From assembly GCF_000374165.1 (NCBI RefSeq), contig NZ_KB893718.1:1-59547 (forward strand): 59,547 nt of DNA, in the 5' to 3' direction. The position numbers and the translations under genes are program-made. This DNA is from Parafrankia elaeagni (GTDB lineage Bacteria > Actinomycetota > Actinomycetes > Frankiales > Frankiaceae). The notes under the pieces were generated by a model. The model saw nothing but the letters and a program-made list of their open reading frames with translations. It ran no database searches and was not told the origin of the DNA. Below, piece by piece: positions 1 through 59,547 of this stretch. Numbering within the stretch: the first letter of the stretch is position 1; each line of letters opens with the position of its first letter.

Positions 1-798
1 GCGAACGCGCAGGCGGCCGGCGGCATCGCGGCCTTCATCGACGCGGAGCACGCCCTTGATCCCGAGTACGCGGGGAAGCTGGGTGTCGACACCGACGCGC
101 TGCTCGTTTCCCAGCCCGACACGGGTGAGCAGGCGCTGGAGATCGCCGACATGCTGATCCGTTCCGGCGCGCTGGACATCATCGTCGTCGACTCGGTGGC
201 GGCCCTGGTGCCGCGTGCCGAGATCGAGGGGGAGATGGGCGACAGCCACGTGGGCCTGCAGGCCCGGCTGATGTCCCAGGCGCTGCGGAAGCTGACCGGA
301 GCGCTCGCGAACTCGGGCACCACCGCGATCTTCATCAACCAGCTCCGCGAGAAGGTCGGCGTGATGTTCGGCTCCCCGGAGACGACCACCGGTGGAAAGG
401 CGCTGAAGTTCTACGCCTCCGTCCGCCTTGATGTCCGTCGCATCGAGACGCTGAAGGACGGCGCCGAGGCGGTCGGTAACCGGACCAGGGTGAAGGTGGT
501 CAAGAACAAGATGGCGCCGCCTTTCCGGACGGCCGAGTTCGACATCGTCTACGGCGGCGGTATCAGTCGTGAGGGCTCGCTCATTGATATGGGCGTCGAG
601 CACGGGATCATCCGCAAGTCCGGTGCCTGGTACACCTACGACGGAGACCAGCTCGGCCAGGGCAAGGAGAACGCGCGCTCGTTTCTGCGCGACAACCCTG
701 ATCTGGCCAACGAGGTCGAGAAAAGGATCAAGGAGAAGCTGGGCATGGTCCCGACGCTCGACGCGGACGCCCCTGTCCCTGTCCCGGTTGATCTCTGA
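1..798 (+). CDS. recA: RecA recombinase, 3' part (5' end outside window)
   Basis: DNA-dependent ATPase that forms filaments on single-stranded DNA, drives homologous recombination and stimulates LexA self-cleavage. The frame is open from base 1, reading [15 protein letters not shown], which falls inside the RecA core just after Walker A; the start codon and Walker A lie upstream of the window. Visible family features are the Walker B region ([19 protein letters not shown]), loop L1 and L2 sequences ([19 protein letters not shown], then [20 protein letters not shown]) and the C-terminal domain. The tail is short and ends in a Pro/Val/Asp stretch. recX follows 11 bp downstream, the usual arrangement. 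The SOS operator expected before recA would be outside the window. Confidence 0.97.
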
Positions 799-809
799 CC
801 GGGCGCGCT

Positions 810-1505
810 GTGCCCGGCCCCGAGTCGAGTCGGCCGTCACACCTCCGCGGAGCGTCCGCAGACCGCGGCGAGTCGGATGAGGGGCGCCTGCCGATCCTGC
901 GTGCCGCCGCTGTGGATCCGGCGAGATCCACAGCGGCCAGTGCGGTACCCGCACGGGAGGATCGCTCGGCGCGGCGCCGAGTAGCCGGCGACGCCGACCC
1001 GCTGGAGACGGCGCGGGAGATCTGTCTGCATCAGCTGGCGGCCCGACAGCGCAGTCGGGCCGAGCTTGAAGCCGTGCTTCGACGCCGCGGTGTCGCCGAG
1101 GAGATCGCCGAACAGGTGCTCGATCGCCTGACGGAAGTCGGGCTGATCGACGACGAGGCTTTCGCTGCCGCTTTCGTCTCGTCGGCCCGGGCCGGGCGGG
1201 GCCTGGGGCGTCGGGCGCTCGCCGGCGAGCTGCGGCGGCGAGGGGTGGGTCCCGAGGCGTCGGAGATCGCGCTGGCTGCCGTCGGCGCGGAGGACGAGGA
1301 GGCCACCGCGCGGTCGCTGGTGGCGCGGCGGCTGCGTGCGATGGAGGGACTGCCCGCACCGGTGCGGGTCCGTCGGCTGGTCGCCCTGCTCACCCGAAAG
1401 GGCTACTCGCTCGACCTCGCGATGCGGGTGGTGGCCGAGTCCGTGCCGACCGAGGACGAGGAGGCCGATGCTGGCCTGGGTGACGACGCGTACGACCTGC
1501 GCTAG
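810..1505 (+). CDS. recX: RecX regulatory protein
   Basis: Modulator that binds RecA filaments and limits their extension and ATPase activity. The protein is 231 aa from a GTG start 11 bp after the recA stop, so it is probably translated from the recA transcript. The first 65 or so residues are Arg/Ala/Ser-rich and poorly conserved. The three-helix RecX repeats begin around ETAREICLHQLAARQRS and continue through GLIDDEAFAAAFVSSARAGRG and the C-terminal VRRLVALLTRKGYSLD. A start further inside cannot be excluded because no strong ribosome-binding site precedes this GTG. Identity rests on both the repeats and the position behind recA. Confidence 0.9.
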   Translation: MPGPESSRPSHLRGASADRGESDEGRLPILRAAAVDPARSTAASAVPAREDRSARRRVAGDADPLETAREICLHQLAARQRSRAELEAVLRRRGVAEEIAEQVLDRLTEVGLIDDEAFAAAFVSSARAGRGLGRRALAGELRRRGVGPEASEIALAAVGAEDEEATARSLVARRLRAMEGLPAPVRVRRLVALLTRKGYSLDLAMRVVAESVPTEDEEADAGLGDDAYDLR

Positions 1506-1596
1506 GCCGGGCTGTGCCCGATCCGGGTCCGGCAGCGTCGACGAAAGCGCGAGTGCCGGCTGGTCGTCCGGTGTCTGTGGTTCGCCCACGTTTTTC

Positions 1597-1626
1597 TTGA
1601 CCGAATGAAAGCGGCAGACCTACCCT
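1597..1626 (+). promoter_or_regulatory. Candidate vegetative promoter for rny
   Basis: TTGACC at 1597-1602 and TACCCT at 1621-1626 are separated by 18 bp, a good match to an actinobacterial SigA promoter. It lies in the 369-bp gap between recX and the RNase Y gene, about 250 bp before the chosen start. I see no other clear element in that gap. Confidence 0.4.
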
Positions 1627-1874
1627 TTCCCCAAAGGTGCGAGGACTCCTGCTCGTAAGCGGTCCAGATAGCTGGCACAACTTCACATCAGGGCGAGCGT
1701 TCCTTCGGGAGCCGGTGGTCGCGCGTCCTTCCTGCCTCGTTTTTCGGCCGGGTGGGTGCTGCTGGCGACCCTGGTTTTGGGCGCCGTCGGCGCGTGTAGT
1801 TCGTCCAGTGGTTGGTCCGGTCCCGCGCCCCACGCCTGTCCTGGCAGGCACAGACGGAAGCGGGAGGAGCAACC

Positions 1875-4169
1875 GTGGGTGCCGCCCTCGTAACGCTTCT
1901 CGTGCTGCTCATTCTTGCTGTCGGCGGCCTCACGCTGGTTCTGCTACGCCTGGTGCGGGCCGGTGGTCTCGGCGTGACCAGCGGGGATGCGGGGGAAACC
2001 GCCCGCCAGGCGCACATACCGGATACCCGGACCGCGACCACGGAGGTGGGCGCCGAGGCAGTGCTCGATCCACCTCGGCCTCCGGTCGCGGCGGTCGGCG
2101 CCCTGCCAGGCAGCCTGCAGGCGGCGGTCCCGCCGCCGGACAGCGAGCGGTCGGATCCCGCTGCCGCAGCTCAGCTCGTGGAAGGGTCCCCGGCAGGGCA
2201 GGGCGGGCCGCCGGGCACCATCACCGAGCTGGCAGACAGCATCACCCCGGCTCCCGGCGTACCGGCGGATGAGGTGGCCGGCGATGCGGTCGCTGGCGAT
2301 GCGGTCGCTGGCGGAGCAGGCCCGGTCACCGCGACAGCCGCAGATCCGGGCGCAGCTGCCGGCGCGGAGGCGGAACCGTCGCCGGAGAGCGCAGCGGTGG
2401 TACCGGTCGCCGAGGTGGACGAGTCGTCCGGCGGTGTGCCGGCGGCGGGCGCAGCCGACCCGGCCACACAGCCGCCCGACCCGCCCGTGGCGGGTGCGGG
2501 CACTGCTGTGGTCGTGGATGACCGCGCAGCGCAGGCGAGCCGGTCCGAGCTTGCCGAGATCTCCGCTCGGCTCGCCGAGCTGCGGCGACAGGCGCGTGAG
2601 GCCGAGGAGGACACCGAACGGGCCCGCCGCCGGGCTGACCAGGACGCGGCCGAACAGGCCGCCCGGGTCGACCGGGAGGCCGCGCAGATCCGTCGGCACG
2701 CGGAGGAGGCCGCCGAGGCCATCCGCGCCCGGGCGGTCGCGGACGCCGAGCTGCGGGCCTCGAAGGCGGAGGCCCAGGCCCGTGAGGCGGTGCGGGTCGA
2801 AAGGGAGCAGGTCCGTGCCGAGCTCGCCGAGAACCTGCGGACCGAGCGGGCGGAGCTGCGGAGCTGGGACAGCCGTCTCGCCCAGCGCGAGCAGCGACTC
2901 GCTGACCAGACCACGTCCGTCGAGGAGCGGATCCACCGGCTGGAGAGCCGTGAGGGGGAGCTCGCCGCTCGCGAGGCGGGGCTCGACGCACGGGACACCG
3001 ATCTGGCCGGGTTGGAGACGCACTGGCGGCGGGAGCTGGAGCGGGCCGCCGGCATGACAGCGACGGAGGCACGGAGCGAGCTGGTCAAGGTGGTCGAGGA
3101 CCAGGCCAGGCTCGACGCCGCGGTCCGGGTGCGGGACATCGAGAACCGCGCCGAGGAGGAGGCGGAGGAGCGGGCCCGCCGGATCGTCACCCTCGCCATC
3201 CAACGGGTCGCGTCCGAGCAGACCGCCGAGTCGGTCGTGTCGGTGCTGCACCTGCCGAGCGACGAGATGAAGGGCCGGATCATCGGGCGCGAAGGGCGCA
3301 ACATCCGGGCCTTCGAGTCCGTCACGGGTGTCAACGTGCTCATCGACGACACCCCGGAGGCCGTGCTGCTGAGCTGTTTCGATCCGGTGCGCCGGGAGAC
3401 GGCGCGCATCACGCTGGCGGCGCTGGTGTCGGACGGGCGCATCCATCCGCACCGGATCGAGGAGGAGTACGCGCGGGCCGAACGCGAGGTTCTCGCGAAG
3501 TGCGTGCGGGCCGGCGAGGACGCCCTCATCGACGTCGGCATCGCCGAGATGCACCCCGAGCTGATCACGCTGCTCGGGCGGCTGCGCTATCGCACGAGCT
3601 ACGGGCAGAACGTTCTCGCGCACCTGGTGGAGAGCGCGCATCTGGCCGGCATCATGGCCGCCGAGCTGCGGCTGCCGCCGGCGATCGCGAAACGCGGCAC
3701 GCTCCTGCACGATCTCGGCAAAGCGCTGACCCACGAGGTCGAGGGCTCCCACGCGATCGTCGGCGCGGAGATCGCCCGCCGGTACGGCGAGCATGAGGAC
3801 GTCGTCCATGCCATCGAGGCGCATCACAACGAGGTCGAGCCACGCTCCATCGGCGCGGTGCTGACCCAGGCCGCGGACCAGATCTCCGGGGGGCGGCCCG
3901 GGGCGCGCCGCGACAGCCTGGAGTCGTACGTCAAGCGCCTGGAACGTATCGAGCAGATCGCGGGGGAGCGCCCCGGTGTCGAGAAGGTCTTCGCGATGCA
4001 GGCCGGTCGCGAGGTGCGGGTGATGGTGGTGCCGGAGCAGGTCGACGATGTGGCGGCCCACATGCTCGCCCGCGACGTGGCCCGGCAGATCGAGGACGAG
4101 CTCACCTATCCGGGTCAGATCAGAGTGACCGTCGTCCGCGAGACCCGCGCCATCGGTCTGGCCCGCTGA
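1875..4169 (+). CDS. rny: Ribonuclease Y, with an extended linker
   Basis: Membrane-anchored endoribonuclease that starts mRNA turnover. I place the start at GTG 1875 (764 aa) because GGAGG lies six bases before it and the protein then opens with a transmembrane helix (about residues 2-26). A longer frame begins at 1812. Order: membrane helix; Ala/Pro/Glu low-complexity stretch of roughly 185 residues; long charged coiled coil (about 215-430); KH domain with GRIIGREGRNIRAFE from residue 467; HD domain with the metal-binding His-Asp at 612-613 (LLHDLGKAL); C-terminal RNase Y domain. Typical RNase Y proteins are near 520 aa, so the excess is the linker between membrane helix and coiled coil. 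The linker contains a perfect 15-bp tandem duplication at 2281-2310. Confidence 0.93.
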   Translation: MGAALVTLLVLLILAVGGLTLVLLRLVRAGGLGVTSGDAGETARQAHIPDTRTATTEVGAEAVLDPPRPPVAAVGALPGSLQAAVPPPDSERSDPAAAAQLVEGSPAGQGGPPGTITELADSITPAPGVPADEVAGDAVAGDAVAGGAGPVTATAADPGAAAGAEAEPSPESAAVVPVAEVDESSGGVPAAGAADPATQPPDPPVAGAGTAVVVDDRAAQASRSELAEISARLAELRRQAREAEEDTERARRRADQDAAEQAARVDREAAQIRRHAEEAAEAIRARAVADAELRASKAEAQAREAVRVEREQVRAELAENLRTERAELRSWDSRLAQREQRLADQTTSVEERIHRLESREGELAAREAGLDARDTDLAGLETHWRRELERAAGMTATEARSELVKVVEDQARLDAAVRVRDIENRAEEEAEERARRIVTLAIQRVASEQTAESVVSVLHLPSDEMKGRIIGREGRNIRAFESVTGVNVLIDDTPEAVLLSCFDPVRRETARITLAALVSDGRIHPHRIEEEYARAEREVLAKCVRAGEDALIDVGIAEMHPELITLLGRLRYRTSYGQNVLAHLVESAHLAGIMAAELRLPPAIAKRGTLLHDLGKALTHEVEGSHAIVGAEIARRYGEHEDVVHAIEAHHNEVEPRSIGAVLTQAADQISGGRPGARRDSLESYVKRLERIEQIAGERPGVEKVFAMQAGREVRVMVVPEQVDDVAAHMLARDVARQIEDELTYPGQIRVTVVRETRAIGLAR

Positions 4170-4302
4170 CGGCGGCCCCACCCGCGGCGGCCCCACCCGG
4201 GGCAGCTCCCCACCTGGAACCGCCCCTGCTCTCGGAGCTTGTTCCCGCCTTCTTCGGAGCTGCCTCCGGCCTGTGTCGACCGCTCGGACCGGGCTGGTGG
4301 TG

Positions 4303-5172
4303 TCAGGGCACCAGCTCGGCGGGTGTGTCTCCCATGGAGGTGTCCCCCGGAGCACGCGCGGGACCGTCCGCCCGGGCGGACTGCCGCCGTTCCAGCCAGC
4401 GCGCGAGGAGCGACAGCGTCCCGTTGACGATGATGTAGATGACAGCCAGGGTGGTGTAGATCGGGAGCGCGTACCGGCCGCCCAGGAACTCGACGGCGGA
4501 GCGGCCCTGCCGGAGCAGCTCGGTGTAGCCGATGACGAAGCCGAGCGACGTGTCCTTCAGCAGGGTGACGAGCTGGCTGACCAGGGTGGGGCTCATCCGC
4601 CGCACGGCCTGCGGGAACTGGATCAGGGTGAAGATCTGGGTTCCGCGCAGGCCGAGCGCCTCCGCCGCCTCGGTCTGGCCCCGGTCGATGGAGAGGATCC
4701 CGGCGCGGAAGATCTCGCTGAGCACAGCCCCGTTGTAGGCCGTGAGCCCGATGACGAGGGCCCAGAACGCGGTCAGGTTCACGCCGAGCTCGGGCAGGCC
4801 GAGGTAGGCGAAGAAGATCAGCATCAGCAGTGGCAGACCGCGCAGTACCTCGACCACCGCGGTGGCCGGGCCGCGGACGAACCGCCGGCGGGACAGCCGG
4901 GCGAACGCGAGCGCCGTTCCCACCGCGACCGCGAGCACCATTCCGGTGGCGGCCGCCCGCAGGGTGTCGAGCAGGCCCTCCCACAGCAGCGTCCGAAGCT
5001 CGGGCTCGTCGGAAAAGACCTGCCACAGCTCGGGGTCGAGCTGGCCCTTGTCCGCGAGGCGCAGCATCGCGAGCACGACGAGTGCGATCAGCAGGGCCGC
5101 TGCCACCAGGCTGGCGACCAGGATGCGCCGCCGGCCGCGCGGGCCCGGCGGGTCAGCCAGGACGAGGCTCAT
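4303..5172 (-). CDS. gluD: Glutamate-type ABC transporter permease (GluD-like)
   Basis: Inner-membrane permease of a polar amino-acid importer, 289 aa. It has a hydrophobic N-terminal helix (about residues 16-40), several further membrane segments and the inner-membrane EAA loop (EAAEALGLRGTQIFTLIQFPQ) that contacts the ATPase. The start ATG overlaps the stop of the preceding permease gene by 4 bp, so the two are translationally coupled and likely form a heterodimer. It is the last gene of the gluABCD-like cluster. The Glu/Asp/Gln specificity is inferred from overall family resemblance and gene order, not from a diagnostic residue. Confidence 0.9.
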   Translation of the reverse strand: MSLVLADPPGPRGRRRILVASLVAAALLIALVVLAMLRLADKGQLDPELWQVFSDEPELRTLLWEGLLDTLRAAATGMVLAVAVGTALAFARLSRRRFVRGPATAVVEVLRGLPLLMLIFFAYLGLPELGVNLTAFWALVIGLTAYNGAVLSEIFRAGILSIDRGQTEAAEALGLRGTQIFTLIQFPQAVRRMSPTLVSQLVTLLKDTSLGFVIGYTELLRQGRSAVEFLGGRYALPIYTTLAVIYIIVNGTLSLLARWLERRQSARADGPARAPGDTSMGDTPAELVP

Positions 5173-5849
5173 CGGGGTACCGCCGCCAGCCGCCGCTCGG
5201 CGACGCCGACCCCGGCCGCCAGGGAGAGCGTCAGGATCAGGTAGCAGACGATGCCGGCCAGCAGGAGGGCGATGACGTGGCTCGGGTTGGCCGTGGTCAG
5301 GCCCTGGCTCACACCGGTCAGCTCCTGTACGCCGAAGGCCGCCGCGATCGAGGTGTTGCGGATCAGGGCGCTTCCCACACTGCCCAGCGGCTGGATCACG
5401 TTGCGGAACGCCTGCGGCAGGATGACCAGCCGGAGCGTCTGCGGGAAGGTCAGGCCCAGGGCGCGGGCGGCCTCGGCCTGGCCGGCGTCCACCCCGTTCA
5501 CGCCGGCCCGCACGGCTTCGCAGACGAAGGCCGTGTGGTAGACGGTCAACGCCACCACCGCGAAGGTGAAATAGCTGAAGACAACGTCGATCTGCGGCAG
5601 CACGAAGACGACAAAGAAGAACACAACGGTCAGCGGAGTGTTGCGCACAATCTCGACGTAGGTCGCCCCTGCCCAGCGCAGCGGTGGGACCGGGCTCACC
5701 CGCATGGTCGCGAGGAGGCTGCCGAGCACCAGCGCCGCGGCGGCGGAGAACAGGCTCAGCAGGAGGGTCCGCACGAAACCCTCACGGAACACGTCGAGAT
5801 TGTCGAGGACGGCGTCGATGAGGGACCACCCACCGGTCGGGGACGGCAC
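5169..5849 (-). CDS. gluC: Glutamate-type ABC transporter permease (GluC-like)
   Basis: First permease of the importer, 226 aa, with membrane helices near residues 20-48, 60-75, 85-110 and 185-210 and an EAA loop (EAARALGLTFPQTLRLVILPQ). The start is GTG 5849; no later start preserves the first membrane helix. Directly upstream is a 13-bp GC-only hairpin whose second arm ends two bases before this GTG and covers the ribosome-binding region, so translation may be restrained relative to the binding-protein gene upstream. The stop overlaps the start of gluD by 4 bp. Confidence 0.9.
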   Translation of the reverse strand: MPSPTGGWSLIDAVLDNLDVFREGFVRTLLLSLFSAAAALVLGSLLATMRVSPVPPLRWAGATYVEIVRNTPLTVVFFFVVFVLPQIDVVFSYFTFAVVALTVYHTAFVCEAVRAGVNGVDAGQAEAARALGLTFPQTLRLVILPQAFRNVIQPLGSVGSALIRNTSIAAAFGVQELTGVSQGLTTANPSHVIALLLAGIVCYLILTLSLAAGVGVAERRLAAVPR

Positions 5850-5851
5850 CC

Positions 5852-5890
5852 GGCCCGCCGCCCGGGCGGGTCAGGCACGGGCGGCGGGCC
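5852..5890 (-). promoter_or_regulatory. GC hairpin between gluB and gluC, over the gluC start
   Basis: Perfect 13-bp inverted repeat: arms 5852-5864 and 5878-5890 with a 13-base loop. Read on the minus strand it falls between the gluB stop and the gluC GTG, with the downstream arm ending two bases before the start codon. It could stabilise the gluB message end, partly terminate, or mask the gluC ribosome-binding site. Confidence 0.6.
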
Positions 5891-5940
5891 TACGGTGCGT
5901 CAGGACTGCCTGCTGGAGATCGCCGAGGCGCGGCTGCGGA

Positions 5941-6897
5941 TCAGGATGTGTAGTTGTCGACCGCCGGCGGCGTGGGCATCTCCGGCTCGACCGAGCCGAT
6001 CGTGGACTCGTACGCGGCCTCGTAGCGACCGTCGCCGTAGGCGGCGGTGAGGGTCTCGTTGATGAAGGTGCGGAACTCGTCGTCGCCCTTGGCGATGCCG
6101 ATGCCGTAGGGCTCCGTGCTGAAGGGCTCGCCGACGAGCTTGAAGGTGTCCGGGTCGGAGTCCATCAGACCGAGCAGGATCGCGTTGTCCGTCGTGACCG
6201 CGTCCACCTGGCCGTTCTTCAGGGCCTCGGCGCACTTGCTGTAGACGTCGAACAGGGTGAGCTCGGCCTGCGGCGCCTCGGTGCGGATCCGCTCCGCCGG
6301 CGTCGAGCCGCTCACCGAGCAGACGCGCTTGCCGGCGAGCGTGTCCTTGCCGGTGATCGCGGTCTCGTCCGCCCGCACCATCAGCGTCTGACCGGCCACG
6401 TAGTACGGCCCGGCGAAGTCGATGACCTCCTTGCGCTTGTCGTTGATGGTGTACGTCGCGACCACCATGTCGACCCTGCCCTGCTGGATGAAGGGCTCCC
6501 GGTTGGCCGAGACCGTCTCGACGAACTCCACCTTGTCCTCGGGGATGCCGAGCGCGTCGGTGATGATTTTCGCGACCTCGACGTCGAAGCCCTCGGGCTC
6601 ACCACGCAGGTTGCGCAGGCCGAACAGGGGCTGGTCGAACTTGGTGCCGACGGTGATCGACCCGGCCGACTGGAGCTCGGCCATGGTGCTGCCCGCGGGG
6701 AACGTCGTCGCGGCGGTGCCGGCAGGTGCTGCCTCGGCGTCGCTGTCGTCGTCACCGCAGGCCGCGAGGGCCAGGGACGCGACCAGCGCCGCGGTGAGGG
6801 CGAGAGCCACCCGGCTCTGCGACCGACGGGAGGCCGCGGCCGCGGCCGGGGCGGTGGGTGCCGTTCGTTGTCTGGTGCGGGTGAACGGCATGCGCAT
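5941..6897 (-). CDS. gluB: Glutamate-type ABC transporter substrate-binding lipoprotein
   Basis: Extracytoplasmic solute-binding protein of family 3, 318 aa. The N-terminus has a basic region, a hydrophobic stretch and a lipobox (LAAC near residue 47), so it should be lipid-anchored outside the membrane. The mature part shows the family pattern GSITVGTKFDQPLFGLRN, then GFDVEVAKIITDALG and VDAVTTDNAILLG. The ATG at 6897 is preceded by GGAGGGG at seven bases, a strong site. The 234-bp gap from gluA, containing the 8-bp palindrome TGACGTCA at 6923-6930, may give it its own promoter. Confidence 0.93.
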   Translation of the reverse strand: MRMPFTRTRQRTAPTAPAAAAASRRSQSRVALALTAALVASLALAACGDDDSDAEAAPAGTAATTFPAGSTMAELQSAGSITVGTKFDQPLFGLRNLRGEPEGFDVEVAKIITDALGIPEDKVEFVETVSANREPFIQQGRVDMVVATYTINDKRKEVIDFAGPYYVAGQTLMVRADETAITGKDTLAGKRVCSVSGSTPAERIRTEAPQAELTLFDVYSKCAEALKNGQVDAVTTDNAILLGLMDSDPDTFKLVGEPFSTEPYGIGIAKGDDEFRTFINETLTAAYGDGRYEAAYESTIGSVEPEMPTPPAVDNYTS

Positions 6898-7131
6898 GAG
6901 GAATCCCCTCCAGAAGGTGGACTGACGTCAGAATTCAGGTATCTGATTGCGTGGTCTCGGTGCGCCCCGGACGGCCCCCGCCCGACAACCCTAATGCCCG
7001 ACCGCTACTGGCCAGGAGCAGACCGGGACCGCCCTTGTCCGGGCTTTCGCGGGTGCCGTGACACGGTGCGCGCCGATCCGGCACGGGCTCTCACCAGGGT
7101 GCCCTCCGATGGCCGTCCCAACGGGGTTCCC

Positions 7132-7866
7132 TCAATGCGTCAGAACCTTCGCCAGAAACTCGGCCGCGCGTTCACTTTTCGGTGCCGCGAAAAAGGCGTC
7201 GGGAGGCGCCACCTCCACCAGCCGCCCGTCCGCCATGAAGACGACGCGGTCGGCCGCCGAGCGGGCGAATCCCATCTCGTGGGTGACGACGATCATCGTC
7301 ATGCCGGACGCGGCGAGCGACCGCATGACGTCGAGCACCTCCTGGATCATCTCCGGATCCAGCGCGGAGGTCGGCTCGTCGAAGAGCATCAGCTTCGGCT
7401 CCATCGCGAGCGCCCGGGCGATGGCCGCCCGCTGCTGCTGACCGCCGGAGAGCTGGCGCGGCAGCCGGTCGGCCTTGTCCGCGATCCCGACCCGCTCCAG
7501 CAGCGCCCGAGCGCGGGTCTCGGCCTCGGCGCGGCGAACGCCGAGGACCTTGCGCGGGCCGAGAGTCACATTGTCCAACACGGTTCGATGCGCGAAAAGG
7601 TTGAACGACTGGAACACCATGCCGACCTGGGCTCGCATGCGGGCCAGCTCCCGGCCCTCGGCCGGCAGCGGACGGCCGTCGAAGGTGATGCGGCCCTCGT
7701 CGACGGTCTCGAGGCGGTTGACGCATCTGCACAGCGTCGACTTGCCGGAACCGGACGGGCCGATGACGCACACCACCTCGCCCGGCGCCACGGCGAGGTT
7801 GATGTCATGCAGGACGCGGTTCTTCCCGAAGGATTTTCCGACCCCCTCCAGGGTCACGAGCGCCAT
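7132..7866 (-). CDS. gluA: Glutamate-type ABC transporter ATP-binding protein
   Basis: ATPase subunit that powers the importer, 244 aa from ATG 7866. A longer frame starts at 7884, but GGGAG sits six bases before 7866 and the protein then opens [14 protein letters not shown]. Walker A is GPSGSGKS, the Q-loop is in [11 protein letters not shown], the signature is LSGGQQQR, Walker B is [12 protein letters not shown] and the H-loop is VVTHEMGFA. The sequence is typical of polar amino-acid importers (GlnQ/GluA type). It is the first gene of the minus-strand cluster. Confidence 0.94.
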
Positions 7867-8023
7867 CGTGCACTCCCGGCGCACCGGTCCGGTGCGAAGA
7901 GTGCGGAGGGATGGCTGTCGCGCAGCAGGTGGTGCACGGCCCCGAGGGGTTCATGCGATCGCAGCGTGGTCGCGAGCATTTGAGAACTTTACGTCCGGTC
8001 ATCCGCATTGGCTATGTTCTGTG

Positions 8024-8050
8024 GCACTACTGCCAGTCAGGCAACAGTGC
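8024..8050. promoter_or_regulatory. Imperfect inverted repeat upstream of gluA
   Basis: GCACTACTGCC and GGCAACAGTGC are 11-base arms matching at 9 positions around a 5-base centre. The site lies 158 bp before the gluA start and 259 bp before miaB, in the divergent intergenic region. Size and symmetry suit a dimeric repressor, but no regulator is identified. Confidence 0.35.
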
Positions 8051-8130
8051 ATACCACGCCCCGACCGGGGTAGGGACTTGCCTTCGCGTCGACCCGGGCG
8101 GTCTTCGGCCTGCTCACCCTGCGCCAGCGG

Positions 8131-8184
8131 CCGGCCGCCGTCGGCCGCCGTCGGCCGCCGTCGGCCGCGGTCGGCCGCGGTCGG
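8131..8184. repeat. 10-bp tandem repeat before miaB
   Basis: Five tandem copies of a 10-mer: TCGGCCGCCG type three times, then TCGGCCGCGG type twice. It lies in the 442-bp gluA-miaB intergenic region. Apart from this repeat and the inverted repeat at 8024, I see nothing definite in that gap. Confidence 0.7.
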
Positions 8185-8308
8185 CATCGGGCGTCGGTCC
8201 GCTGGTCAACGGCTCCGCGGCCATCGTCGCGCACTCGGCGGCGTACGGGCCCGACCGGACGCTCCGGCGCGTCGAACGGCAGCCGGGCGCGGGCCGTAGG
8301 CTGGACCG

Positions 8309-9844
8309 GTGAGTGGCCGTAGCTATCAGGTCCGGACGTTCGGCTGTCAGATGAACGTCCATGACTCCGAACGACTTGCCGGCCTCCTCGAGTCCGCCGG
8401 GTACGTTCCGGTCGCGGAGGGGTCCGACGCCGACATCGTCGTGTTCAACACCTGCGCGGTCCGTGAGAACGCAGACAACCGGCTGTACGGAAACCTGGGG
8501 CACCTGTACCCGGCGAAGAAGAAGAATCCCGCGATGCAGATCGCGGTCGGCGGGTGCCTCGCGCAGAAGGACCGCTCGGTCATCCGGGACCGCGCCCCCT
8601 GGGTCGACGTCGTGTTCGGCACGCACAACCTGCACCGGCTGCCGGTCCTGCTGGAGCGGGCCCGGCACAACGCCGCCGCCCAGGTGGAGATCGCCGAGGC
8701 GCTCGAGGTCTTCCCGAGCAGCCTGCCGGCCCGCCGGTCGAGCCAGCATTCGGCCTGGGTCAGCATCAGCGTCGGCTGCGACAACACCTGCACCTTCTGC
8801 ATCGTGCCGAGCCTGCGCGGCGGCGAGCGCGACCGTCGCCCGGGCGATGTGCTTGCCGAGGTCGAGGCCCTGGTGGCCGAGGGTGCGCTGGAGATCACGC
8901 TGCTTGGCCAGAACGTGAACTCCTACGGCCGCTCGCTCGGCGATCCCGGGGCGTTCGCCCGGCTGCTGCGCGCCTGCGGCCGTGTCGAGGGGCTGGAGCG
9001 GGTGCGTTTCACCTCTCCGCATCCGCGTGACTTCACCGACGATGTCATCGAGGCGATGGCGCTGACGCCGAACGTGTGCCCACAGCTGCACATGCCGCTG
9101 CAGTCGGGGTCGGATGCCGTGCTGCGCCGGATGCGGCGCAGCTATCGCCGCGACCGTTTCCTCGGCATCGTCGAACGGGTCCGGGCGGCGATGCCCGATG
9201 CGGCGATCACCACCGACATCATCGTGGGTTTCCCGGGTGAGACGGAGGCGGACTTCGCCGACACCCTCGATCTCGTCCGCACCGCGCGCTTCGCCGGTGC
9301 CTTCACCTTCAAGTACTCCCCGCGGCCCGGAACGCCGGCCGCCGAGATGGACGGCGAGGTCGACCCCGCCGTCGTCTCGGAGCGCTACGAGCGTCTCGCC
9401 AGCCTGCAGGACGAGATGTCGTGGGCGGGTAACCGCGCGCAGGTCGGGCGGCGGGTCGAGATCCTCGTCTCCGAGGGGGAGGGGCGGAAGGACTCCGAGA
9501 CCGGCCGACTGTCCGGCCGTGCGCGGGACGGGCGGCTCGTGCACCTGCTGGTGACCGGTCCGCACGCCGAGGACGGCGTCGTTCGCCCCGGGGACGTCAT
9601 CGAGACCGTGGTGACCAGAGGCGCACCGCATCATCTCACCGCCGACGGCCCGCTGCTCTCCCACCGGAGGACGAGGGCCGGTGACGCCTGGGAGGCCGGC
9701 CGGTCCCGTGGCGCTGCGGGTGGCCGAACCACGGGCGACGGCGCTGCGGGTGACGGCGCTGCGGGCGTGGCGGCCGGCGCGGGGCGCCCGGCGGTGGCCC
9801 TCGGCATGCCGACGATGCGGCCGAGCAGCCCAGCCTCCCGGTGA
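8309..9844 (+). CDS. miaB: tRNA-2-methylthio-N6-dimethylallyladenosine synthase MiaB
   Basis: Radical SAM methylthiotransferase that adds the 2-methylthio group to i6A37 of tRNA, acting after MiaA, which is encoded two genes downstream. Start is GTG 8309; 511 aa. The N-terminal UPF0004 domain carries three cluster cysteines ([31 protein letters not shown]). The radical SAM CxxxCxxC is in [19 protein letters not shown], and a TRAM domain follows around residues 380-440. The last 50 or so residues are an Ala/Gly tail with a 15-bp repeat ([11 protein letters not shown]), absent from ordinary MiaB. Its end overlaps the next gene by 4 bp. Confidence 0.95.
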
Positions 9845-10752
9845 CTCTGATCGCCGCGGCTGTCTGCCCGCACCCACCACTGCTGGTGCCCGAGGTCGCC
9901 GGCGTCGACCCGATCGAAGTCCGCGATCACGCTGTGTCGGCGGTGAGCCGGTTGTGCGCTCTCGGCCCGGACCGGATCGTGCTCGTCGGTGACGACGTCC
10001 GCGACGCCTTCTACGACGAGACGTCCACCGGGTCGCTCGCCGGCTTCGGCGTCGATCTCACCGTCCCGCTCGGCGGGCCCACGTCGCCGGCCCGGGGCGC
10101 CGGGGCGGACGGGGCGGACGGGGTGGGCGGCGGGTGCCGGATGCTGCCGCTCTCGCTGACCATCGGGGCCTGGCTGCTGCACGAAGTGGGATGGGCCGGC
10201 GCCCGAGCGGCCCGCGGTGTGCCCGCGACGACCACCCCGCAGGCCGCTGCCGCGCTCGGTGCCCACCTCGTCGCGGCCGCGGAGGCGGACGGGTCCCGGC
10301 TGGCGCTCCTGGTCATGGGCGATGCCAGCGCCCGGCGGACGATCCGGGCGCCGGGGAGCCTCGACCCGCGGGCCGCGGCCCACGACGCGGCGGTCGCCGC
10401 CGCACTCGCCGCGGTGGACGTCGACGCGCTGCTGGCGCTCGATCCGGAGCTGGCGCGGGACCTGCTCGCGCCCGGGCGGGCGTCCTGGCAGGTCCTGGCC
10501 GGCGCGGTCCACCGCGCGACCGCCGCCGCTCTGTCCGCCGCTCCGGCCGGGGGGGCGGCCCGCCCCGCAGCTGCGGCTCCGGTGGACGTGGCCCCGGCGG
10601 GCCCAGCCGCCGGGTGGGTGAGCCGGGTCCACTACGACGATGCTCCGTTCGGAGTCGGCTACCTGGTGGTCGGCTGGGAACGTGCGGGCGGCGCGGGCGG
10701 CGCGGGCTCGGCCGGGCAGGGAGGACGACCTCCCGCGGGAAGTGCGCGGTGA
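9841..10752 (+). CDS. LigB-fold (class III extradiol dioxygenase-like) conserved protein
   Basis: 303-aa protein beginning with the [16 protein letters not shown] block of actinobacterial proteins related to the class III extradiol dioxygenase B subunit. Such proteins often sit between miaB and miaA. Its function is not known to me; ring-cleavage activity should not be assumed, and the position suggests a house-keeping role linked to tRNA modification. It overlaps miaB by 4 bp and miaA by 4 bp, so the three are one translational unit. It has an Ala/Pro-rich insertion around residues 235-260. Confidence 0.75.
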
Positions 10753-11648
10753 CCGCGCGCCGCGGGCCCGTCGTCGCCGTCGTGGGGCCGACGGGGGCCG
10801 GCAAGAGCGACTGGGCGGTCGAGATCGCACTGGACCTCGGCGGCGAGATCGTCAATGCCGACTCGATGCAGCTCTACCGGGGGATGGACATCGGAACGGC
10901 CAAGATCCCCGAAGGGGAGCGTCGCGGCGTCCCGCACCATCTTCTCGACATCTGGGACGTCACCCGCCCGGCCGACGTCGCCAGCTACCAGACTGATGCG
11001 CGCGCCACCGTCGACCGGCTGCTCGCGAGCGGCCGGATCCCGGTCATCGTCGGTGGCTCCGGTCTGTACGTGCGGGCCGTCCTGGACGATCTGTCGTTCC
11101 CCGGCACGGACCCGGTGGTGCGGGCGAGGCTGGAGCAGGAGCTGGCCGAGGTGGGGCCGGGCCCGCTGCACGACCGGCTGGCCACGCTGGCGCCGGCCGC
11201 GGCGGCGGCGATCCTGCCGAGCAACGGGCGGCGCGTCGTGCGTGCCCTGGAAGTGGTGGAGCTGACCGGCACCTTCGTGGCGACCCTGCCGGAGCACCGG
11301 TCGGTGTACGACGTCGTCCAGGTCGCCCTGGACCGCCCGGATCTCGACGAGCGGATCGCCCACCGGGTCGAGGTCATGTGGCAGGCGGGGCTCGTGGAGG
11401 AGGTCGAGGGGCTGGTCTCGCGCGGCCTGCGGGACGGTCGGACGGCATCGCGGGCCCTCGGGTATGCGCAGGTCCTGGCCGTGCTGGACGGCGCAATGGA
11501 TTCCATGGTCGAGGCCAAACAGGCCACAACAAGCGCTACCAGGCGTTTCGCCCGTCGGCAAAGGTCCTGGTTCCGGCGTGATCCGCGGATATCCTGGTTC
11601 GCGTCTCCGGACCTCGCCGCAGTGCGACGTCTGGTGAGTTCACTCTGA
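10749..11648 (+). CDS. miaA: tRNA dimethylallyltransferase MiaA
   Basis: Transfers the dimethylallyl group of DMAPP to A37 of tRNAs reading UNN codons, making the substrate for MiaB. I use GTG 10749 (299 aa), which overlaps the preceding stop and puts the P-loop close to the N-terminus ([13 protein letters not shown]); the frame itself is open from 10134. Other family marks are [30 protein letters not shown] and [13 protein letters not shown]. The C-terminal half includes the [10 protein letters not shown] block and the Arg-rich [15 protein letters not shown] segment. Confidence 0.95.
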
Positions 11649-11753
11649 CGTGTGGCCGGCCTCGTGCCGCGGGAGCTTCGCTGATCGGTCCCCGGGTCCC
11701 CCCGGGTCTCCCGGCTCGGCGCCCGGCCCGTCCCGGCGTCTGGGGAGTCCGCT

Positions 11754-12707
11754 GTGACCGCGCTCGACCTTGCGATGGTTCCCGCGCTGTACGCCTCGTT
11801 CGACGACGGCACGCTGCGGCTGCACTACCAGCCCGACGTGGACCTGCGTAACGGCTCGGTTCCCGGTATGCGTGCGCATCCCCGCTGGGCGCATCCCGAT
11901 CTCGGCCTGCTCGGCCCCGCGGACTTCATGTCCGTCGCCAGCGCCGCGGGGCTCGTCGGCCAGGTCCACCAGTGGGTGCTGCGGATGGCGGTGATCGAGG
12001 CGCGTACCTGGCACCGGATGGCCGCGGGCACCGCGGTGCGGCCGCCGAGGCTGTGGGTGCGGGTCGAGAGCGGCCAGCTGGACCGGCCCGACTTCGTCAG
12101 CGAGATCGAGCGGTTGGTGATCGGGCGCTCGCTTCCACCCGGCGCGGTCGGCCTGCAGTTCACCGAGGACACCCTGGCCTTCGCTCCACCCGGCCTGCCC
12201 CGGTTGCTCGGCCAGCTGCGGGCGCTGGGGGTCGCGGTGGGCGTCGACTCCTTCGGCACCTGGTACGGATCGCTGTCGACCCTCGACCAGCTCCCGCTGG
12301 ACCTGGTCCGGATCGACGGGCGGTTTCTGCGGGCGACGATCCGCGACCTGGAGGGCCAGTCCGCCTTCGCGGCCATGGTGGGGATCGCGCACCGGCGGCG
12401 CATGGTCGTGGTCGCCGAGGGCGTGGACACGGCGGGGCTGGCGGCTGCCGTCGGCCGGATGGACTGCGACCGGGTCTCCGGGCCGCTGTTCTGCCCGCCG
12501 GTGCCGGTTGAGGAAGCCCGGCTGATCGCGCTCGGCCGAGGGCGGCCGGACCGCTGGTACAAACCGTCCACCGAGTCCTGGGGGCACGGCGGCCCGCGCC
12601 CGGCCGACGGACCGGGCGGATCGCCGCACGACCCGCTGAACGGACGTCCGGCCGGTTACGGGCAGGGCGACCGCCCGCGGGCAGCGGCTGCCGGCGCGGG
12701 CGTCTGA
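11754..12707 (+). CDS. Degenerate EAL-domain protein, probably not a phosphodiesterase
   Basis: 317-aa protein with an EAL fold from about residue 20 to 265, from GTG 11754 with GGGGAG six bases upstream. The key motifs are altered: the EAL position reads RAH (residues 40-42, in GMRAHPRW), DDFGTG reads DSFGTW, and the KID lysine is Arg (RID). The AEGV segment remains as AEGVD. Loss of these residues should prevent c-di-GMP hydrolysis, so it may be a c-di-GMP sensor or a protein-interaction module; that is inference. The tail from about residue 275 is low complexity. It lies between miaA and dapF, and dapF begins 17 bp after its stop, suggesting co-transcription. Confidence 0.8.
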   Translation: MTALDLAMVPALYASFDDGTLRLHYQPDVDLRNGSVPGMRAHPRWAHPDLGLLGPADFMSVASAAGLVGQVHQWVLRMAVIEARTWHRMAAGTAVRPPRLWVRVESGQLDRPDFVSEIERLVIGRSLPPGAVGLQFTEDTLAFAPPGLPRLLGQLRALGVAVGVDSFGTWYGSLSTLDQLPLDLVRIDGRFLRATIRDLEGQSAFAAMVGIAHRRRMVVVAEGVDTAGLAAAVGRMDCDRVSGPLFCPPVPVEEARLIALGRGRPDRWYKPSTESWGHGGPRPADGPGGSPHDPLNGRPAGYGQGDRPRAAAAGAGV

Positions 12708-12724
12708 CGCCGTACGATCGCCGC

Positions 12725-13681
12725 GTGCGGTACGTCAAGGGACACGGAACGGGCAACGACTTCGTCATTCTGCCGGACCCCGACGGTGATCTCGAGCTGC
12801 CCGCCGCGCTGGTGCGGGCACTGTGCCACCGGGGCACTGGAATCGGCGCGGACGGTGTGCTGCGTGTGGTCCTCTCCGCGGCCGAGCCCGCAGCGGAGCA
12901 GTTCCGGGGCGAGGCCCGCTGGTTCATGGACTACCGCAACGCCGACGGCTCCGTCGCCGAGATGTGCGGCAACGGGATCCGGGTGTTCGCCCGCTATCTC
13001 GTGGACGCCGGCTACGAGGCTCCCGGCACCCTGCCCATCGCCACCCGGGCGGGTCTGCGCACCGTGGAGGTGCCGCCGGCCGGGGATGTCAGCGTCGACA
13101 TGGGGCCGCCCGAGTTCGCCCCCGGCCCGGTGCCGGTCACCGTCGTGGGCCGGGAGTTCGCCGCTGTGCCGGTCTCGATGGGCAACCCGCACGCGGTCTG
13201 CTTCGCCGACGACCTCGGGCCCGCCCAGCTGGCCGGTCTGGACCTGCGGGCGCCTGTCTACCCCGCCGAGATCTTCGCCGACGGTGTGAACGTCGAGGTC
13301 GTCGTGCCGACGCCGGGCGGGGTCGCGATGCGGGTGTTCGAGCGGGGCGTCGGCGAGACGGCCTCGTGTGGCACCGGTGCGTGCGCGGTCGCGGTCGCCT
13401 GGGCCGCCCGTGAGGGCGGCGGGCCGCCCGCCGAGGTCCAGGTGGACCTGCCCGGCGGGCGGCTGACCGTCGGCTGGGACGAGCGGACGGTGGTCCTGCG
13501 CGGCCCGGCCGTGCTGGTGTCCGATGGTGTCCTGCGCCCCGAATGGCTGCGGCTGGTGGCCGGGCCACCGGGCGCCGATGCCGCCGCCACTGATCCCGCC
13601 GGCACCGACGCTGCTGGCCGGGAGGCCGCCGGCACGGAGGCGGCCCCATCGGCCGCCGGGCGGGCCGCAGCGGGGGTGTAG
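12725..13681 (+). CDS. dapF: Diaminopimelate epimerase
   Basis: Converts LL- to meso-diaminopimelate for lysine and peptidoglycan synthesis. The two catalytic cysteines are present: Cys81 in EMCGNGIRVFARYL and Cys215 in ETASCGTGACAV. The start GTG 12725 gives MRYVKGHGTGNDFV, the normal N-terminus. The protein is 318 aa with an Ala/Thr/Gly-rich C-terminal extension of about 30 residues beyond the catalytic fold. It follows the EAL-like gene by 17 bp. Confidence 0.95.
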   Translation: MRYVKGHGTGNDFVILPDPDGDLELPAALVRALCHRGTGIGADGVLRVVLSAAEPAAEQFRGEARWFMDYRNADGSVAEMCGNGIRVFARYLVDAGYEAPGTLPIATRAGLRTVEVPPAGDVSVDMGPPEFAPGPVPVTVVGREFAAVPVSMGNPHAVCFADDLGPAQLAGLDLRAPVYPAEIFADGVNVEVVVPTPGGVAMRVFERGVGETASCGTGACAVAVAWAAREGGGPPAEVQVDLPGGRLTVGWDERTVVLRGPAVLVSDGVLRPEWLRLVAGPPGADAAATDPAGTDAAGREAAGTEAAPSAAGRAAAGV

Positions 13682-13854
13682 TCCGTCCCGGGACCCGTCC
13701 GGCAAACGGTTCGCGGTCGCGGGCGCATCGTGTCACTCTGGGCCTGTGGATGTTCCGCCGGCGGTCCGACGGGCCGCGGCGGGACCGGCTGCTCCGTCCC
13801 ATCCGGGACGGGCTGGAATGACACGGTCACCGGACCGCGTTGAGAACGGATGGT

Positions 13855-15354
13855 ATGAGTCTTCCCGCTGACGCCGTGAGGGCGTCCACCCGGTACCTGC
13901 ACCAGAGCTCCGACCGCGCCGGCGACGGTGTGGTGGTGCTCGACGACACCGATGGTTTCTCGTTCTTCGACGAGCAGGGCGACGGCTTCGACCTGGAGGA
14001 GCGCGGGGCGCTTCGCCGGGTCCCGGGCCTCACCACCGAGCTCGAGGACGTCTCCGAGGTCGAGTACCGCCAGCTCCGCCTGGAGCAGGTCGTGCTGATC
14101 GGCGTGTGGACCTCCGGTTCGCCCACCGAGGCCGAGGCGTCGATGACCGAGCTGGCCGCGCTGGCCACCACCGCTGGCTCGGTGGTGCTCGACGCGCTGG
14201 TCCAGCGCCGCGACCGGCCCGACCCGGCGACGTTCGTCGGCTCCGGCAAGGCCCGTGAGCTGGCGGAGATCGTCCAGGCGACCGGCGCGGACACGGTGAT
14301 CTGCGACGGTGAGCTGACCCCGGGTCAGCTCCGCCAGCTCGAAGAGGTCGTCAAGGTCAAGGTGATCGACCGGACGGCGCTCATCCTGGACATCTTCGCC
14401 CAGCACGCGACCTCCCGCGAGGGCAAGGCCCAGGTCGAGCTCGCGCAGCTCCAGTACATGCTTCCGCGGCTGCGTGGCTGGGGTGAGTCGATGTCCCGGG
14501 CCGCCGCCAGCAGCGGTGGCCGTGCGCCGATCGGAACCCGCGGGCCCGGTGAGACGAAGATCGAGACCGACCGTCGGCGGCTGCGCGCGCGCATCGCGAA
14601 ACTGCGCCGCGAGCTGACCGGGATGGCCACCGTGCGGGCGACGAAGCGGTCGGCGCGCAGGCGGGGCGCGGTCCCGTCGGTCGCGATCGCCGGGTACACG
14701 AACGCGGGGAAGTCCTCGCTGCTCAACCGGTTGACCGGAGCCGGTGTGCTGGTCGAGGACGCCCTGTTCGCCACCCTCGACCCGACCGTGCGACGGGCGA
14801 CCCTGCCCGACGGCCGGGTGTTCACCCTGGCCGACACGGTCGGCTTCGTCCGGCACCTGCCGCACCAGATCGTCGAGGCCTTCCGCTCGACACTGGAGGA
14901 GGTCGTGGACGCCGAGCTCGTCCTGCACGTGGTGGACGGTGCGGCACCGGATCCGATGGGCCAGATCAACGCGGTCCGCGAGGTCCTCGCCGAGATCGAT
15001 GCGGCCGGGGTGCCGGAGCTCATCGTGGTCAACAAGGTCGACGCGGTCGATCCGACTACGCTCGCGGTGCTGCGCCAGGCGGTGCCGGACGCCGTCTTCG
15101 TGTCGGCGCGCTCCGGCGCGGGCCTGACGGACCTGGTCGAGGCGCTCTCGGCGCGGATCCCGCACCCGGAGGTCGAGATGTCGTTGCTGGTGCCCTACAC
15201 CCGCGGTGATCTCGTCTCCCGCATCCACCGGGACGGCGAGGTGCTGAGTATCGAGCACACCGGCACGGGCACGTCGGTGGCCGCGCGAGTGCCGGTGGAC
15301 CTGGCTGCCGAGCTGGAGCCTTTCCGCGCCGAGGTACATGCCGTGGCCGGCTGA
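13855..15354 (+). CDS. hflX: GTPase HflX
   Basis: Ribosome-associated GTPase that can split stalled or stressed 70S ribosomes. Start placed at ATG 13855 (499 aa); the frame is open from a TTG at 13840. The HflX N-terminal domain includes the GSGKARELAEIVQATGADTVI block, and then comes a glycine-rich RGPGETKIETDRR loop. The G domain has G1 AGYTNAGKSSLLN, G3 DTVGFVRHLPHQ and G4 NKVD. The gene follows dapF with a 173-bp gap, as in many actinobacteria, and converges on lexA. Confidence 0.94.
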   Translation: MSLPADAVRASTRYLHQSSDRAGDGVVVLDDTDGFSFFDEQGDGFDLEERGALRRVPGLTTELEDVSEVEYRQLRLEQVVLIGVWTSGSPTEAEASMTELAALATTAGSVVLDALVQRRDRPDPATFVGSGKARELAEIVQATGADTVICDGELTPGQLRQLEEVVKVKVIDRTALILDIFAQHATSREGKAQVELAQLQYMLPRLRGWGESMSRAAASSGGRAPIGTRGPGETKIETDRRRLRARIAKLRRELTGMATVRATKRSARRRGAVPSVAIAGYTNAGKSSLLNRLTGAGVLVEDALFATLDPTVRRATLPDGRVFTLADTVGFVRHLPHQIVEAFRSTLEEVVDAELVLHVVDGAAPDPMGQINAVREVLAEIDAAGVPELIVVNKVDAVDPTTLAVLRQAVPDAVFVSARSGAGLTDLVEALSARIPHPEVEMSLLVPYTRGDLVSRIHRDGEVLSIEHTGTGTSVAARVPVDLAAELEPFRAEVHAVAG

Positions 15355-15460
15355 CCGACCCCGGCTGACCGACCCCGGCAGCCCGGGCTGGCTGAGTGAC
15401 CTCGGCTGACTGAGTGGCCCGGCTGACTGAGTGGCCTCAGTCGCGGTGGCCTCAGTCGCG
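15355..15460. repeat. Short tandem repeats between hflX and lexA, with a hairpin
   Basis: The 220-bp convergent gap opens with serial duplications: GGCTGACCGACCCC-like twice, GGCTGACTGAGTGGC-like twice, and TGGCCTCAGTCGCGG twice. Within it GACTGAG (15425-15431) and CTCAGTC (15436-15442) form a 7-bp stem with a 4-base loop. It may serve as a weak terminator; no T-run follows. Confidence 0.5.
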
Positions 15461-15574
15461 GACCCTGCGCCGCCCCGGGCATCCTCGCTCTCGCGAAGGT
15501 GCCCGGGCTGCGACCCGGGGAGCCGTGCCGAACCGGACGTGGCGGCCCCGGCTCGGCCCCCGCTCCCGAACGGC

Positions 15575-16321
15575 TCAGACCCGGCGCATCACGGCGACGA
15601 TCCGGCCCAGAATCGTCGCATCCTCGGCCGGAATATCGGAGAAGGCCGGGTTCTCCGGTGCCAGCCACACGCGGCCGTCGCGCTGCCGGAAGCGCTTGAC
15701 GGTCGCCTCGCCGTCGATCATCGCGGCGACGATCTCGCCGTTGTCCGCCACCGGCTGCTGCCGCACGACGACGTAGTCGCCGTCGCAGATCGCGGCGTTG
15801 ATCATTGACTGGCCCACCACCCTGAGCAGGAACAGCGTGCCCTCCCCGACGATCTCCTTCGGGAGCGGGAAGACGTCCTCGATGGCCTGCTCGGCAAGGA
15901 TGGGCCCGCCGGCGGCGATCCGCCCCACCAGGGGGACGTAGGTCGGCGTGCCCCCCGCCACGGCCTCGGCCTCCTCGACGGGCCGGCCGGCGAGGGCGGC
16001 GCGGGCTCGGGCGCCCGTCTTCTGCCCGCCGATCGGCAGCACCTCCATGGCCCGCGGGCGGTTCGGGTCGCGCCGCAGATAGCCCTTCTCCTGGAGCACC
16101 TTGAGCTGGTGCGCGACGCTGCTGGTGCTGGTCAGACCGACAGCCTCACCGATCTCCCGGACGCTCGGGGGGTAACCGCGCCGCTCCACCGCGGTGCGGA
16201 TAACCTCGAGAACCTTCTTCTGTCGCTGTGTGAGGCCCGAGGCGTCCGCGGGGCCGTCGGGAAGATCCCGGACGTTGCCGCGGGCTTCGCCTCGGCGGGT
16301 ACCCCGTCCCTGGCTGGTCAT
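15575..16321 (-). CDS. lexA: SOS repressor LexA
   Basis: Transcriptional repressor of the DNA-damage response; RecA filaments trigger its autocleavage. 248 aa, with a 30-residue N-terminal extension before the winged helix-turn-helix ([19 protein letters not shown], then [20 protein letters not shown]). The cleavage site is Ala137-Gly138 in GRIAAGGP. The catalytic serine is Ser172 (VVGQSM) and the lysine Lys209 (ATVKRF). Two SOS boxes lie in the divergent region shared with the LysM-protein gene, consistent with autoregulation. Confidence 0.96.
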
Positions 16322-16552
16322 CGCCTACCGCTCTCCCTGTCGATGCTTCCCCGCCGCGGGCCACCCCGACGGCGGTTTCTCCCTGACCGGGCGGTCGGTG
16401 CCCCCCGGCTCCTGTGAGCCACCCGGTCGATCTCTCGTTTTGTCCTATTAGTAACTTCTGACCGGTTCGGCGTGGTTCTTTCGTGCTCGTTTCTTCTCGC
16501 ACGATCGTCCACAACTGATCGTCCTTGACGGTAGTCGGACGGTCGCCGAATC

Positions 16553-16568
16553 TCAAACGTCTGTTCGA
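16553..16568. promoter_or_regulatory. Probable SOS box 1 (lexA / LysM-gene intergenic)
   Basis: TCAAACGTCTGTTCGA matches the actinobacterial SOS palindrome TCGAAC-N4-GTTCGA with one mismatch in the left arm. It lies 231 bp before the lexA start codon and 85 bp before the LysM-gene start. Confidence 0.65.
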
Positions 16569-16623
16569 GCGTGTCGGGGGAAGTGTGCGTGGCGGCCGTG
16601 CAAGAATCGCTCAGGCGTTCGAT

Positions 16624-16637
16624 CGAACGGATGTTCG
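16624..16637. promoter_or_regulatory. SOS box 2 immediately before the LysM gene
   Basis: CGAACGGATGTTCG is a perfect CGAAC-N4-GTTCG palindrome, the actinobacterial LexA operator core. It ends 16 bp before the GTG start of the LysM protein, so LexA bound here should block that gene's transcription or early elongation. Confidence 0.85.
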
Positions 16638-16653
16638 GGCCTGGGAGGTTGGT

Positions 16654-17703
16654 GTGGCCGACGGCAAGCGTGTGACCAGTGGCAGGGTGCCGGTCGGGTC
16701 GGGGTTTCGGGGGCCCCGTGATCGCATGGCACGTCAGACCGCAGGTACGGGCGGCGCCGTCGTGACGGGGCGGGGAGTGCGTGGGTGCCGGGGTGCCGCG
16801 GTCGGCGGTGTCGCCGTCCGGGGCCGTGCGGTGCGGGGGATGGCGGCTCGTGGTGCCGACCGACGGCGCGCCGGTGGTGCGCGTCGCCAGCAGTGTTCCG
16901 GTCGCGGTCTCTCCGGTGCGGCGGCAGTGACCGGCGGCGGGTCGGCGGGCGCTGCCGCCGCGGCCCGGGAGCCGCTGGTGCTGCCCGGGCAGCGGGAGGT
17001 CGCGGGGGCGCGGGTCATCGAGATGCCCGGGCTGGCCTGGCGGGCCCTGGCCGTCGGGCATCCGGTGCGCGGGGTTGGCGGGCGTCCTGCGCCGGGCGCG
17101 CCGGAGCGCGTCCCGGAGTTCCCGGAACAGCCCGGCCCGCCGGCGGGTCGGGAGTACGCGAGCCGCCGGGGGTACGCGAGCCGCCGGGAGGCCGAGGGCT
17201 GCGGCGAGTACCTCGAAGGATCGGCCCGGTGGCAGCACGAGGAGTGGGCGGGCCGGGAGGCGTCGGCCGAGGAGGCGGGGCTGTTCGTTCCCCCGCGTCC
17301 GGCGCGGCGCGGCGGGCAGCGATCCGCATCTGGGTCGGGCGGGCGACTGTCGGGCCACGCTGGTCCCCGTCCCCGTCCCCGTCCGCGGGCGGGGACGGGG
17401 ACGGGGCGTCGGCCGCAGCCGCCCCTGCGGCTGACCAGGCGGGGGCGGATCGTCCTCGGGCTCCTGGCGAGCATGGTCCTCGGCGTGGTCTTCTCCGCGG
17501 TGCTGGTCACCTCGTCGCAGGCGTTCACCGGCACGCCGGTGGCCTATGAGACCCACCGGGTCCTGCCCGGGGAGACGCTCTGGGAGATCGCGCGCGGGAT
17601 CGACCCCGATGCCGACACTCGCGAAATCGTGGGTCAGCTCATGGCGCTGAACGGCCTTCCGACCGCGGCACTTCTGCCGGGCCAGCGGCTTCGGCTGCCC
17701 TGA
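16654..17703 (+). CDS. LysM-domain membrane protein, probable SOS-induced cell-division inhibitor
   Basis: 349 aa from GTG 16654, chosen because GGGAGG lies five bases upstream and because the longer frame (from 16525) would run through both SOS boxes. About 245 N-terminal residues are Arg/Gly/Ala-rich and low complexity. A single transmembrane helix follows (IVLGLLASMVLGVVFSAVLV), and the protein ends in one extracytoplasmic LysM domain (HRVLPGETLWEIARGIDPD). Position next to lexA, the topology and the LysM domain resemble YneA of Bacillus and Rv2719c/ChiZ of mycobacteria, which hold up division during SOS. The very long N-terminal cytoplasmic part is unusual for that group. Confidence 0.75.
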   Translation: MADGKRVTSGRVPVGSGFRGPRDRMARQTAGTGGAVVTGRGVRGCRGAAVGGVAVRGRAVRGMAARGADRRRAGGARRQQCSGRGLSGAAAVTGGGSAGAAAAAREPLVLPGQREVAGARVIEMPGLAWRALAVGHPVRGVGGRPAPGAPERVPEFPEQPGPPAGREYASRRGYASRREAEGCGEYLEGSARWQHEEWAGREASAEEAGLFVPPRPARRGGQRSASGSGGRLSGHAGPRPRPRPRAGTGTGRRPQPPLRLTRRGRIVLGLLASMVLGVVFSAVLVTSSQAFTGTPVAYETHRVLPGETLWEIARGIDPDADTREIVGQLMALNGLPTAALLPGQRLRLP

Positions 17704-17805
17704 GCGCGCGCCTCGCCGCTGGCTGTGTCCACCTGTGTTCTGGCCCGTGGGTTCTGGACACGCCGATGGGGGCGGTGTCGGAACTGTCGGGGGTGTGCGC
17801 TACGG

Positions 17806-17870
17806 TTGACCACAACATCTTGTAGTTACAAAGCGGTAAGTCATCCACAGGTTGTGCACCGGTATCCACA
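17806..17870 (+). promoter_or_regulatory. nrdR control region: NrdR-box-like and DnaA-box-like sites
   Basis: CCACAACATCTTGTAG (17810-17825) has the form of an NrdR box. A weaker second palindrome, TCCACAGGTTGTGCAC (17844-17859), lies about 33 bp further on, near the three-turn spacing usual for NrdR pairs. Three nonamers each differ by one base from DnaA-box forms: TTGACCACA (17806-17814), TCATCCACA (17841-17849) and GTATCCACA (17862-17870). The sites overlap. The whole 278-bp gap precedes nrdR. Confidence 0.5.
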
Positions 17871-17981
17871 GGTCCCGGGCGGGCCCCCGTTGTCGGGCGG
17901 CTCGCCAAGGGCGGCGGCGACCAACCGGAGGTGCTCCGCGCGCGGCTGTGCAGGCCCGCCGGAGCAGGAGAGGAACGAGCT

Positions 17982-18569
17982 GTGCGGTGTCCCTTCTGCA
18001 GGCATTCCGACAGCCGCGTTGTGGACAGCAGGGAGGCCGAGGAGGGCGCCGCCATCCGGCGGCGGAGATCATGCTCGGCGTGTGGCCGCCGGTTCACCAC
18101 GATGGAGGAGGCCTCATTGCGGGTGCGCAAGCGTAGCGGCGCCACCGAGCCGTTCAGTCGGGCGAAGGTGATCGTCGGTGTGCGTAAGGCCTGCCAGGGG
18201 CGGCCCGTCCGGTCGGACGACCTCGCTCTGCTCGCCGAACGGGTCGAGGAGACAGTGCGTGCCTCCGGCTCCGCCGAGGTGGCCGCGGAGGATGTCGGTC
18301 GGGCGATCCTGGGCCCGCTCCGGGAGCTCGACGAGGTCGCCTACCTGCGGTTCGCCTCCGTCTACCTGGCCTTCGAGTCGCTTGGCGACTTCGAGGAGGC
18401 CATCGCGGCGCTGCGCGCCGACGCGAGCCAGGCGCCAGGCGCCCGCGGAGGCCGCCCTGCGACGGCCGCCCTGAGTACCGCCGCGGCGGCCGACCAGAAC
18501 ACCGCGACGCCCGTCGGCCGGCCGCGCCTGCCGACGGTGTCCGCCCTCCAGGCGGCCTCCGGCCCCTGA
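17982..18569 (+). CDS. nrdR: Transcriptional repressor NrdR
   Basis: Nucleotide-sensing repressor of ribonucleotide reductase genes. 195 aa from GTG 17982; the frame is open from 17931, but this start gives the canonical [17 protein letters not shown]. The N-terminal zinc ribbon has two Cys pairs (CPFC and CSACG), followed by RRFTTMEEA and the ATP-cone domain ([19 protein letters not shown]). About 45 Ala/Pro-rich residues extend the C-terminus beyond the usual 150-160. It is followed by a strong hairpin, so nrdJ may need its own promoter. Confidence 0.95.
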
Positions 18570-18571
18570 AC

Positions 18572-18632
18572 GTCACCGCCAGCTGTCGCCGACATCGACC
18601 CGGCGCCGGTGCCGGCGACAGCTGGCGGTGAC
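18572..18632 (+). terminator. 20-bp stem hairpin after nrdR
   Basis: Perfect 20-bp inverted repeat, arms 18572-18591 and 18613-18632, loop 21 bases, starting 3 bases after the nrdR stop. There is no T-run, as is common in high-GC genomes. Confidence 0.75.
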
Positions 18633-18648
18633 AACCCGGCTGCCCCGG

Positions 18649-18672
18649 GAGCCCAGGCCCAGGCCTGGGCTC
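18649..18672. terminator. Second hairpin downstream of nrdR
   Basis: GAGCCCAGGC (18649-18658) and GCCTGGGCTC (18663-18672) form a 10-bp stem with a 4-base loop. It directly follows the 20-bp hairpin. In the rest of the gap up to nrdJ (18673-19125) I find no further feature I can name. Confidence 0.5.
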
Positions 18673-19125
18673 GGTGGCGGCGCGCGGTGGCTCGCAGGTG
18701 AGGGCGGCTCGCCGCGAGCATCGGTTCCGCGGACCCGAGCCGATGACTGACCGAAGCCTGCGCGGGCTGGTTGCCGTGAACAACGCGTAATTAGCCCGTC
18801 GACGCGTTCCTGCCAGGTGGTCGGGGTCCCTGGCCCCTCCGGCGGCGAGGTGGACCCGCGACGCTCCACCGGCCAGGGAGCAAACCACGGCGGGCGTATC
18901 ACTGACGTCATTCCCGTCCCGCCGTGTCCCCGCGTCACCACGACCACGTCCGCCAGTCACTGCCACAGATCCCACGAGTGCATCCAGCCGATCGGCGACC
19001 AGGCTGATCCGGCTGTTCCGTCGTGCCTTCCTACCCGTTCGGAGCGGATCCGACCGCGCCCGGACGGGGCAGGTAGGCACTGCGGCCACTGTTGAACCTG
19101 TTCGAGAACGAAGACGAGGAGTGCC

Positions 19126-22100
19126 ATGACCGAGACCCGCGGCAAGGGGAGCAGGTCGGCCGCGAAGGTGGCCGGACTGAAGATCCGGCGGGTTCGCACC
19201 ACGCCGGGCGTCCACCCCTACGACGAGGTCGAGTGGGAGTCCCGGGACGTCGTCATGACGAACTGGCGGGACGGTTCGGTCAACTTCGAGCAGCGCGGGG
19301 TCGAGTTCCCGGTCGCCTGGTCGGTCAACGCGTCCAACATCGTGGCCAGCAAGTACTTCCGCGGGGCGGTCGGCACACCCGAGCGGGAGTCGTCGCTGCG
19401 CCAGCTCATCGACCGGGTCGTGCACCGCTACGGCATGGCGGGCCGCGAGCACGGGTACTTCGTGTCGGAGAACGACGCGGAGATCTTCGAGCACGAGCTG
19501 ACCTGGATGCTGCTGCACCAGGTCTTCAGCTTCAACTCCCCGGTCTGGTTCAACGTGGGGACCCCGGCGCCGCAGCAGGTCTCGGCCTGTTTCATCCTGG
19601 CGGTCGACGACACGATGGAGTCGATTCTCAACTGGTACCGCGAAGAGGGGCTGATCTTCAAGGGTGGGTCCGGCGCGGGTCTCAACCTGTCCCGCATCCG
19701 CTCGTCGAAGGAGCTGCTCTCCTCCGGCGGGACGGCGTCCGGCCCGGTCAGCTTCATGCGCGGCGCCGACGCGTCGGCAGGGACGATCAAGTCCGGTGGC
19801 GCGACCCGCCGGGCCGCGAAGATGGTCGTCCTCGACATCGACCACCCCGACGTCGTCGAGTTCGTCGAGACGAAGGCGCGGGAGGAGGACAAGATCCGCG
19901 CGCTGCGTGACGCCGGTTTCGACATGGACCTCGGCGGGCGTGACATCGCCTCGGTGCAGTACCAGAACGCCAACAACTCGGTGCGGGTCAACGACGAGTT
20001 CATGCGCGCCGTCGTCGACGGGACGTCCTTCGACCTGCGGGCCCGCCTCGACAACCGGGTGATCGAGTCGGTGGACGCCCGTGGGCTGTTCACCACGATC
20101 GCCAAGGCGGCCTGGGAGTGCGCCGACCCGGGTATCCAGTACGACGGCACGATCAACGACTGGCACACCTGCCCGGAGTCCGGCCGGATCTCGGCGTCGA
20201 ACCCGTGCTCGGAGTACGTCCACCTCGACAACTCCAGCTGCAACCTGGCCTCGCTGAACCTGATGAAGTTCCTGCGGCCGGACCGCACCTTCGACGCGGA
20301 GGGGTTCGTCTCCGCGGTCGAGCTGATCATCACCGCGATGGACATCTCCATCTGCTTCGCGGACTTCCCGACGCCCGAGATCACCGCGGTGACCCGGGCC
20401 TACCGCCAGCTCGGCATCGGCTACGCCAACCTGGGCGCGCTGCTCATGGCGAGCGCCCGGGCCTACGACTCCGAGGGCGGGCGCGCCCTCGCCGCGGCGA
20501 TCACCTCGTTGATGACGGCGACCGCCTACCGCCGCTCGGCCGAGCTCGCCGGCACCGTCGGCGCCTACGAGGGCTTCGCCCGCAACGCCGACGCGCACCG
20601 CCGCGTCGTGCGAAAGCACAGCGCGGCGAACGACTCCGTGCGGGCCGTTCACTCCGAGGACGCCCGGCTGATCACCGCCGCCTCGCGGGAGTGGGAGCGG
20701 GCGCTGGCGGTGGGGGAGAAGAACGGCTGGCGCAACGCCCAGGTCAGCCTGCTGGCCCCGACCGGGACGATCGGGCTGGCGATGGACTGCGACACCACCG
20801 GCATCGAACCGGACCTCGCCCTGGTCAAGATGAAGAAGCTGGTCGGCGGTGCCAGCATGAAGATCGTGAACCAGACCGTACCGGCGGCGCTGCGGGCGCT
20901 GGGCTACCCGGAGGAGACGATCGAGGCGATCGTCGAGTACATCGCCGAGCACGGGCACGTCATCGACGCGCCCGGCCTGCGCCCGGAGCACTACGAGGTC
21001 TTCGACTGCGCGATCGGTGACCGTGCGATCAGCCCGATGGGGCACGTCCGGATGATGGCGGCGGTCCAGCCGTTCCTCTCGGGCGCGATCTCGAAGACGG
21101 TGAACATGCCGGCCACCGCCACGATCGCCGATGTCGAGGAGATCTACCTGGAGGGCTGGCGCCTCGGCCTGAAGGCGCTGGCGATCTACCGGGACAACTG
21201 CAAGGTCGGCCAGCCGCTGACCGATGTCAGGGGCGCGAAGCGGGACGCCGACGCGGCCGAGGCCCTCGCCGCGGCCAGCACCGCGGCGGCGGCCACCGTC
21301 GGCACCGCAGCACCAGGCACCGCAGCACCAGGCACCGCGCTCGGTGTCGGCGCCGGTGCCGCCCCCGGCCTGGCGCCCGGGGCTCCACACTGGCCGGCCG
21401 GGCCGGGTGAGCACCGTCCGGTGCGGCGCAGGCTGCCCAAGAAGCGCCCGTCGCAGACCGTCTCGTTCAGCGTCGGCGGCGCCGAGGGCTACATGACCGC
21501 GGGCTCCTACCCGGACGACGGCCTCGGCGAGGTCTTCATCAAGATGTCGAAGCAGGGATCGACGCTCGCCGGGGTTATGGACGCCTTCTCCATCGCGATC
21601 TCCATCGCGCTGCAGTACGGGGTCCCGCTGGAGGCCTACGTCAGCAAGTTCATCAACATGCGGTTCGACCCCGCGGGCATGACCGACGACCCGGACGTCC
21701 GGATCGCCCAGTCGATCATGGATTATCTGTTCCGCCGGCTGGCTCTGGACTACCTCAGCGAGGAGCAGCGCGCGGAGCTGGGCATCCTGTCCGCCTCCGA
21801 GCGGACGAGGCGGCTGTCCGACCAGTCTGGCGAGCTGGCCGCCGCCCCGGTCGAGCCGGTCGAGCCGGAGATCGACATCGAGGCGCTGCGGACGTCCGCG
21901 CCGGTGGAGGGCGCTCCCGTGGCCGCGGGCACTCCGGGCGCCGGCGCCGCCGGCAGTGCCGGCACCGGTGGTGCAACCGCCGCTCCGGCCAACCCGGCCC
22001 CGCCGGCCGGCCTGAACGGCCTCGCCGGGCCGGCCGCAGGCGGCGGGCCGGAACTGGTGGTGCGCGAGCTGCGGGCCGCCATGCCCGGCGGCTCGCTCAC

Positions 22101-22212
22101 CGCGCAGACGGTGGTCGACGCGCCACTGTGCTTCACCTGCGGCGTGAACATGCGGCCGGCGGGGAGCTGCTACGTCTGCGAGCAGTGCGGCTCCACCAGC
22201 GGCTGCAGCTGA
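19126..22212 (+). CDS. nrdJ: Adenosylcobalamin-dependent (class II) ribonucleotide reductase
   Basis: Reduces ribonucleotides to deoxyribonucleotides with a B12-derived radical, independent of oxygen. 1028 aa; ATG preceded by GAGGAG. The ten-stranded barrel contains the active-site NPCSE block (SASNPCSEYVHLDNSSCN) and the first redox cysteine in SACFILAVDD; ATGTIGLAMD-like loop sequence appears as PTGTIGLAMDCDTTG. A linker near residues 720-750 carries a 15-bp repeat (GTAAPGTAAPG). The C-terminus ends in Cys-rich CFTCGVNM and CEQCGSTSGC, which re-reduces the active site. A hairpin terminator follows. Confidence 0.96.
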   Translation: MTETRGKGSRSAAKVAGLKIRRVRTTPGVHPYDEVEWESRDVVMTNWRDGSVNFEQRGVEFPVAWSVNASNIVASKYFRGAVGTPERESSLRQLIDRVVHRYGMAGREHGYFVSENDAEIFEHELTWMLLHQVFSFNSPVWFNVGTPAPQQVSACFILAVDDTMESILNWYREEGLIFKGGSGAGLNLSRIRSSKELLSSGGTASGPVSFMRGADASAGTIKSGGATRRAAKMVVLDIDHPDVVEFVETKAREEDKIRALRDAGFDMDLGGRDIASVQYQNANNSVRVNDEFMRAVVDGTSFDLRARLDNRVIESVDARGLFTTIAKAAWECADPGIQYDGTINDWHTCPESGRISASNPCSEYVHLDNSSCNLASLNLMKFLRPDRTFDAEGFVSAVELIITAMDISICFADFPTPEITAVTRAYRQLGIGYANLGALLMASARAYDSEGGRALAAAITSLMTATAYRRSAELAGTVGAYEGFARNADAHRRVVRKHSAANDSVRAVHSEDARLITAASREWERALAVGEKNGWRNAQVSLLAPTGTIGLAMDCDTTGIEPDLALVKMKKLVGGASMKIVNQTVPAALRALGYPEETIEAIVEYIAEHGHVIDAPGLRPEHYEVFDCAIGDRAISPMGHVRMMAAVQPFLSGAISKTVNMPATATIADVEEIYLEGWRLGLKALAIYRDNCKVGQPLTDVRGAKRDADAAEALAAASTAAAATVGTAAPGTAAPGTALGVGAGAAPGLAPGAPHWPAGPGEHRPVRRRLPKKRPSQTVSFSVGGAEGYMTAGSYPDDGLGEVFIKMSKQGSTLAGVMDAFSIAISIALQYGVPLEAYVSKFINMRFDPAGMTDDPDVRIAQSIMDYLFRRLALDYLSEEQRAELGILSASERTRRLSDQSGELAAAPVEPVEPEIDIEALRTSAPVEGAPVAAGTPGAGAAGSAGTGGATAAPANPAPPAGLNGLAGPAAGGGPELVVRELRAAMPGGSLTAQTVVDAPLCFTCGVNMRPAGSCYVCEQCGSTSGCS

Positions 22213-22237
22213 CACCGAGCGGAATCGCGACGGAGGT

Positions 22238-22277
22238 GACCTTCACGGGTGGGTACGGACGCCCACCCGTGAAGGTC
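22238..22277. terminator. Bidirectional terminator between nrdJ and hipA
   Basis: 16-bp perfect stem, arms 22238-22253 and 22262-22277, with an 8-base loop, in the convergent gap 25 bp after the nrdJ stop. Confidence 0.8.
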
Positions 22278-22288
22278 GCACCCGACGG

Positions 22289-23521
22289 TCATCGGTCGCC
22301 GGTCGCGCGTCCCGCGAGCAGGTTGCCGGTGAAGCGGGTGATGTCGTCGGCCAGTCCCGGGTGGGCCCCGGGGTACGGGGTCTGTGACCTCGCGATGTCG
22401 CGCACCGTGGTCAGGTCCCTCTCGGCACGACCTGCCGCATCGGGGAGACCCCACGCACGGCCCTCTGCCACGAGGTGTTCGAGGGTGAGGGCCGAGTGAC
22501 GGTACTCGCCGGCGATGGCCAGTGCGATCTCGCCATCGGTGGGCAGGTGTGCCTGCGGGACGACGTCGTAGGCGGGGCTGAGCGTCATCGACCCGTCGGG
22601 GCGGTGCACGAGCGAGATGTTCTTCGCGTGCAGGTCGAGATTTCCGACGGCGACCGAGACCACGACGAGGCCGAACAGACGTCGGAGTGATTCCTCGTCG
22701 CCCACTGCTGAGAAGACCCGGGAGACGCGTTCGAGGCTCACCCGTCCGCCGTACTTCTGGTACTTCTGGTTGCCCGCCGCGCCGAGCGCCTGGTTGAAGT
22801 CCTCCTGATGGATGCGCCCCTGCGGTGCGTCCGGAGATCGGTCGTAGCGTTCGATGACGACCGCCGGCACGCCCTCGAATTCCTCGATCCACGTCGCGGT
22901 CGAGGTGAGACCTGCGGCCCGTGCGATCCGTGCCCCGAACTCCTCGTCGTAGATCATCGTCGGATGGTCCCGCGACCGCGGTTTGAGGATGTGGGTGGAC
23001 GGCCAGCCGTCGATCACCCTGTTCCAGCTTTCGTTTGTGCGCGCCAGCACGATCTTGTCCTGGACGCCGGCCAGCGACGTCTTGCCGGTGGCAGCCCTGT
23101 TCCCGAGCGGGTCGCGTTGGACATGAGTGAGCATGTCGGCCACCCCGGCGGCGGTCAGCGGTTCGAGCGCTGGCTGCTTTGGCTCGCCGGGGACGGCCGG
23201 GTCCCAGATCTGGAGGGCACCGGCGACATCGCGACCGTAGCTGCGCAGCATGCCGATGACGTCAAGTTCGTTGACGCCGGCCTGCTGCGCGAGCAGAGAA
23301 AGCATCCGTGCCTCGGGGAGCAGTTCACGGAAGAAGTTCTGCCGTCGGTCCTTGCGCGCCCGGGTGGGCACCGCCGTGAGCGGGATCGACGCCGACAGGA
23401 TGGTGCTGTCGAGGCCGAAGATGTCGACGGCGGCCGGATCCGGGACGAAGTCGAAGCTGCGCCACGGGCCCGAAAGCACGCCGACCTGGGTCCCGTACAG
23501 CTCCACGACCAGGTCAGCCAT
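22289..23521 (-). CDS. hipA: HipA-type serine/threonine kinase toxin
   Basis: Kinase toxin of a type II toxin-antitoxin pair; characterised HipA proteins phosphorylate a glutamyl-tRNA synthetase and induce persistence. 410 aa. Family features: N-terminal HipA_N domain (FRELLPEARMLSLLAQQAG), a P-loop-like motif with the autophosphorylated serine at 149 (TSLAGVQDKIVLA), the catalytic loop Asp296 in GNLDLHAKN and the metal-binding Asp319 in LSPAYDV. All catalytic residues are present, so it looks active. It overlaps hipB by 8 bp and is translated from the same message. Confidence 0.93.
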   Translation of the reverse strand: MADLVVELYGTQVGVLSGPWRSFDFVPDPAAVDIFGLDSTILSASIPLTAVPTRARKDRRQNFFRELLPEARMLSLLAQQAGVNELDVIGMLRSYGRDVAGALQIWDPAVPGEPKQPALEPLTAAGVADMLTHVQRDPLGNRAATGKTSLAGVQDKIVLARTNESWNRVIDGWPSTHILKPRSRDHPTMIYDEEFGARIARAAGLTSTATWIEEFEGVPAVVIERYDRSPDAPQGRIHQEDFNQALGAAGNQKYQKYGGRVSLERVSRVFSAVGDEESLRRLFGLVVVSVAVGNLDLHAKNISLVHRPDGSMTLSPAYDVVPQAHLPTDGEIALAIAGEYRHSALTLEHLVAEGRAWGLPDAAGRAERDLTTVRDIARSQTPYPGAHPGLADDITRFTGNLLAGRATGDR

Positions 23522-23756
23522 GGCCGTCGCCGGGGGGCGTGATGGTGGCCGTCAGCTCCATGCCGGTCGCGCGCATGGCCGCGAAGAGACGATCCATCAG
23601 GATCGACGGCTTGCCGGCCTCCAGCTCCCAGATGTACTTCTGCGTGGTCCCCAGCTGGCGGGCGAGCTCGCGCTGGCTCAGACCGGAGAGCAGCCGGGCC
23701 TGCTGGAGGATGCGTCCCAACGACTCGGCGCTCGTGATCTTTCCGGTGTAGGCCAT
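23514..23756 (-). CDS. hipB: HipB-type antitoxin
   Basis: Xre-family DNA-binding antitoxin that neutralises HipA and represses the operon. I start at ATG 23756 (80 aa), because the upstream ATG at 23789 lacks a ribosome-binding site and would put the operator inside the gene. The helix-turn-helix is in SLGRILQQARLLSGLSQRELARQLGT and continues to QKYIWELEAGKPS. The C-terminal residues GMELTAT are the kind of short strand HipB uses to dimerise. Confidence 0.9.
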   Translation of the reverse strand: MAYTGKITSAESLGRILQQARLLSGLSQRELARQLGTTQKYIWELEAGKPSILMDRLFAAMRATGMELTATITPPGDGHG

Positions 23757-23769
23757 TCTCGCCCCCGCT

Positions 23770-23814
23770 GACTTCGATAAGGCCGTCATGTGCGATGACT
23801 ACCATATCGAAGTC
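23770..23814. promoter_or_regulatory. hipBA operator (nested palindromes)
   Basis: GACTTCGATA (23770-23779) and TATCGAAGTC (23805-23814) are perfect 10-bp inverted arms 25 bp apart. Inside them GTCAT and ATGAC (23785-23799) form a second palindrome. A related half-site, TTATCGACGTC, starts at 23831. The block lies 14-58 bp before the hipB start. TATGGT on the minus strand within it could be a -10 element. Confidence 0.6.
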
Positions 23815-23856
23815 GAGGTGCTTGACGTCGTTATCGACGTCAGTGATGGTCGCGTG

Positions 23857-23898
23857 GGCCGGTCGGGCCGGTCGGGCCGGTCGGGCCGGTCGGGTCAG
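23857..23898. repeat. 10-bp tandem repeat upstream of hipBA
   Basis: About four tandem copies of GGCCGGTCGG between the hipBA operator and the 3' end of the glycosidase gene. It is a simple sequence tract, too short and unspaced to be a CRISPR. Confidence 0.7.
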
Positions 23899-25520
23899 CG
23901 TGGCGGGTGGGTGGCGAGGATGTCGACGAGCAGGGCCGCCGTCCAGGAGAAGCGGTTGCTGCCGGCGCCGGAGCCGTCCAGCGGGGAGTAGTACTCGAAC
24001 ATCGAGCCGGACGAGCGGATCACGTCGACGGTGTTCCGGCGGATGGCGTCGGCGGCCTCGCGGCGGCCGTAGCGGTCCAGCCCGTCGGCGATCAGCCAGT
24101 TCATGTTGACCCAGACCGGGCCCTGCCAGTAGCAGCGGGGCAGGAACGCGGGGTCGTCGGTCGGCACGCTGGCGATGCCGTACTTCGCCCAGTACCGCGG
24201 CGACATGAGCTGCTCGACCATGCCGTCGACCTCGCTGTCCGGCACGACGCCGGCGTACAGCGGAAGGAAGCTGGCGATCGTGGGGTGAGGCAGCAGGCCG
24301 CCGGTGCGGAAGTCGCGACTGAGGTAGAGACCGTCCGACCACAGATCGTTCATCGCGGCCCGGGTCCGCCGCATCGACCGGGCCAGCCAGCGCGGCACCG
24401 GGAAGCCGGCCTCCTCGGCGATCGCCACGAGGTGCTCGTTCGCGCGGACGAGGATCGCGTTGAAGGCGACGTCCTGCACCAGCGGGACGAAGGTGTTCCG
24501 GATGGTCCGGAACTCGTACCGGCTTCGCCGCAGCTCGCGGACGATCCGGTAGAGGGTGAACAGGTCCGCGGAGGTCAGCCGCTCGTCCGGCGGAACCTCC
24601 TTGGAGTCACGCCGCAGCGCGTCGAGCGCGTCGTCGCCGTTGATCCGACGCAGCGCCCGCACCGTGCGCGGCGCCACCGGCTTGGTCATCTCCATCCAGG
24701 TTGGCGTGTTGTCCATCCCGGACTCCCACGAGTGGACCAGTGTGACCAGCCCGGTGTCGTCCGGGTCGCGCTCGCGGTAGAGCCACTCGTGGAACCGCAT
24801 CAGCCCCGGCACGAGCCGCCGGTAGAAGGTGACCCGCTCGTCGCGGCTCATGGCCTCACCGACCCGGACCGCCGCCTCCGCGATCATCGGCGGCTGGGTG
24901 ACGCCGGTCGACTGGACCCCGCCGGCGGTGGTGCACACCCGGTCGCACCGCCAGCGCTGCGGGCCCGCGTGGTAGTAGTCGGACGTCTCCGCGAAGATGA
25001 CGTGCGGGATCATGCCGCCCGGCCACTGCCCCCGCAGCAGGGAGAGCAGTTCGGCCGCGGCCCGTGCCGGGTCGAGGTGGCGCAGTCCGATCGCGATGAA
25101 GCAGCTGTCCCACAGCCACTGGTGTGGATAGAGCGTGGGCGACGGACGAGTGATGTCCCCGAGGTCGTTCGCACGCAGGACCCCGATGGCCGTCTCGCGC
25201 AGCGCGGCCAGGTCGGCGGGCAGCGCGACCTCCCCGGCGGGCGGCGCCACCGTGGTGCCAGCACCGGCCCCGGTCGCACCCGGCGTGGCGGGTGTCACAT
25301 CGGGCGGGTCGGCGGGGGCAGGTATGCCGGTGGGCACGGCGGCGCCGATGCCGGCGGCGGCCCCGCGTGACCGGTTGGTGCCCGTCGTCGGCACTGGCGG
25401 GGGGCCGGGGGTCGAGCCGGTCGGCGTCCCCGGCGGCGCCGCGGCAGGGGTGGCGTCACGCGCGACGGGCGGCATGACCGGGCTGGACGAGGACGGCGCG
25501 GGCATCGGGGAAACCGACAT
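23895..25520 (-). CDS. GH63-type glycosidase (glucosylglycerate/mannosylglycerate hydrolase-like)
   Basis: 541 aa. After about 95 Pro/Ala/Thr-rich residues the (alpha/alpha)6-barrel begins with LRANDLGD. It shows YPHQWLWDSCFIAIGLRHLDP, HSWESGMDNTPTWMEM and CYWQGPVWVNMNWLIADGL, the Asp/Glu/Trp pattern of GH63 proteins related to bacterial mannosylglycerate and glucosylglycerate hydrolases. These release glycerate and sugar from compatible solutes. I see no signal peptide, so it is probably cytoplasmic. The exact substrate is not decided by sequence alone; the true start could lie inside the low-complexity region. Confidence 0.75.
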   Translation of the reverse strand: MSVSPMPAPSSSSPVMPPVARDATPAAAPPGTPTGSTPGPPPVPTTGTNRSRGAAAGIGAAVPTGIPAPADPPDVTPATPGATGAGAGTTVAPPAGEVALPADLAALRETAIGVLRANDLGDITRPSPTLYPHQWLWDSCFIAIGLRHLDPARAAAELLSLLRGQWPGGMIPHVIFAETSDYYHAGPQRWRCDRVCTTAGGVQSTGVTQPPMIAEAAVRVGEAMSRDERVTFYRRLVPGLMRFHEWLYRERDPDDTGLVTLVHSWESGMDNTPTWMEMTKPVAPRTVRALRRINGDDALDALRRDSKEVPPDERLTSADLFTLYRIVRELRRSRYEFRTIRNTFVPLVQDVAFNAILVRANEHLVAIAEEAGFPVPRWLARSMRRTRAAMNDLWSDGLYLSRDFRTGGLLPHPTIASFLPLYAGVVPDSEVDGMVEQLMSPRYWAKYGIASVPTDDPAFLPRCYWQGPVWVNMNWLIADGLDRYGRREAADAIRRNTVDVIRSSGSMFEYYSPLDGSGAGSNRFSWTAALLVDILATHPPR

Positions 25521-26103
25521 CGTGAGAGAGTAGCGGTTACACGCCGTGCTCGCCTGGCGGGGGCCGCCGGTGTGGTCCGCCTAACGGAAGATGATTGCGC
25601 CCGAGCTGCGGGTGCGTTGCGACACGTGCGTCGTCCCCCTGCCACGCAGGGAAAAGTCCGGTTCGGTAGTCGTGCGTGATGTCGCGGCGCGGCCCGCGGA
25701 GCCCGTCGGAGGCGGGGGCGGCGGGTGGGGCCAAGGCGCCGCAAGCCGGCAGATCAATTACCTGGAGTGACGAGTGGGTGGTTGGTGTGGAGGTCTCCTC
25801 CGGAGTCGGCTCCTGGGTGGCGTCCGGTGTGCGACCGGAGTCGACTCCCCGGCGGGATCCCGACGGGACGGCCCGGGCGCGATGCCGCGACCGCCTTTCC
25901 GTGGGCCTGGCGTGGCTTCGTGGCGCGGGAGTGTGAGGGGCGCCCCGGCCGGTGCGCGTCGCGCCGGTACCGCTTTCCGGAGTCGCGCGGTGGTGGCGAG
26001 GCGGCTGGCTGTGGGCCCGCTCACGCGTCCGGAGTCCCTGCTGGGCCCACAGTGGTCTCCAGGTGAGCTCTTCGTGGTGCGCGTCACAGAGCTGAACCCG
26101 TTT

Positions 26104-26127
26104 CGTGCGGGCATGCGGGCCCGCACG
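26104..26127. terminator. Hairpin in the sigA upstream region
   Basis: CGTGCGGGC and GCCCGCACG form a perfect 9-bp stem with a 6-base loop, 440 bp before the sigma factor start. Function unknown; it could end a small upstream transcript. Confidence 0.35.
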
Positions 26128-26406
26128 GCGGGTATCAGCTCGGTGGGAACGCCGTTGCGGCCCTCCCGGCCTGCTCGGGGCGCATCCGAATCGAGGCGGG
26201 CGTGCGACGGCCTTCGGTTGCGCACCCTCGCCGAAGAGCCGGGAAGGTGACGCCGATCTCTGGATCGAACTCCCTAAAGTGTCATGGTGGCGACTCTCCG
26301 CTGTGAAATGTCACTGATAGTCGAGGGGTCACCGTGGGAGCCGCCGAGATAGTTGCTCGTTCCCGCCACAGCACGCGATCTGCCAGGTAGTCTTCGCGAC
26401 AGCGGG

Positions 26407-26436
26407 TTCAGCGTCCCGAAGGCAGGGGTCTACACT
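26407..26436 (+). promoter_or_regulatory. Candidate sigA promoter
   Basis: TACACT at 26431-26436 is a good -10 element; TTCAGC at 26407-26412, 18 bp upstream, is a weak -35. This would give a leader of about 125 bases. Confidence 0.3.
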
Positions 26437-26565
26437 TCTCAGTAGGCCCGGCGATCGCTGACGTCCGGCTGTGCCTGCACGGGAATGGTTGCGCCTCTTC
26501 GGTCGTTGCCTCCATGTGCAAGGAAGTAGACGACCCACCCGCACCGACCATCGGATCTGCCACTG

Positions 26566-27837
26566 ATGACGCTGCCTGCCCTTGAACTAGCCGAGCGCAC
26601 CGACGAGTCACGCCCGCGTCCGCGGCGTACCCGTCGCTCCGCTTCTCCTGCCCGTAACACTCCGAGCCGCACGCTGGCCGCGGTTCCCGACGAGCTTGAC
26701 GAGCTCGACGTCTCCGCGGTCGCGGAGCTCATCGCCCGCGGTCGCGAGACCGGTGAGCTCAGCCGCGCCGAGCTCCGTGAGGCCCTTGAGGCCGCGGACA
26801 TCGGCGTGGAGCTGCTGCCCGCGCTGATCAGTCGGCTGAGCGCCGCCGGCATCGACCTCGTCGAGGAAGAGGACGTCGAGCGCCCCGGGGCCGGTGCCGC
26901 ACCGACCCGCACCGTCGCCGACCACGCCGGTACGGCGGACCTCGTCCGCATGTACCTGCGCGAGATCGGCAAGGTGCCGCTGCTCAACGCCGCCCAGGAG
27001 GTCGAGCTCTCCAAGCGGGTCGAGGCTGGTCTGTTCGCCGAGCACAAGCTCGACACGGACCAGAACCTGCCCGAGGAGCTCCGCCGTGACCTGGGCCGGC
27101 TGGTCGCCGACGGCCAGGCTGCCAAGCAGCAGCTGGTCTCCGCCAACCTGCGCCTCGTGGTGTCGGTGGCGAAGAAGTACAGCGGCCGCGGCATGACCCT
27201 GCTGGACCTCGTCCAGGAGGGGAACCTGGGCCTCATCCGCGCGGTCGAGAAGTTCGACTACGCGAAGGGCTACAAGTTCTCGACCTACGCCACCTGGTGG
27301 ATCCGCCAGGCCATCGGCCGCGCGCTGGCCGACCAGGCTCGGACGATCCGCATCCCGGTGCACGTGGTCGAGCAGATCAACAAGATCACCCGGCTGCAGC
27401 GCCAGCTCGTCTCGACCCTCGGCCGCGAGCCGACGGACGAGGAGCTCGCGTTCGAGCTGGACATGCCGATCGAGCAGGTCGTCGAGCTGCGCCGTTACGC
27501 GCAGGACACGGTGAGCCTGGAGACGTCCGTCGGCGACGACGGTGACTCCGTGCTCGGCGACTTCATCGAGGACTCCGACGCGACCTCCCCGGCCGACGCC
27601 GCCTCCTACGGCGCGATGCAGGACGAGATCGACAACGTTCTCGGCGCGCTGAACCCGCGTGAGCGCGAGGTGATGCGGCTGCGCTTCGGGCTCGCCGACG
27701 GCAAGCAGCACACGCTTGCCGAGGTGGGTAACCGACTCGGCCTGACCCGTGAGCGCATCCGTCAGATCGAGCGCGACACGCTGAGGGAGCTGCGTAAGCC
27801 CGCCGTTGCCGGCAGGCTGCGCGAGTTCCTCGACTGA
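26566..27837 (+). CDS. sigA: Principal RNA polymerase sigma factor (SigA/HrdB/RpoD family)
   Basis: 423 aa. A short region 1.1-like segment (about residues 45-105) precedes region 1.2 ([17 protein letters not shown]), region 2 with the -10-reading helix ([19 protein letters not shown]), region 3 ([14 protein letters not shown]) and region 4 with its helix-turn-helix ([20 protein letters not shown]). It contains all primary-sigma regions, so it is probably the essential house-keeping factor rather than an alternative one. The long Glu/Lys-rich N-terminal arm of some actinobacterial HrdB proteins is short here. Two hairpins follow the stop. Confidence 0.93.
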
Positions 27838-27903
27838 GGATCGGTCGTCTGGGACGAGGTCGTCTGGTGGGCGGCGGCAACGCGGGCCGGCGCCCACAGC
27901 AGG

Positions 27904-27932
27904 CCGGAGCAGCGGCAGCCGCACTGCTCCGG
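27904..27932. terminator. Hairpin after sigA
   Basis: CCGGAGCAG and CTGCTCCGG form a 9-bp stem around an 11-base loop, 66 bp after the sigA stop, followed by TAAAGG. Confidence 0.5.
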
Positions 27933-27947
27933 TAAAGGGTGGTGGGA

Positions 27948-27979
27948 AGCCGGATCCTCGCTGAGGCGAGGATCCGGCT
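27948..27979. terminator. Bidirectional terminator between sigA and the AACS-like gene
   Basis: Perfect 13-bp stem: AGCCGGATCCTCG (27948-27960) and CGAGGATCCGGCT (27967-27979), loop 6. A pyrimidine run with T clusters follows on the plus strand. It separates two convergent genes. Confidence 0.8.
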
Positions 27980-28002
27980 CTTCCATTTCCCGCGGCCTCC
28001 CG

Positions 28003-29700
28003 TCAGAGCCCGGGGCGCAACCCGGACGGAACGAGCGCCGGAAAGACGACGTCCCCGACGGCGAAAGCGCCGGCAGCGGTCGCCCGGGCCCGTTCGCGCT
28101 GCCACCACCAGCCGGGAAAGCGGCCCAGTCGGGTCTGGTAGAGCCACGCCCCTGTCGGGTCTCCCCAGACGAACACCGGCATCGACGGCAGCGGTGCCGT
28201 CACGACCAGCTCGCCGCCGGTGTCCGCCCGGTCGGTGACCCGCACCGCGCAACCCAGCGCCGGCCCGGCCTCGCCGGCCCGCACCGGTTCCGTCGGCAGC
28301 GCCAGGATCAGCGCCGTACCGAGCTCGGCGCTGCCACTCATGGCTGTGAAGGCAACCGACGGGCTCACCGCCTCGTACACCCACGCTGCCGCATCGGGGG
28401 CGAACGGGGCTCCGAACGCCCCGACCGTCCGCAGCCGGGAGAGGTCCGCAAGGGCTGCCGGCACGAGCCCGCTGTCCCGGCAGGCTTCCACGAACGCCGC
28501 GGCCAGCCCCAGGCAGGTCACCTCGATCGCCTCGGTGAGCCGCCACAGGATCGACAGGTCCGGATGGGCCGGGCTGCCGTCGTACAGGACGATCGTCGTG
28601 CCCGTGAGCAGCCCGGAGACCAGGTAGTGCCACATCACCTCACCGGTGGTGGCCTGCCAGCAGAGGCGGTCGTCCGGCCCCAGGTCCAGGTGCATGGCCA
28701 GCGATTTCAGGTGCTCCAGCAGGATGCCGCCGTGCCCGTGGACAACCGGTCGCGGCTGGCTGCCGGCCTCGGCGGTGAAGAGGATCCACAGTGGCGCGTC
28801 GAACGGCAGCCGGGCGAAGACCAGCTCCTCCTCGACGGCGAGCAGATCGTCCCAGGACCGCAGCGCGGGCACCCCGGCCTCGGCCGCCCGGCCGAGTGCC
28901 TCGGAGGTCAGATAGGGGATCACGACCGTTGCCGCCAGGTTGGGCAGCCGTCGGGCGAGGTGCGCCAGCGGCTCCAGGGAGTCGAAGACCTGGCCACCGC
29001 GGGTGTACCCGTCGACGCCGATCAGCACCCGCGGGGTGATCGGGGCGAAGCGGTCGGCGAGCCCCTCGGGCGCCGCGTCAGGCGGGCAGGAGGCCCAGAC
29101 CGCTCCGAGACTGGCCGTGGCCAGCATCGCGATCACCGCGTGCGCCGTGTTCGGCACCACCGCGGCGACCCGGTCGCCGGGTCCGACGCCGAGCCGGCGC
29201 AGTCCGGCGGCGGCGCGGGCGACCTGCCGGCGCAGGTCGTCCCAGCTGACCACGGCGGTCGCCCCGTCCTCGCGGACGGCGATGATTCCCGGTGCGGCGC
29301 CGTGGCGGGTGAGCGCGTTCTCCGCGTAGTTGACGCGCGCGGTGGGGAACCAGTGGGTGCCGGTCATCCCCGCGCCGGTCAGCGGCGGACCGTCACCGCG
29401 GTCACCCTCGACGGCGCAGAACTCCCAGAGCAGGTCCCAGAACCGGCCGGGTTCGGTGACCGACCAGTCCTGGAGCGCCGCCGATCCGGAGAGGGACAGC
29501 CCGTGCTCCTCGGCCAGCCATCCGCGGAACCGGGTCACGGACGCCTCGGCGACCCGCCGCGCCGGCGGCTCCCACAGCACGGTGCCGACCGGGGTCCTCG
29601 ACGCCGTGCCGGGAACCGGCCGGCGACCGCGTGGTTCGTCGTGTTCTGGTCCTTCGTCTCCCGCCACGTGATCTGACCCTAATGTGTCGCGTTTCGCCAT
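28003..29700 (-). CDS. Truncated, degenerate acetoacetyl-CoA synthetase-like protein
   Basis: 565 aa from ATG 29700 (a longer frame starts at 29796). The first 500 residues follow acetoacetyl-CoA synthetase closely: LWEPPARRVAEASVTRF, RVNYAENALTRHG, HGHGGILLEHLKSLAMH and MSGSAELGTA. Two parts needed for catalysis are lost. The phosphate-binding motif expected as SSGTTGxPK reads TAEAGSQPRP (about residues 300-312). The protein also stops at FPGWWWQRER, where the family has its WxHGD motif and a C-terminal domain with the catalytic (and acetylatable) lysine. Only 165 bp and terminators separate the stop from sigA, so the rest is not nearby. It is either a decaying gene or an inactive paralogue; the long intact frame favours the latter. 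Confidence 0.75.
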   Translation of the reverse strand: MAKRDTLGSDHVAGDEGPEHDEPRGRRPVPGTASRTPVGTVLWEPPARRVAEASVTRFRGWLAEEHGLSLSGSAALQDWSVTEPGRFWDLLWEFCAVEGDRGDGPPLTGAGMTGTHWFPTARVNYAENALTRHGAAPGIIAVREDGATAVVSWDDLRRQVARAAAGLRRLGVGPGDRVAAVVPNTAHAVIAMLATASLGAVWASCPPDAAPEGLADRFAPITPRVLIGVDGYTRGGQVFDSLEPLAHLARRLPNLAATVVIPYLTSEALGRAAEAGVPALRSWDDLLAVEEELVFARLPFDAPLWILFTAEAGSQPRPVVHGHGGILLEHLKSLAMHLDLGPDDRLCWQATTGEVMWHYLVSGLLTGTTIVLYDGSPAHPDLSILWRLTEAIEVTCLGLAAAFVEACRDSGLVPAALADLSRLRTVGAFGAPFAPDAAAWVYEAVSPSVAFTAMSGSAELGTALILALPTEPVRAGEAGPALGCAVRVTDRADTGGELVVTAPLPSMPVFVWGDPTGAWLYQTRLGRFPGWWWQRERARATAAGAFAVGDVVFPALVPSGLRPGL

Positions 29701-29752
29701 CCGTCCGCCGCGTCGTCGCTCCGGACAGCGATGGGAGTTACCGTCTTGTCGT

Positions 29753-31057
29753 GTGAGCGGGTCCGTGAACGCAGAGCCGGCGCAACCGCGAGACACCGGA
29801 TCCCGGCCGCGGCCGCCGGTCGGCGGTGCGGACGACCGTACGCTGCTGGTCTGGGACCCGGCGATGCTCGACTACGACTTCGGGCCGAGCCACCCGCTGC
29901 ATCCGGTCCGGCTCGCCCTGACCATGGATCTCGCCGGCGCGGCCGGCCTGCTCGACCGCCCCGGGCTCACGGTGTCGTCCGCGGCGCTGGCGTCCGACGA
30001 CCTGATCGAGCTCGTCCACGACCCCGCCTACCTGCGGGCCGTCCGGGAGGCGTCGCCGGGCTCGGCGACCGGCGCCCGGCTGGCCGCCAGGTTCGGCCTC
30101 GGCTCCTCGGACAACCCCGTCTTCGACCGGATGCACGCCGCCGCCGCGCTCGTCACCGGTGGCACGCTGGCCGCCGCGCGGGCCGTGTGGGAGGGCACCC
30201 ACCGGCACGCGGTGGCGCTCGCCGGCGGCCTGCACCACGCCATGCGCGGCACGGCGAGCGGGTTCTGCGTCTACAACGACCCGGCGGTCGCCATAGCCTG
30301 GCTGCTGTCGGCGGGCGCCAGTCGCGTCGCCTACGTCGATGTGGACGTCCACCACGGCGACGGCGTCCAGGCGGCCTTCTACGACGATCCGCGGGTTCTG
30401 ACGATCTCGTTGCACCAGAGCGGGCGCACCCTGTTCCCCGGCACCGGCTTCCCCGACGAGGTCGGGGTGGGTGACGCCGAGGGCACGGCGGTCAACGTGG
30501 CGCTCCCGCCGCGGACGGACGACGCCGGCTGGCTGCGGGCGTTCTCCGGCGTGGTGCCGGTGCTGCTGCGCTCGTTCCGGCCGCAGGTCCTCGTCACCCA
30601 GCACGGGTGCGACACGCATGCCCTCGACCCGCTGGGGGATCTGCGGCTGTCGCTGGAGGGGCAGACCGCCTCGTACGCGGCGCTGCACGCGCTGGCGCAC
30701 GAGGTGTGCGGCGGCCGGTGGCTGGCCTGCGGGGGAGGCGGGTACGCGCTCGATGTCGTCGTCCCGCGGGCCTGGACCCAGCTGCTGGCGATCGCCACCC
30801 ACGCCCCGCTGGACCCGGCCCGGCCGCTGCCGGCGGACTGGGCCGCCGGCGCGCCGGCGAAGGTGCGGGCCGCGACCGGCCACGACTCGGTCGGCGCGGC
30901 CGGGATGCCGGCCGCCTTCGGAGACGGCGCCTCGGCGCGCCACCACCCGTGGGACGCGGGTGAGGGCGACGTCGACGACCCCGTGGACCGGGCGGTCGCC
31001 GCCACCCGCCGCGCGGTGCTCCCCCTGCACGGCCTCGACCCCCTCCAGGACCGGTGA
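29753..31057 (+). CDS. acuC: AcuC-type histone deacetylase-family protein
   Basis: Zinc-dependent deacetylase of the class I/II HDAC superfamily; AcuC enzymes remove acetyl groups from lysines of acyl-CoA synthetases. I use GTG 29753 (434 aa); the frame is open from 29684 and GTG 29762 is also possible. Conserved features: GPSHPLHPVRLALTMDL, the charge-relay region GGLHHAMRG, the zinc ligands in DVDVHHGDG (Asp198, His200), and the QHGCDTHALDPLGDLRLS and GGGGYALD blocks. The gene is divergent from the AACS-like gene and overlaps the acetyltransferase fusion by 4 bp, so writer and eraser of acylation are coupled. Confidence 0.88.
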   Translation: MSGSVNAEPAQPRDTGSRPRPPVGGADDRTLLVWDPAMLDYDFGPSHPLHPVRLALTMDLAGAAGLLDRPGLTVSSAALASDDLIELVHDPAYLRAVREASPGSATGARLAARFGLGSSDNPVFDRMHAAAALVTGGTLAAARAVWEGTHRHAVALAGGLHHAMRGTASGFCVYNDPAVAIAWLLSAGASRVAYVDVDVHHGDGVQAAFYDDPRVLTISLHQSGRTLFPGTGFPDEVGVGDAEGTAVNVALPPRTDDAGWLRAFSGVVPVLLRSFRPQVLVTQHGCDTHALDPLGDLRLSLEGQTASYAALHALAHEVCGGRWLACGGGGYALDVVVPRAWTQLLAIATHAPLDPARPLPADWAAGAPAKVRAATGHDSVGAAGMPAAFGDGASARHHPWDAGEGDVDDPVDRAVAATRRAVLPLHGLDPLQDR

Positions 31058-33696
31058 GCCGCCCCGGTCCCGACGCCGCGCCGGTACCGGTGGCGGCACG
31101 GGCGTCGGCGGCGGCACGGGCGTCGGTGGCAGAACGGGCGCCGGCGGAGGTGCCGGTGCCGGACGACTACCCGGAGCACTGGGAGGCCGACGTCGTCCTG
31201 CTGGACGGTGGGACGGCGCACATCCGGCCGATCCGCCCGGCGGACGGAGCTCTGCTACGCCCGTTCTGGTCCCGCCTGTCCACCCGGACGATCTACTTCC
31301 GCTACTTCAACGTCCGGCGCGGCCTCAGCGACGAGGACATCGCCCGCACGACCCAGGTCGACCAGCGGGCCCGCGGCGCACTGGTCGCCCTGATCGGCGG
31401 TGAGATCGTCGCGCTCGCGCACTGGGAACGCGGCCTCGCGGCCGACGTGGCACCGCCCGCGCTGGCCACGGCGGCCGAGGTCGCCTTCCTGGTGGAGGAC
31501 GCCCAGCAGGGCCGCGGGATCGGCTCGGTGCTGCTGGAACATCTCGCCGCGGCAGCGGCCGAGCGCGGGGTGCGCCGCTTCGACGCCGAGGTTCTCGGCG
31601 AGAACCAGCAGATGATCCGGGTGTTCCTGGACGCCGGCTACACGGTGGCGCGGGCCTGGGAGCCCGGCGCTGTCCGGCTGTCGTTCGACATCGCGCCGAC
31701 CGCCCGCTCCGTCGACGTGATGCGGGCCCGGGAGCACCGGGCGGAGGCGGCGTCCGTGTACCGGCTCCTGCACCCCCGGGCCGTGGCCGTCATCGGGGCG
31801 GGCCGGGACCGGGGGTCGCTCGGCAACATCGTGCTGCGCAACCTGCTGGCCGGCGGCTTCGACGGGCCGGTGTACCCGGTGAACCCGCTCGCGGCGGCAG
31901 CCGACGGCGCTGTCGCCTCGGTCCGGGCGTACGCCTCGGTCGAGGAGACACCGCGCCCGGTCGACCTGGCGGTGCTGTGTGTGCCGGCCGCCCGGATCCC
32001 GGCCGTGGTGGCCGCCTGCGGGCGGCACGGGGTGCGCGGGCTGGTCGTCATGACCGACCAGCGTGACGACACCGCGGACGCCCGGCTCGCCGCCGGCGCC
32101 CGCGCGTACGGCATGCGGGTCGTCGGGCCGGCCAGCCTCGGGCTGCAGAACCCCGCCGCGGGGCTGAACGCGTCGCTGGTCGGCGAGATGCCGGCCGCGG
32201 GGCGGATCGGCTGCTACTCCCAGTCCGGCCCGCTCGGCGGCGCGCTGCTGGAGGCTGCCGCCGGCCGCGGGCTGGGACTGTCGGTCTTCGTCTCGGCCGG
32301 CGACCGCGCCGACGTCAGCGGCAACGACCTGCTCCAGTACTGGAAGGCCGACCCGTCCACCGGGGTGGCCCTCATGCACCTGGAGACCTTCGGCAATCCG
32401 CGCAAGTTCGCCCGGCTCGCCCGCTGGCTGGGGCGGGACACTCCGGTCGTCGTCGTGCTCTCCGAACGGACGCCGCTGGACGAGGCGCTGCTGCGCCAGG
32501 CCGGGGTGATCGGCGTCGACCGGGTCTCCCAGGGCCTGGACGTCGCCCTGCTGCTCGCCAGCTGCCCGCTGCCGGCGGGGAACCGGGTGGCGGTCGTCGG
32601 CGACTCCCGCGCCCTGGTCCGGTTCACGGCGCGGGCCGCGGACGCCGCCGGCCTCGTCGTCGAGGAGGTGCTGCTGCCCGTGGACAGCACCCCGGAGGCG
32701 TTCCGGAACGCTCTCGTCGACGCGTCCACCAGGGCGGACGCCCTGATCACGGCCGCCGTGCAACCGCCGTCAGCGGCACCCCGGCCCCGATCCGGTCCGG
32801 CCGGTCGGACCGGTCCCGTCGAGTCGGCCGGTCCCGTCGAGTCGACCGGTCCCGTCGAGTCGGCCGCGGTCGGCGCGGCCGCCGCGGCGGCGAGCGTGAA
32901 CGTGCCGTTGCTGGCGACCGCGAGCGGCGGTCGGATCGGGCCCGAACTGGACGGGATCCCCACCTACTTCTCGCCGGAGGCGGCGGTCGGCGCGCTGCGC
33001 CGGGCTGTCGCCTACGCCCGCTGGCGGGCGCTGCCAGCGGGCGCCGTCCCCCCGCTCCCGGTCCGGGTCGACGAGGCCCGGCGGCTCACGGCGGGCGTGA
33101 CCGGCACTCTCACCGCCGGCGCCGCGCGTGCGCTGCTCGCCTGCTACGGCATCGAGCTCACCCCCGGGCCGGACGTCCACAGCCCGCGGCAGGATGTCCA
33201 CCTCCCGGGCGCGGCGGGGCCGCCGGGCGTAGCGGTGGTTCTCGGCGCCGAGGAGAATCCCCGCTTCGGCCCACTGGTGTCCTTCGGGCTGGCGGGCCCG
33301 GCGACGGAGCTGCTCGGCGACCGGGCGCACCACATCCTGCCGCTGACCGACGCCGACGCGGCCCGGCTGGTGCGGTCGGTGCGCGCGGCGCCCCTGCTCT
33401 TCGGCTACCGCGGAGCCGCGCCGGTCGACGTCGCGGCGCTGGAGGACCTGCTGCTGCGGCTGGCCCGGCTCGTGGACGAGATCGGCACGGTGCGCCGCCT
33501 GGCTCTGGACCCCGTCGTCGTCGCGGCGGACGGGGTCAGCGTGCGCGCGGCGGAGATCCTCCTGGCGCCCCCGACGCCACGGGCGGATGCCGGTCCGCGC
33601 CGGTTCTGGAGACCGGTGACGGAACGCCCGGCCGCGGCCGACCCGCAGCCCGGTTCGGCACAACGTGTCCCCACCGTCCACAATCGTCTGCCATGA
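31054..33696 (+). CDS. GNAT acetyltransferase fused to NDP-forming acyl-CoA synthetase-like domain (PatA-type)
   Basis: 880 aa. Residues 45-225 form a GNAT domain with the acetyl-CoA loop at about 150-166 (AQQGRGIGSVLLEHL). Residues about 237-600 are the CoA-binding and ligase parts of an NDP-forming acyl-CoA synthetase, followed by an ATP-grasp-like remnant (about 690-850). The catalytic histidine of true synthetases, expected as SHTGA, is replaced (SERTP, residues 470-474), so the domain is probably regulatory. The N-terminal GNAT order is that of the Streptomyces PatA protein acetyltransferase, reported to control acetoacetyl-CoA synthetase. An 18-bp repeat (three copies, 32812-32865) lies in a linker. 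It overlaps both neighbouring genes by 4 bp. Confidence 0.82.
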   Translation: MSRPGPDAAPVPVAARASAAARASVAERAPAEVPVPDDYPEHWEADVVLLDGGTAHIRPIRPADGALLRPFWSRLSTRTIYFRYFNVRRGLSDEDIARTTQVDQRARGALVALIGGEIVALAHWERGLAADVAPPALATAAEVAFLVEDAQQGRGIGSVLLEHLAAAAAERGVRRFDAEVLGENQQMIRVFLDAGYTVARAWEPGAVRLSFDIAPTARSVDVMRAREHRAEAASVYRLLHPRAVAVIGAGRDRGSLGNIVLRNLLAGGFDGPVYPVNPLAAAADGAVASVRAYASVEETPRPVDLAVLCVPAARIPAVVAACGRHGVRGLVVMTDQRDDTADARLAAGARAYGMRVVGPASLGLQNPAAGLNASLVGEMPAAGRIGCYSQSGPLGGALLEAAAGRGLGLSVFVSAGDRADVSGNDLLQYWKADPSTGVALMHLETFGNPRKFARLARWLGRDTPVVVVLSERTPLDEALLRQAGVIGVDRVSQGLDVALLLASCPLPAGNRVAVVGDSRALVRFTARAADAAGLVVEEVLLPVDSTPEAFRNALVDASTRADALITAAVQPPSAAPRPRSGPAGRTGPVESAGPVESTGPVESAAVGAAAAAASVNVPLLATASGGRIGPELDGIPTYFSPEAAVGALRRAVAYARWRALPAGAVPPLPVRVDEARRLTAGVTGTLTAGAARALLACYGIELTPGPDVHSPRQDVHLPGAAGPPGVAVVLGAEENPRFGPLVSFGLAGPATELLGDRAHHILPLTDADAARLVRSVRAAPLLFGYRGAAPVDVAALEDLLLRLARLVDEIGTVRRLALDPVVVAADGVSVRAAEILLAPPTPRADAGPRRFWRPVTERPAAADPQPGSAQRVPTVHNRLP

Positions 33697-36600
33697 CCAC
33701 GCCGTACCCCGCTCAGCCAGCTGGCCGGCCGTCCGTCGGCCCCGACGCGGACGGCCGCGACGCCGCCGGCGACGAACCGGCCGGGTCGGGTGGTCCTGAC
33801 TCCAGGGGCATGGGCTACCCCGGTCTGCCGATGCCCGGCTGGGACGGCACGGACCATGCGGCGGGGGGCTGGAACGGGTTGGCCGGCCAGCCCAGCTGGC
33901 CCGCCTACGCGGAGGTGAGTGGCGCGGGCGCCGGTCCGGCCGGCTCCGCGGCGCACACGCCGTCCGGCTGGGAACCGCTGGCGGGCGAGGGCGGGGGCGG
34001 CGAACCGCGGCCCCTGGCCACGGCCGGCCCGGCGCCGGCGCCACCGCTGCTACCGCCGTCCGAGTCCGGACCGTCCGCGGTGCCGCCGGTGACTGCGCCG
34101 GACCAGCTGCAACCGGACCAGCTGCAGCCCGCCCCGCAGCAGTCCGGGGCAGGGACCTCCGGGCCCGTGACGTCCGGGGCGCTGCGTCCGCCGCCGCCGC
34201 CGTCGGAGGTACCGCCGGGGTTCGTGCCCTCCCTCGGCCAGGTGGCCGACGAGCGGACCGCGGGCGGGGCCGCCGGGGCGGGCGGGGCCGCCGGGCCGGA
34301 TTTCGCCGGTCTGCCCGGTTTCCCGCTCACCGCCCCGCCGGACGGGGCCGGTGCGATCCCCGCTGACTTTGGTACGCCCTGGCACACACCGTCCCTCGAT
34401 CCGACCTCCATACCCGCCTCTGCGTCCATACCCGCCTCTGCGTCCGCGGCGGGCGGGACGGGAGCCGGAGCGGTCGGCGGAGTCGGGTCGGACGGACTGC
34501 TGCCGCCGGGCTCCGCCCATCCCGGTGCGGGATCCGACCTCGGCACGTCCCTGCCGCCGCCGCTGCTCCCCCCCGCCGTGGATCCCACCGGGCAGACCCT
34601 GCGGGACGCCCTGTTCGACCGGGCGCCGGTCGGCCTCGCCCTCTACGACACCGCCGGCCGCTACGTCCGGGTCAACGAGGTGCTCGCCCGGCTCAACGGA
34701 CGTCCGGCTGTCGAGCATCTCGGCCGCACGATGTCGGAGCTGCTCGGCGACATCGGGCAGGAGATGGACGTCCTGCTGGGCCGGGTGCTGCGAACCGGAG
34801 AGCCGGTGACGGACCTGGAGATCGGGGTCGCCACGGGCGGCACCGGCCCGGACCAGACCTGGCTGGCGAGCTGGTACCCGGCGACGGACCGGCTGGGCAC
34901 GCCCGCCGGTGCCGTCCTGGTCGCGGTCGACGCGACGCGGGCGAAGACAGCGCAGGCAGATCTCACCCGCGCGCAGGCCCGCGAGCGCCTGCTGGTCGAC
35001 GCCGCCGCCGCCGACGTCTTCCACGCCGCCGCCGACGGCGCTCTCGACATCGACCTGCCCCGCTGGCGTGCGGCGACCGGGCAGACCGGCCCGCAGACAG
35101 CCGGTTTCGGCTGGCTGGACGCCGTTCATCCGGACGAGCGGGAGCGGGTCCGGCGGTCCTGGCACGGCGCGGTGGAGCGCGGCGAGCCGTTCGACGCCGA
35201 GTTCACCCTCCCGGACGTCACCGGGGGGTTCCGGACGATGACCGCGCGGCTGGTGCCGGCGATGGACGGGCAGCACGCCGAATGGGTCGGCGTGCTCGCG
35301 GACGTCACCGAAGCCCGTTCGGCCGCCGCGGCGCGGGTGTCGTTCACCGCCGCCGCGGACGAGGCCGCGTGGCGCCGGGACCAGTCGCGGCGCCTCACCT
35401 CCGCGCTGGGGCGGGCGGTGACCGTCGACGACGTGGTCGCCGCCGTGGTCGAGCACGCCGGCCGTGCCGCGCGCGCTGTCAGCCGCGGCGTGGCGCTGAT
35501 CGACGAGTCCGGTGACCGGCTGCGTTTCCACAAGCTGGTCGGCACCTCGTCCGAGTACGCCGGGCGATGGTCGGAGGTGTCGCTCGGCGCCATCCACCCG
35601 CTCGCCGAGGTCGTTCGCGGGCAGCGGCCGGTCCTGCTGCGCAGCCGGGACGAGCTCGGCGCCCGCTGGCCGGTCGCGGACCTGCTCGGCACCGTCGAGA
35701 CAGGCCCCGAGCATGCCTGGGCGCTGGTGCCGCTGGCGACGACGGATGCGCCGTTCGGCGTCCTGCACCTCGGTTTCCCCGCGGCACGGGATTTCGACGG
35801 CGAGGACCAGGAGTTCCTGCTGGCCCTCGCCGAGCAGTGCGCACAGGCGCTGGAACGGGCCACGCTGTTCGAGCGGGTCGCCGCCGACGCGACCGAGCGC
35901 CGACTGGCCCGGGACGAGTCCGACGCGGACCTGGCGAGCGCCCGGGCCGTGGCCCAGACCCAGCAGGCGTCGGCTGCCACGGCCCGGCGCCGGTTGGAGC
36001 AGCTCGCCCAGGCCGGAGCCGCGGTCACGGCCGCGGCTGATCCCGACCGGGCGCTGGCCGCGCTGGCGGCGGTCGTCGTCGCGGAGATCGCCGACGTCTG
36101 TCTCGTCCATCTGGCATCTGCCGCGGACGGATCGGATCCCGCCGACGGACCCGCGGTGCGCCCGGCCGTGTTCGCCGTCCGCGACGGCCTTGCCGCCGGC
36201 CCGCCGCCGGGCGGCCCGGCGCTGCTCCTGCCCATCCCGAGCCCGCTCACCGCCGTCGCCGTCGCCGATGGTCCGGGCGGGCGTCCCGGCCCCATCCTGC
36301 TGAACGCGGGGGAGGGGAACGCGGCGCCTGGCGGTGTTCCGTACTCCGGCGCCCTGCCCTCATCCGGAGGGCTTCCCCTGCCGGGCCTGCCGCTGTTCCT
36401 GGACGGGGTCCTCGCCCCGGAGCTGGCCCGGTGGGTCCGCGACGCGGAGGGCCACAGCGCCGCCGCGGTCCCGATCCTGTTCCGCGGCCGGCCTGTCGGC
36501 GTCCTGACGGTGATCGCCACCGGTGAGCGGGCCGCGTTCACCGGGGATGACCTGCCCTTCCTGACCGAGGTCGCGGCCCGCACCGCGCCGGCCCTCGAAC

Positions 36601-37754
36601 GCGCCGGGCGGGGCGGGCCGGCCGGCGGCGAGGCCCGGGAACTGCAGCAGGCGCTGCTGCCGCGGCTGCCCGTCCTGGCCGGCCTGGACCTGGCGGCGCG
36701 GTACCTGCCCGCCGGTGAGGCCGACGAGGTCGGCGGCGACTGGTTCGACGCCATCGACCTGGGTGCCGGGCGGGCCGCGCTGGTCATCGGCGACGTGATG
36801 GGGCGCGGCCTGCGCGCGGCGGCGCTGATGGGGCAGCTGCGCAGTGCCGTCCGTACCTGCGCCCGCCTCGACCTGCCGCCCGCGGAGGTGCTCACCCAGC
36901 TCGACCTGCTTGTCGCCGACCTGGCCGAGGACCTGATCGCCACCTGCATCTACGCGGTCCTCGAGACCGAGACGGGCCAGCTCACCCTGGCCAGCGCGGG
37001 ACATCCGCCGCCCCTGGTGGTTGCCCCGGACGGCCTGGTGTCGCGGCTGTACATGGCGGTGGCGACACCGCTGGGGCTCGCCCGCGACGCGATGACCGAG
37101 TACACCGTGCAGCTTGGGCCCGGTTCCCTGCTCGCGCTGTTCACCGACGGGCTTGTCCGCGGGCCCGGGACGGACATCGACGCGGGCGTGTCGAACCTCG
37201 CCGCGGTGCTCGCGCGCCCGGCGGAGGACTGGGACGACCGGCTCGACGTGCTGGCCCGGGCGGCCTGCGCCGCCCGGCCGCCGGCGGGCTCGGGTTCCGG
37301 TGATGACGTGGCCCTGTTGTTGGCCCGGCTGCCGGAGCGCGACAGCCGGGCGGAGCCACTGGACGTCTCGGCGGACCCGGGCGCCGGCCTGAGTCAGGTG
37401 CGGGCCCAGGTCCGGGTCGCGCTGGAGAACGCCCTGCTCCCACCCGCGCTGATCGACACAGTGGTACTCGTGCTCTCCGAGCTCGTCGGCAACGCGCTCG
37501 TGCACGGCCGCGAGCCGCTGTCGGCGCGTGTCCGCCGGATGGCGGCCGCCGGAACCGGCACGGGCGGGGCGCCGCATCTGCTGATCGAGGTCACCGATGC
37601 CGGCGGCCGGATGCCCCGCCGGCGCCGCGCCGGGCCCGAGGACGAGACCGGGCGCGGGCTCGACCTGGTGGGCAGGCTGGCGTCCCGGTGGGGCACGCGC
37701 CCGGTCGGTGACGGCAAGCTGGTGTGGGCGGAGATCGATCCCGACCGGACCTGA
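33693..37754 (+). CDS. Multidomain PAS/GAF/SpoIIE phosphatase/HATPase signalling protein
   Basis: 1353 aa, translationally coupled (ATGA) to the acetyltransferase fusion. Order: about 290 disordered Pro/Gly residues with an 18-bp repeat (34407-34442); PAS domain (about 300-415); second PAS-like domain (about 430-545); GAF domain (about 560-735); second GAF-like domain (about 770-1000); SpoIIE/PP2C phosphatase with VGGDWFDAI and GDVMGRG (about 1000-1195); RsbW-type HATPase (about 1215-1350) with ELVGNALVHGRE. Proteins combining PP2C and anti-sigma kinase modules set the phosphorylation of anti-anti-sigma proteins. No cognate sigma factor or STAS gene is in the window. It is cytoplasmic by sequence. 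Confidence 0.88.
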   Translation: MTTPYPAQPAGRPSVGPDADGRDAAGDEPAGSGGPDSRGMGYPGLPMPGWDGTDHAAGGWNGLAGQPSWPAYAEVSGAGAGPAGSAAHTPSGWEPLAGEGGGGEPRPLATAGPAPAPPLLPPSESGPSAVPPVTAPDQLQPDQLQPAPQQSGAGTSGPVTSGALRPPPPPSEVPPGFVPSLGQVADERTAGGAAGAGGAAGPDFAGLPGFPLTAPPDGAGAIPADFGTPWHTPSLDPTSIPASASIPASASAAGGTGAGAVGGVGSDGLLPPGSAHPGAGSDLGTSLPPPLLPPAVDPTGQTLRDALFDRAPVGLALYDTAGRYVRVNEVLARLNGRPAVEHLGRTMSELLGDIGQEMDVLLGRVLRTGEPVTDLEIGVATGGTGPDQTWLASWYPATDRLGTPAGAVLVAVDATRAKTAQADLTRAQARERLLVDAAAADVFHAAADGALDIDLPRWRAATGQTGPQTAGFGWLDAVHPDERERVRRSWHGAVERGEPFDAEFTLPDVTGGFRTMTARLVPAMDGQHAEWVGVLADVTEARSAAAARVSFTAAADEAAWRRDQSRRLTSALGRAVTVDDVVAAVVEHAGRAARAVSRGVALIDESGDRLRFHKLVGTSSEYAGRWSEVSLGAIHPLAEVVRGQRPVLLRSRDELGARWPVADLLGTVETGPEHAWALVPLATTDAPFGVLHLGFPAARDFDGEDQEFLLALAEQCAQALERATLFERVAADATERRLARDESDADLASARAVAQTQQASAATARRRLEQLAQAGAAVTAAADPDRALAALAAVVVAEIADVCLVHLASAADGSDPADGPAVRPAVFAVRDGLAAGPPPGGPALLLPIPSPLTAVAVADGPGGRPGPILLNAGEGNAAPGGVPYSGALPSSGGLPLPGLPLFLDGVLAPELARWVRDAEGHSAAAVPILFRGRPVGVLTVIATGERAAFTGDDLPFLTEVAARTAPALERAGRGGPAGGEARELQQALLPRLPVLAGLDLAARYLPAGEADEVGGDWFDAIDLGAGRAALVIGDVMGRGLRAAALMGQLRSAVRTCARLDLPPAEVLTQLDLLVADLAEDLIATCIYAVLETETGQLTLASAGHPPPLVVAPDGLVSRLYMAVATPLGLARDAMTEYTVQLGPGSLLALFTDGLVRGPGTDIDAGVSNLAAVLARPAEDWDDRLDVLARAACAARPPAGSGSGDDVALLLARLPERDSRAEPLDVSADPGAGLSQVRAQVRVALENALLPPALIDTVVLVLSELVGNALVHGREPLSARVRRMAAAGTGTGGAPHLLIEVTDAGGRMPRRRRAGPEDETGRGLDLVGRLASRWGTRPVGDGKLVWAEIDPDRT

Positions 37755-37908
37755 GAGGGCCCGCGCGAGGCCGGGCCGGTGCCCGGCCGGGGGCTGGAAA
37801 GCGGCTGTCCCGTTCCGGCCTCCTCCGGCCGCGCAGGGGCGCGGGTACGTCCTGCTTTCCCCTGACCGGTACGCCGGAACGCCGGCCGGCTCGCGTAACG
37901 TGAGCGTC

Positions 37909-38754
37909 ATGCCGGACGCCGTGCTGCGCCTAGATCAGGTCACGGTCAGACGTGACGGGCAGGACCTCCTGCGCGACGTGAACTGGGTGGTGAACCAGGG
38001 CGAGCGCTGGGTGCTCCTCGGGCCGAACGGCGCGGGTAAGACCACCCTGCTGCAGATCGCGTCCTCACGGCTGTTCCCCACCTCCGGCACGGTGCATCTG
38101 CTCGGCGAGCGGCTGGGCCGGGTGAACCTGCAGGAGCTGCGATACCGCGTCGGTGCGGTCAGCCCGGTGCTCACCGACCGGCCGCCGGCCGACGAGCGTG
38201 TCCTCGACGCGGTGGTCACCGCGGCCTGGTCGGTGCTGGGCCGCGGCGACGAGCAGTACGACGACGTCGACCTGAAGCGGGCCACCGAGCTGCTGAGCCA
38301 GTTCGGCTGCCGGAACCTCGCGGCACGGACCTTCGGCACCCTTTCCGAGGGCGAGCGCAAGCGGGTCCTGATCGCCCGTGCACTGATGACCGATCCCGAA
38401 CTGCTTCTGCTGGACGAGCCGGCGAGCGGCCTCGACCTCGGCGCCCGGGAGGCGCTGCTCCGGCGGCTCACCCGGTTCGCCGCCGACCCGGCCGCGCCCG
38501 TCACCGTGCTGGTGAGCCATCACGTCGAAGAGATACCGGTCGGGGTCACGCACGCCCTGCTGCTGCGCCGTGGCCAGGTTCTCGCCGCCGGGCCGGCCGG
38601 CGAGGTGCTGGTTTCCGAGCGCCTGTCATCCTGCTTCGGTCTGCCGCTGGAGGTGTCGGCCACCGCGGGCCGGTACGCGGCCCGGCTCGCCGCGCCTGGA
38701 CCGCGTACCCGGCCACCGGCCTCCGCACCTGTGCCGGCTCCGGCTCGAGCCTGA
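37909..38754 (+). CDS. ABC transporter ATP-binding protein
   Basis: 281 aa from ATG 37909; GTG 37900 is an alternative. Walker A is GPNGAGKT, the signature is an atypical TLSEGERKR and Walker B is LLLLDEPASGLD; the H-loop is LVSHHVEEI. It resembles stand-alone ABC ATPases of the YlmA/ModF type. No permease is adjacent, and the substrate is unknown. About 30 Pro/Ala-rich residues form the C-terminal tail. It begins 154 bp after the phosphatase gene. Confidence 0.85.
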   Translation: MPDAVLRLDQVTVRRDGQDLLRDVNWVVNQGERWVLLGPNGAGKTTLLQIASSRLFPTSGTVHLLGERLGRVNLQELRYRVGAVSPVLTDRPPADERVLDAVVTAAWSVLGRGDEQYDDVDLKRATELLSQFGCRNLAARTFGTLSEGERKRVLIARALMTDPELLLLDEPASGLDLGAREALLRRLTRFAADPAAPVTVLVSHHVEEIPVGVTHALLLRRGQVLAAGPAGEVLVSERLSSCFGLPLEVSATAGRYAARLAAPGPRTRPPASAPVPAPARA

Positions 38755-39419
38755 CGGGGCAGCCCCGCGCCATCGCGGCTGAGCCGTCATTCCATCGAGG
38801 TAGGTCCACCTGGATCCGGCTGGAGAACCCCGGCCGCCGGTGTCCCGCGTTCCGAACCAGCTCGGATCCACCTGGCAGGCCGGAGCAGCCCGTCGCCGAG
38901 CAGCCCGCGTCATGGCGGGTGGATGTGATCCCGGCGTCCGGCCCGCGTTCTGCCTTTGCGTCCGGCGGGTACTCCGCCGCCCTCCGTTGCGTGCGGCCGT
39001 GCCGGACGCGGGCGCAGCCGCGGTGGGCCTGAGCGGCTGTGGCTGCCTGCGAAAGCCGCCCGCGAAGCCGCTCAACCCGCTCAAGCCGCTCAGGCCGCCT
39101 GTGCTGGCCGGTATCGAGAATCGAGGGTTTCATTACCCCCCCGGCGTTCGAGGGCCTTCCCGGCGCGGTGAGGCGGCCGGGGAGCGGTCCCGGCCGCGGG
39201 TCGACTCCCGGCCGGCGCAGGGTGTGGGGGCGTCCGACCCGGGCTGGACCCGTCGTATCCGTGGTGGCGAACCGGGCATCGTGGCCGGCGAAGGTGGGAC
39301 GGGCGCAGGCCGGTGCCTTGGGCGTCCTTATCTGCCAGCGGCCTGAACGTGTCGCGGCGCCGGGGTTCGGCCTTCGAAAAATGTGATTCCGGACATAGTG
39401 ATTTCCGGCATATCGGTAC
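38755..39419. other. 665-bp intergenic region, no gene seen
   Basis: Between the ABC ATPase and the convergent NYN-domain gene. Translations of the short frames look random. The only pattern is a run of imperfect CCGCTCAA-type direct repeats around 39065-39095. Confidence 0.4.
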
Positions 39420-39992
39420 TCAGGTCTCGTCGAGGAGATCCCGTAGCCAGCGGGCGCTCGCGACCTGTGCGCCGAGTGCGCGAACGCGATCCCGCAGCGC
39501 CCGATCGGATGTCACCACCAGAGTCGGCGATGTCGTGCCGCGTACCGCATCCACGATGGCGTCGTCCCCACTGGCTGGTGCGTGGATCACCAGGAGGTGT
39601 GGGGGTTCCGTCCCCTTTCCGAGTAACGGGGCGTTCGGTTCGGATGCTGGCGGCGGGAGCTGGTCTTCCCGCTGTCCGGCGGAGATATCGCCCGAACCGT
39701 GCCGGCATGGTGCGAACTTCGACGAGCCGGGCCCGGCCGGTACACCCGCCCGGGCGGCGCCTTCGAGAACAAGAAGCACCTGTGCCGGCCGGTCGGCTTG
39801 AGCGCGGGGTCCATCCGCCCGGTGGAGCAGGGTGAAAATGTCCCTGTGTAGTCGCCTGGCGGCACCTGCGCGGTCGCGCCACCAGCCGTCGGGTCGGGCG
39901 CCAATCACGTTCGCCGCGTCCACGACCCAGGTGAGACCGTAGTCCGCGCCAGTCGGGTGCATAGCGTCAGGAGCGGAATCCGGCGTACTCAT
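39420..39992 (-). CDS. NYN (PIN-like) domain protein, YacP-related
   Basis: 190 aa from ATG 39992 (frame open from 40115). The N-terminal WVVDAANVIGARPDGWWRDR and the later VVTSDRALRDRVRALGAQV carry the conserved acidic residues of NYN/PIN-fold putative ribonucleases, in the form common in actinobacteria. Between them lies a Gly/Pro-rich loop of about 40 residues. It is probably cytoplasmic and may act on RNA, but no substrate is known. Confidence 0.72.
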   Translation of the reverse strand: MSTPDSAPDAMHPTGADYGLTWVVDAANVIGARPDGWWRDRAGAARRLHRDIFTLLHRADGPRAQADRPAQVLLVLEGAARAGVPAGPGSSKFAPCRHGSGDISAGQREDQLPPPASEPNAPLLGKGTEPPHLLVIHAPASGDDAIVDAVRGTTSPTLVVTSDRALRDRVRALGAQVASARWLRDLLDET

Positions 39993-40236
39993 CCGGCGCG
40001 GTGGGTCGGCTTTGGCAAACACGGCGGTGGGTTCCCGCCCGGCAGGTTGACCAAAGACCCTGCCCCGTCGGGGGCCTCGTTTGCCGGGCAATCGAACGGT
40101 CCGGACGCGTACCAAGCCTGTCTCGTGCCCGGGTAGCGGCGTCTCCGGGATGGTGCCGGCTGCTGGTGGGTTGCCGTGAGCGACGGTGGCGCCGTTCGTG
40201 GGTCGACGTTTCGAACCGGAAGGTGTGATTCGAAGA

Positions 40237-40259
40237 ACATGATCATCTCTCTATCATGT
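40237..40259. promoter_or_regulatory. Inverted repeat upstream of lsr2
   Basis: ACATGAT and ATCATGT form a 7-bp inverted repeat with a 9-base centre, inside a locally AT-rich patch 173 bp before the lsr2 start. The NYN-lsr2 divergent gap (39993-40431) holds this, the candidate promoter below, and nothing else I can name. Confidence 0.35.
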
Positions 40260-40357
40260 CGATGTCGATCCGCTCCTTTGGGCTGCGTCGACACCCCACC
40301 TCGAGCCCGCACTTGCGCCATCGACGCGGTTGGCACGCGAGTCTGTCGAACCAGGCG

Positions 40358-40387
40358 TGACAGTTCACGGTGTTCTCGTGGTAATAC
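40358..40387 (+). promoter_or_regulatory. lsr2: Candidate lsr2 promoter
   Basis: TGACAG at 40358-40363 and TAATAC at 40382-40387 are 18 bp apart, giving a plausible SigA promoter with a leader of about 40 bases. Confidence 0.4.
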
Positions 40388-40431
40388 TAGACCCGTAAGT
40401 TCTGCGGTCCGCTGACCTGAAGGAGAGTGGC

Positions 40432-40773
40432 ATGGCCCAGAAGACCATCGTCTCGTTGATTGACGATCTCAGCGGAGAAGAGGCCGACGAGACGGTCCGG
40501 TTCGGACTGGACGGCGCACAGTATGAGATCGACCTGTCGGAGAAGAACGCCACGAAGTTGCGGGAGTCGCTGGCGCCGTTCGTCACCGCCGCCCGTCGTT
40601 CCGGTGGGCGTGCCGCCAGTGGCCGGCGCGGCGCGCGCGCTGCTTCGCGGCGCACCGGCGGAACCGACCGCACGGCCGACATTCGCGAGTGGGCGCGCAG
40701 CAACGGCTACACGGTGAGTGACCGTGGCCGTATCGCGTCGAACATCGTGGAGGCGTACGACAAGGCTCACTGA
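40432..40773 (+). CDS. lsr2: Nucleoid-associated protein Lsr2
   Basis: H-NS-like protein that bridges AT-rich DNA and silences foreign genes. 113 aa; AAGGAGAG lies before the ATG. The N-terminal dimerisation domain (TIVSLIDDLSGEEADETVRFGLDG, shown to residue 30) is followed by a basic Arg/Gly/Ala linker. The C-terminal DNA-binding domain (TADIREWARSNGYTVSDRGR) contains the RGR minor-groove motif, then IASNIVEAY. Confidence 0.96.
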   Translation: MAQKTIVSLIDDLSGEEADETVRFGLDGAQYEIDLSEKNATKLRESLAPFVTAARRSGGRAASGRRGARAASRRTGGTDRTADIREWARSNGYTVSDRGRIASNIVEAYDKAH

Positions 40774-40904
40774 GCCTGGTCCCACTGCTTTCGGGTCGAC
40801 GCGCCGAGCGGGTCGATCCTGGTACTACCCGAGCGCCACCCTGATAGCTGGTGTGGGTCTCCTCGGGCCGGCGGCCGAAGAAGGCGTGATCATCTTTTCG
40901 CGTC

Positions 40905-40938
40905 GTGGTTCCTGCCCATCGCACGATGGGCAGGAACC
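40905..40938. terminator. Bidirectional hairpin between lsr2 and pepP
   Basis: 16-bp perfect arms (40905-40920 and 40923-40938) with a two-base centre, in the 254-bp convergent gap. Confidence 0.75.
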
Positions 40939-41027
40939 AGACCACGTTGTGGCGATTGCCGGCCGACTGCCGTACTACGGCCGGGGGCGGTCAAATGGGC
41001 GGCCGGCTGGCTGGATCCCGCGCGGTT

Positions 41028-42710
41028 TCAGCACCTGCCGGCTTCGCCGGCCATCCATCTTTCGACCTCGTCGGCCGAACGTACGAGCCCGGCTGACATG
41101 TTGCGACTTCCGTCTGACGTGACCAGGATGTCATCCTCTATGCGGACGCCGATCCCGCGAAGCTCCGGCGGAACGGTGAGGTCGTCCGGCTGGAAGTAGA
41201 GGCCGGGCTCGACCGTCAGTACCATCCCCGCCTCCAGCGCGGCATCCCGGTATGTCTCATCGCGCGCCTGCGCGCAGTCGTGCACATCCAGGCCGAGCAT
41301 GTGTGACGTCGAGTGCAGCGTGTAGCGCCGGTGCAGCCCCGCCCCCGGGGCCTTCGGATCCTCGCTGAGAGACTCCTCCGGGGTGACCGGCAGCAGCCCC
41401 CAGTCATGCAGCGCCTGCGCGATCACGCGCATTGCCGCGCGGTGTGGGTCGAGGAAGGTCGCGCCCGGCCGCACGGCGGCAATTCCCGCCTGTTGTGCCT
41501 GGTAGACGACGTCGTGGACCTGGCGCTGGAGCGGGCTGAAGCGTCCGCCGACGGGCAGCGTGCGCGTCAGGTCGGCCGTGTACAGCGAGCGCCCCTCGAC
41601 ACCCATGTCGAGGAGAGCCAGGTCACCGGGCCGGACAGGGCCGTCATCCCGCACCCAGTGCAGGGTCGTGGAGTGCGGCCCGCAGGCGACGATGGAGCCG
41701 TAGCCGACGTCGTTGCCGTCGACCCGGGCCCGCCGCCAGAACGTTCCTTCCAGCCACCGCTCGCCGTTGGGTAGAGCCGCCGCGCGCTCGAACTCGGTCA
41801 TGCACTCGGTGAAACCGACAATGGTCGCGGCCACCGCCTCGTCGAGACGGGCGATCTCGAAATCGTCCTTGACCAGTCGGAGCTCCGACAGCGTCTGGGC
41901 GAACACGGCATCCCGGTCGTCGGACGAGGAGGTCGGAGCCCAGCGGCTCACCGCCCGGTCCACCCGGGCGTCCAGCCCGCGCAGCACTCTTGTCCGGGCC
42001 GGGGCGAGACGGGCGAGAGCTTCGGGTAGTTCCGGCAACGGCCGGCATTCGACGTCAAGCGCTGCTGTGGTCTCCCGCACCCCGGGACGCGGGCCGACCC
42101 ACAGTTCGCCGTAACGGCGGTCCGTGTAGAACGCGGAGCTGGACCGGTCGGAACGATCGGCGAGATACAGGACGGCGTCGTGATCGCCGGCGGCGTTGGG
42201 ATGCAGGATCAGGACAGCGTCCGGTTCGTGACATCCAGTGAGCCAGAAGAAGTCACTGCCCGGGCGAAACGGGTAATCGGTGTCGTTCGCCCGGACGTGG
42301 ATCCCGCCGCTGGGCACAACGAGTGTGTCCGCGGGGAATCTGGTGGCGAGAAGCGAGCGCCGTTTGGTGGTGTAGGGAGCGCACTCGTCACGCGGCGCGA
42401 CCGTCTCATCCACCGGAGCCCAGCCGCTCGCCATGAAACGCCGGAAGGCGGCGTGTGGCTGCTCGTCGTGATTGGCCTGGCGGACCCTGTCCGGTTCGTC
42501 CGTTCCTTGTTCGGCTGTCGTCGGTCGGTTTTCCGGTGGAGCCCCGGCCTGCCCGGCGACCGCGGAGGCCTCCGCCGGCGGCGTTGCCTGTTCCGCTTCC
42601 GTGCCGGGCGAAGTGAGAGAGCTCCGGTGTGCGGTGTCCTCGCTCCCGCCGCCCGGGGATGAGGCCGGGGCGGGGTGTGAAGGTGGTGTTTGGTGGGACT
42701 GGGCGCTCAT
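41028..42710 (-). CDS. pepP: Xaa-Pro aminopeptidase (M24B family)
   Basis: Removes N-terminal residues preceding proline. 560 aa: about 85 low-complexity N-terminal residues, an aminopeptidase P N-terminal domain (TLVVPSGGIHVRANDTDYPF) and an M24 pita-bread domain. The metal ligands are present: Asp in LLDMGVEG, Asp in YTADLTRTLP, His in SHMLGLDVHD, Glu in VEPGLYF and Glu in GVRIEDDI. It is probably cytoplasmic, with no signal peptide. Confidence 0.92.
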   Translation of the reverse strand: MSAQSHQTPPSHPAPASSPGGGSEDTAHRSSLTSPGTEAEQATPPAEASAVAGQAGAPPENRPTTAEQGTDEPDRVRQANHDEQPHAAFRRFMASGWAPVDETVAPRDECAPYTTKRRSLLATRFPADTLVVPSGGIHVRANDTDYPFRPGSDFFWLTGCHEPDAVLILHPNAAGDHDAVLYLADRSDRSSSAFYTDRRYGELWVGPRPGVRETTAALDVECRPLPELPEALARLAPARTRVLRGLDARVDRAVSRWAPTSSSDDRDAVFAQTLSELRLVKDDFEIARLDEAVAATIVGFTECMTEFERAAALPNGERWLEGTFWRRARVDGNDVGYGSIVACGPHSTTLHWVRDDGPVRPGDLALLDMGVEGRSLYTADLTRTLPVGGRFSPLQRQVHDVVYQAQQAGIAAVRPGATFLDPHRAAMRVIAQALHDWGLLPVTPEESLSEDPKAPGAGLHRRYTLHSTSHMLGLDVHDCAQARDETYRDAALEAGMVLTVEPGLYFQPDDLTVPPELRGIGVRIEDDILVTSDGSRNMSAGLVRSADEVERWMAGEAGRC

Positions 42711-42778
42711 ACCGTTAACGGTAGGCCGCCCACGCCCTGGTCGGGTAGCGTCGTTCGTCGTGGCGAGCGCTCGGGCCG

Positions 42779-43890
42779 ATGCCGGGCCTTCTCGCGGTTG
42801 ATCTCGCCCGGGTTTTGGCCGGCCCGTTCGCGATGATGATGTGTGCCGATCTCGGGGCCCGGGTCATCAAGGTCGAACGTCCGGGGCGCGGTGACGACTC
42901 GCGTACCTGCGGTCCGTTCATCGACGGGCGATCGATGTACTTCGCTCGGGTCAACCGGGGCAGGCAATCCATCGTTCGTTGATCTCCGAGACGCGACGGA
43001 ACGTGACCTTCTGTTGCGGATCGTCGATCGGGTGGATGTTCTGGTGGAGAACTATCGGCCGGGGGTGATGGAGCGGGCCTGTGCTCGGCACGGATCCGCT
43101 CGCGGCGCGCAATCCCCGTCTCATTTTCGTGAGCATCTCCGGCTCCGGGCAAACCGGGCCGTGGCGGGAGTGCCCGGCATACGACACCGTTGCGCAAGTC
43201 GCGTCGGGTATGGTGTCCATCACGGGTCGTCCGGGTGAGGACCCCTTCAAACCGGTGTTACGATCGCGGATCTCGCCGCCGGCTCCACGTTTTCGGGGCC
43301 ACCGGTGCGGCGCTCCACACGGCCGGGGAACCATGGGCCGCGGAACTCATCTTGATATTGCCATGTTCGGCGCTGCGGTCTCCCTGCTCGAAGGGGCCGC
43401 GGTGGCATATCCGGCGATCGGCGCCACCCCGCCCCGGACCGGAAACGCACACTACTCCATCGCGCCGTTTGAGATGTTCGCCTGCGCTGCCGGCAGCATC
43501 GTGATCCGCGCCGCCAACGACGACCTGTTCGCCCGCCTCTGTACGGTGATCGACCGGCTGGATCCGGTGGTGGATCCGCGCCTGCGCGCCAACAGCGGTC
43601 GGCCGAAGGGCGGGCGGAGTTGAAAACCGAGATCGAGCCGGAGCCGCGCCGCCGGGGCTGGCGACTGGCTCAAGATACTCCAGGAGACGGGGCTGCCCAG
43701 CGGGCCATCAATGAGGTCGCCGGGCGATCGGCTCACCCGACGAGCGCCCGCCGGATGGCGATCGAGGTCGGCGGCCTTCCTCTTCCCCGGTAATCCCGTC
43801 AAGGCTTCGGGGTATTCGGATCCGGTTGAACGCCCCGCCGTACCGGCCCTCGCTGCGGACGGCTCGGTGATCCGGACGGACTTCGCGGCA
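42779..43890 (+). pseudogene. Frameshifted CaiB/BaiF-family (class III) CoA-transferase
   Basis: Fragments of one family III CoA-transferase run in order through changing frames: LAVDLARVLAGPFAMMMCADLG (in the frame at 42779), then DLRDATERDLLLRIVDRVDVL after a shift near 42978, then NPRLIFVSISGSGQTGPWRE after one near 43075, ADLAAG near 43260 in yet another frame, THLDIAMFGAAVSLLEGAA (43345-43400), and after the stop at 43621 LKILQETGLPSGPINEVAG, RRMAIEVGGLPLP and SVIRTDFA. At least five frame changes are needed, so the gene is dead. It is divergent from pepP. Confidence 0.85.
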
Positions 43891-44347
43891 CCCGCGACCG
43901 GCAGTGCCCCGCCCCGCGGGGACAGGCCGGGACAGCCGGGGCGTCGTGAGGGCGGGGAGAGCCGTGATGGCTGGGACGGTCGTGTCAGCCTGGGCAGGTG
44001 CCGGGCAGATCGCGCGTAGCGGGGGCTGTCGGATACCGAGCAGCGTCGGTAACGCGTGACCGGGATACCGGTACAACGGAGGATGCCGACAGAACACAGG
44101 TAGAACAGTCATGTGCGGTCAGTGCGGTCCGCGGAGCCGGGCAGGTGCCGGTTCGCGGTCTGCACGGCGGCAACAGTGGGTATCGGGTGACCATAGTGGG
44201 TATCGAGCGACACCGGCACCGGTCAGCCTGGTGCGGAGGTCGGACGAACCCGGCGGTACACCGGCTGCCTGCGGGCGGTACGGGAGCTCGTCGGGTCCGG
44301 GCGGGGCGACGATCTTCGCTCCGGCAGGTGAATGAGGGGACGTGGCC
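43891..44347. other. Intergenic region upstream of the LCP gene
   Basis: No gene is supported. It contains a direct repeat AGTGGGTATCG at 44175-44185 and 44195-44205, exactly 20 bp apart (about two helical turns), and inverted-looking GGATACCG elements near 44030-44065. Confidence 0.4.
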
Positions 44348-46069
44348 GTGAGCTGGCCTCCGAACGATGGCAATCCGGACGGTGGGGATGCGCGTGACCG
44401 CCGCCGGAGGCCACCCGGCGCGGGCGCGGGCCGGTCGGCTTCCCCCGACCCCCGGGCGCCCCGGGCCGGTTCTCCGAGACCTCCCGCCGGCGGTGAGAAC
44501 TGGCCGGCCGGCGGGTGGCCCCGCCGTGAGCCCCGACCGGTTCCGCCGGCGGTTCCGCCGACCAGACGACTGCCACCGGCCACCCCGCCCGCCGGCCCCG
44601 GGTCACGCCAGCCTGGGTCACGCCAGCCCGGTTCGCAGCAGCCGGGAGCAGGGTGGCCGCCGCCTCCCGGACCGGGCGGTGGCCGGCCCGAGCGTTCGCA
44701 CCCCCGCCCGGGTGACCGTGGCGGCGCGGCGCCGGCCGGGCCGTACGGCCGGTACGACCCGAACAGCCCCCGCGACCCGTATGACCCGTACGGCCCGTCT
44801 GCGGACGAGCCTGTCGACGAACCGCGGCGGCCGGTCAGCGGCGCACGCCGTGCCATCCTGGTGTGCGCGGCTCTGGTCTCCGTCGCGGTGCTGGCGGTCG
44901 CGACGAGCGGTTGGGCCGTTCTGCGCCACTATGACGGCAAGGTCGGCCATGTGAACCTGTCGTTCTCGGATGCCGCTGCCCGACCCGACTCGGCCGGGGG
45001 TGGGACCCAGAACATCCTGCTCGTCGGGTCCGACACCCGGGCGGGCACCGAGGGGGAGTTCGGGCAGACCGAGGGCCAGCGCTCGGACACGACGATCCTG
45101 GCGCATCTCGACTCCGACGGCTCCACGACGCTGGTGTCGTTCCCGCGGGACCTGTGGGTCGAGATCCCGGCCTACGCCGACTCCGACGGCACGGAGCACG
45201 GCCCGCAGAAGTCCAAGCTCAACGCGGCGTTCGCGTACGGTGGCCCGTCACTGCTGATCCGGACGATCGAGACGCTCACCAACATCAGGATCGACCACTA
45301 CCTGCAGATCGACTTCGTGGGCTTCCAGGCGATGACCGATGCGCTCGGTGGCGTGACGGTCTGCGTCAAGGAGCTTCCGCCCGAACTGAAGTCGCGCGGC
45401 CTCGACAACCTCAACGACAGGTACTCCGGCTGGCACGGCCAGGTCGGCGACAACACCCTCGACGGCACCCAGGCGCTGGCCTTCGTCCGCCAGCGCTACG
45501 GTCTGCCGGAGGGGGACATCGACCGCATCCGCCGGCAGCAGCAGTTCCTCGGTGTGGTCTTCCGCTCCATCGCCTCGACCGGCACCCTGCTCAACCCCGG
45601 GAAACTGATCGACGTCGTCGACGCGGCCACCTCGGCGCTGACACTCGACGAGAACACATCCCTGGCCGACCTGCGCCTGCTGGCCGTGCGGATGCAGGGC
45701 ATCAGCAGCGGCGGGGTCGCCTTCGAGACGATCCCCGCGACGCCGTCGACGGTCGGCGAGCAGTCGGTGCTGCTCGCCAGTCCAGAAGAGCTGGGAGCGC
45801 TGCTGAACCGGCTCGGTGGGTCCGTTCCACAGAGTGCCGGCGCGACCGCCCTCGTTCCGGCGGGCTCGGTGGCGCCCGCGCACCTCGCCGTTCCGGCGGG
45901 CTCTGCTCCGGCGGGCGCTGTTCCGGCGGGCGCTGTGGTGCCGGCGAACCAGACGTCGCGGGAGCGGGCGGTGTCCGCTCGGTCGGTGCAGACCCAGGGC
46001 CAGCCGGTGCAGGCCCAGGATGCGCCGGCCCAGGGCGCGCCGGCCGAGGGCGTTGGCTGCACGTACTGA
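44348..46069 (+). CDS. LytR-CpsA-Psr (LCP) family cell-wall ligase
   Basis: Membrane-anchored phosphotransferase that attaches secondary polymers to peptidoglycan. Start placed at GTG 44348 (573 aa), with GAGGGG eight bases upstream; GTG 44342 is too close to that site. About 170 Pro/Arg/Gly-rich cytoplasmic residues precede one transmembrane helix (about 174-197). The LCP domain has NILLVGSDTRAG, DTTILAHLDSDG, LVSFPRDLWVEIP and the Arg-rich ALAFVRQRYGLPEGDIDRIRR (20 shown). The C-terminal tail carries 15-bp-type repeats (SAPAGAVPAGAVV). Confidence 0.92.
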   Translation: MSWPPNDGNPDGGDARDRRRRPPGAGAGRSASPDPRAPRAGSPRPPAGGENWPAGGWPRREPRPVPPAVPPTRRLPPATPPAGPGSRQPGSRQPGSQQPGAGWPPPPGPGGGRPERSHPRPGDRGGAAPAGPYGRYDPNSPRDPYDPYGPSADEPVDEPRRPVSGARRAILVCAALVSVAVLAVATSGWAVLRHYDGKVGHVNLSFSDAAARPDSAGGGTQNILLVGSDTRAGTEGEFGQTEGQRSDTTILAHLDSDGSTTLVSFPRDLWVEIPAYADSDGTEHGPQKSKLNAAFAYGGPSLLIRTIETLTNIRIDHYLQIDFVGFQAMTDALGGVTVCVKELPPELKSRGLDNLNDRYSGWHGQVGDNTLDGTQALAFVRQRYGLPEGDIDRIRRQQQFLGVVFRSIASTGTLLNPGKLIDVVDAATSALTLDENTSLADLRLLAVRMQGISSGGVAFETIPATPSTVGEQSVLLASPEELGALLNRLGGSVPQSAGATALVPAGSVAPAHLAVPAGSAPAGAVPAGAVVPANQTSRERAVSARSVQTQGQPVQAQDAPAQGAPAEGVGCTY

Positions 46070-46107
46070 GCGGCGCGGTGGCCGGCGCCCGCGCCGCGAG
46101 GTCCGTC

Positions 46108-46140
46108 CAGCACACCCGCCGGGGATCAGCGGGTGTGCTG
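46108..46140. terminator. Bidirectional hairpin between the LCP and YihY genes
   Basis: CAGCACACCCGC (46108-46119) and GCGGGTGTGCTG (46129-46140), a perfect 12-bp stem with a 9-base loop. It covers the stop codon of the minus-strand YihY gene. Confidence 0.7.
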
Positions 46141-47202
46141 CCGGTGCTCGCCGCGGTGGCGTCGGCGCGGCGGGCGCTCGTCCAGCGCGGCGTTGAGCTC
46201 GGCGCCCAGCAGGACCGCCAGCGCGGTGATGTAGAAGAAGAGCAGGGCGGCGACCGGCGCGGCGAGCGATCCGTAGACGAGCTCGTTGCTGAAGACCAGC
46301 TCCAGGTACATGCGGAGCAGATAGCTGCCGACGAGCCACAGACACAGGGCCAGCCCTGCGCCGGGCAGTGCCCGCCGCCACGGGCGGCGCTGTGGCAGCG
46401 CCAGGTTGTACAGCGCCGTCAGCATCGCCAGCGAGACCACGCCGACCACCGGCCAGAAGAGGTCCTTCAGCAGCTCGTCCACGATCGGGTGGCGGCCGGA
46501 GTCGAGCAGGTCGGAGAGAATGCCCGGCCCGAGCACCAGCGCGGGCAGCAGGATGACACCGGTCGCGACCTGGGCGAGGAACAGAGCGAGGGCGAGGAGT
46601 CGGCTGCGCACCGCGGAACGCAGCTCCCGCTGGCCGTACGCGATCGTGATCGTGTTGACGAACGTCGCCATCGCGGCGGATCCCGTCCACAGTGACAGCA
46701 GGAAGCCGATGGAGATGACATCCGGCCGGCCGCGGGAGAGGATCTCGTCAATCGTCGGCCGCACCGTGTCGTCGACCACCGACTCCGTGAGCAGGTTGTC
46801 GGCGGCGCCGAGGATGGTCTGGCGGACGTTGTCCAGGGCGTCACCGCCCAGGGCGTCACCGACGTAGCCGATGGTGCCGAGCAGCGCGAGCAGCAGCGGC
46901 GGCATCGACAGCAGCTGCCAGAAGCCGGCTTCGGCGGCGAGCCCGAGCACCCGGTGCCGCCAGGCGTTGGAGACGGTCGCCCGGGCCAGGCGCAGAGCGC
47001 TCCAGGGGATCCAGGAACGGGGCCGCAGCAGCCGGCGGGCGAGATCTCGCGGGGCCTCACCGCGAAGGGGGCCGCCGGGGCCGAAGAAGACGCGGAACCC
47101 GACAAGGGCCCGCCCCGCGCGCCGGGCTGCCCCGCGTGCGGGGCCTGGGCCACTCCCGGGGGGTGCCAGGGCAGGCGCCGGCTCGTTCCCCGTGGTGGAC
47201 AC
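46126..47202 (-). CDS. YihY/BrkB-family inner-membrane protein
   Basis: 358 aa from GTG 47202 with about six membrane helices. The family segments include FWQLLSMPPLLLALLGTIGY, ISIGFLLSLWTGSAAMATFV, VVGVVSLAMLTALYNLALPQ and YGSLAAPVAALLFFYITALA; LGAELNAALDE near the end is characteristic. The biochemical role of the family is unsettled. Confidence 0.88.
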   Translation of the reverse strand: MSTTGNEPAPALAPPGSGPGPARGAARRAGRALVGFRVFFGPGGPLRGEAPRDLARRLLRPRSWIPWSALRLARATVSNAWRHRVLGLAAEAGFWQLLSMPPLLLALLGTIGYVGDALGGDALDNVRQTILGAADNLLTESVVDDTVRPTIDEILSRGRPDVISIGFLLSLWTGSAAMATFVNTITIAYGQRELRSAVRSRLLALALFLAQVATGVILLPALVLGPGILSDLLDSGRHPIVDELLKDLFWPVVGVVSLAMLTALYNLALPQRRPWRRALPGAGLALCLWLVGSYLLRMYLELVFSNELVYGSLAAPVAALLFFYITALAVLLGAELNAALDERPPRRRHRGEHRQHTR

Positions 47203-47284
47203 GTGCCCACCGTATGACTACCCACCCAGGTGGGCGGTCAGCGCACCCTTCGGTCAGATCCGTGTGGTCGATGTGGGTATCGGC

Positions 47285-47355
47285 CCGGCCTGGCGGCCAC
47301 GACGCCAGGCCGGACACGAGTCGAGGGCATGCCATGCGTCCATGGCATGCCCTCG
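47285..47355 (-). terminator. Two tandem hairpins downstream of the small zinc-binding protein gene
   Basis: Hairpin 1: perfect 15-bp stem, arms 47322-47336 and 47341-47355, loop CGTC. Hairpin 2: 11-bp stem, arms 47285-47295 and 47303-47313. On the minus strand the stronger one begins 14 bp after the stop at 47369. Confidence 0.75.
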
Positions 47356-47368
47356 GTAGCAGGATGTG

Positions 47369-47569
47369 TCAGGAGACACTCAGCTTTTCGGTCTCGTCGT
47401 GGTACTCGACTGCCACCGAACGGAGCTTGGAGTCGTACGACTTCGCGTGGTGGCGGCAGAACAGCAGGTCTCCGCCGCCAGGCAGAACGACTCGGACGTA
47501 CGCCTGTGCGCCGCACCTGTCGCAACGGTCGAGGTTGGTCAGCGTCGGCTTCGTGGTAGTCCCTGTCAC
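47369..47569 (-). CDS. Small actinobacterial zinc-binding protein (DUF7455-like)
   Basis: 66 aa from GTG 47569, chosen over the longer frame (47614) because GGAGAAGG lies just upstream. LDRCDRCGAQAYVRVVLPG supplies a Cys-x-x-Cys pair and LLFCRHHAKSY a Cys-x-His-His group, suggesting one zinc site. The type is widespread in actinobacteria, often near sigma factor or sepH genes; function unknown. Confidence 0.8.
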   Translation of the reverse strand: MTGTTTKPTLTNLDRCDRCGAQAYVRVVLPGGGDLLFCRHHAKSYDSKLRSVAVEYHDETEKLSVS

Positions 47570-47728
47570 ACCTTCTCCAACTGTGTTGAGCGGCCAGACG
47601 TTCCGCCTGACCATGTGACGGTTTACTCACAGCCGGCTCTCTCGGCGTCGTTGCATCCAGAGCGGCCCCCGCCCCCCGGTTCCACCCGGGGGTGGAGCGG
47701 TGACGGGTCTCGTGCTCAGGTCCGCCGG

Positions 47729-50119
47729 TCAGGGCCGGCGAGCGCCGAACACGATGTCATCCCATGCTGGCACCGACTTGCGCCCGCGTCGACCGCCTGT
47801 GGGACGTTCGCCTCCACGAGCTGTCCCGTTCTGGCGCCCACGATTACCCGTTGTCGCCGCCTGGTTGCCCCGCGTTGACTTTGTGGCCGTTTCCGTTGCC
47901 TCGTCCGCCGGATCTGTGGCAGTGCTCTCATCTGCGGCGTCCGAGGTGGGAGCCGTCGCCGGGGCTGGGCCACCGGTCGCGGCACCGTGGACTGCGGGGC
48001 CGTCGGCCACGGCGGCGGCGGTGCCGGCGGTGCCGGCGGCGTTCTCGCCCGGGGTGGTCCCTGCCAGGTGCTCGGTGCCGCTCGGATCCGCTCCCGCGGC
48101 AGCCGGCGCGGACCCGGCGGCGCCGGGTGGCGCGGGCGAGTCGGTGGCGCGGGCGACCGCGGCGCCGCCGCCAGCCGCCCCCGCTCCGCCCGGTACCCGT
48201 GCGGCGCCGGTACCGGGGCGCCCCGGCGCCGACGCCGCCGTGCGCGCGGGGGTGCTACGGCTCCCAGCGGCACGGCGTGGCCCGCCGGCCGCGGTGGCTG
48301 ACCGGCGTGGCGCGGTCTGCAGCGGTGCGGTCTGCAGCGGTGTTACGGACGTCTCCGCCGCTGTCGTCCCCTCTTCGGTGCCCGTCGGCCCGGCGGCCGT
48401 GACAGGGCCCGGAGAGTCGGTCGGGGTCTCGTCCCAGCCGTCCTCGGCGGGTGACATCCCGGTCAGATCCTCGGTGGCCTCCGTGCCCGTGCCCGTGCCG
48501 TTGATGCCGGCCGTCTCCGGCGCGACGTCCGAGAGCGAGGCCGGGCTGGGGCCGGCGCCGAGGAGATTCACCTCGTCGATCGGCTTCGACCCGGTGTAGG
48601 GGACCTGAGCCGCAGTGGGCACTGCCTCGTCGCGGGCGGCGGCGAAGTCGGGGGCGAGGGCACGGCGGCCGGCCGGCACCGAGGCGGAGGGGTGGCCCTC
48701 GCCGCCGTGGTCGGCCGTGCCGTGGTCGGGCGTGCCGTGGTCCGGCGGAGGCACCGCCCGGTCGCGGGTGGCGAACCTGCCAGCGGGCGGTGCGGCGCGC
48801 CGGCCGCCCGCGGGCCGGGCCGGCGTTCCCGGCGCCGTTCCCTGCCATGGGGTCGGGGCCGCCCGGCGGGCCGCGGACACCGGACGGGACGGGGCGGCCG
48901 GGTAGGCATCCTGGGACGACGCGATCCGGGTGGGCCCGGTGTGCTCCGATGAGTGGGACCGGCCCGCCCCGTGGAGACCCGTACCCCGACCGGCGGCGTC
49001 GTACCCGGCCGGCTCGTACCCCTCGGCGTTGTCGTGGCCGGCGTTGTCGTGGCCGGAAGCTTCGTACCCGGCGGTTTCGGTGGCTCCGGCGTCGCCGTAC
49101 CCGCCCGCCCCATGCGCAGCGGCCTCGTAGCCGGTGGGCTCGTACCCGGTGCCGCCGTAGGCCACGCCGCCGTGGCCGGCGGACTGGTGCCCGGCGGACT
49201 GGTGCCCGGCGTCATTACCCGCGCTGTCGACTCCAGCCGGCTTGTGGGCGGCGGCGGCGGTGGTGGTGGCCTGCGGGCCAGCCACGGGGGCCGGCCCGGC
49301 GGCGTCCGCCTGGCCGTACCCGGCCGGATCCGGCGCGCCGTGGCCGGCCGGCAGGTAGCCGGCAGCGTTCACCGCGGCCGCGGTGGGAAACGCGGTGGGC
49401 ACGGCGGTCGGAGCAGCCGGCTCCTGCGGCTGGAAGGATCCACCGGCCCCGTGGGTGCTGCTCGGGTAGGCCGGGGGGGCGCCCTGGTCGTGCACGAGGG
49501 TGAGCGCCGGTGCGGAGGCACGGCCGGGACCCTGCGGCTGTGCCGGTGGCAGCTCGACGGACTCGGGGGCGACCAGCGCCCGAGCGGCGTCGTCGTGAGG
49601 GCGCACGCGGCGGACCACCGGGTCCCACGTCCAGCGGGCGCAGCGGCTGTCCGAGGTGAGCTGGACCAGCCAGATCCCGTCCACCCGCCGCCAGGCGTCC
49701 CACTGGGCGGCGATCGGATCGTCCTGGACACTGAGCAGGCGCGCGTCGACGACCTCGCCGAGGGGCCGGCCCGGTATGCCGCCGGGGTCCTTCGGGAGCA
49801 GCGCGGCGCGGGCCTCCTGGACCACCCTGGCGCGCTCGGCGAGGACGGGCCCCTCGTAGCGCTCGACCCGCTCCACGGGGATGCCCGCGGCTCGCGCGAC
49901 GTCCGCGGCGGTCTCGCCGGCCCGAAGCCGGGCCTGGATCTCGCGGGGGGTCAGCGCGCTTTCCGCGCGTACTTCACTACGTCGGGCCCCGCGCAGAGCG
50001 GCCCTCAGCCGATCGTCAACGGCGACCCGGAACTGTTCCGCATCGGCACGCCCGGCTGCGTCGGCGAGTACGAGATAGCCGCCGTCCTCGCTGAGTGCGA
50101 CCGCCCGCAGCTCGCGCAT
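47729..50119 (-). CDS. sepH: Septation protein SepH, strongly expanded
   Basis: FtsZ-binding protein that helps assemble the Z-ring. 796 aa from ATG 50119, preceded by GGAGGAGAAGG; the frame runs on to 50422. The conserved DUF3071 domain is at the N-terminus (MRELRAVALSEDGGYLVLAD; then the helix-turn-helix-like LTPREIQARLRAGETAADVA), and the conserved C-terminal motif PAWDDIVFGARRP is intact. Between them are about 550 residues of Ala/Gly/Pro/His/Tyr-rich sequence with repeats such as SAGHQSAGH and DNAGHDNA, much more than in Streptomyces SepH (about 340 aa in total). Confidence 0.9.
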   Translation of the reverse strand: MRELRAVALSEDGGYLVLADAAGRADAEQFRVAVDDRLRAALRGARRSEVRAESALTPREIQARLRAGETAADVARAAGIPVERVERYEGPVLAERARVVQEARAALLPKDPGGIPGRPLGEVVDARLLSVQDDPIAAQWDAWRRVDGIWLVQLTSDSRCARWTWDPVVRRVRPHDDAARALVAPESVELPPAQPQGPGRASAPALTLVHDQGAPPAYPSSTHGAGGSFQPQEPAAPTAVPTAFPTAAAVNAAGYLPAGHGAPDPAGYGQADAAGPAPVAGPQATTTAAAAHKPAGVDSAGNDAGHQSAGHQSAGHGGVAYGGTGYEPTGYEAAAHGAGGYGDAGATETAGYEASGHDNAGHDNAEGYEPAGYDAAGRGTGLHGAGRSHSSEHTGPTRIASSQDAYPAAPSRPVSAARRAAPTPWQGTAPGTPARPAGGRRAAPPAGRFATRDRAVPPPDHGTPDHGTADHGGEGHPSASVPAGRRALAPDFAAARDEAVPTAAQVPYTGSKPIDEVNLLGAGPSPASLSDVAPETAGINGTGTGTEATEDLTGMSPAEDGWDETPTDSPGPVTAAGPTGTEEGTTAAETSVTPLQTAPLQTAPRRSATAAGGPRRAAGSRSTPARTAASAPGRPGTGAARVPGGAGAAGGGAAVARATDSPAPPGAAGSAPAAAGADPSGTEHLAGTTPGENAAGTAGTAAAVADGPAVHGAATGGPAPATAPTSDAADESTATDPADEATETATKSTRGNQAATTGNRGRQNGTARGGERPTGGRRGRKSVPAWDDIVFGARRP

Positions 50120-50409
50120 GGCGCCTTCTCCTCCCGTCGATCTCCTGCCGTGGGGCCCGGCGCGGTGACACACCGTGCCGACACCCATACGGGGCCGGGC
50201 ATCCGGCCTGCCCCGCGGGACACCCTGAGGGCACGCCGACGTGCGGCGTGCACGCCAAACCGCCTCGCCGCCATGCCCGGTAGGTGACAGCCTGCCATCG
50301 ATGGCGCCAGACGGTCGCATTGCGGCCGACGACACGCACAGTCTGACTCGCGTCGAAGGTTCTGGACACGTCGGGGGCTGGTCCCGGACGTCGATGTGAC
50401 GTATCACCA

Positions 50410-50443
50410 CCGGACGGACCACCCATGTGGATGGCCCGTCCGG
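50410..50443 (-). terminator. Hairpin after ppgK
   Basis: CCGGACGG (50410-50417) and CCGTCCGG (50436-50443) with an inner CCAC/GTGG pair form an interrupted stem 45 bp after the ppgK stop. The remaining ppgK-sepH gap (50120-50409) shows nothing else definite. Confidence 0.5.
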
Positions 50444-50487
50444 GGGATGCCCGCAGGACGGGCGGACGATTCGCCAGCCCGTCGTGC

Positions 50488-51315
50488 TCAGGGACGCCGG
50501 CCCCCCGGCGGCCGGGTGGCCGGGCCTCGCCGGCGGGCCGGTCGCGGGGCAGGCCGCGGGCGGATCTGCTCACCGGCGGCGAACATGGCCGCCCCGACGA
50601 TGCCCGCCTCGTTCTGCAGCTGCGCCGGGACGACCTTCGTCCGGAGCTCCAGATGGTCGAAGAAGCGGTCCGCCTTCTTGCTCGCCCCACCGCCGACGAT
50701 GATCAGGTCAGGCCACAGCAGCGCCTCCAGCGCGCCCAGGTAGCGGTTGACCCGTTTGGCCCACTTCTCCCAGGAGAGGTCCTCGCGCTCCCGAGCGGCG
50801 TCGGACGTCTTCGTCTCCGCGTCGTGGCCGTGAATCTCCAGGTGCCCCAGCTCCGTGTTCGGGATCAGCTGGCCGTGCAGGAACAACGCGGTGCCGATAC
50901 CGGTGCCGAAGGTGGTCATCACGACAAGGCCGGCGGTGTCGCGGCCGGCACCGAAGGCCATCTCGGCGATCCCCGCGGCGTCCGCGTCGTTGACGACCGC
51001 GACCTCCGTGCCGCCGAGCGCCGGGCCGAGTGCCCCGCCGAGCACCGCGGACACGTCGCTGCCGACCCAGCTCTCGTCGACGTTCGCGGCGGTGTGTGCC
51101 ACCCCTGCCCTGATCACCGCGGGGAAGGTGGCGCCGACCGGGCCGGTCCACCCGAAGTGCTCGGCCACCTGCGCGACGGTCCGTGCGACGGCCTCGGGCT
51201 CCGCCGGCTGCGGCGTGGGGATGCGGAACCGGGGGGCGACCAGCGTTCCGTCCTCAGTGTCGACCGGGGCGCCCTTGATACCCGTCCCACCGATGTCGAC
51301 CCCGAAGACCCGCAT
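50488..51315 (-). CDS. ppgK: Polyphosphate-dependent glucokinase (PPGK)
   Basis: Phosphorylates glucose using polyphosphate (and usually ATP). 275 aa from ATG 51315, preceded by AGGACGGGG; the frame is open from 51372. ROK-family features: [34 protein letters not shown] (with the catalytic Asp), [12 protein letters not shown] and [15 protein letters not shown]. The C-terminus has a short Arg/Pro-rich tail. Confidence 0.92.
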
Positions 51316-51609
51316 GTACCCCGTCCTCTCCCCAGTGTCTCGCTGTGCGCCGTGCCACGAGCGCCGTGCCACGGAGCGCCGTGTTCCGAAACGCCGGCGC
51401 CGGGCGGCCTCGCCGGGCCACGCCGACCTTGCCTTACCTGCTGTAGTTTCGCAGGCCGCCGGGACGTCGTGGCGATCGCGGGCGCTTTCGACGGTGCCGG
51501 ACGTTCATAGCCACTGCGGACGATCGGGCCACCCGGGGCACGACCCCCGGCGTCGGGCGTGCCCGTCCAAACGCGTGTGCCCCGTCCGGGCGGCACCTAG
51601 TCTGGCCAT

Positions 51610-52602
51610 ATGCGGCTGACCGATTCCCACGGGCGAGTCGCGACCGACCTGAGGGTGTCGCTGACCGACCGGTGCAACCTCCGTTGCACCTACTGCATGC
51701 CCGCCCAGGGGCTCGACTGGCTGCCCACCGCGCGGATCCTCACCGACGACGAGGTCCTGCGCCTGGTCACGCTCGCGGTGACCAGGCTCGGGGTGACCGA
51801 GATCCGCCTCACCGGGGGTGAGCCGACCCTGCGGCCCAGCCTCGTCCACCTGGTGGAACGGATGGCGGCGCTGTCGCCGCGGCCCGAGATCTCGCTCACC
51901 ACGAACGGCCTGCGGCTGAGTGACCTGGCGCCCCGGCTGGCCGCCGTGGGCCTGGACCGCGTCAACGTCTCGCTGGACACACTGCGCGCCGACCGCTTCG
52001 CCCGGATCACCCGCCGGGACCGGATCGAGGACGTCCTCGCCGGCATGGCCGCCGCGGTCGACGCCGGGCTCACCCCGGTGAAGGTCAACGCTGTCCTCGT
52101 CCGTGGCCTGAACGATGACGAGGCGGCGCCGCTGCTGCGCTTCTGCCTGGAGCACGGCTACGAGCTGAGGTTCATCGAGCAGATGCCGCTCGACGCCCAG
52201 CACGGCTGGCGCCGGGCCGAGATGGTCACGGCAGCTGAGATCATGGAGCTGCTGCGGGCCGAGTTCGGTCTGGAACCGGCTCGGGCCCAGTCGCGGGGGA
52301 GCGCACCGGCCGAGTTGTTCATGGTTGACGGCGGCCCGGGCACCGTCGGGGTGATCGGCTCGGTGTCCGCGCCGTTCTGCGCCGCCTGCGACCGGGTGCG
52401 GCTCACCGCGGACGGGCAGGTCCGCAACTGCCTGTTCGCGCGGGAGGAGTCGGATCTGCGGGGCCCGATGCGCGCCGGCGCCGACGACGACGAACTGGCC
52501 GTCCTGTGGGCCCGGGCCGTTGCGGGCAAGCGTGCCGGCCACGGCATCGACACACCCGGCTTCCGCCAGCCGGACCGCCCGATGTCGGCGATCGGCGGTT
52601 GA
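51610..52602 (+). CDS. moaA: GTP 3',8-cyclase MoaA
   Basis: Radical SAM enzyme for the first step of molybdenum cofactor synthesis. 330 aa. The SAM cluster cysteines are 22, 26 and 29 (RCNLRCTYCMP), and the C-terminal cluster cysteines are 257, 260 and 274 (APFCAACDRVRL, NCLF). The protein ends in the essential Gly-Gly (SAIGG). The 294-bp gap upstream, divergent from ppgK, shows no clear element. moaA-mobA-DUF6457 form a plus-strand cluster. Confidence 0.95.
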   Translation: MRLTDSHGRVATDLRVSLTDRCNLRCTYCMPAQGLDWLPTARILTDDEVLRLVTLAVTRLGVTEIRLTGGEPTLRPSLVHLVERMAALSPRPEISLTTNGLRLSDLAPRLAAVGLDRVNVSLDTLRADRFARITRRDRIEDVLAGMAAAVDAGLTPVKVNAVLVRGLNDDEAAPLLRFCLEHGYELRFIEQMPLDAQHGWRRAEMVTAAEIMELLRAEFGLEPARAQSRGSAPAELFMVDGGPGTVGVIGSVSAPFCAACDRVRLTADGQVRNCLFAREESDLRGPMRAGADDDELAVLWARAVAGKRAGHGIDTPGFRQPDRPMSAIGG

Positions 52603-52613
52603 ATCCACCGGGA

Positions 52614-53288
52614 GTGTCCGCGCGGCCCGGGGCCACCCGCACGGGCGGCGGTGGCGTTCCGTGGGACGCGATCGTGCTGGCTGGCGGCCTGGCCCGGAGG
52701 ATGGGCGGCGCGGACAAGGCCACCCTCGAGGTGGACGGCGCCCGCCTGCTCGACCGCGTGCTCGGCGCGGTCGGCGCGGTCGGTTCGGTCGGTTCGGTCG
52801 GTTCGACCATCGTCGTCGGACCACCCCGGCCGCGGCCAGCTGGTTCCCGGCGGGTCAGGTGGGCCCGTGAGTACCCACCCGGCGGGGGCCCCGTCGCCGC
52901 CATTGCCGCGGGGCTGCGCCTGGTGGAGGCTCCGGTTGTCGTGGTCCTCGCCGTCGACCTGCCCTTTCTCGGCGCGGCCGAGATCCACCGCCTGCTCGAC
53001 CGGCTCGACGTGCGCTCCGCTGCCGTCCCTGCCGTCCCTGCCGTCCCTGCGGTTCCTGCCCCTGCCGACGTCGCGGTGCTGAGTGATCCGTCCGGGCGGA
53101 CGCAGTACCTGGCCGCTGCCTGGCGCACGATGGTGCTCCGGGCCGCGCTGCCGGCCCGTCCTGCCGGCTGTTCGGTGCGGTCGCTGCTGGCCGGCCGGCA
53201 GGTGCGCACGGTGCCGGCGGACGCCCGTGCCTGCCTGGACTGCGACGATCCCGAGGCGTTGGCCGCTGCCAGGGCCTGGCCGCGATGA
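52614..53288 (+). CDS. mobA: Molybdenum cofactor guanylyltransferase-like NTP transferase (MobA)
   Basis: 224 aa from GTG 52614; TTG 52599 overlapping the moaA stop is an alternative. It has the nucleotidyltransferase signature DAIVLAGGLARRMGGADKATLEV, shortened here to its first 20 or so residues, and the PPGGGPVAAIAAGL and VVVLAVDLPFL blocks. MobA attaches GMP to molybdopterin. Two loops carry 9-bp tandem repeats, GAVGAVGSVGSVGS (52767-52802) and AVPAVPAVPAVP (53022-53057). Confidence 0.82.
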   Translation: MSARPGATRTGGGGVPWDAIVLAGGLARRMGGADKATLEVDGARLLDRVLGAVGAVGSVGSVGSTIVVGPPRPRPAGSRRVRWAREYPPGGGPVAAIAAGLRLVEAPVVVVLAVDLPFLGAAEIHRLLDRLDVRSAAVPAVPAVPAVPAPADVAVLSDPSGRTQYLAAAWRTMVLRAALPARPAGCSVRSLLAGRQVRTVPADARACLDCDDPEALAAARAWPR

Positions 53289-53382
53289 CGCCGCCCGCGT
53301 CGGGCGGCGACCGGCCGCGGACGGCGTCGATCAGCAGCCGAAGAACGGGCTCGGCAGGCACACAGCGGATGGAGGCAGGCTG

Positions 53383-53682
53383 GTGACAGGTGGCGACGAA
53401 GTCTCGCGGGCCCTCGACGGGTGGGTCGCCCGGGTGAGCGCCGCGCTCGGCCTGGAGCCCGGAAGCGTGGACGCCGCGCTCGTCCTCGACCTCACCCGGG
53501 ATGTGGCGCACGGCGTCGCCAGGCCGGCGGCGCCGTTGACCGCGTTCCTGGTCGGGCTGGCGGCGGGCCGCGCCGGCGGGAGCGGGCCGGACGTGCACGC
53601 CGCGGTCGAGACGGTCCTGTCACTGCTCCCCGGCCCCGACGGCGGCACGGACACCGGGACGGGTAACGCCGCTCGGGCCTGA
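53383..53682 (+). CDS. DUF6457-like small protein
   Basis: 99 aa from GTG 53383, with GGAGG seven bases upstream (frame open from 53083). The LDGWVARVSAALGL and LDLTRDVAHGVARPAAPLTA segments match a small actinobacterial family regularly encoded beside mobA. Its function is unknown; context suggests molybdenum cofactor use. Confidence 0.75.
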   Translation: MTGGDEVSRALDGWVARVSAALGLEPGSVDAALVLDLTRDVAHGVARPAAPLTAFLVGLAAGRAGGSGPDVHAAVETVLSLLPGPDGGTDTGTGNAARA

Positions 53683-53700
53683 CGGACAACGCAACCCGTG

Positions 53701-53755
53701 CTGTCCGCCTGTCCGCCTGTCGGCCTGTCTGTCCGCCCGCCTGTCGGCGACGACC
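53701..53755. repeat. CTGTCCGC-type simple repeat
   Basis: Degenerate short tandem repeat of CTGTCCGC / CTGTCGGC between the DUF6457-like gene and the convergent membrane-protein gene. Confidence 0.6.
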
Positions 53756-53784
53756 GGGGGCGGCAGGCGGGCGTCAGTCGGGCG

Positions 53785-54219
53785 TCAGCGCATGCGGGCG
53801 GTGCCGGTCTCGTCCAGATAGCCACGCATGTCGATGGCCATCGTGTGGACGTCATCCGCCGCGGGCTCGTCCTCGTCGTCCTCGGCGTCGCGGCTGTAGC
53901 GGAACGCCAGTCGCGGAAGCATCTGCGTCGGCGCGTCGACGAGGCCCGGCGCTGCCTCGATCAGCCCGGACTCCCAGTCGAGCTCCTTGCCGCTCAGCGG
54001 ACCGGACGGCAGGCTTTCCGCGGCCGGTGACTTCGTGACGATCACGAAGTCCAGCACGCCGAGAACGACGATCACTGCCAGGGCGGGGATGGCCGCGATC
54101 GGCCGCCACACGGTCAGGCCCACCATGACGAACACGGCGACGACGGTGAGGCCGCCGACGATATGCCTGCGCACCGGGGGCAGCGCGGGCACCTTCCGTC
54201 CACGCCGGTAATGCGCCAT
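53785..54219 (-). CDS. Small membrane protein with two transmembrane helices
   Basis: 144 aa from ATG 54219. A basic N-terminus (MAHYRRGRKVPALPPVRRH) precedes two adjacent membrane helices (about 24-44 and 48-65: GGLTVVAVFVMVGLTVW, IPALAVIVVLGVLDFVIV). The C-terminal half is hydrophilic with an acidic AEDDEDEPAADD patch. I do not recognise a family. It is divergent from the lipoprotein gene; the 359-bp gap shows no clear promoter. Confidence 0.65.
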   Translation of the reverse strand: MAHYRRGRKVPALPPVRRHIVGGLTVVAVFVMVGLTVWRPIAAIPALAVIVVLGVLDFVIVTKSPAAESLPSGPLSGKELDWESGLIEAAPGLVDAPTQMLPRLAFRYSRDAEDDEDEPAADDVHTMAIDMRGYLDETGTARMR

Positions 54220-54578
54220 ACCCGACAGTGTGCCCCCTCCGGGGTACCTGTCCAGAGCCGGGCACTTCTGTGCCCTGTTCCAGGCCTTGGACAGATCGGT
54301 ATTCGCAGTCCTCGCCGGGCTCGGACGGAGACCGGGTGGTGACCGACTGGCGCCCTCACCCGGGGGCCCGCAGGGTGGAGACCGGTGCCGCACCCGCCAG
54401 GGAGGGGGCGGTCATGGCAGCGGAGGGTAATCGGCGGTCGCTCTTTCCGGTAAATCTTCTCCGACCTCACACCGGAATGAGCGACACTTGCAATGGGAAA
54501 CACGAGATCCATCGCCGGTGTAGATCCATGGACCGGAGTCGCGTCATGGGCTCGACCTCGCGAGGCTGGAGGATCGCC

Positions 54579-55343
54579 GTGGAGGTTGGAAGTCGTGGCC
54601 TGCCACGACCACTGCCACGAGCCTGGCCATGTTCGCGGCCGAGATCCGGCCTCGTTCTGGTCGTCGTCGCGGTGGTCGCGCTACTGGCCGCTGTGGTCGG
54701 GTGCGGCTCGCCCAGTTACCAGTATGTAACGAACAAGAAAGACGGCGCGTTCCTCAAGGTGCCGGCCGGCTGGACGCATCAGGAGATGCCCGGGCCCGCG
54801 CTGTTCGGTATCGACGCCCGCACCGTGAGCCCGGAGATGCTTCGCGGCCTGATGTCGCGGGAGTGGGTCGTCGGCCTGGACGCGGCCGAGAAGTTCGACG
54901 AGACGAGCCTGTTCGTTCCCGACGCCCCCTTGCCGAAGGGCTTCGTCCAGGTGCGGCATCTCCTTCCGGAGGAGGCCCGGGCGGTCTCCACGAATGACCT
55001 GCGCAACTTCGTCGTCTCCGTCGACGACGCGGTCGCGGCGCAGGAGGAGGCGGTCCGCAAGGATCCCTACGGCGCGCGGATGGCGCCGAACTTCCTGCTG
55101 CTCGCCGACGAGTCGGTCGCGCAGGACGAGGGCGTCCACGGAGTGCACCTGGTGTACCAGGTGGCCACGGCGGCAGGCCTGGTGACCATTGATCAGACGA
55201 GCCTGCTGGACCAGAACCAGACCGTGCTCTACCAGCTCGTCCTGGCCTGTTCGGCGCTGTGCTACGCCCAGCACGGCGGGCAGATCGGCGAGGTCACGGG
55301 CTCCTTCACGATCAAGCCGACGGACCGAGGGCAGCAGGCATGA
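54579..55343 (+). CDS. Lipoprotein coupled to an FtsH-like protease
   Basis: 254 aa from GTG 54579, chosen because GGAGG lies six bases upstream and the product then has a signal peptide with a lipobox (VVGC, Cys42). Longer frames start at 54228 or 54414. The mature part (GAFLKVPAGWTH, then FVQVRHLLPEEARAVSTNDL) looks like a globular secreted domain of unknown family. It has two near-C-terminal cysteines (ACSALCYAQ) that could form a disulfide. Its stop overlaps the start of the protease gene by 4 bp, so the two are made together. Confidence 0.75.
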   Translation: MEVGSRGLPRPLPRAWPCSRPRSGLVLVVVAVVALLAAVVGCGSPSYQYVTNKKDGAFLKVPAGWTHQEMPGPALFGIDARTVSPEMLRGLMSREWVVGLDAAEKFDETSLFVPDAPLPKGFVQVRHLLPEEARAVSTNDLRNFVVSVDDAVAAQEEAVRKDPYGARMAPNFLLLADESVAQDEGVHGVHLVYQVATAAGLVTIDQTSLLDQNQTVLYQLVLACSALCYAQHGGQIGEVTGSFTIKPTDRGQQA

Positions 55344-57790
55344 GCACACGCGACCGGGCGGGACGTCCGGGATCCTCCACCGTGACGGGGCCCGTGGACG
55401 AGGACGGCGACGCGAGGCCGGGCGAGTCGCAGCGCCGCCGCCCCGCGGCGCTCTGGGACAGGGTGAAGTTCCTGCTTCTGCTCGGGGCGCTCTTCGCCTT
55501 CGTGGTGGCCGCGGACGTCTCGGGCAACCCACTGATGACGTGGGGCGACGCGATCCGCATCCAGGCGGAGTCGAGCTGGTGGATCCTGGCGCTGTTCGGC
55601 CTGGAGGTCGTCCACCAGATCCACATCTTTCTCGGCGAGCGGTCGGCGGGTTACTACCGCTTCTGGACGGAGAAGGTCTTCGGCCGCGCCGAACGCCGTC
55701 TGCAGCGCCTGAACGACTGGAACCGGTACCGGGTCAGCCGCGCGCTTAAGATCGTCGTCGCGCTGGCGCTGTTCCTGTTCATCTACGCGCGGATCGTCGA
55801 CGAGTCCCTCTTCGAGGCGACGGTCGGGTTGCCCGGCGCGGCCTGGGGCGCGATTCCCTATGTGCTGCAGATAGTTATGCTGATGCTGGTCGTCGTCGGC
55901 CAGTTCGTCGCGATCTTCTGGTTCCTGTCCAAGGGCGGCGTCGAGGTCTACTTCCCGGAGGACATCAAGACACGGTTCGCCGACGTGTGGGGCCAGGACC
56001 ACGTCGTCGGGCGGGTCCGGGAGAACGTGTTCTACCTTGAACGCCCGGAGGAGATCGAGGACCGCGGCGGTTACGTTCCGGGCGGCATCCTGTTGTGGGG
56101 CCCGCCGGGAACCGGTAAGACGCTGATCGCGGAGGCGGTCGCCGGCGAGACCGGCAAACCCTATGTCTTCGTCGACCCGGGCGCCTTCTCGGCGATGTTC
56201 GTCGGCGTCGGCATTCTGAAGGTCAAGTCGCTGTTCCGCAGACTGCGGAAACTGTCGCTGCGGTACGGCGGCGTGATCGTGTTCTTCGACGAGGCCGATA
56301 CCCTGGGCAACCGTGGCCAGCTCGCCACCGGCTTCGGGGGGAAGCTCGGCGGCGCGACCCCGTTTGCCGCCAGTGCCGCCCGCCCGGGCGGGTTCGCCGG
56401 CGGCCGCGACGTCTTCTCCGCCGGGCACGGCGCCTTCGGGGTGCCGGCGGGCGTGGCGTCGGTGGACACCTGTAACGGTTTCTCCTACCTCGACACCTTC
56501 GCCCAGGCGCAGATTGCCCGCGATCATGCGCAGCGGGACAACTTCGTCATGGGTGGAATGGGCGGCGGCGGAAAGGTCGACGGGACCCTGCAGGCGCTGC
56601 TTACCGAGATGTCGGGCCTGAAGAAGCCGCGCGGCTTCCTGAACCGGGTCGTGCGGCGCACCCTCGGCATGCGCCCGAAGCCGCCGCCGAAGTACCGCAT
56701 CCTGGTCATGATGGCGACGAACATGCCCCAGTCGCTGGACGAGGCCCTGCTGCGTCCCGGCCGCATCGACCGGATCTACAAGGTCGGCTACCCCAGCAAG
56801 GAAGGCCGGATCCGCACCTTCGAGGGCTATCTGGCCAAGGTGAACCACGAGCTGACGGCCGAGCAGATCGAGCGGCTCGCGATCATGAGCCCCGAGGCGA
56901 CCGGCGCCACCATCAAGGACACGGTCAACGAGGCTCTCGTCCAGGCGATCAAGGACGGCCGCGAGGTCATCACCTGGCAGGACATCCTCCGCGCCCGGGT
57001 GATCAAGGAGTACGGCCTCGCCGACGACCACGAGCACATCGCCCGCGAGCGGCACAGCATCGCGCTGCACGAGGCCTGCCACGCCGTCGTCGCCTACCGC
57101 ACCCAGCGTGGCCGGGTCATCGACCTGGCGACCATCGAGCGCCGCGGGGGAGTCGGCGGCTTCGTCGCGCATGTCGCCGTCGAGGACCGCATGTTCATGT
57201 GGAAGTCGGAGATCGAGATCCAGGTCATGGTGTCGCTCGCCTCGCTGGCCGGCGAACGGATGTTCTTCGACGGCGACAACACCGTCGGTGTCGGCGGCGA
57301 CCTGCGCAGCGCCACCCTGCTGGTCTCGGGCAACATCTCCTCGGCGGCGATGGGGGAGACGCTCGCCTCTCGGCTCAGCATGATCGAGCACCAGATGGGC
57401 CAGGCGTCCATCGACGCGGACCGGCCGTTCGGCGAGCAGGTCGAGGCCAAACTGCGGGAGCTCTACGAGCGCACCGAGGGCGTCCTGGCCGCGAACCGGC
57501 GTGAGGTGCTGTCGCTGACCCACGCGCTGGAGACCCACAAGACGCTCACCGGCGAGGACGTCGAAGCCATCATGGAGGGGACCGTCGGCCCGACCATCGA
57601 CGGCCGCCGCTACCTGGAACCCGGCTTCCTGGACGTCGCCGAGGCCTACCACCGCTCGGAGGTACTCGCCCACCGGGGGATGTACGAGAACGACGGCCTG
57701 CGCGAACTGCCCGAGCTCGGCAAGGCGGCGGCCCAGGAGGCACCGACCACCCCGCGCGCGCTGCCCGAGGGCCCGTCCACCACGAAGTGA
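55340..57790 (+). CDS. FtsH-like membrane AAA+ metalloprotease with a large AAA insertion
   Basis: 816 aa from ATG 55340. About four membrane helices occupy residues 43-60, 80-98, 135-151 and 172-197, against two in classical FtsH. The AAA module has Walker A GPPGTGKT (254-261), pore motif FVGVG, Walker B VIVFFDEAD (312-320) and the second region of homology ATNMPQSLDEALLRPGRIDR (459-478). About 85 Gly/Ala/Phe-rich residues are inserted after Walker B (around 325-412), and a basic Pro-rich segment lies at 427-451. The zinc protease site is complete: HEACH (577-581) and Asp654; classical FtsH has HEAGH. It probably degrades membrane or misfolded proteins with the coupled lipoprotein as partner (inference). 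Confidence 0.85.
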   Translation: MSTRDRAGRPGSSTVTGPVDEDGDARPGESQRRRPAALWDRVKFLLLLGALFAFVVAADVSGNPLMTWGDAIRIQAESSWWILALFGLEVVHQIHIFLGERSAGYYRFWTEKVFGRAERRLQRLNDWNRYRVSRALKIVVALALFLFIYARIVDESLFEATVGLPGAAWGAIPYVLQIVMLMLVVVGQFVAIFWFLSKGGVEVYFPEDIKTRFADVWGQDHVVGRVRENVFYLERPEEIEDRGGYVPGGILLWGPPGTGKTLIAEAVAGETGKPYVFVDPGAFSAMFVGVGILKVKSLFRRLRKLSLRYGGVIVFFDEADTLGNRGQLATGFGGKLGGATPFAASAARPGGFAGGRDVFSAGHGAFGVPAGVASVDTCNGFSYLDTFAQAQIARDHAQRDNFVMGGMGGGGKVDGTLQALLTEMSGLKKPRGFLNRVVRRTLGMRPKPPPKYRILVMMATNMPQSLDEALLRPGRIDRIYKVGYPSKEGRIRTFEGYLAKVNHELTAEQIERLAIMSPEATGATIKDTVNEALVQAIKDGREVITWQDILRARVIKEYGLADDHEHIARERHSIALHEACHAVVAYRTQRGRVIDLATIERRGGVGGFVAHVAVEDRMFMWKSEIEIQVMVSLASLAGERMFFDGDNTVGVGGDLRSATLLVSGNISSAAMGETLASRLSMIEHQMGQASIDADRPFGEQVEAKLRELYERTEGVLAANRREVLSLTHALETHKTLTGEDVEAIMEGTVGPTIDGRRYLEPGFLDVAEAYHRSEVLAHRGMYENDGLRELPELGKAAAQEAPTTPRALPEGPSTTK

Positions 57791-57847
57791 GGCTCAGGCT
57801 CAGGATGGCGCTCAGGCTCAGGATGGTGCTCGGGCCCAGGGCGGCGC
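57791..57847. repeat. 18-bp tandem repeat between protease and MFS genes
   Basis: GCTCAGGCTCAGGATGG-type units repeat two to three times directly after the protease stop, in the short convergent gap. Confidence 0.6.
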
Positions 57848-59266
57848 TCAGATCCTGGACGGTGTGACCGCCGGCTCCAGCGTGGCGGTGGGCTCGATCC
57901 CGTCGGTGGGCACCAGTGCGGCCGCGGGCACCAGTGCGGCCGCGGGCGCGAGCTCGGCCATGGGCGTGTGGCGGGCGACGGGCTGGTCAGCGCCAGCGCT
58001 CTCCTGCACCGCACGAGCACCGCGGCGCAGCGACGACAACGCGTAGAAGGAGCCGGCGAGGGCGGCCGCGCCGGCCAGCAGCAGGCCGGCGCGGGCACCG
58101 AATGTCTCCGCCACCCAGCCCGCGATCGGCCCGCCCACCGGCGTCGAGCCGAGGAACGCCACCGACCAGAGGGCCATCACCCGGCCGCGCATCTCCGGCG
58201 CCGCGGCCAGCTGCACGGTCGCATTGCCGGTGGAGATGAAGGCGACGCTCGCCGCGCCGACGACGACCAGCGCGGCGACCTCGAGCGCCAGCGTCGGGGC
58301 GGCCGCCGCGAGCAGGAGAACCGCTCCGAACAGGCCCGATGCCAGAGCGAGGGCACCGACACCGATGCGGCGACGCCGGGCCACGAACAGGCCACCGGCG
58401 ACGGCCCCGGCCCCCATCGCGCCGGTGAACAGGCTGTAGGTGGCTGCCGAACCGTCGAAGGTCTCGCGGGCCACCAGGGGCAGCACCACCTGGAACTCGT
58501 ACGACAGGGCGCCGATCACGGCCATCATCAGCAGCGGGATCCGCAGCTCCGGGGTCCGCACCACATAGGCGAGACCGGAACGCACCTGGCCGGGTGCCCG
58601 AGGCACCGGGCGGTAGGGGATCAGGGCACCGACGTCCATGCGCCGCAGGGCGAGAACGACGGCCACGAACGAAGCCCCGTTGAGCAGGAAGCAGCCGCTC
58701 GTCCCGACCAGGCTGATCAGGATGCCGGCGATGCCCGGCCCGACGACGCGGGCGGCGTTCATCGTCACCGAGTTCAGGGTGACGGCATTCGGGAGATGGT
58801 CGGCGCTGACCATCTCCTGGACGAAGCTCTGACGGGTCGGGTTGTCGACCGCGCTGATCAGACCGATCACCGCCGCCACGGCCGCGACCATCCACAGCTC
58901 GGCGGTGCCGGTGGCGTCCAGGACGCCGAGCAGGACCGCGAGCGTGGCGAGCATGATCTGGGTGGTGATCAGCAGTCGCCGCGAGTCCGAGCGGTCGGCG
59001 ATCAGGCCGCCGTAGGCGCCGAATAGCAGGACCGGCAGGAACTGGGCCGCCGTCACCAGGCCGAGCTCGGTACCGGAGGCGCCGAGGGAGAGCACCAGCC
59101 AGCCAAGGGCGATGGTCTGCATCCAGGTCCCGCACAGGGAGACCACCTGACCGCCCAGAAAGAGGCGGAAGTTCGGCACCTGCAGCGCGGCGAACGTCCC
59201 GGTTCGTGACTCCGCGGTGCCGGGGGTGACAGATCCGTGCGCCAGTGACGTGACCATGCGTCTCAT
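57848..59266 (-). CDS. MFS exporter (DHA3/EntS-like)
   Basis: 472 aa from ATG 59266, with GGAGG eight bases upstream; the frame is open from a TTG at 59290. Twelve membrane helices are expected. Family segments include PNFRLFLGGQVVSLCGTWMQ, GLIADRSDSRRLL, AVDNPTRQSFVQEMV and PEMRGRVMALWSVAFLGSTP, typical of DHA3-type drug or siderophore exporters. The C-terminal 60 residues have an 18-bp repeat (AAALVPAAALVP). Substrate unknown. Confidence 0.88.
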   Translation of the reverse strand: MRRMVTSLAHGSVTPGTAESRTGTFAALQVPNFRLFLGGQVVSLCGTWMQTIALGWLVLSLGASGTELGLVTAAQFLPVLLFGAYGGLIADRSDSRRLLITTQIMLATLAVLLGVLDATGTAELWMVAAVAAVIGLISAVDNPTRQSFVQEMVSADHLPNAVTLNSVTMNAARVVGPGIAGILISLVGTSGCFLLNGASFVAVVLALRRMDVGALIPYRPVPRAPGQVRSGLAYVVRTPELRIPLLMMAVIGALSYEFQVVLPLVARETFDGSAATYSLFTGAMGAGAVAGGLFVARRRRIGVGALALASGLFGAVLLLAAAAPTLALEVAALVVVGAASVAFISTGNATVQLAAAPEMRGRVMALWSVAFLGSTPVGGPIAGWVAETFGARAGLLLAGAAALAGSFYALSSLRRGARAVQESAGADQPVARHTPMAELAPAAALVPAAALVPTDGIEPTATLEPAVTPSRI

Positions 59267-59300
59267 GCGGTGTACCTCCGCCCTCGACAACCCACGCCCA

Positions 59301-59316
59301 GCGAAATTTATTTCGC
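59301..59316. promoter_or_regulatory. AT-rich palindrome between the MFS gene and the last gene
   Basis: GCGAAATTTATTTCGC: 7-bp arms around TT, 34 bp before the MFS start and just before the plus-strand start. It is the most AT-rich site in the region and suits a repressor operator or overlapping promoters. Confidence 0.45.
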
Positions 59317-59317
59317 A

Positions 59318-59547
59318 ATGCTAAGTAATTTTCCGCCGGTCGCCGGTCGCCGGTCCGCAACGGTGGCGGTGGATGACATCGACGCGCAGGTGGCCAGGCT
59401 TGCCACTGTCGATCCGGGCGTGCTGCCGGACAGTGAGCTGGCGCTGCTCGTGATCGACATGCGCCGGCTCGTCGACGCGACGGAGGCCAGCTGGATCCGG
59501 CTGACGGACTCCGGGCGTCCCGATCCGCCCGAACGGCGAGGCGGGCG
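59318..59547 (+). CDS. Probable DUF222/HNH (13E12-type) protein, 5' end only
   Basis: The frame opens at ATG 59318 and runs without stop to the window edge (76 residues). The segment VDPGVLPDSELALLVIDMRR followed by LVDATEASWIRL resembles the beginning of the DUF222 domain found in 13E12-repeat proteins, which usually end in an HNH nuclease. GTG 59363 or 59369 could be the start instead. The identification is tentative because most of the gene is outside the window. Confidence 0.5.
   Translation, partial: MLSNFPPVAGRRSATVAVDDIDAQVARLATVDPGVLPDSELALLVIDMRRLVDATEASWIRLTDSGRPDPPERRGG

Follow-up and report, generated by a model that had tools for sequence, protein, structure and literature searches.

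In FtsH-HflKC, access to the protease ring is controlled at its outer face (PMC13097134 and PMC12067869, in the available text of both), and HflK and HflC are membrane proteins that build a cage; PaFtsH2, the second FtsH of Pseudomonas aeruginosa clone C, is xenologous and stems from another species (available text of PMC10850787); and the FtsH ternary conflict systems have two AAA domains, the first of them inactive, together with a MoxR-vWA pair (available text of PMC7159879). The locus described here lies in a stretch of 59,547 nucleotides of Parafrankia elaeagni (contig NZ_KB893718.1; "the window") and consists, on the forward (+) strand to which all coordinates below refer, of a gene for a predicted PsbP-fold lipoprotein (54579..55343; 254 aa, GTG start, lipobox VVGC) and a gene for an FtsH-like AAA+ zinc protease with four predicted membrane helices (55340..57790; 816 aa). 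As in FtsH-HflKC, access to the ring would be controlled at its outer face by a protein other than the protease; this is the HflK/C cage there, whereas here it would be a lipid-anchored lipoprotein, either of the PsbP fold or of a PDZ-TPR type. With PaFtsH2 the locus shares a second FtsH-type protease which stands beside the core one in a different role, but this family scores far below the FtsH equivalog cut-off and is paired with a lipoprotein, which sets it apart from PaFtsH2 as the available text describes it. Unlike the ternary conflict systems in their available description, the window protease has a single AAA module followed by the M41 domain, and no MoxR or vWA was found among the five window neighbours scanned. 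Descriptions of this lipoprotein-protease pair were not found in the open-licence literature, among the matches listed; the pair, carried by Frankia and scattered other actinobacteria, is a good candidate for a membrane quality-control machine not described before.

The 4-bp overlap which an earlier note on this DNA had claimed for the two genes is an ATGA at 55340..55343, in which the protease ATG at 55340 is shared with the lipoprotein stop; the lipoprotein GTG at 54579 has a GGAGG 6 bases upstream. In 19 of 65 relatives with the lipoprotein, found by phmmer, a possible protease start lies at -4 or -1; in the others it mostly follows the lipoprotein stop by 1-70 bp, with two at ~240-250 bp. 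The exact overlap is not general across relatives. Moa/mob-type and MFS genes surround the pair in the window, and elsewhere it is found as aspS-[pair]-alaS (loci L035 and L046) or lrp-[pair]-cysS (L054 and L071); these surroundings come from targeted checks, neighbour clustering being noisy owing to shadow frames in GC-rich DNA.

By its signal peptide and lipobox cysteine, the upstream protein is a predicted bacterial lipoprotein. The cysteine (residue 42, 54702..54704) is present in 68/68 aligned members, 67 of which match a permissive lipobox pattern. The structure model (mean pLDDT 86.8) is predicted to have the PsbP/Mog1/LpqN fold, Foldseek matches being to PsbP/CyanoP/Mog1/LpqN/MTC28 (best E 5.6e-7; TM up to 0.67 by target and up to 0.43 by query). 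At the level of sequence profiles, Pfam PsbP gave matches in 14 of the 68 members (best E 1.8e-5) and none in the window protein, for which no Pfam family matched; the lipoprotein profile searched against PDB sequences gave at best E 0.28, to a PsbP-like chloroplast subunit. The predicted fold is common to the window lipoprotein and a group comprising PsbP/CyanoP, LpqN, MTC28, DcrB, Mog1 and EagT6/SciW, several members of which are lipoproteins or assembly factors of membrane complexes; no case linking this group to a membrane protease was found in the open-licence literature, among the matches listed.

The protease is an M41 member (PF01434, Peptidase_M41, 66.9 bits against a cut-off of 29.9), its AAA domain also scores above the Pfam cut-off, and the M41 signature, HExxH plus a downstream Asp, is present as H577, E578, H581 and D654; it stays well below the TIGR01241 FtsH equivalog cut-off (218.2 against 600 bits). 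It has in common with canonical FtsH the Walker A and B motifs, the F-x-G pore loop, the SRH arginines, HExxH plus Asp, an N-terminal anchor and the fold, and differs in 76 additional residues in the pore-2 region, a basic insert of 21, HEACH and the upstream lipoprotein gene. The membrane part differs as well: in canonical FtsH a folded outer domain (FtsH_ext) lies between two membrane helices, whereas four helices are predicted in the window protease, in which no FtsH_ext match was obtained by Pfam profile search up to E 1. This absence is moderate evidence only, because the genome's own canonical FtsH gives a weak FtsH_ext match itself (E 6e-5, which falls just short of the cut-off). The earlier note had put the number of N-terminal membrane helices at about four, in agreement with both hydropathy (segments 42-60, 81-99, 135-153 and 178-196) and the structure model, the latter giving TM1 (residues 38-62, 55451..55525), TM2 (80-101, 55577..55642), TM3 (126-153, 55715..55798) and a long TM4 running into the ATPase (157-198, 55808..55933). 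TM2, weakest of the four in hydropathy, carries the conserved polar residues E89, Q93, H95 and E100. The loop charges fit a predicted N-in topology, with K+R per residue before TM4 of 0.27 and 0.19 inside and of 0.09 and 0.04 outside, the inside stretch after TM4 reaching 0.11 only. Rows that have the lipoprotein and rows that lack it did not differ clearly in outer loop 1.

Judged from the letters, the AAA+ motor, the pore-1 loop and the M41 zinc residues are intact in a protease tightly linked to the predicted PsbP-fold lipoprotein. Walker A is GPPGTGKT (residues 254-261, 56099..56122), pore-1 is F-V-G (287-289, 56198..56206; F in 47/48, with one gap, and G in 48/48), Walker B is IVFFDE (313-318, 56276..56293), sensor-1 N461 to the SRH arginines spans 56720..56773, and the zinc motif HEACH (577-581, 57068..57082) is followed by Asp654 (GVGGD, 57299..57301), which by analogy with FtsH we take to be the third zinc ligand. 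That all catalytic and ATPase residues are kept, as had been proposed, is borne out by an alignment of 48 members (47 of the 80 related loci plus the window), in which K260/T261, D317/E318, N461, R472/R475/R478, H577/E578/H581 and D654 are invariant (48/48). HEACH, read earlier as replacing HEAGH, occurs at 74 of the 80 loci, the others having HEASH (5) or HESCH (1). The extra residues between Walker B and the second region of homology are real, but number 76 and not the ~85 first given: Walker B is separated from the TLQA helix by 99 residues, whereas the canonical FtsH of this genome has 23 there. This first insert occupies the pore-2 loop region (about residues 326-414, 56315..56581), is mostly of low confidence and disordered in the model (pLDDT <50 at 324-378), and holds a C-N-G-x-S-Y-L motif (56471..56491; C378 in 46/48, Y383 in 48/48). 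The further basic, Pro-rich insert also stands (about residues 428-451, 56621..56692), the TLQA helix and the sensor-1 ATN being 43 residues apart against 22 in the canonical FtsH of this genome (+21). As the features of the protease are kept across the family, they are not due to chance or sequencing error. C378 and C580 were considered as a linked pair and rejected, since they do not covary (43 C/C, 3 C/S and 2 L/C of 48).

That this would be simply the local FtsH with lineage-specific inserts is very improbable. The Pfam AAA and Peptidase_M41 scores and the FtsH-type fold agree with it, but this genome also carries a canonical ftsH, preceded by a tilS-hpt ORF and followed by folE, another, canonical-scoring M41 gene is present in 59/59 tested genomes with this protease, and the equivalog score is 218 against 600. 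In a midpoint-rooted tree of 77 rows, to be read with caution for its long branches, 35/35 family rows fall on one side and 28/28 canonical FtsH rows on the other (100/100 each). By its sequences the lipoprotein-paired family forms a single clade separate from canonical FtsH, as the proposal of a separate FtsH-derived protease had it, and coexistence, the 59/59 count and the tree refute the local-FtsH reading. An ATP-driven dislocase or chaperone, or a defence component, is improbable too: PADLOC IetA/TRIP13 models match the AAA module and chloroplast FtsHi pseudo-protease complexes are among the fold matches, but the zinc ligands and the catalytic Glu are invariant in 48/48, and a pseudo-protease was rejected on that ground. 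A defence gene was likewise rejected, for in the PADLOC search for the anti-phage system IetAS the protease matched in its AAA module only and the lipoprotein not at all, and the protease, unlike a patchy defence gene, is present in 33/36 genomes of the window's family.

Closer to this family than canonical FtsH is, in the same midpoint-rooted tree, are the FtsH-like classes B and C (provisional names; L152-L160 and L163-L168), whose N-terminus has one or two strongly hydrophobic segments and which carry HEAAH, HESAH or HEAGH. Class B has a similar basic insert and about 100 residues from Walker B to the SRH, and seven of its loci share their chromosomal position with L054, L068 and L071; an A1-profile lipoprotein was not found near class B/C loci.

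A scan of genome contigs, from which 80 of 164 loci were kept, gave for these 80 titles that are all actinobacterial, and the genome searches were centred on Actinomycetota. Among plasmid records there was one match at E 1e-60 or better, in Nonomuraea, on a stretch for which no features are listed. Far from being absent beside most homologues, the lipoprotein gene lies directly upstream of the protease in 68/80 loci (three of the misses being at contig ends), in 16/19 genomes of a phylum sample and in 64/69 of a class sample; in all of these 64 the two share contig and strand, and their profile matches lie 51-432 bp apart. In the genome samples scoring covered the 7-12 best candidates of each genome, so that absences are not exhaustive; scored in this way, no lipoprotein at E <1e-25 was found in 325 genomes without the protease. 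In one genome of the phylum sample (G245) the lipoprotein was matched in fragments (E 2e-12) and the protease not at all. The expectation that the two always co-occur holds for the most part (68/80 loci, 64/69 genomes) and fails as an absolute: the protease is found without a detected lipoprotein at seven freshwater-type loci (Nanopelagicaceae, Nanopelagicales and Actinomycetota MAGs) and in L068/G073, L077 and G568, and two genomes of one family have a PDZ-TPR lipoprotein, 14 and 54 bp upstream, instead of the PsbP-fold one. As some lineages do without it, the lipoprotein is not strictly required for the core function of the protease. In one family with genomes of 1.3-1.9 Mb (f92) the pair is kept in 14/15 positives, one of the 14 being a partial match, and it is also kept in the window's own family, where genomes are about 5 Mb. 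The protease is scattered yet core-like, has a lipoprotein of its own and is kept even in 1.3 Mb genomes.

The window gene may quite plausibly encode a second membrane-anchored zinc protease, ATP-dependent and derived from FtsH, that has clients of its own and works with a surface lipoprotein. The lipoprotein probably works together with the adjoining protease; we infer a physical partnership and a role in quality control. A hexamer in the plasma membrane would pull membrane or membrane-attached proteins into a cytoplasmic chamber. Because the outer loops of the protease itself span only ~17 and ~11 residues, the lipid-anchored lipoprotein would take the part of an outer-face domain and bind clients or, from outside, gate the ring. 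The entry of the chain into the chamber might be tuned by the pore-2 loop insert, in which a CxGxxY motif is conserved. PDZ and TPR are both peptide-binding modules, and the apparent replacement of the PsbP-fold lipoprotein by the PDZ-TPR one in a single lineage (two genomes, one family) is consistent with an exchangeable outer receptor. More tentatively, the pair could be a two-part modular protease, an FtsH-derived four-helix membrane ring with a separate, exchangeable, lipid-anchored receptor, which degrades proteins at the outer side of actinobacterial membranes; it would allow one to ask how outer-side proteins are recognised and whether the outer domain swaps as a module.

Alternatively, the lipoprotein might be a client or a negative regulator of the protease, and its level, through co-expression, would determine how active the protease is; co-occurrence and tight linkage suit a regulator equally well, and the protease survives without the lipoprotein in some lineages, as if freed of an inhibitor. 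A parallel is the E. coli FtsH client YfgM, which is a TPR protein anchored in the membrane. The available text of PMC13097134 gives it as an FtsH substrate; however, a mature lipoprotein would leave the ATPase nothing to grip on the cytoplasmic side, and the PDZ-TPR replacement fits a receptor better. We regard this reading as unlikely, if the least so of the rivals. Also unlikely is mere co-transcription, with the lipoprotein acting alone in the envelope like other PsbP-fold ones and the protease alone as well. It would agree with the loss of the lipoprotein where the protease is kept and with the faster divergence of the former (mean distance 0.53, against 0.30 for the protease; 0.2-0.35 band), but the linkage persists in differing gene surroundings, and the 0/325 count at E <1e-25 argues against it, qualified by the fragments in G245. 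Distances of the two proteins correlate (Spearman 0.69; 40 loci, 780 pairs), which, as far as the sequences go, is no more than shared descent alone would give.

In the window, the lipoprotein gene (54579-55343, + strand, 254 residues) and the gene of the AAA+ zinc protease (55340-57790, + strand, 816 residues), both as read from their ORFs, share the ATGA at 55340-55343, in agreement with the 4-bp overlap described in the earlier note. By its sequence, the protease is a member of peptidase family M41 and not a canonical FtsH. Pfam AAA (84.5 bits) and Peptidase_M41 (66.9 bits; cut-off 29.9) are matched, a Pfam search up to E 1 did not find the outer domain FtsH_ext, and the score against the NCBIfam FtsH equivalog is 218, the cut-off being 600; in structure comparison, the model (mean pLDDT 73.8) resembles E. 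coli FtsH, AFG3L2, T. maritima FtsH and YME1. Among the best 80 of 164 loci found in a contig scan for relatives, the nearest named one, Parafrankia colletiae, has a protease 98% identical to that of the window, which comes from a genome of Frankiaceae type. Upstream of the pair lie moaA-like, mobA-like and DUF6457 genes and then a minus-strand ORF (53788-54393, 202 residues), divergent from the lipoprotein gene and lacking a Pfam match; 3′ of the protease, an MFS_3 transporter gene is found on the opposite strand.

The architecture proposed earlier largely stands. About four N-terminal membrane helices had been suggested, and four are predicted from hydropathy, the model and loop charges taken together, with outer loops of approximately 17 and 11 residues. 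Predicted helix 2 (55577-55642) carries the highly conserved polar residues E89, Q93, H95 and E100, which is unusual in a plain membrane anchor. An insert following Walker B is present; it adds 76 residues before the next helix when compared to the same genome's FtsH, not the roughly 85 proposed, and the further insert adds 21 residues ahead of sensor 1. The first insert is disordered in the model and contains a conserved C-x-G-x-x-Y (Y383 in 48/48 and C378 in 46/48 rows when the window protein is aligned with those of 47 of the 80 loci); it falls at what we take to be the pore-2 loop position of AAA proteases. In Yme1 and AFG3L2, pore-2 loops are located in the axial channel (PMC7226402). None of the motor and zinc residues varies among the 48 rows, so that the catalytic and ATPase residues are indeed intact, and the pore residue F287 is kept in 47, the remaining row having a gap; HEACH, noted as the zinc motif, is the rule (74/80 loci). 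The Herbidospora protease (L034:5974-8826) has a long C-terminal extension which reads like additional membrane helices, and the Microbispora and Planotetraspora copies are likewise extended.

That the protease is simply the local FtsH is ruled out. The genome encodes two M41 proteases, and the second is the canonical FtsH whose presence was to be checked, with a tilS-hpt ORF 5′ and folE 3′; a further M41 match (E 1.5e-62 or better) occurs in all 59 tested genomes having the four-helix protease (19 + 40, including G637, whose copy is broken). In a 77-row tree, the four-helix family forms one clade (35/35 rows, support 100/100), which together with the second M41 gene bears out the claim of a separate protease, and canonical FtsH lies on the opposite side (28/28 rows, 100/100). 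Two further FtsH-like groups, our classes B and C, are placed between them under midpoint rooting, an order not to be pressed because of the long branches. Second FtsH copies as such are already known (PMC10850787).

On genomic evidence, the lipoprotein is a stable companion of the protease. Its model (mean pLDDT 86.8) predicts a PsbP-like fold, matching PsbP-like NDH subunits, CyanoP, PsbP, Mog1, MTC28 and LpqN (best E 5.6e-7) and, more weakly, DcrB (E 3e-3); Pfam and NCBIfam searches with the window protein gave no family reaching its cut-off, and Pfam PsbP matches 14 of the 68 members (best E 1.8e-5). The lipobox cysteine is present in all 68, and most have a C-x3-C near the C-terminus (C224 in 66, C228 in 65). 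A homologous ORF lies directly upstream of the protease in 68 of the 80 loci, which are not independent because many are Frankia. A phylum sample of 296 genomes contains 19 that match the whole N-terminal membrane profile at E 3.6e-52 or better (counting G200, matching from position 18 on), and 16 of these have the lipoprotein beside the protease; 11 others match the profile in part only. In a partly overlapping class sample of 394 genomes, 69 have the protease, and in 64 of these it shares contig and strand with the lipoprotein; leaving out the window's own family, with its 33 positives, the figure is 32 of 36 (in that family, the protease occurs in 33/36 genomes and the lipoprotein in 32 of those 33). 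None of the 325 protease-free genomes of this sample has this lipoprotein at E < 1e-25, one (G468) giving a weak match (E 1e-4); the 277 phylum-sample genomes other than those 19 include G245, with a lipoprotein match split in two (best E 2e-12), and ten that match weakly (E 3e-5 to 1e-2). Scoring in both samples was limited to the 7-12 top candidates that a first look gave for each genome, so that absences are not exhaustive.

Thus the lipoprotein adjoins most homologs, and co-occurrence holds in most cases, not always. Of the 12 loci lacking it, three end at a contig edge (L039, L061, L080), four are Nanopelagicaceae or Nanopelagicales (L043, L047, L050, L052) and three are Actinomycetota (L048, L053, L057), with aspS directly upstream in six of these last seven (not L057); L068 (genome G073) and L077 complete the set. 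The class-sample misses are two contig ends (G301, G335), two genomes with aspS directly upstream (G568, G607) and G637, whose locus (G637:C57, L210) is broken or misassembled, with an apparent lipoprotein piece near a protease from which the first membrane helices are missing. The phylum-sample misses are G073 and two genomes of family f15, G006 and G021, where another lipoprotein, matching PDZ and TPR (L169:4329-5417 and L170:3764-4930), replaces the PsbP-fold one directly upstream, at 14 and 54 bp from the protease. Both domains exceed the Pfam cut-offs in G006; in G021 TPR does and PDZ is just under. The third f15 genome had no protease match. Small as it is, this two-genome sample points to a requirement for some lipoprotein at the outer face and not for a specific fold.

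Canonical FtsH has its own small outer domain, the binding site for HflK (PMC12067869), whereas none was detected in the window protease with its short outer loops; instead, the operon-like unit also encodes a folded protein with a predicted lipid anchor. From the gene linkage, the conserved motifs and the predicted folds we infer a complex, a direction, clients and proteolysis: in the simplest mechanism, the lipoprotein would dock onto the four-helix ring at its outer face and would recruit or gate clients, which would be drawn through the ring and then cleaved in the cytoplasmic zinc chamber. Docking with client recruitment or gating is the probable mechanism, but the lineages having the protease without the lipoprotein count against it, as does outer loop 1, which gave no clear signature distinguishing protease rows with and without the lipoprotein. 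Literature searches gave no paper on the pair among the matches listed.

Neighboring genes at the relatives' loci, named from our reading of the sequences without family search, reveal a shared place: amidohydrolase, lrp-type regulator, protease, cysS, pepP-type gene. It is occupied by the four-helix protease with lipoprotein in L054 and L071 and by the protease alone in L068; in L152-L158 it holds a class B protease and no lipoprotein, cysS and lrp both being matched at 7/7 of these loci. L159 and L160, also class B, have less in common with it. No phylum-sample genome matching the membrane profile has both the four-helix and a class B protease, and class C coexists with the former in six genomes. 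Classes B (L152-L160) and C (L163-L168) are FtsH-like M41 proteases of Actinomycetota; their N-termini contain one or two strong hydrophobic segments, and an insert precedes sensor 1. By the same reading, tRNA synthetase genes flank the four-helix protease in two lineages: it lies beside cysS in the three loci L054, L068 and L071, and between aspS and DUF948/alaS in eight (L035, L043, L046, L047, L048, L050, L052, L053; alaS falls outside L048).
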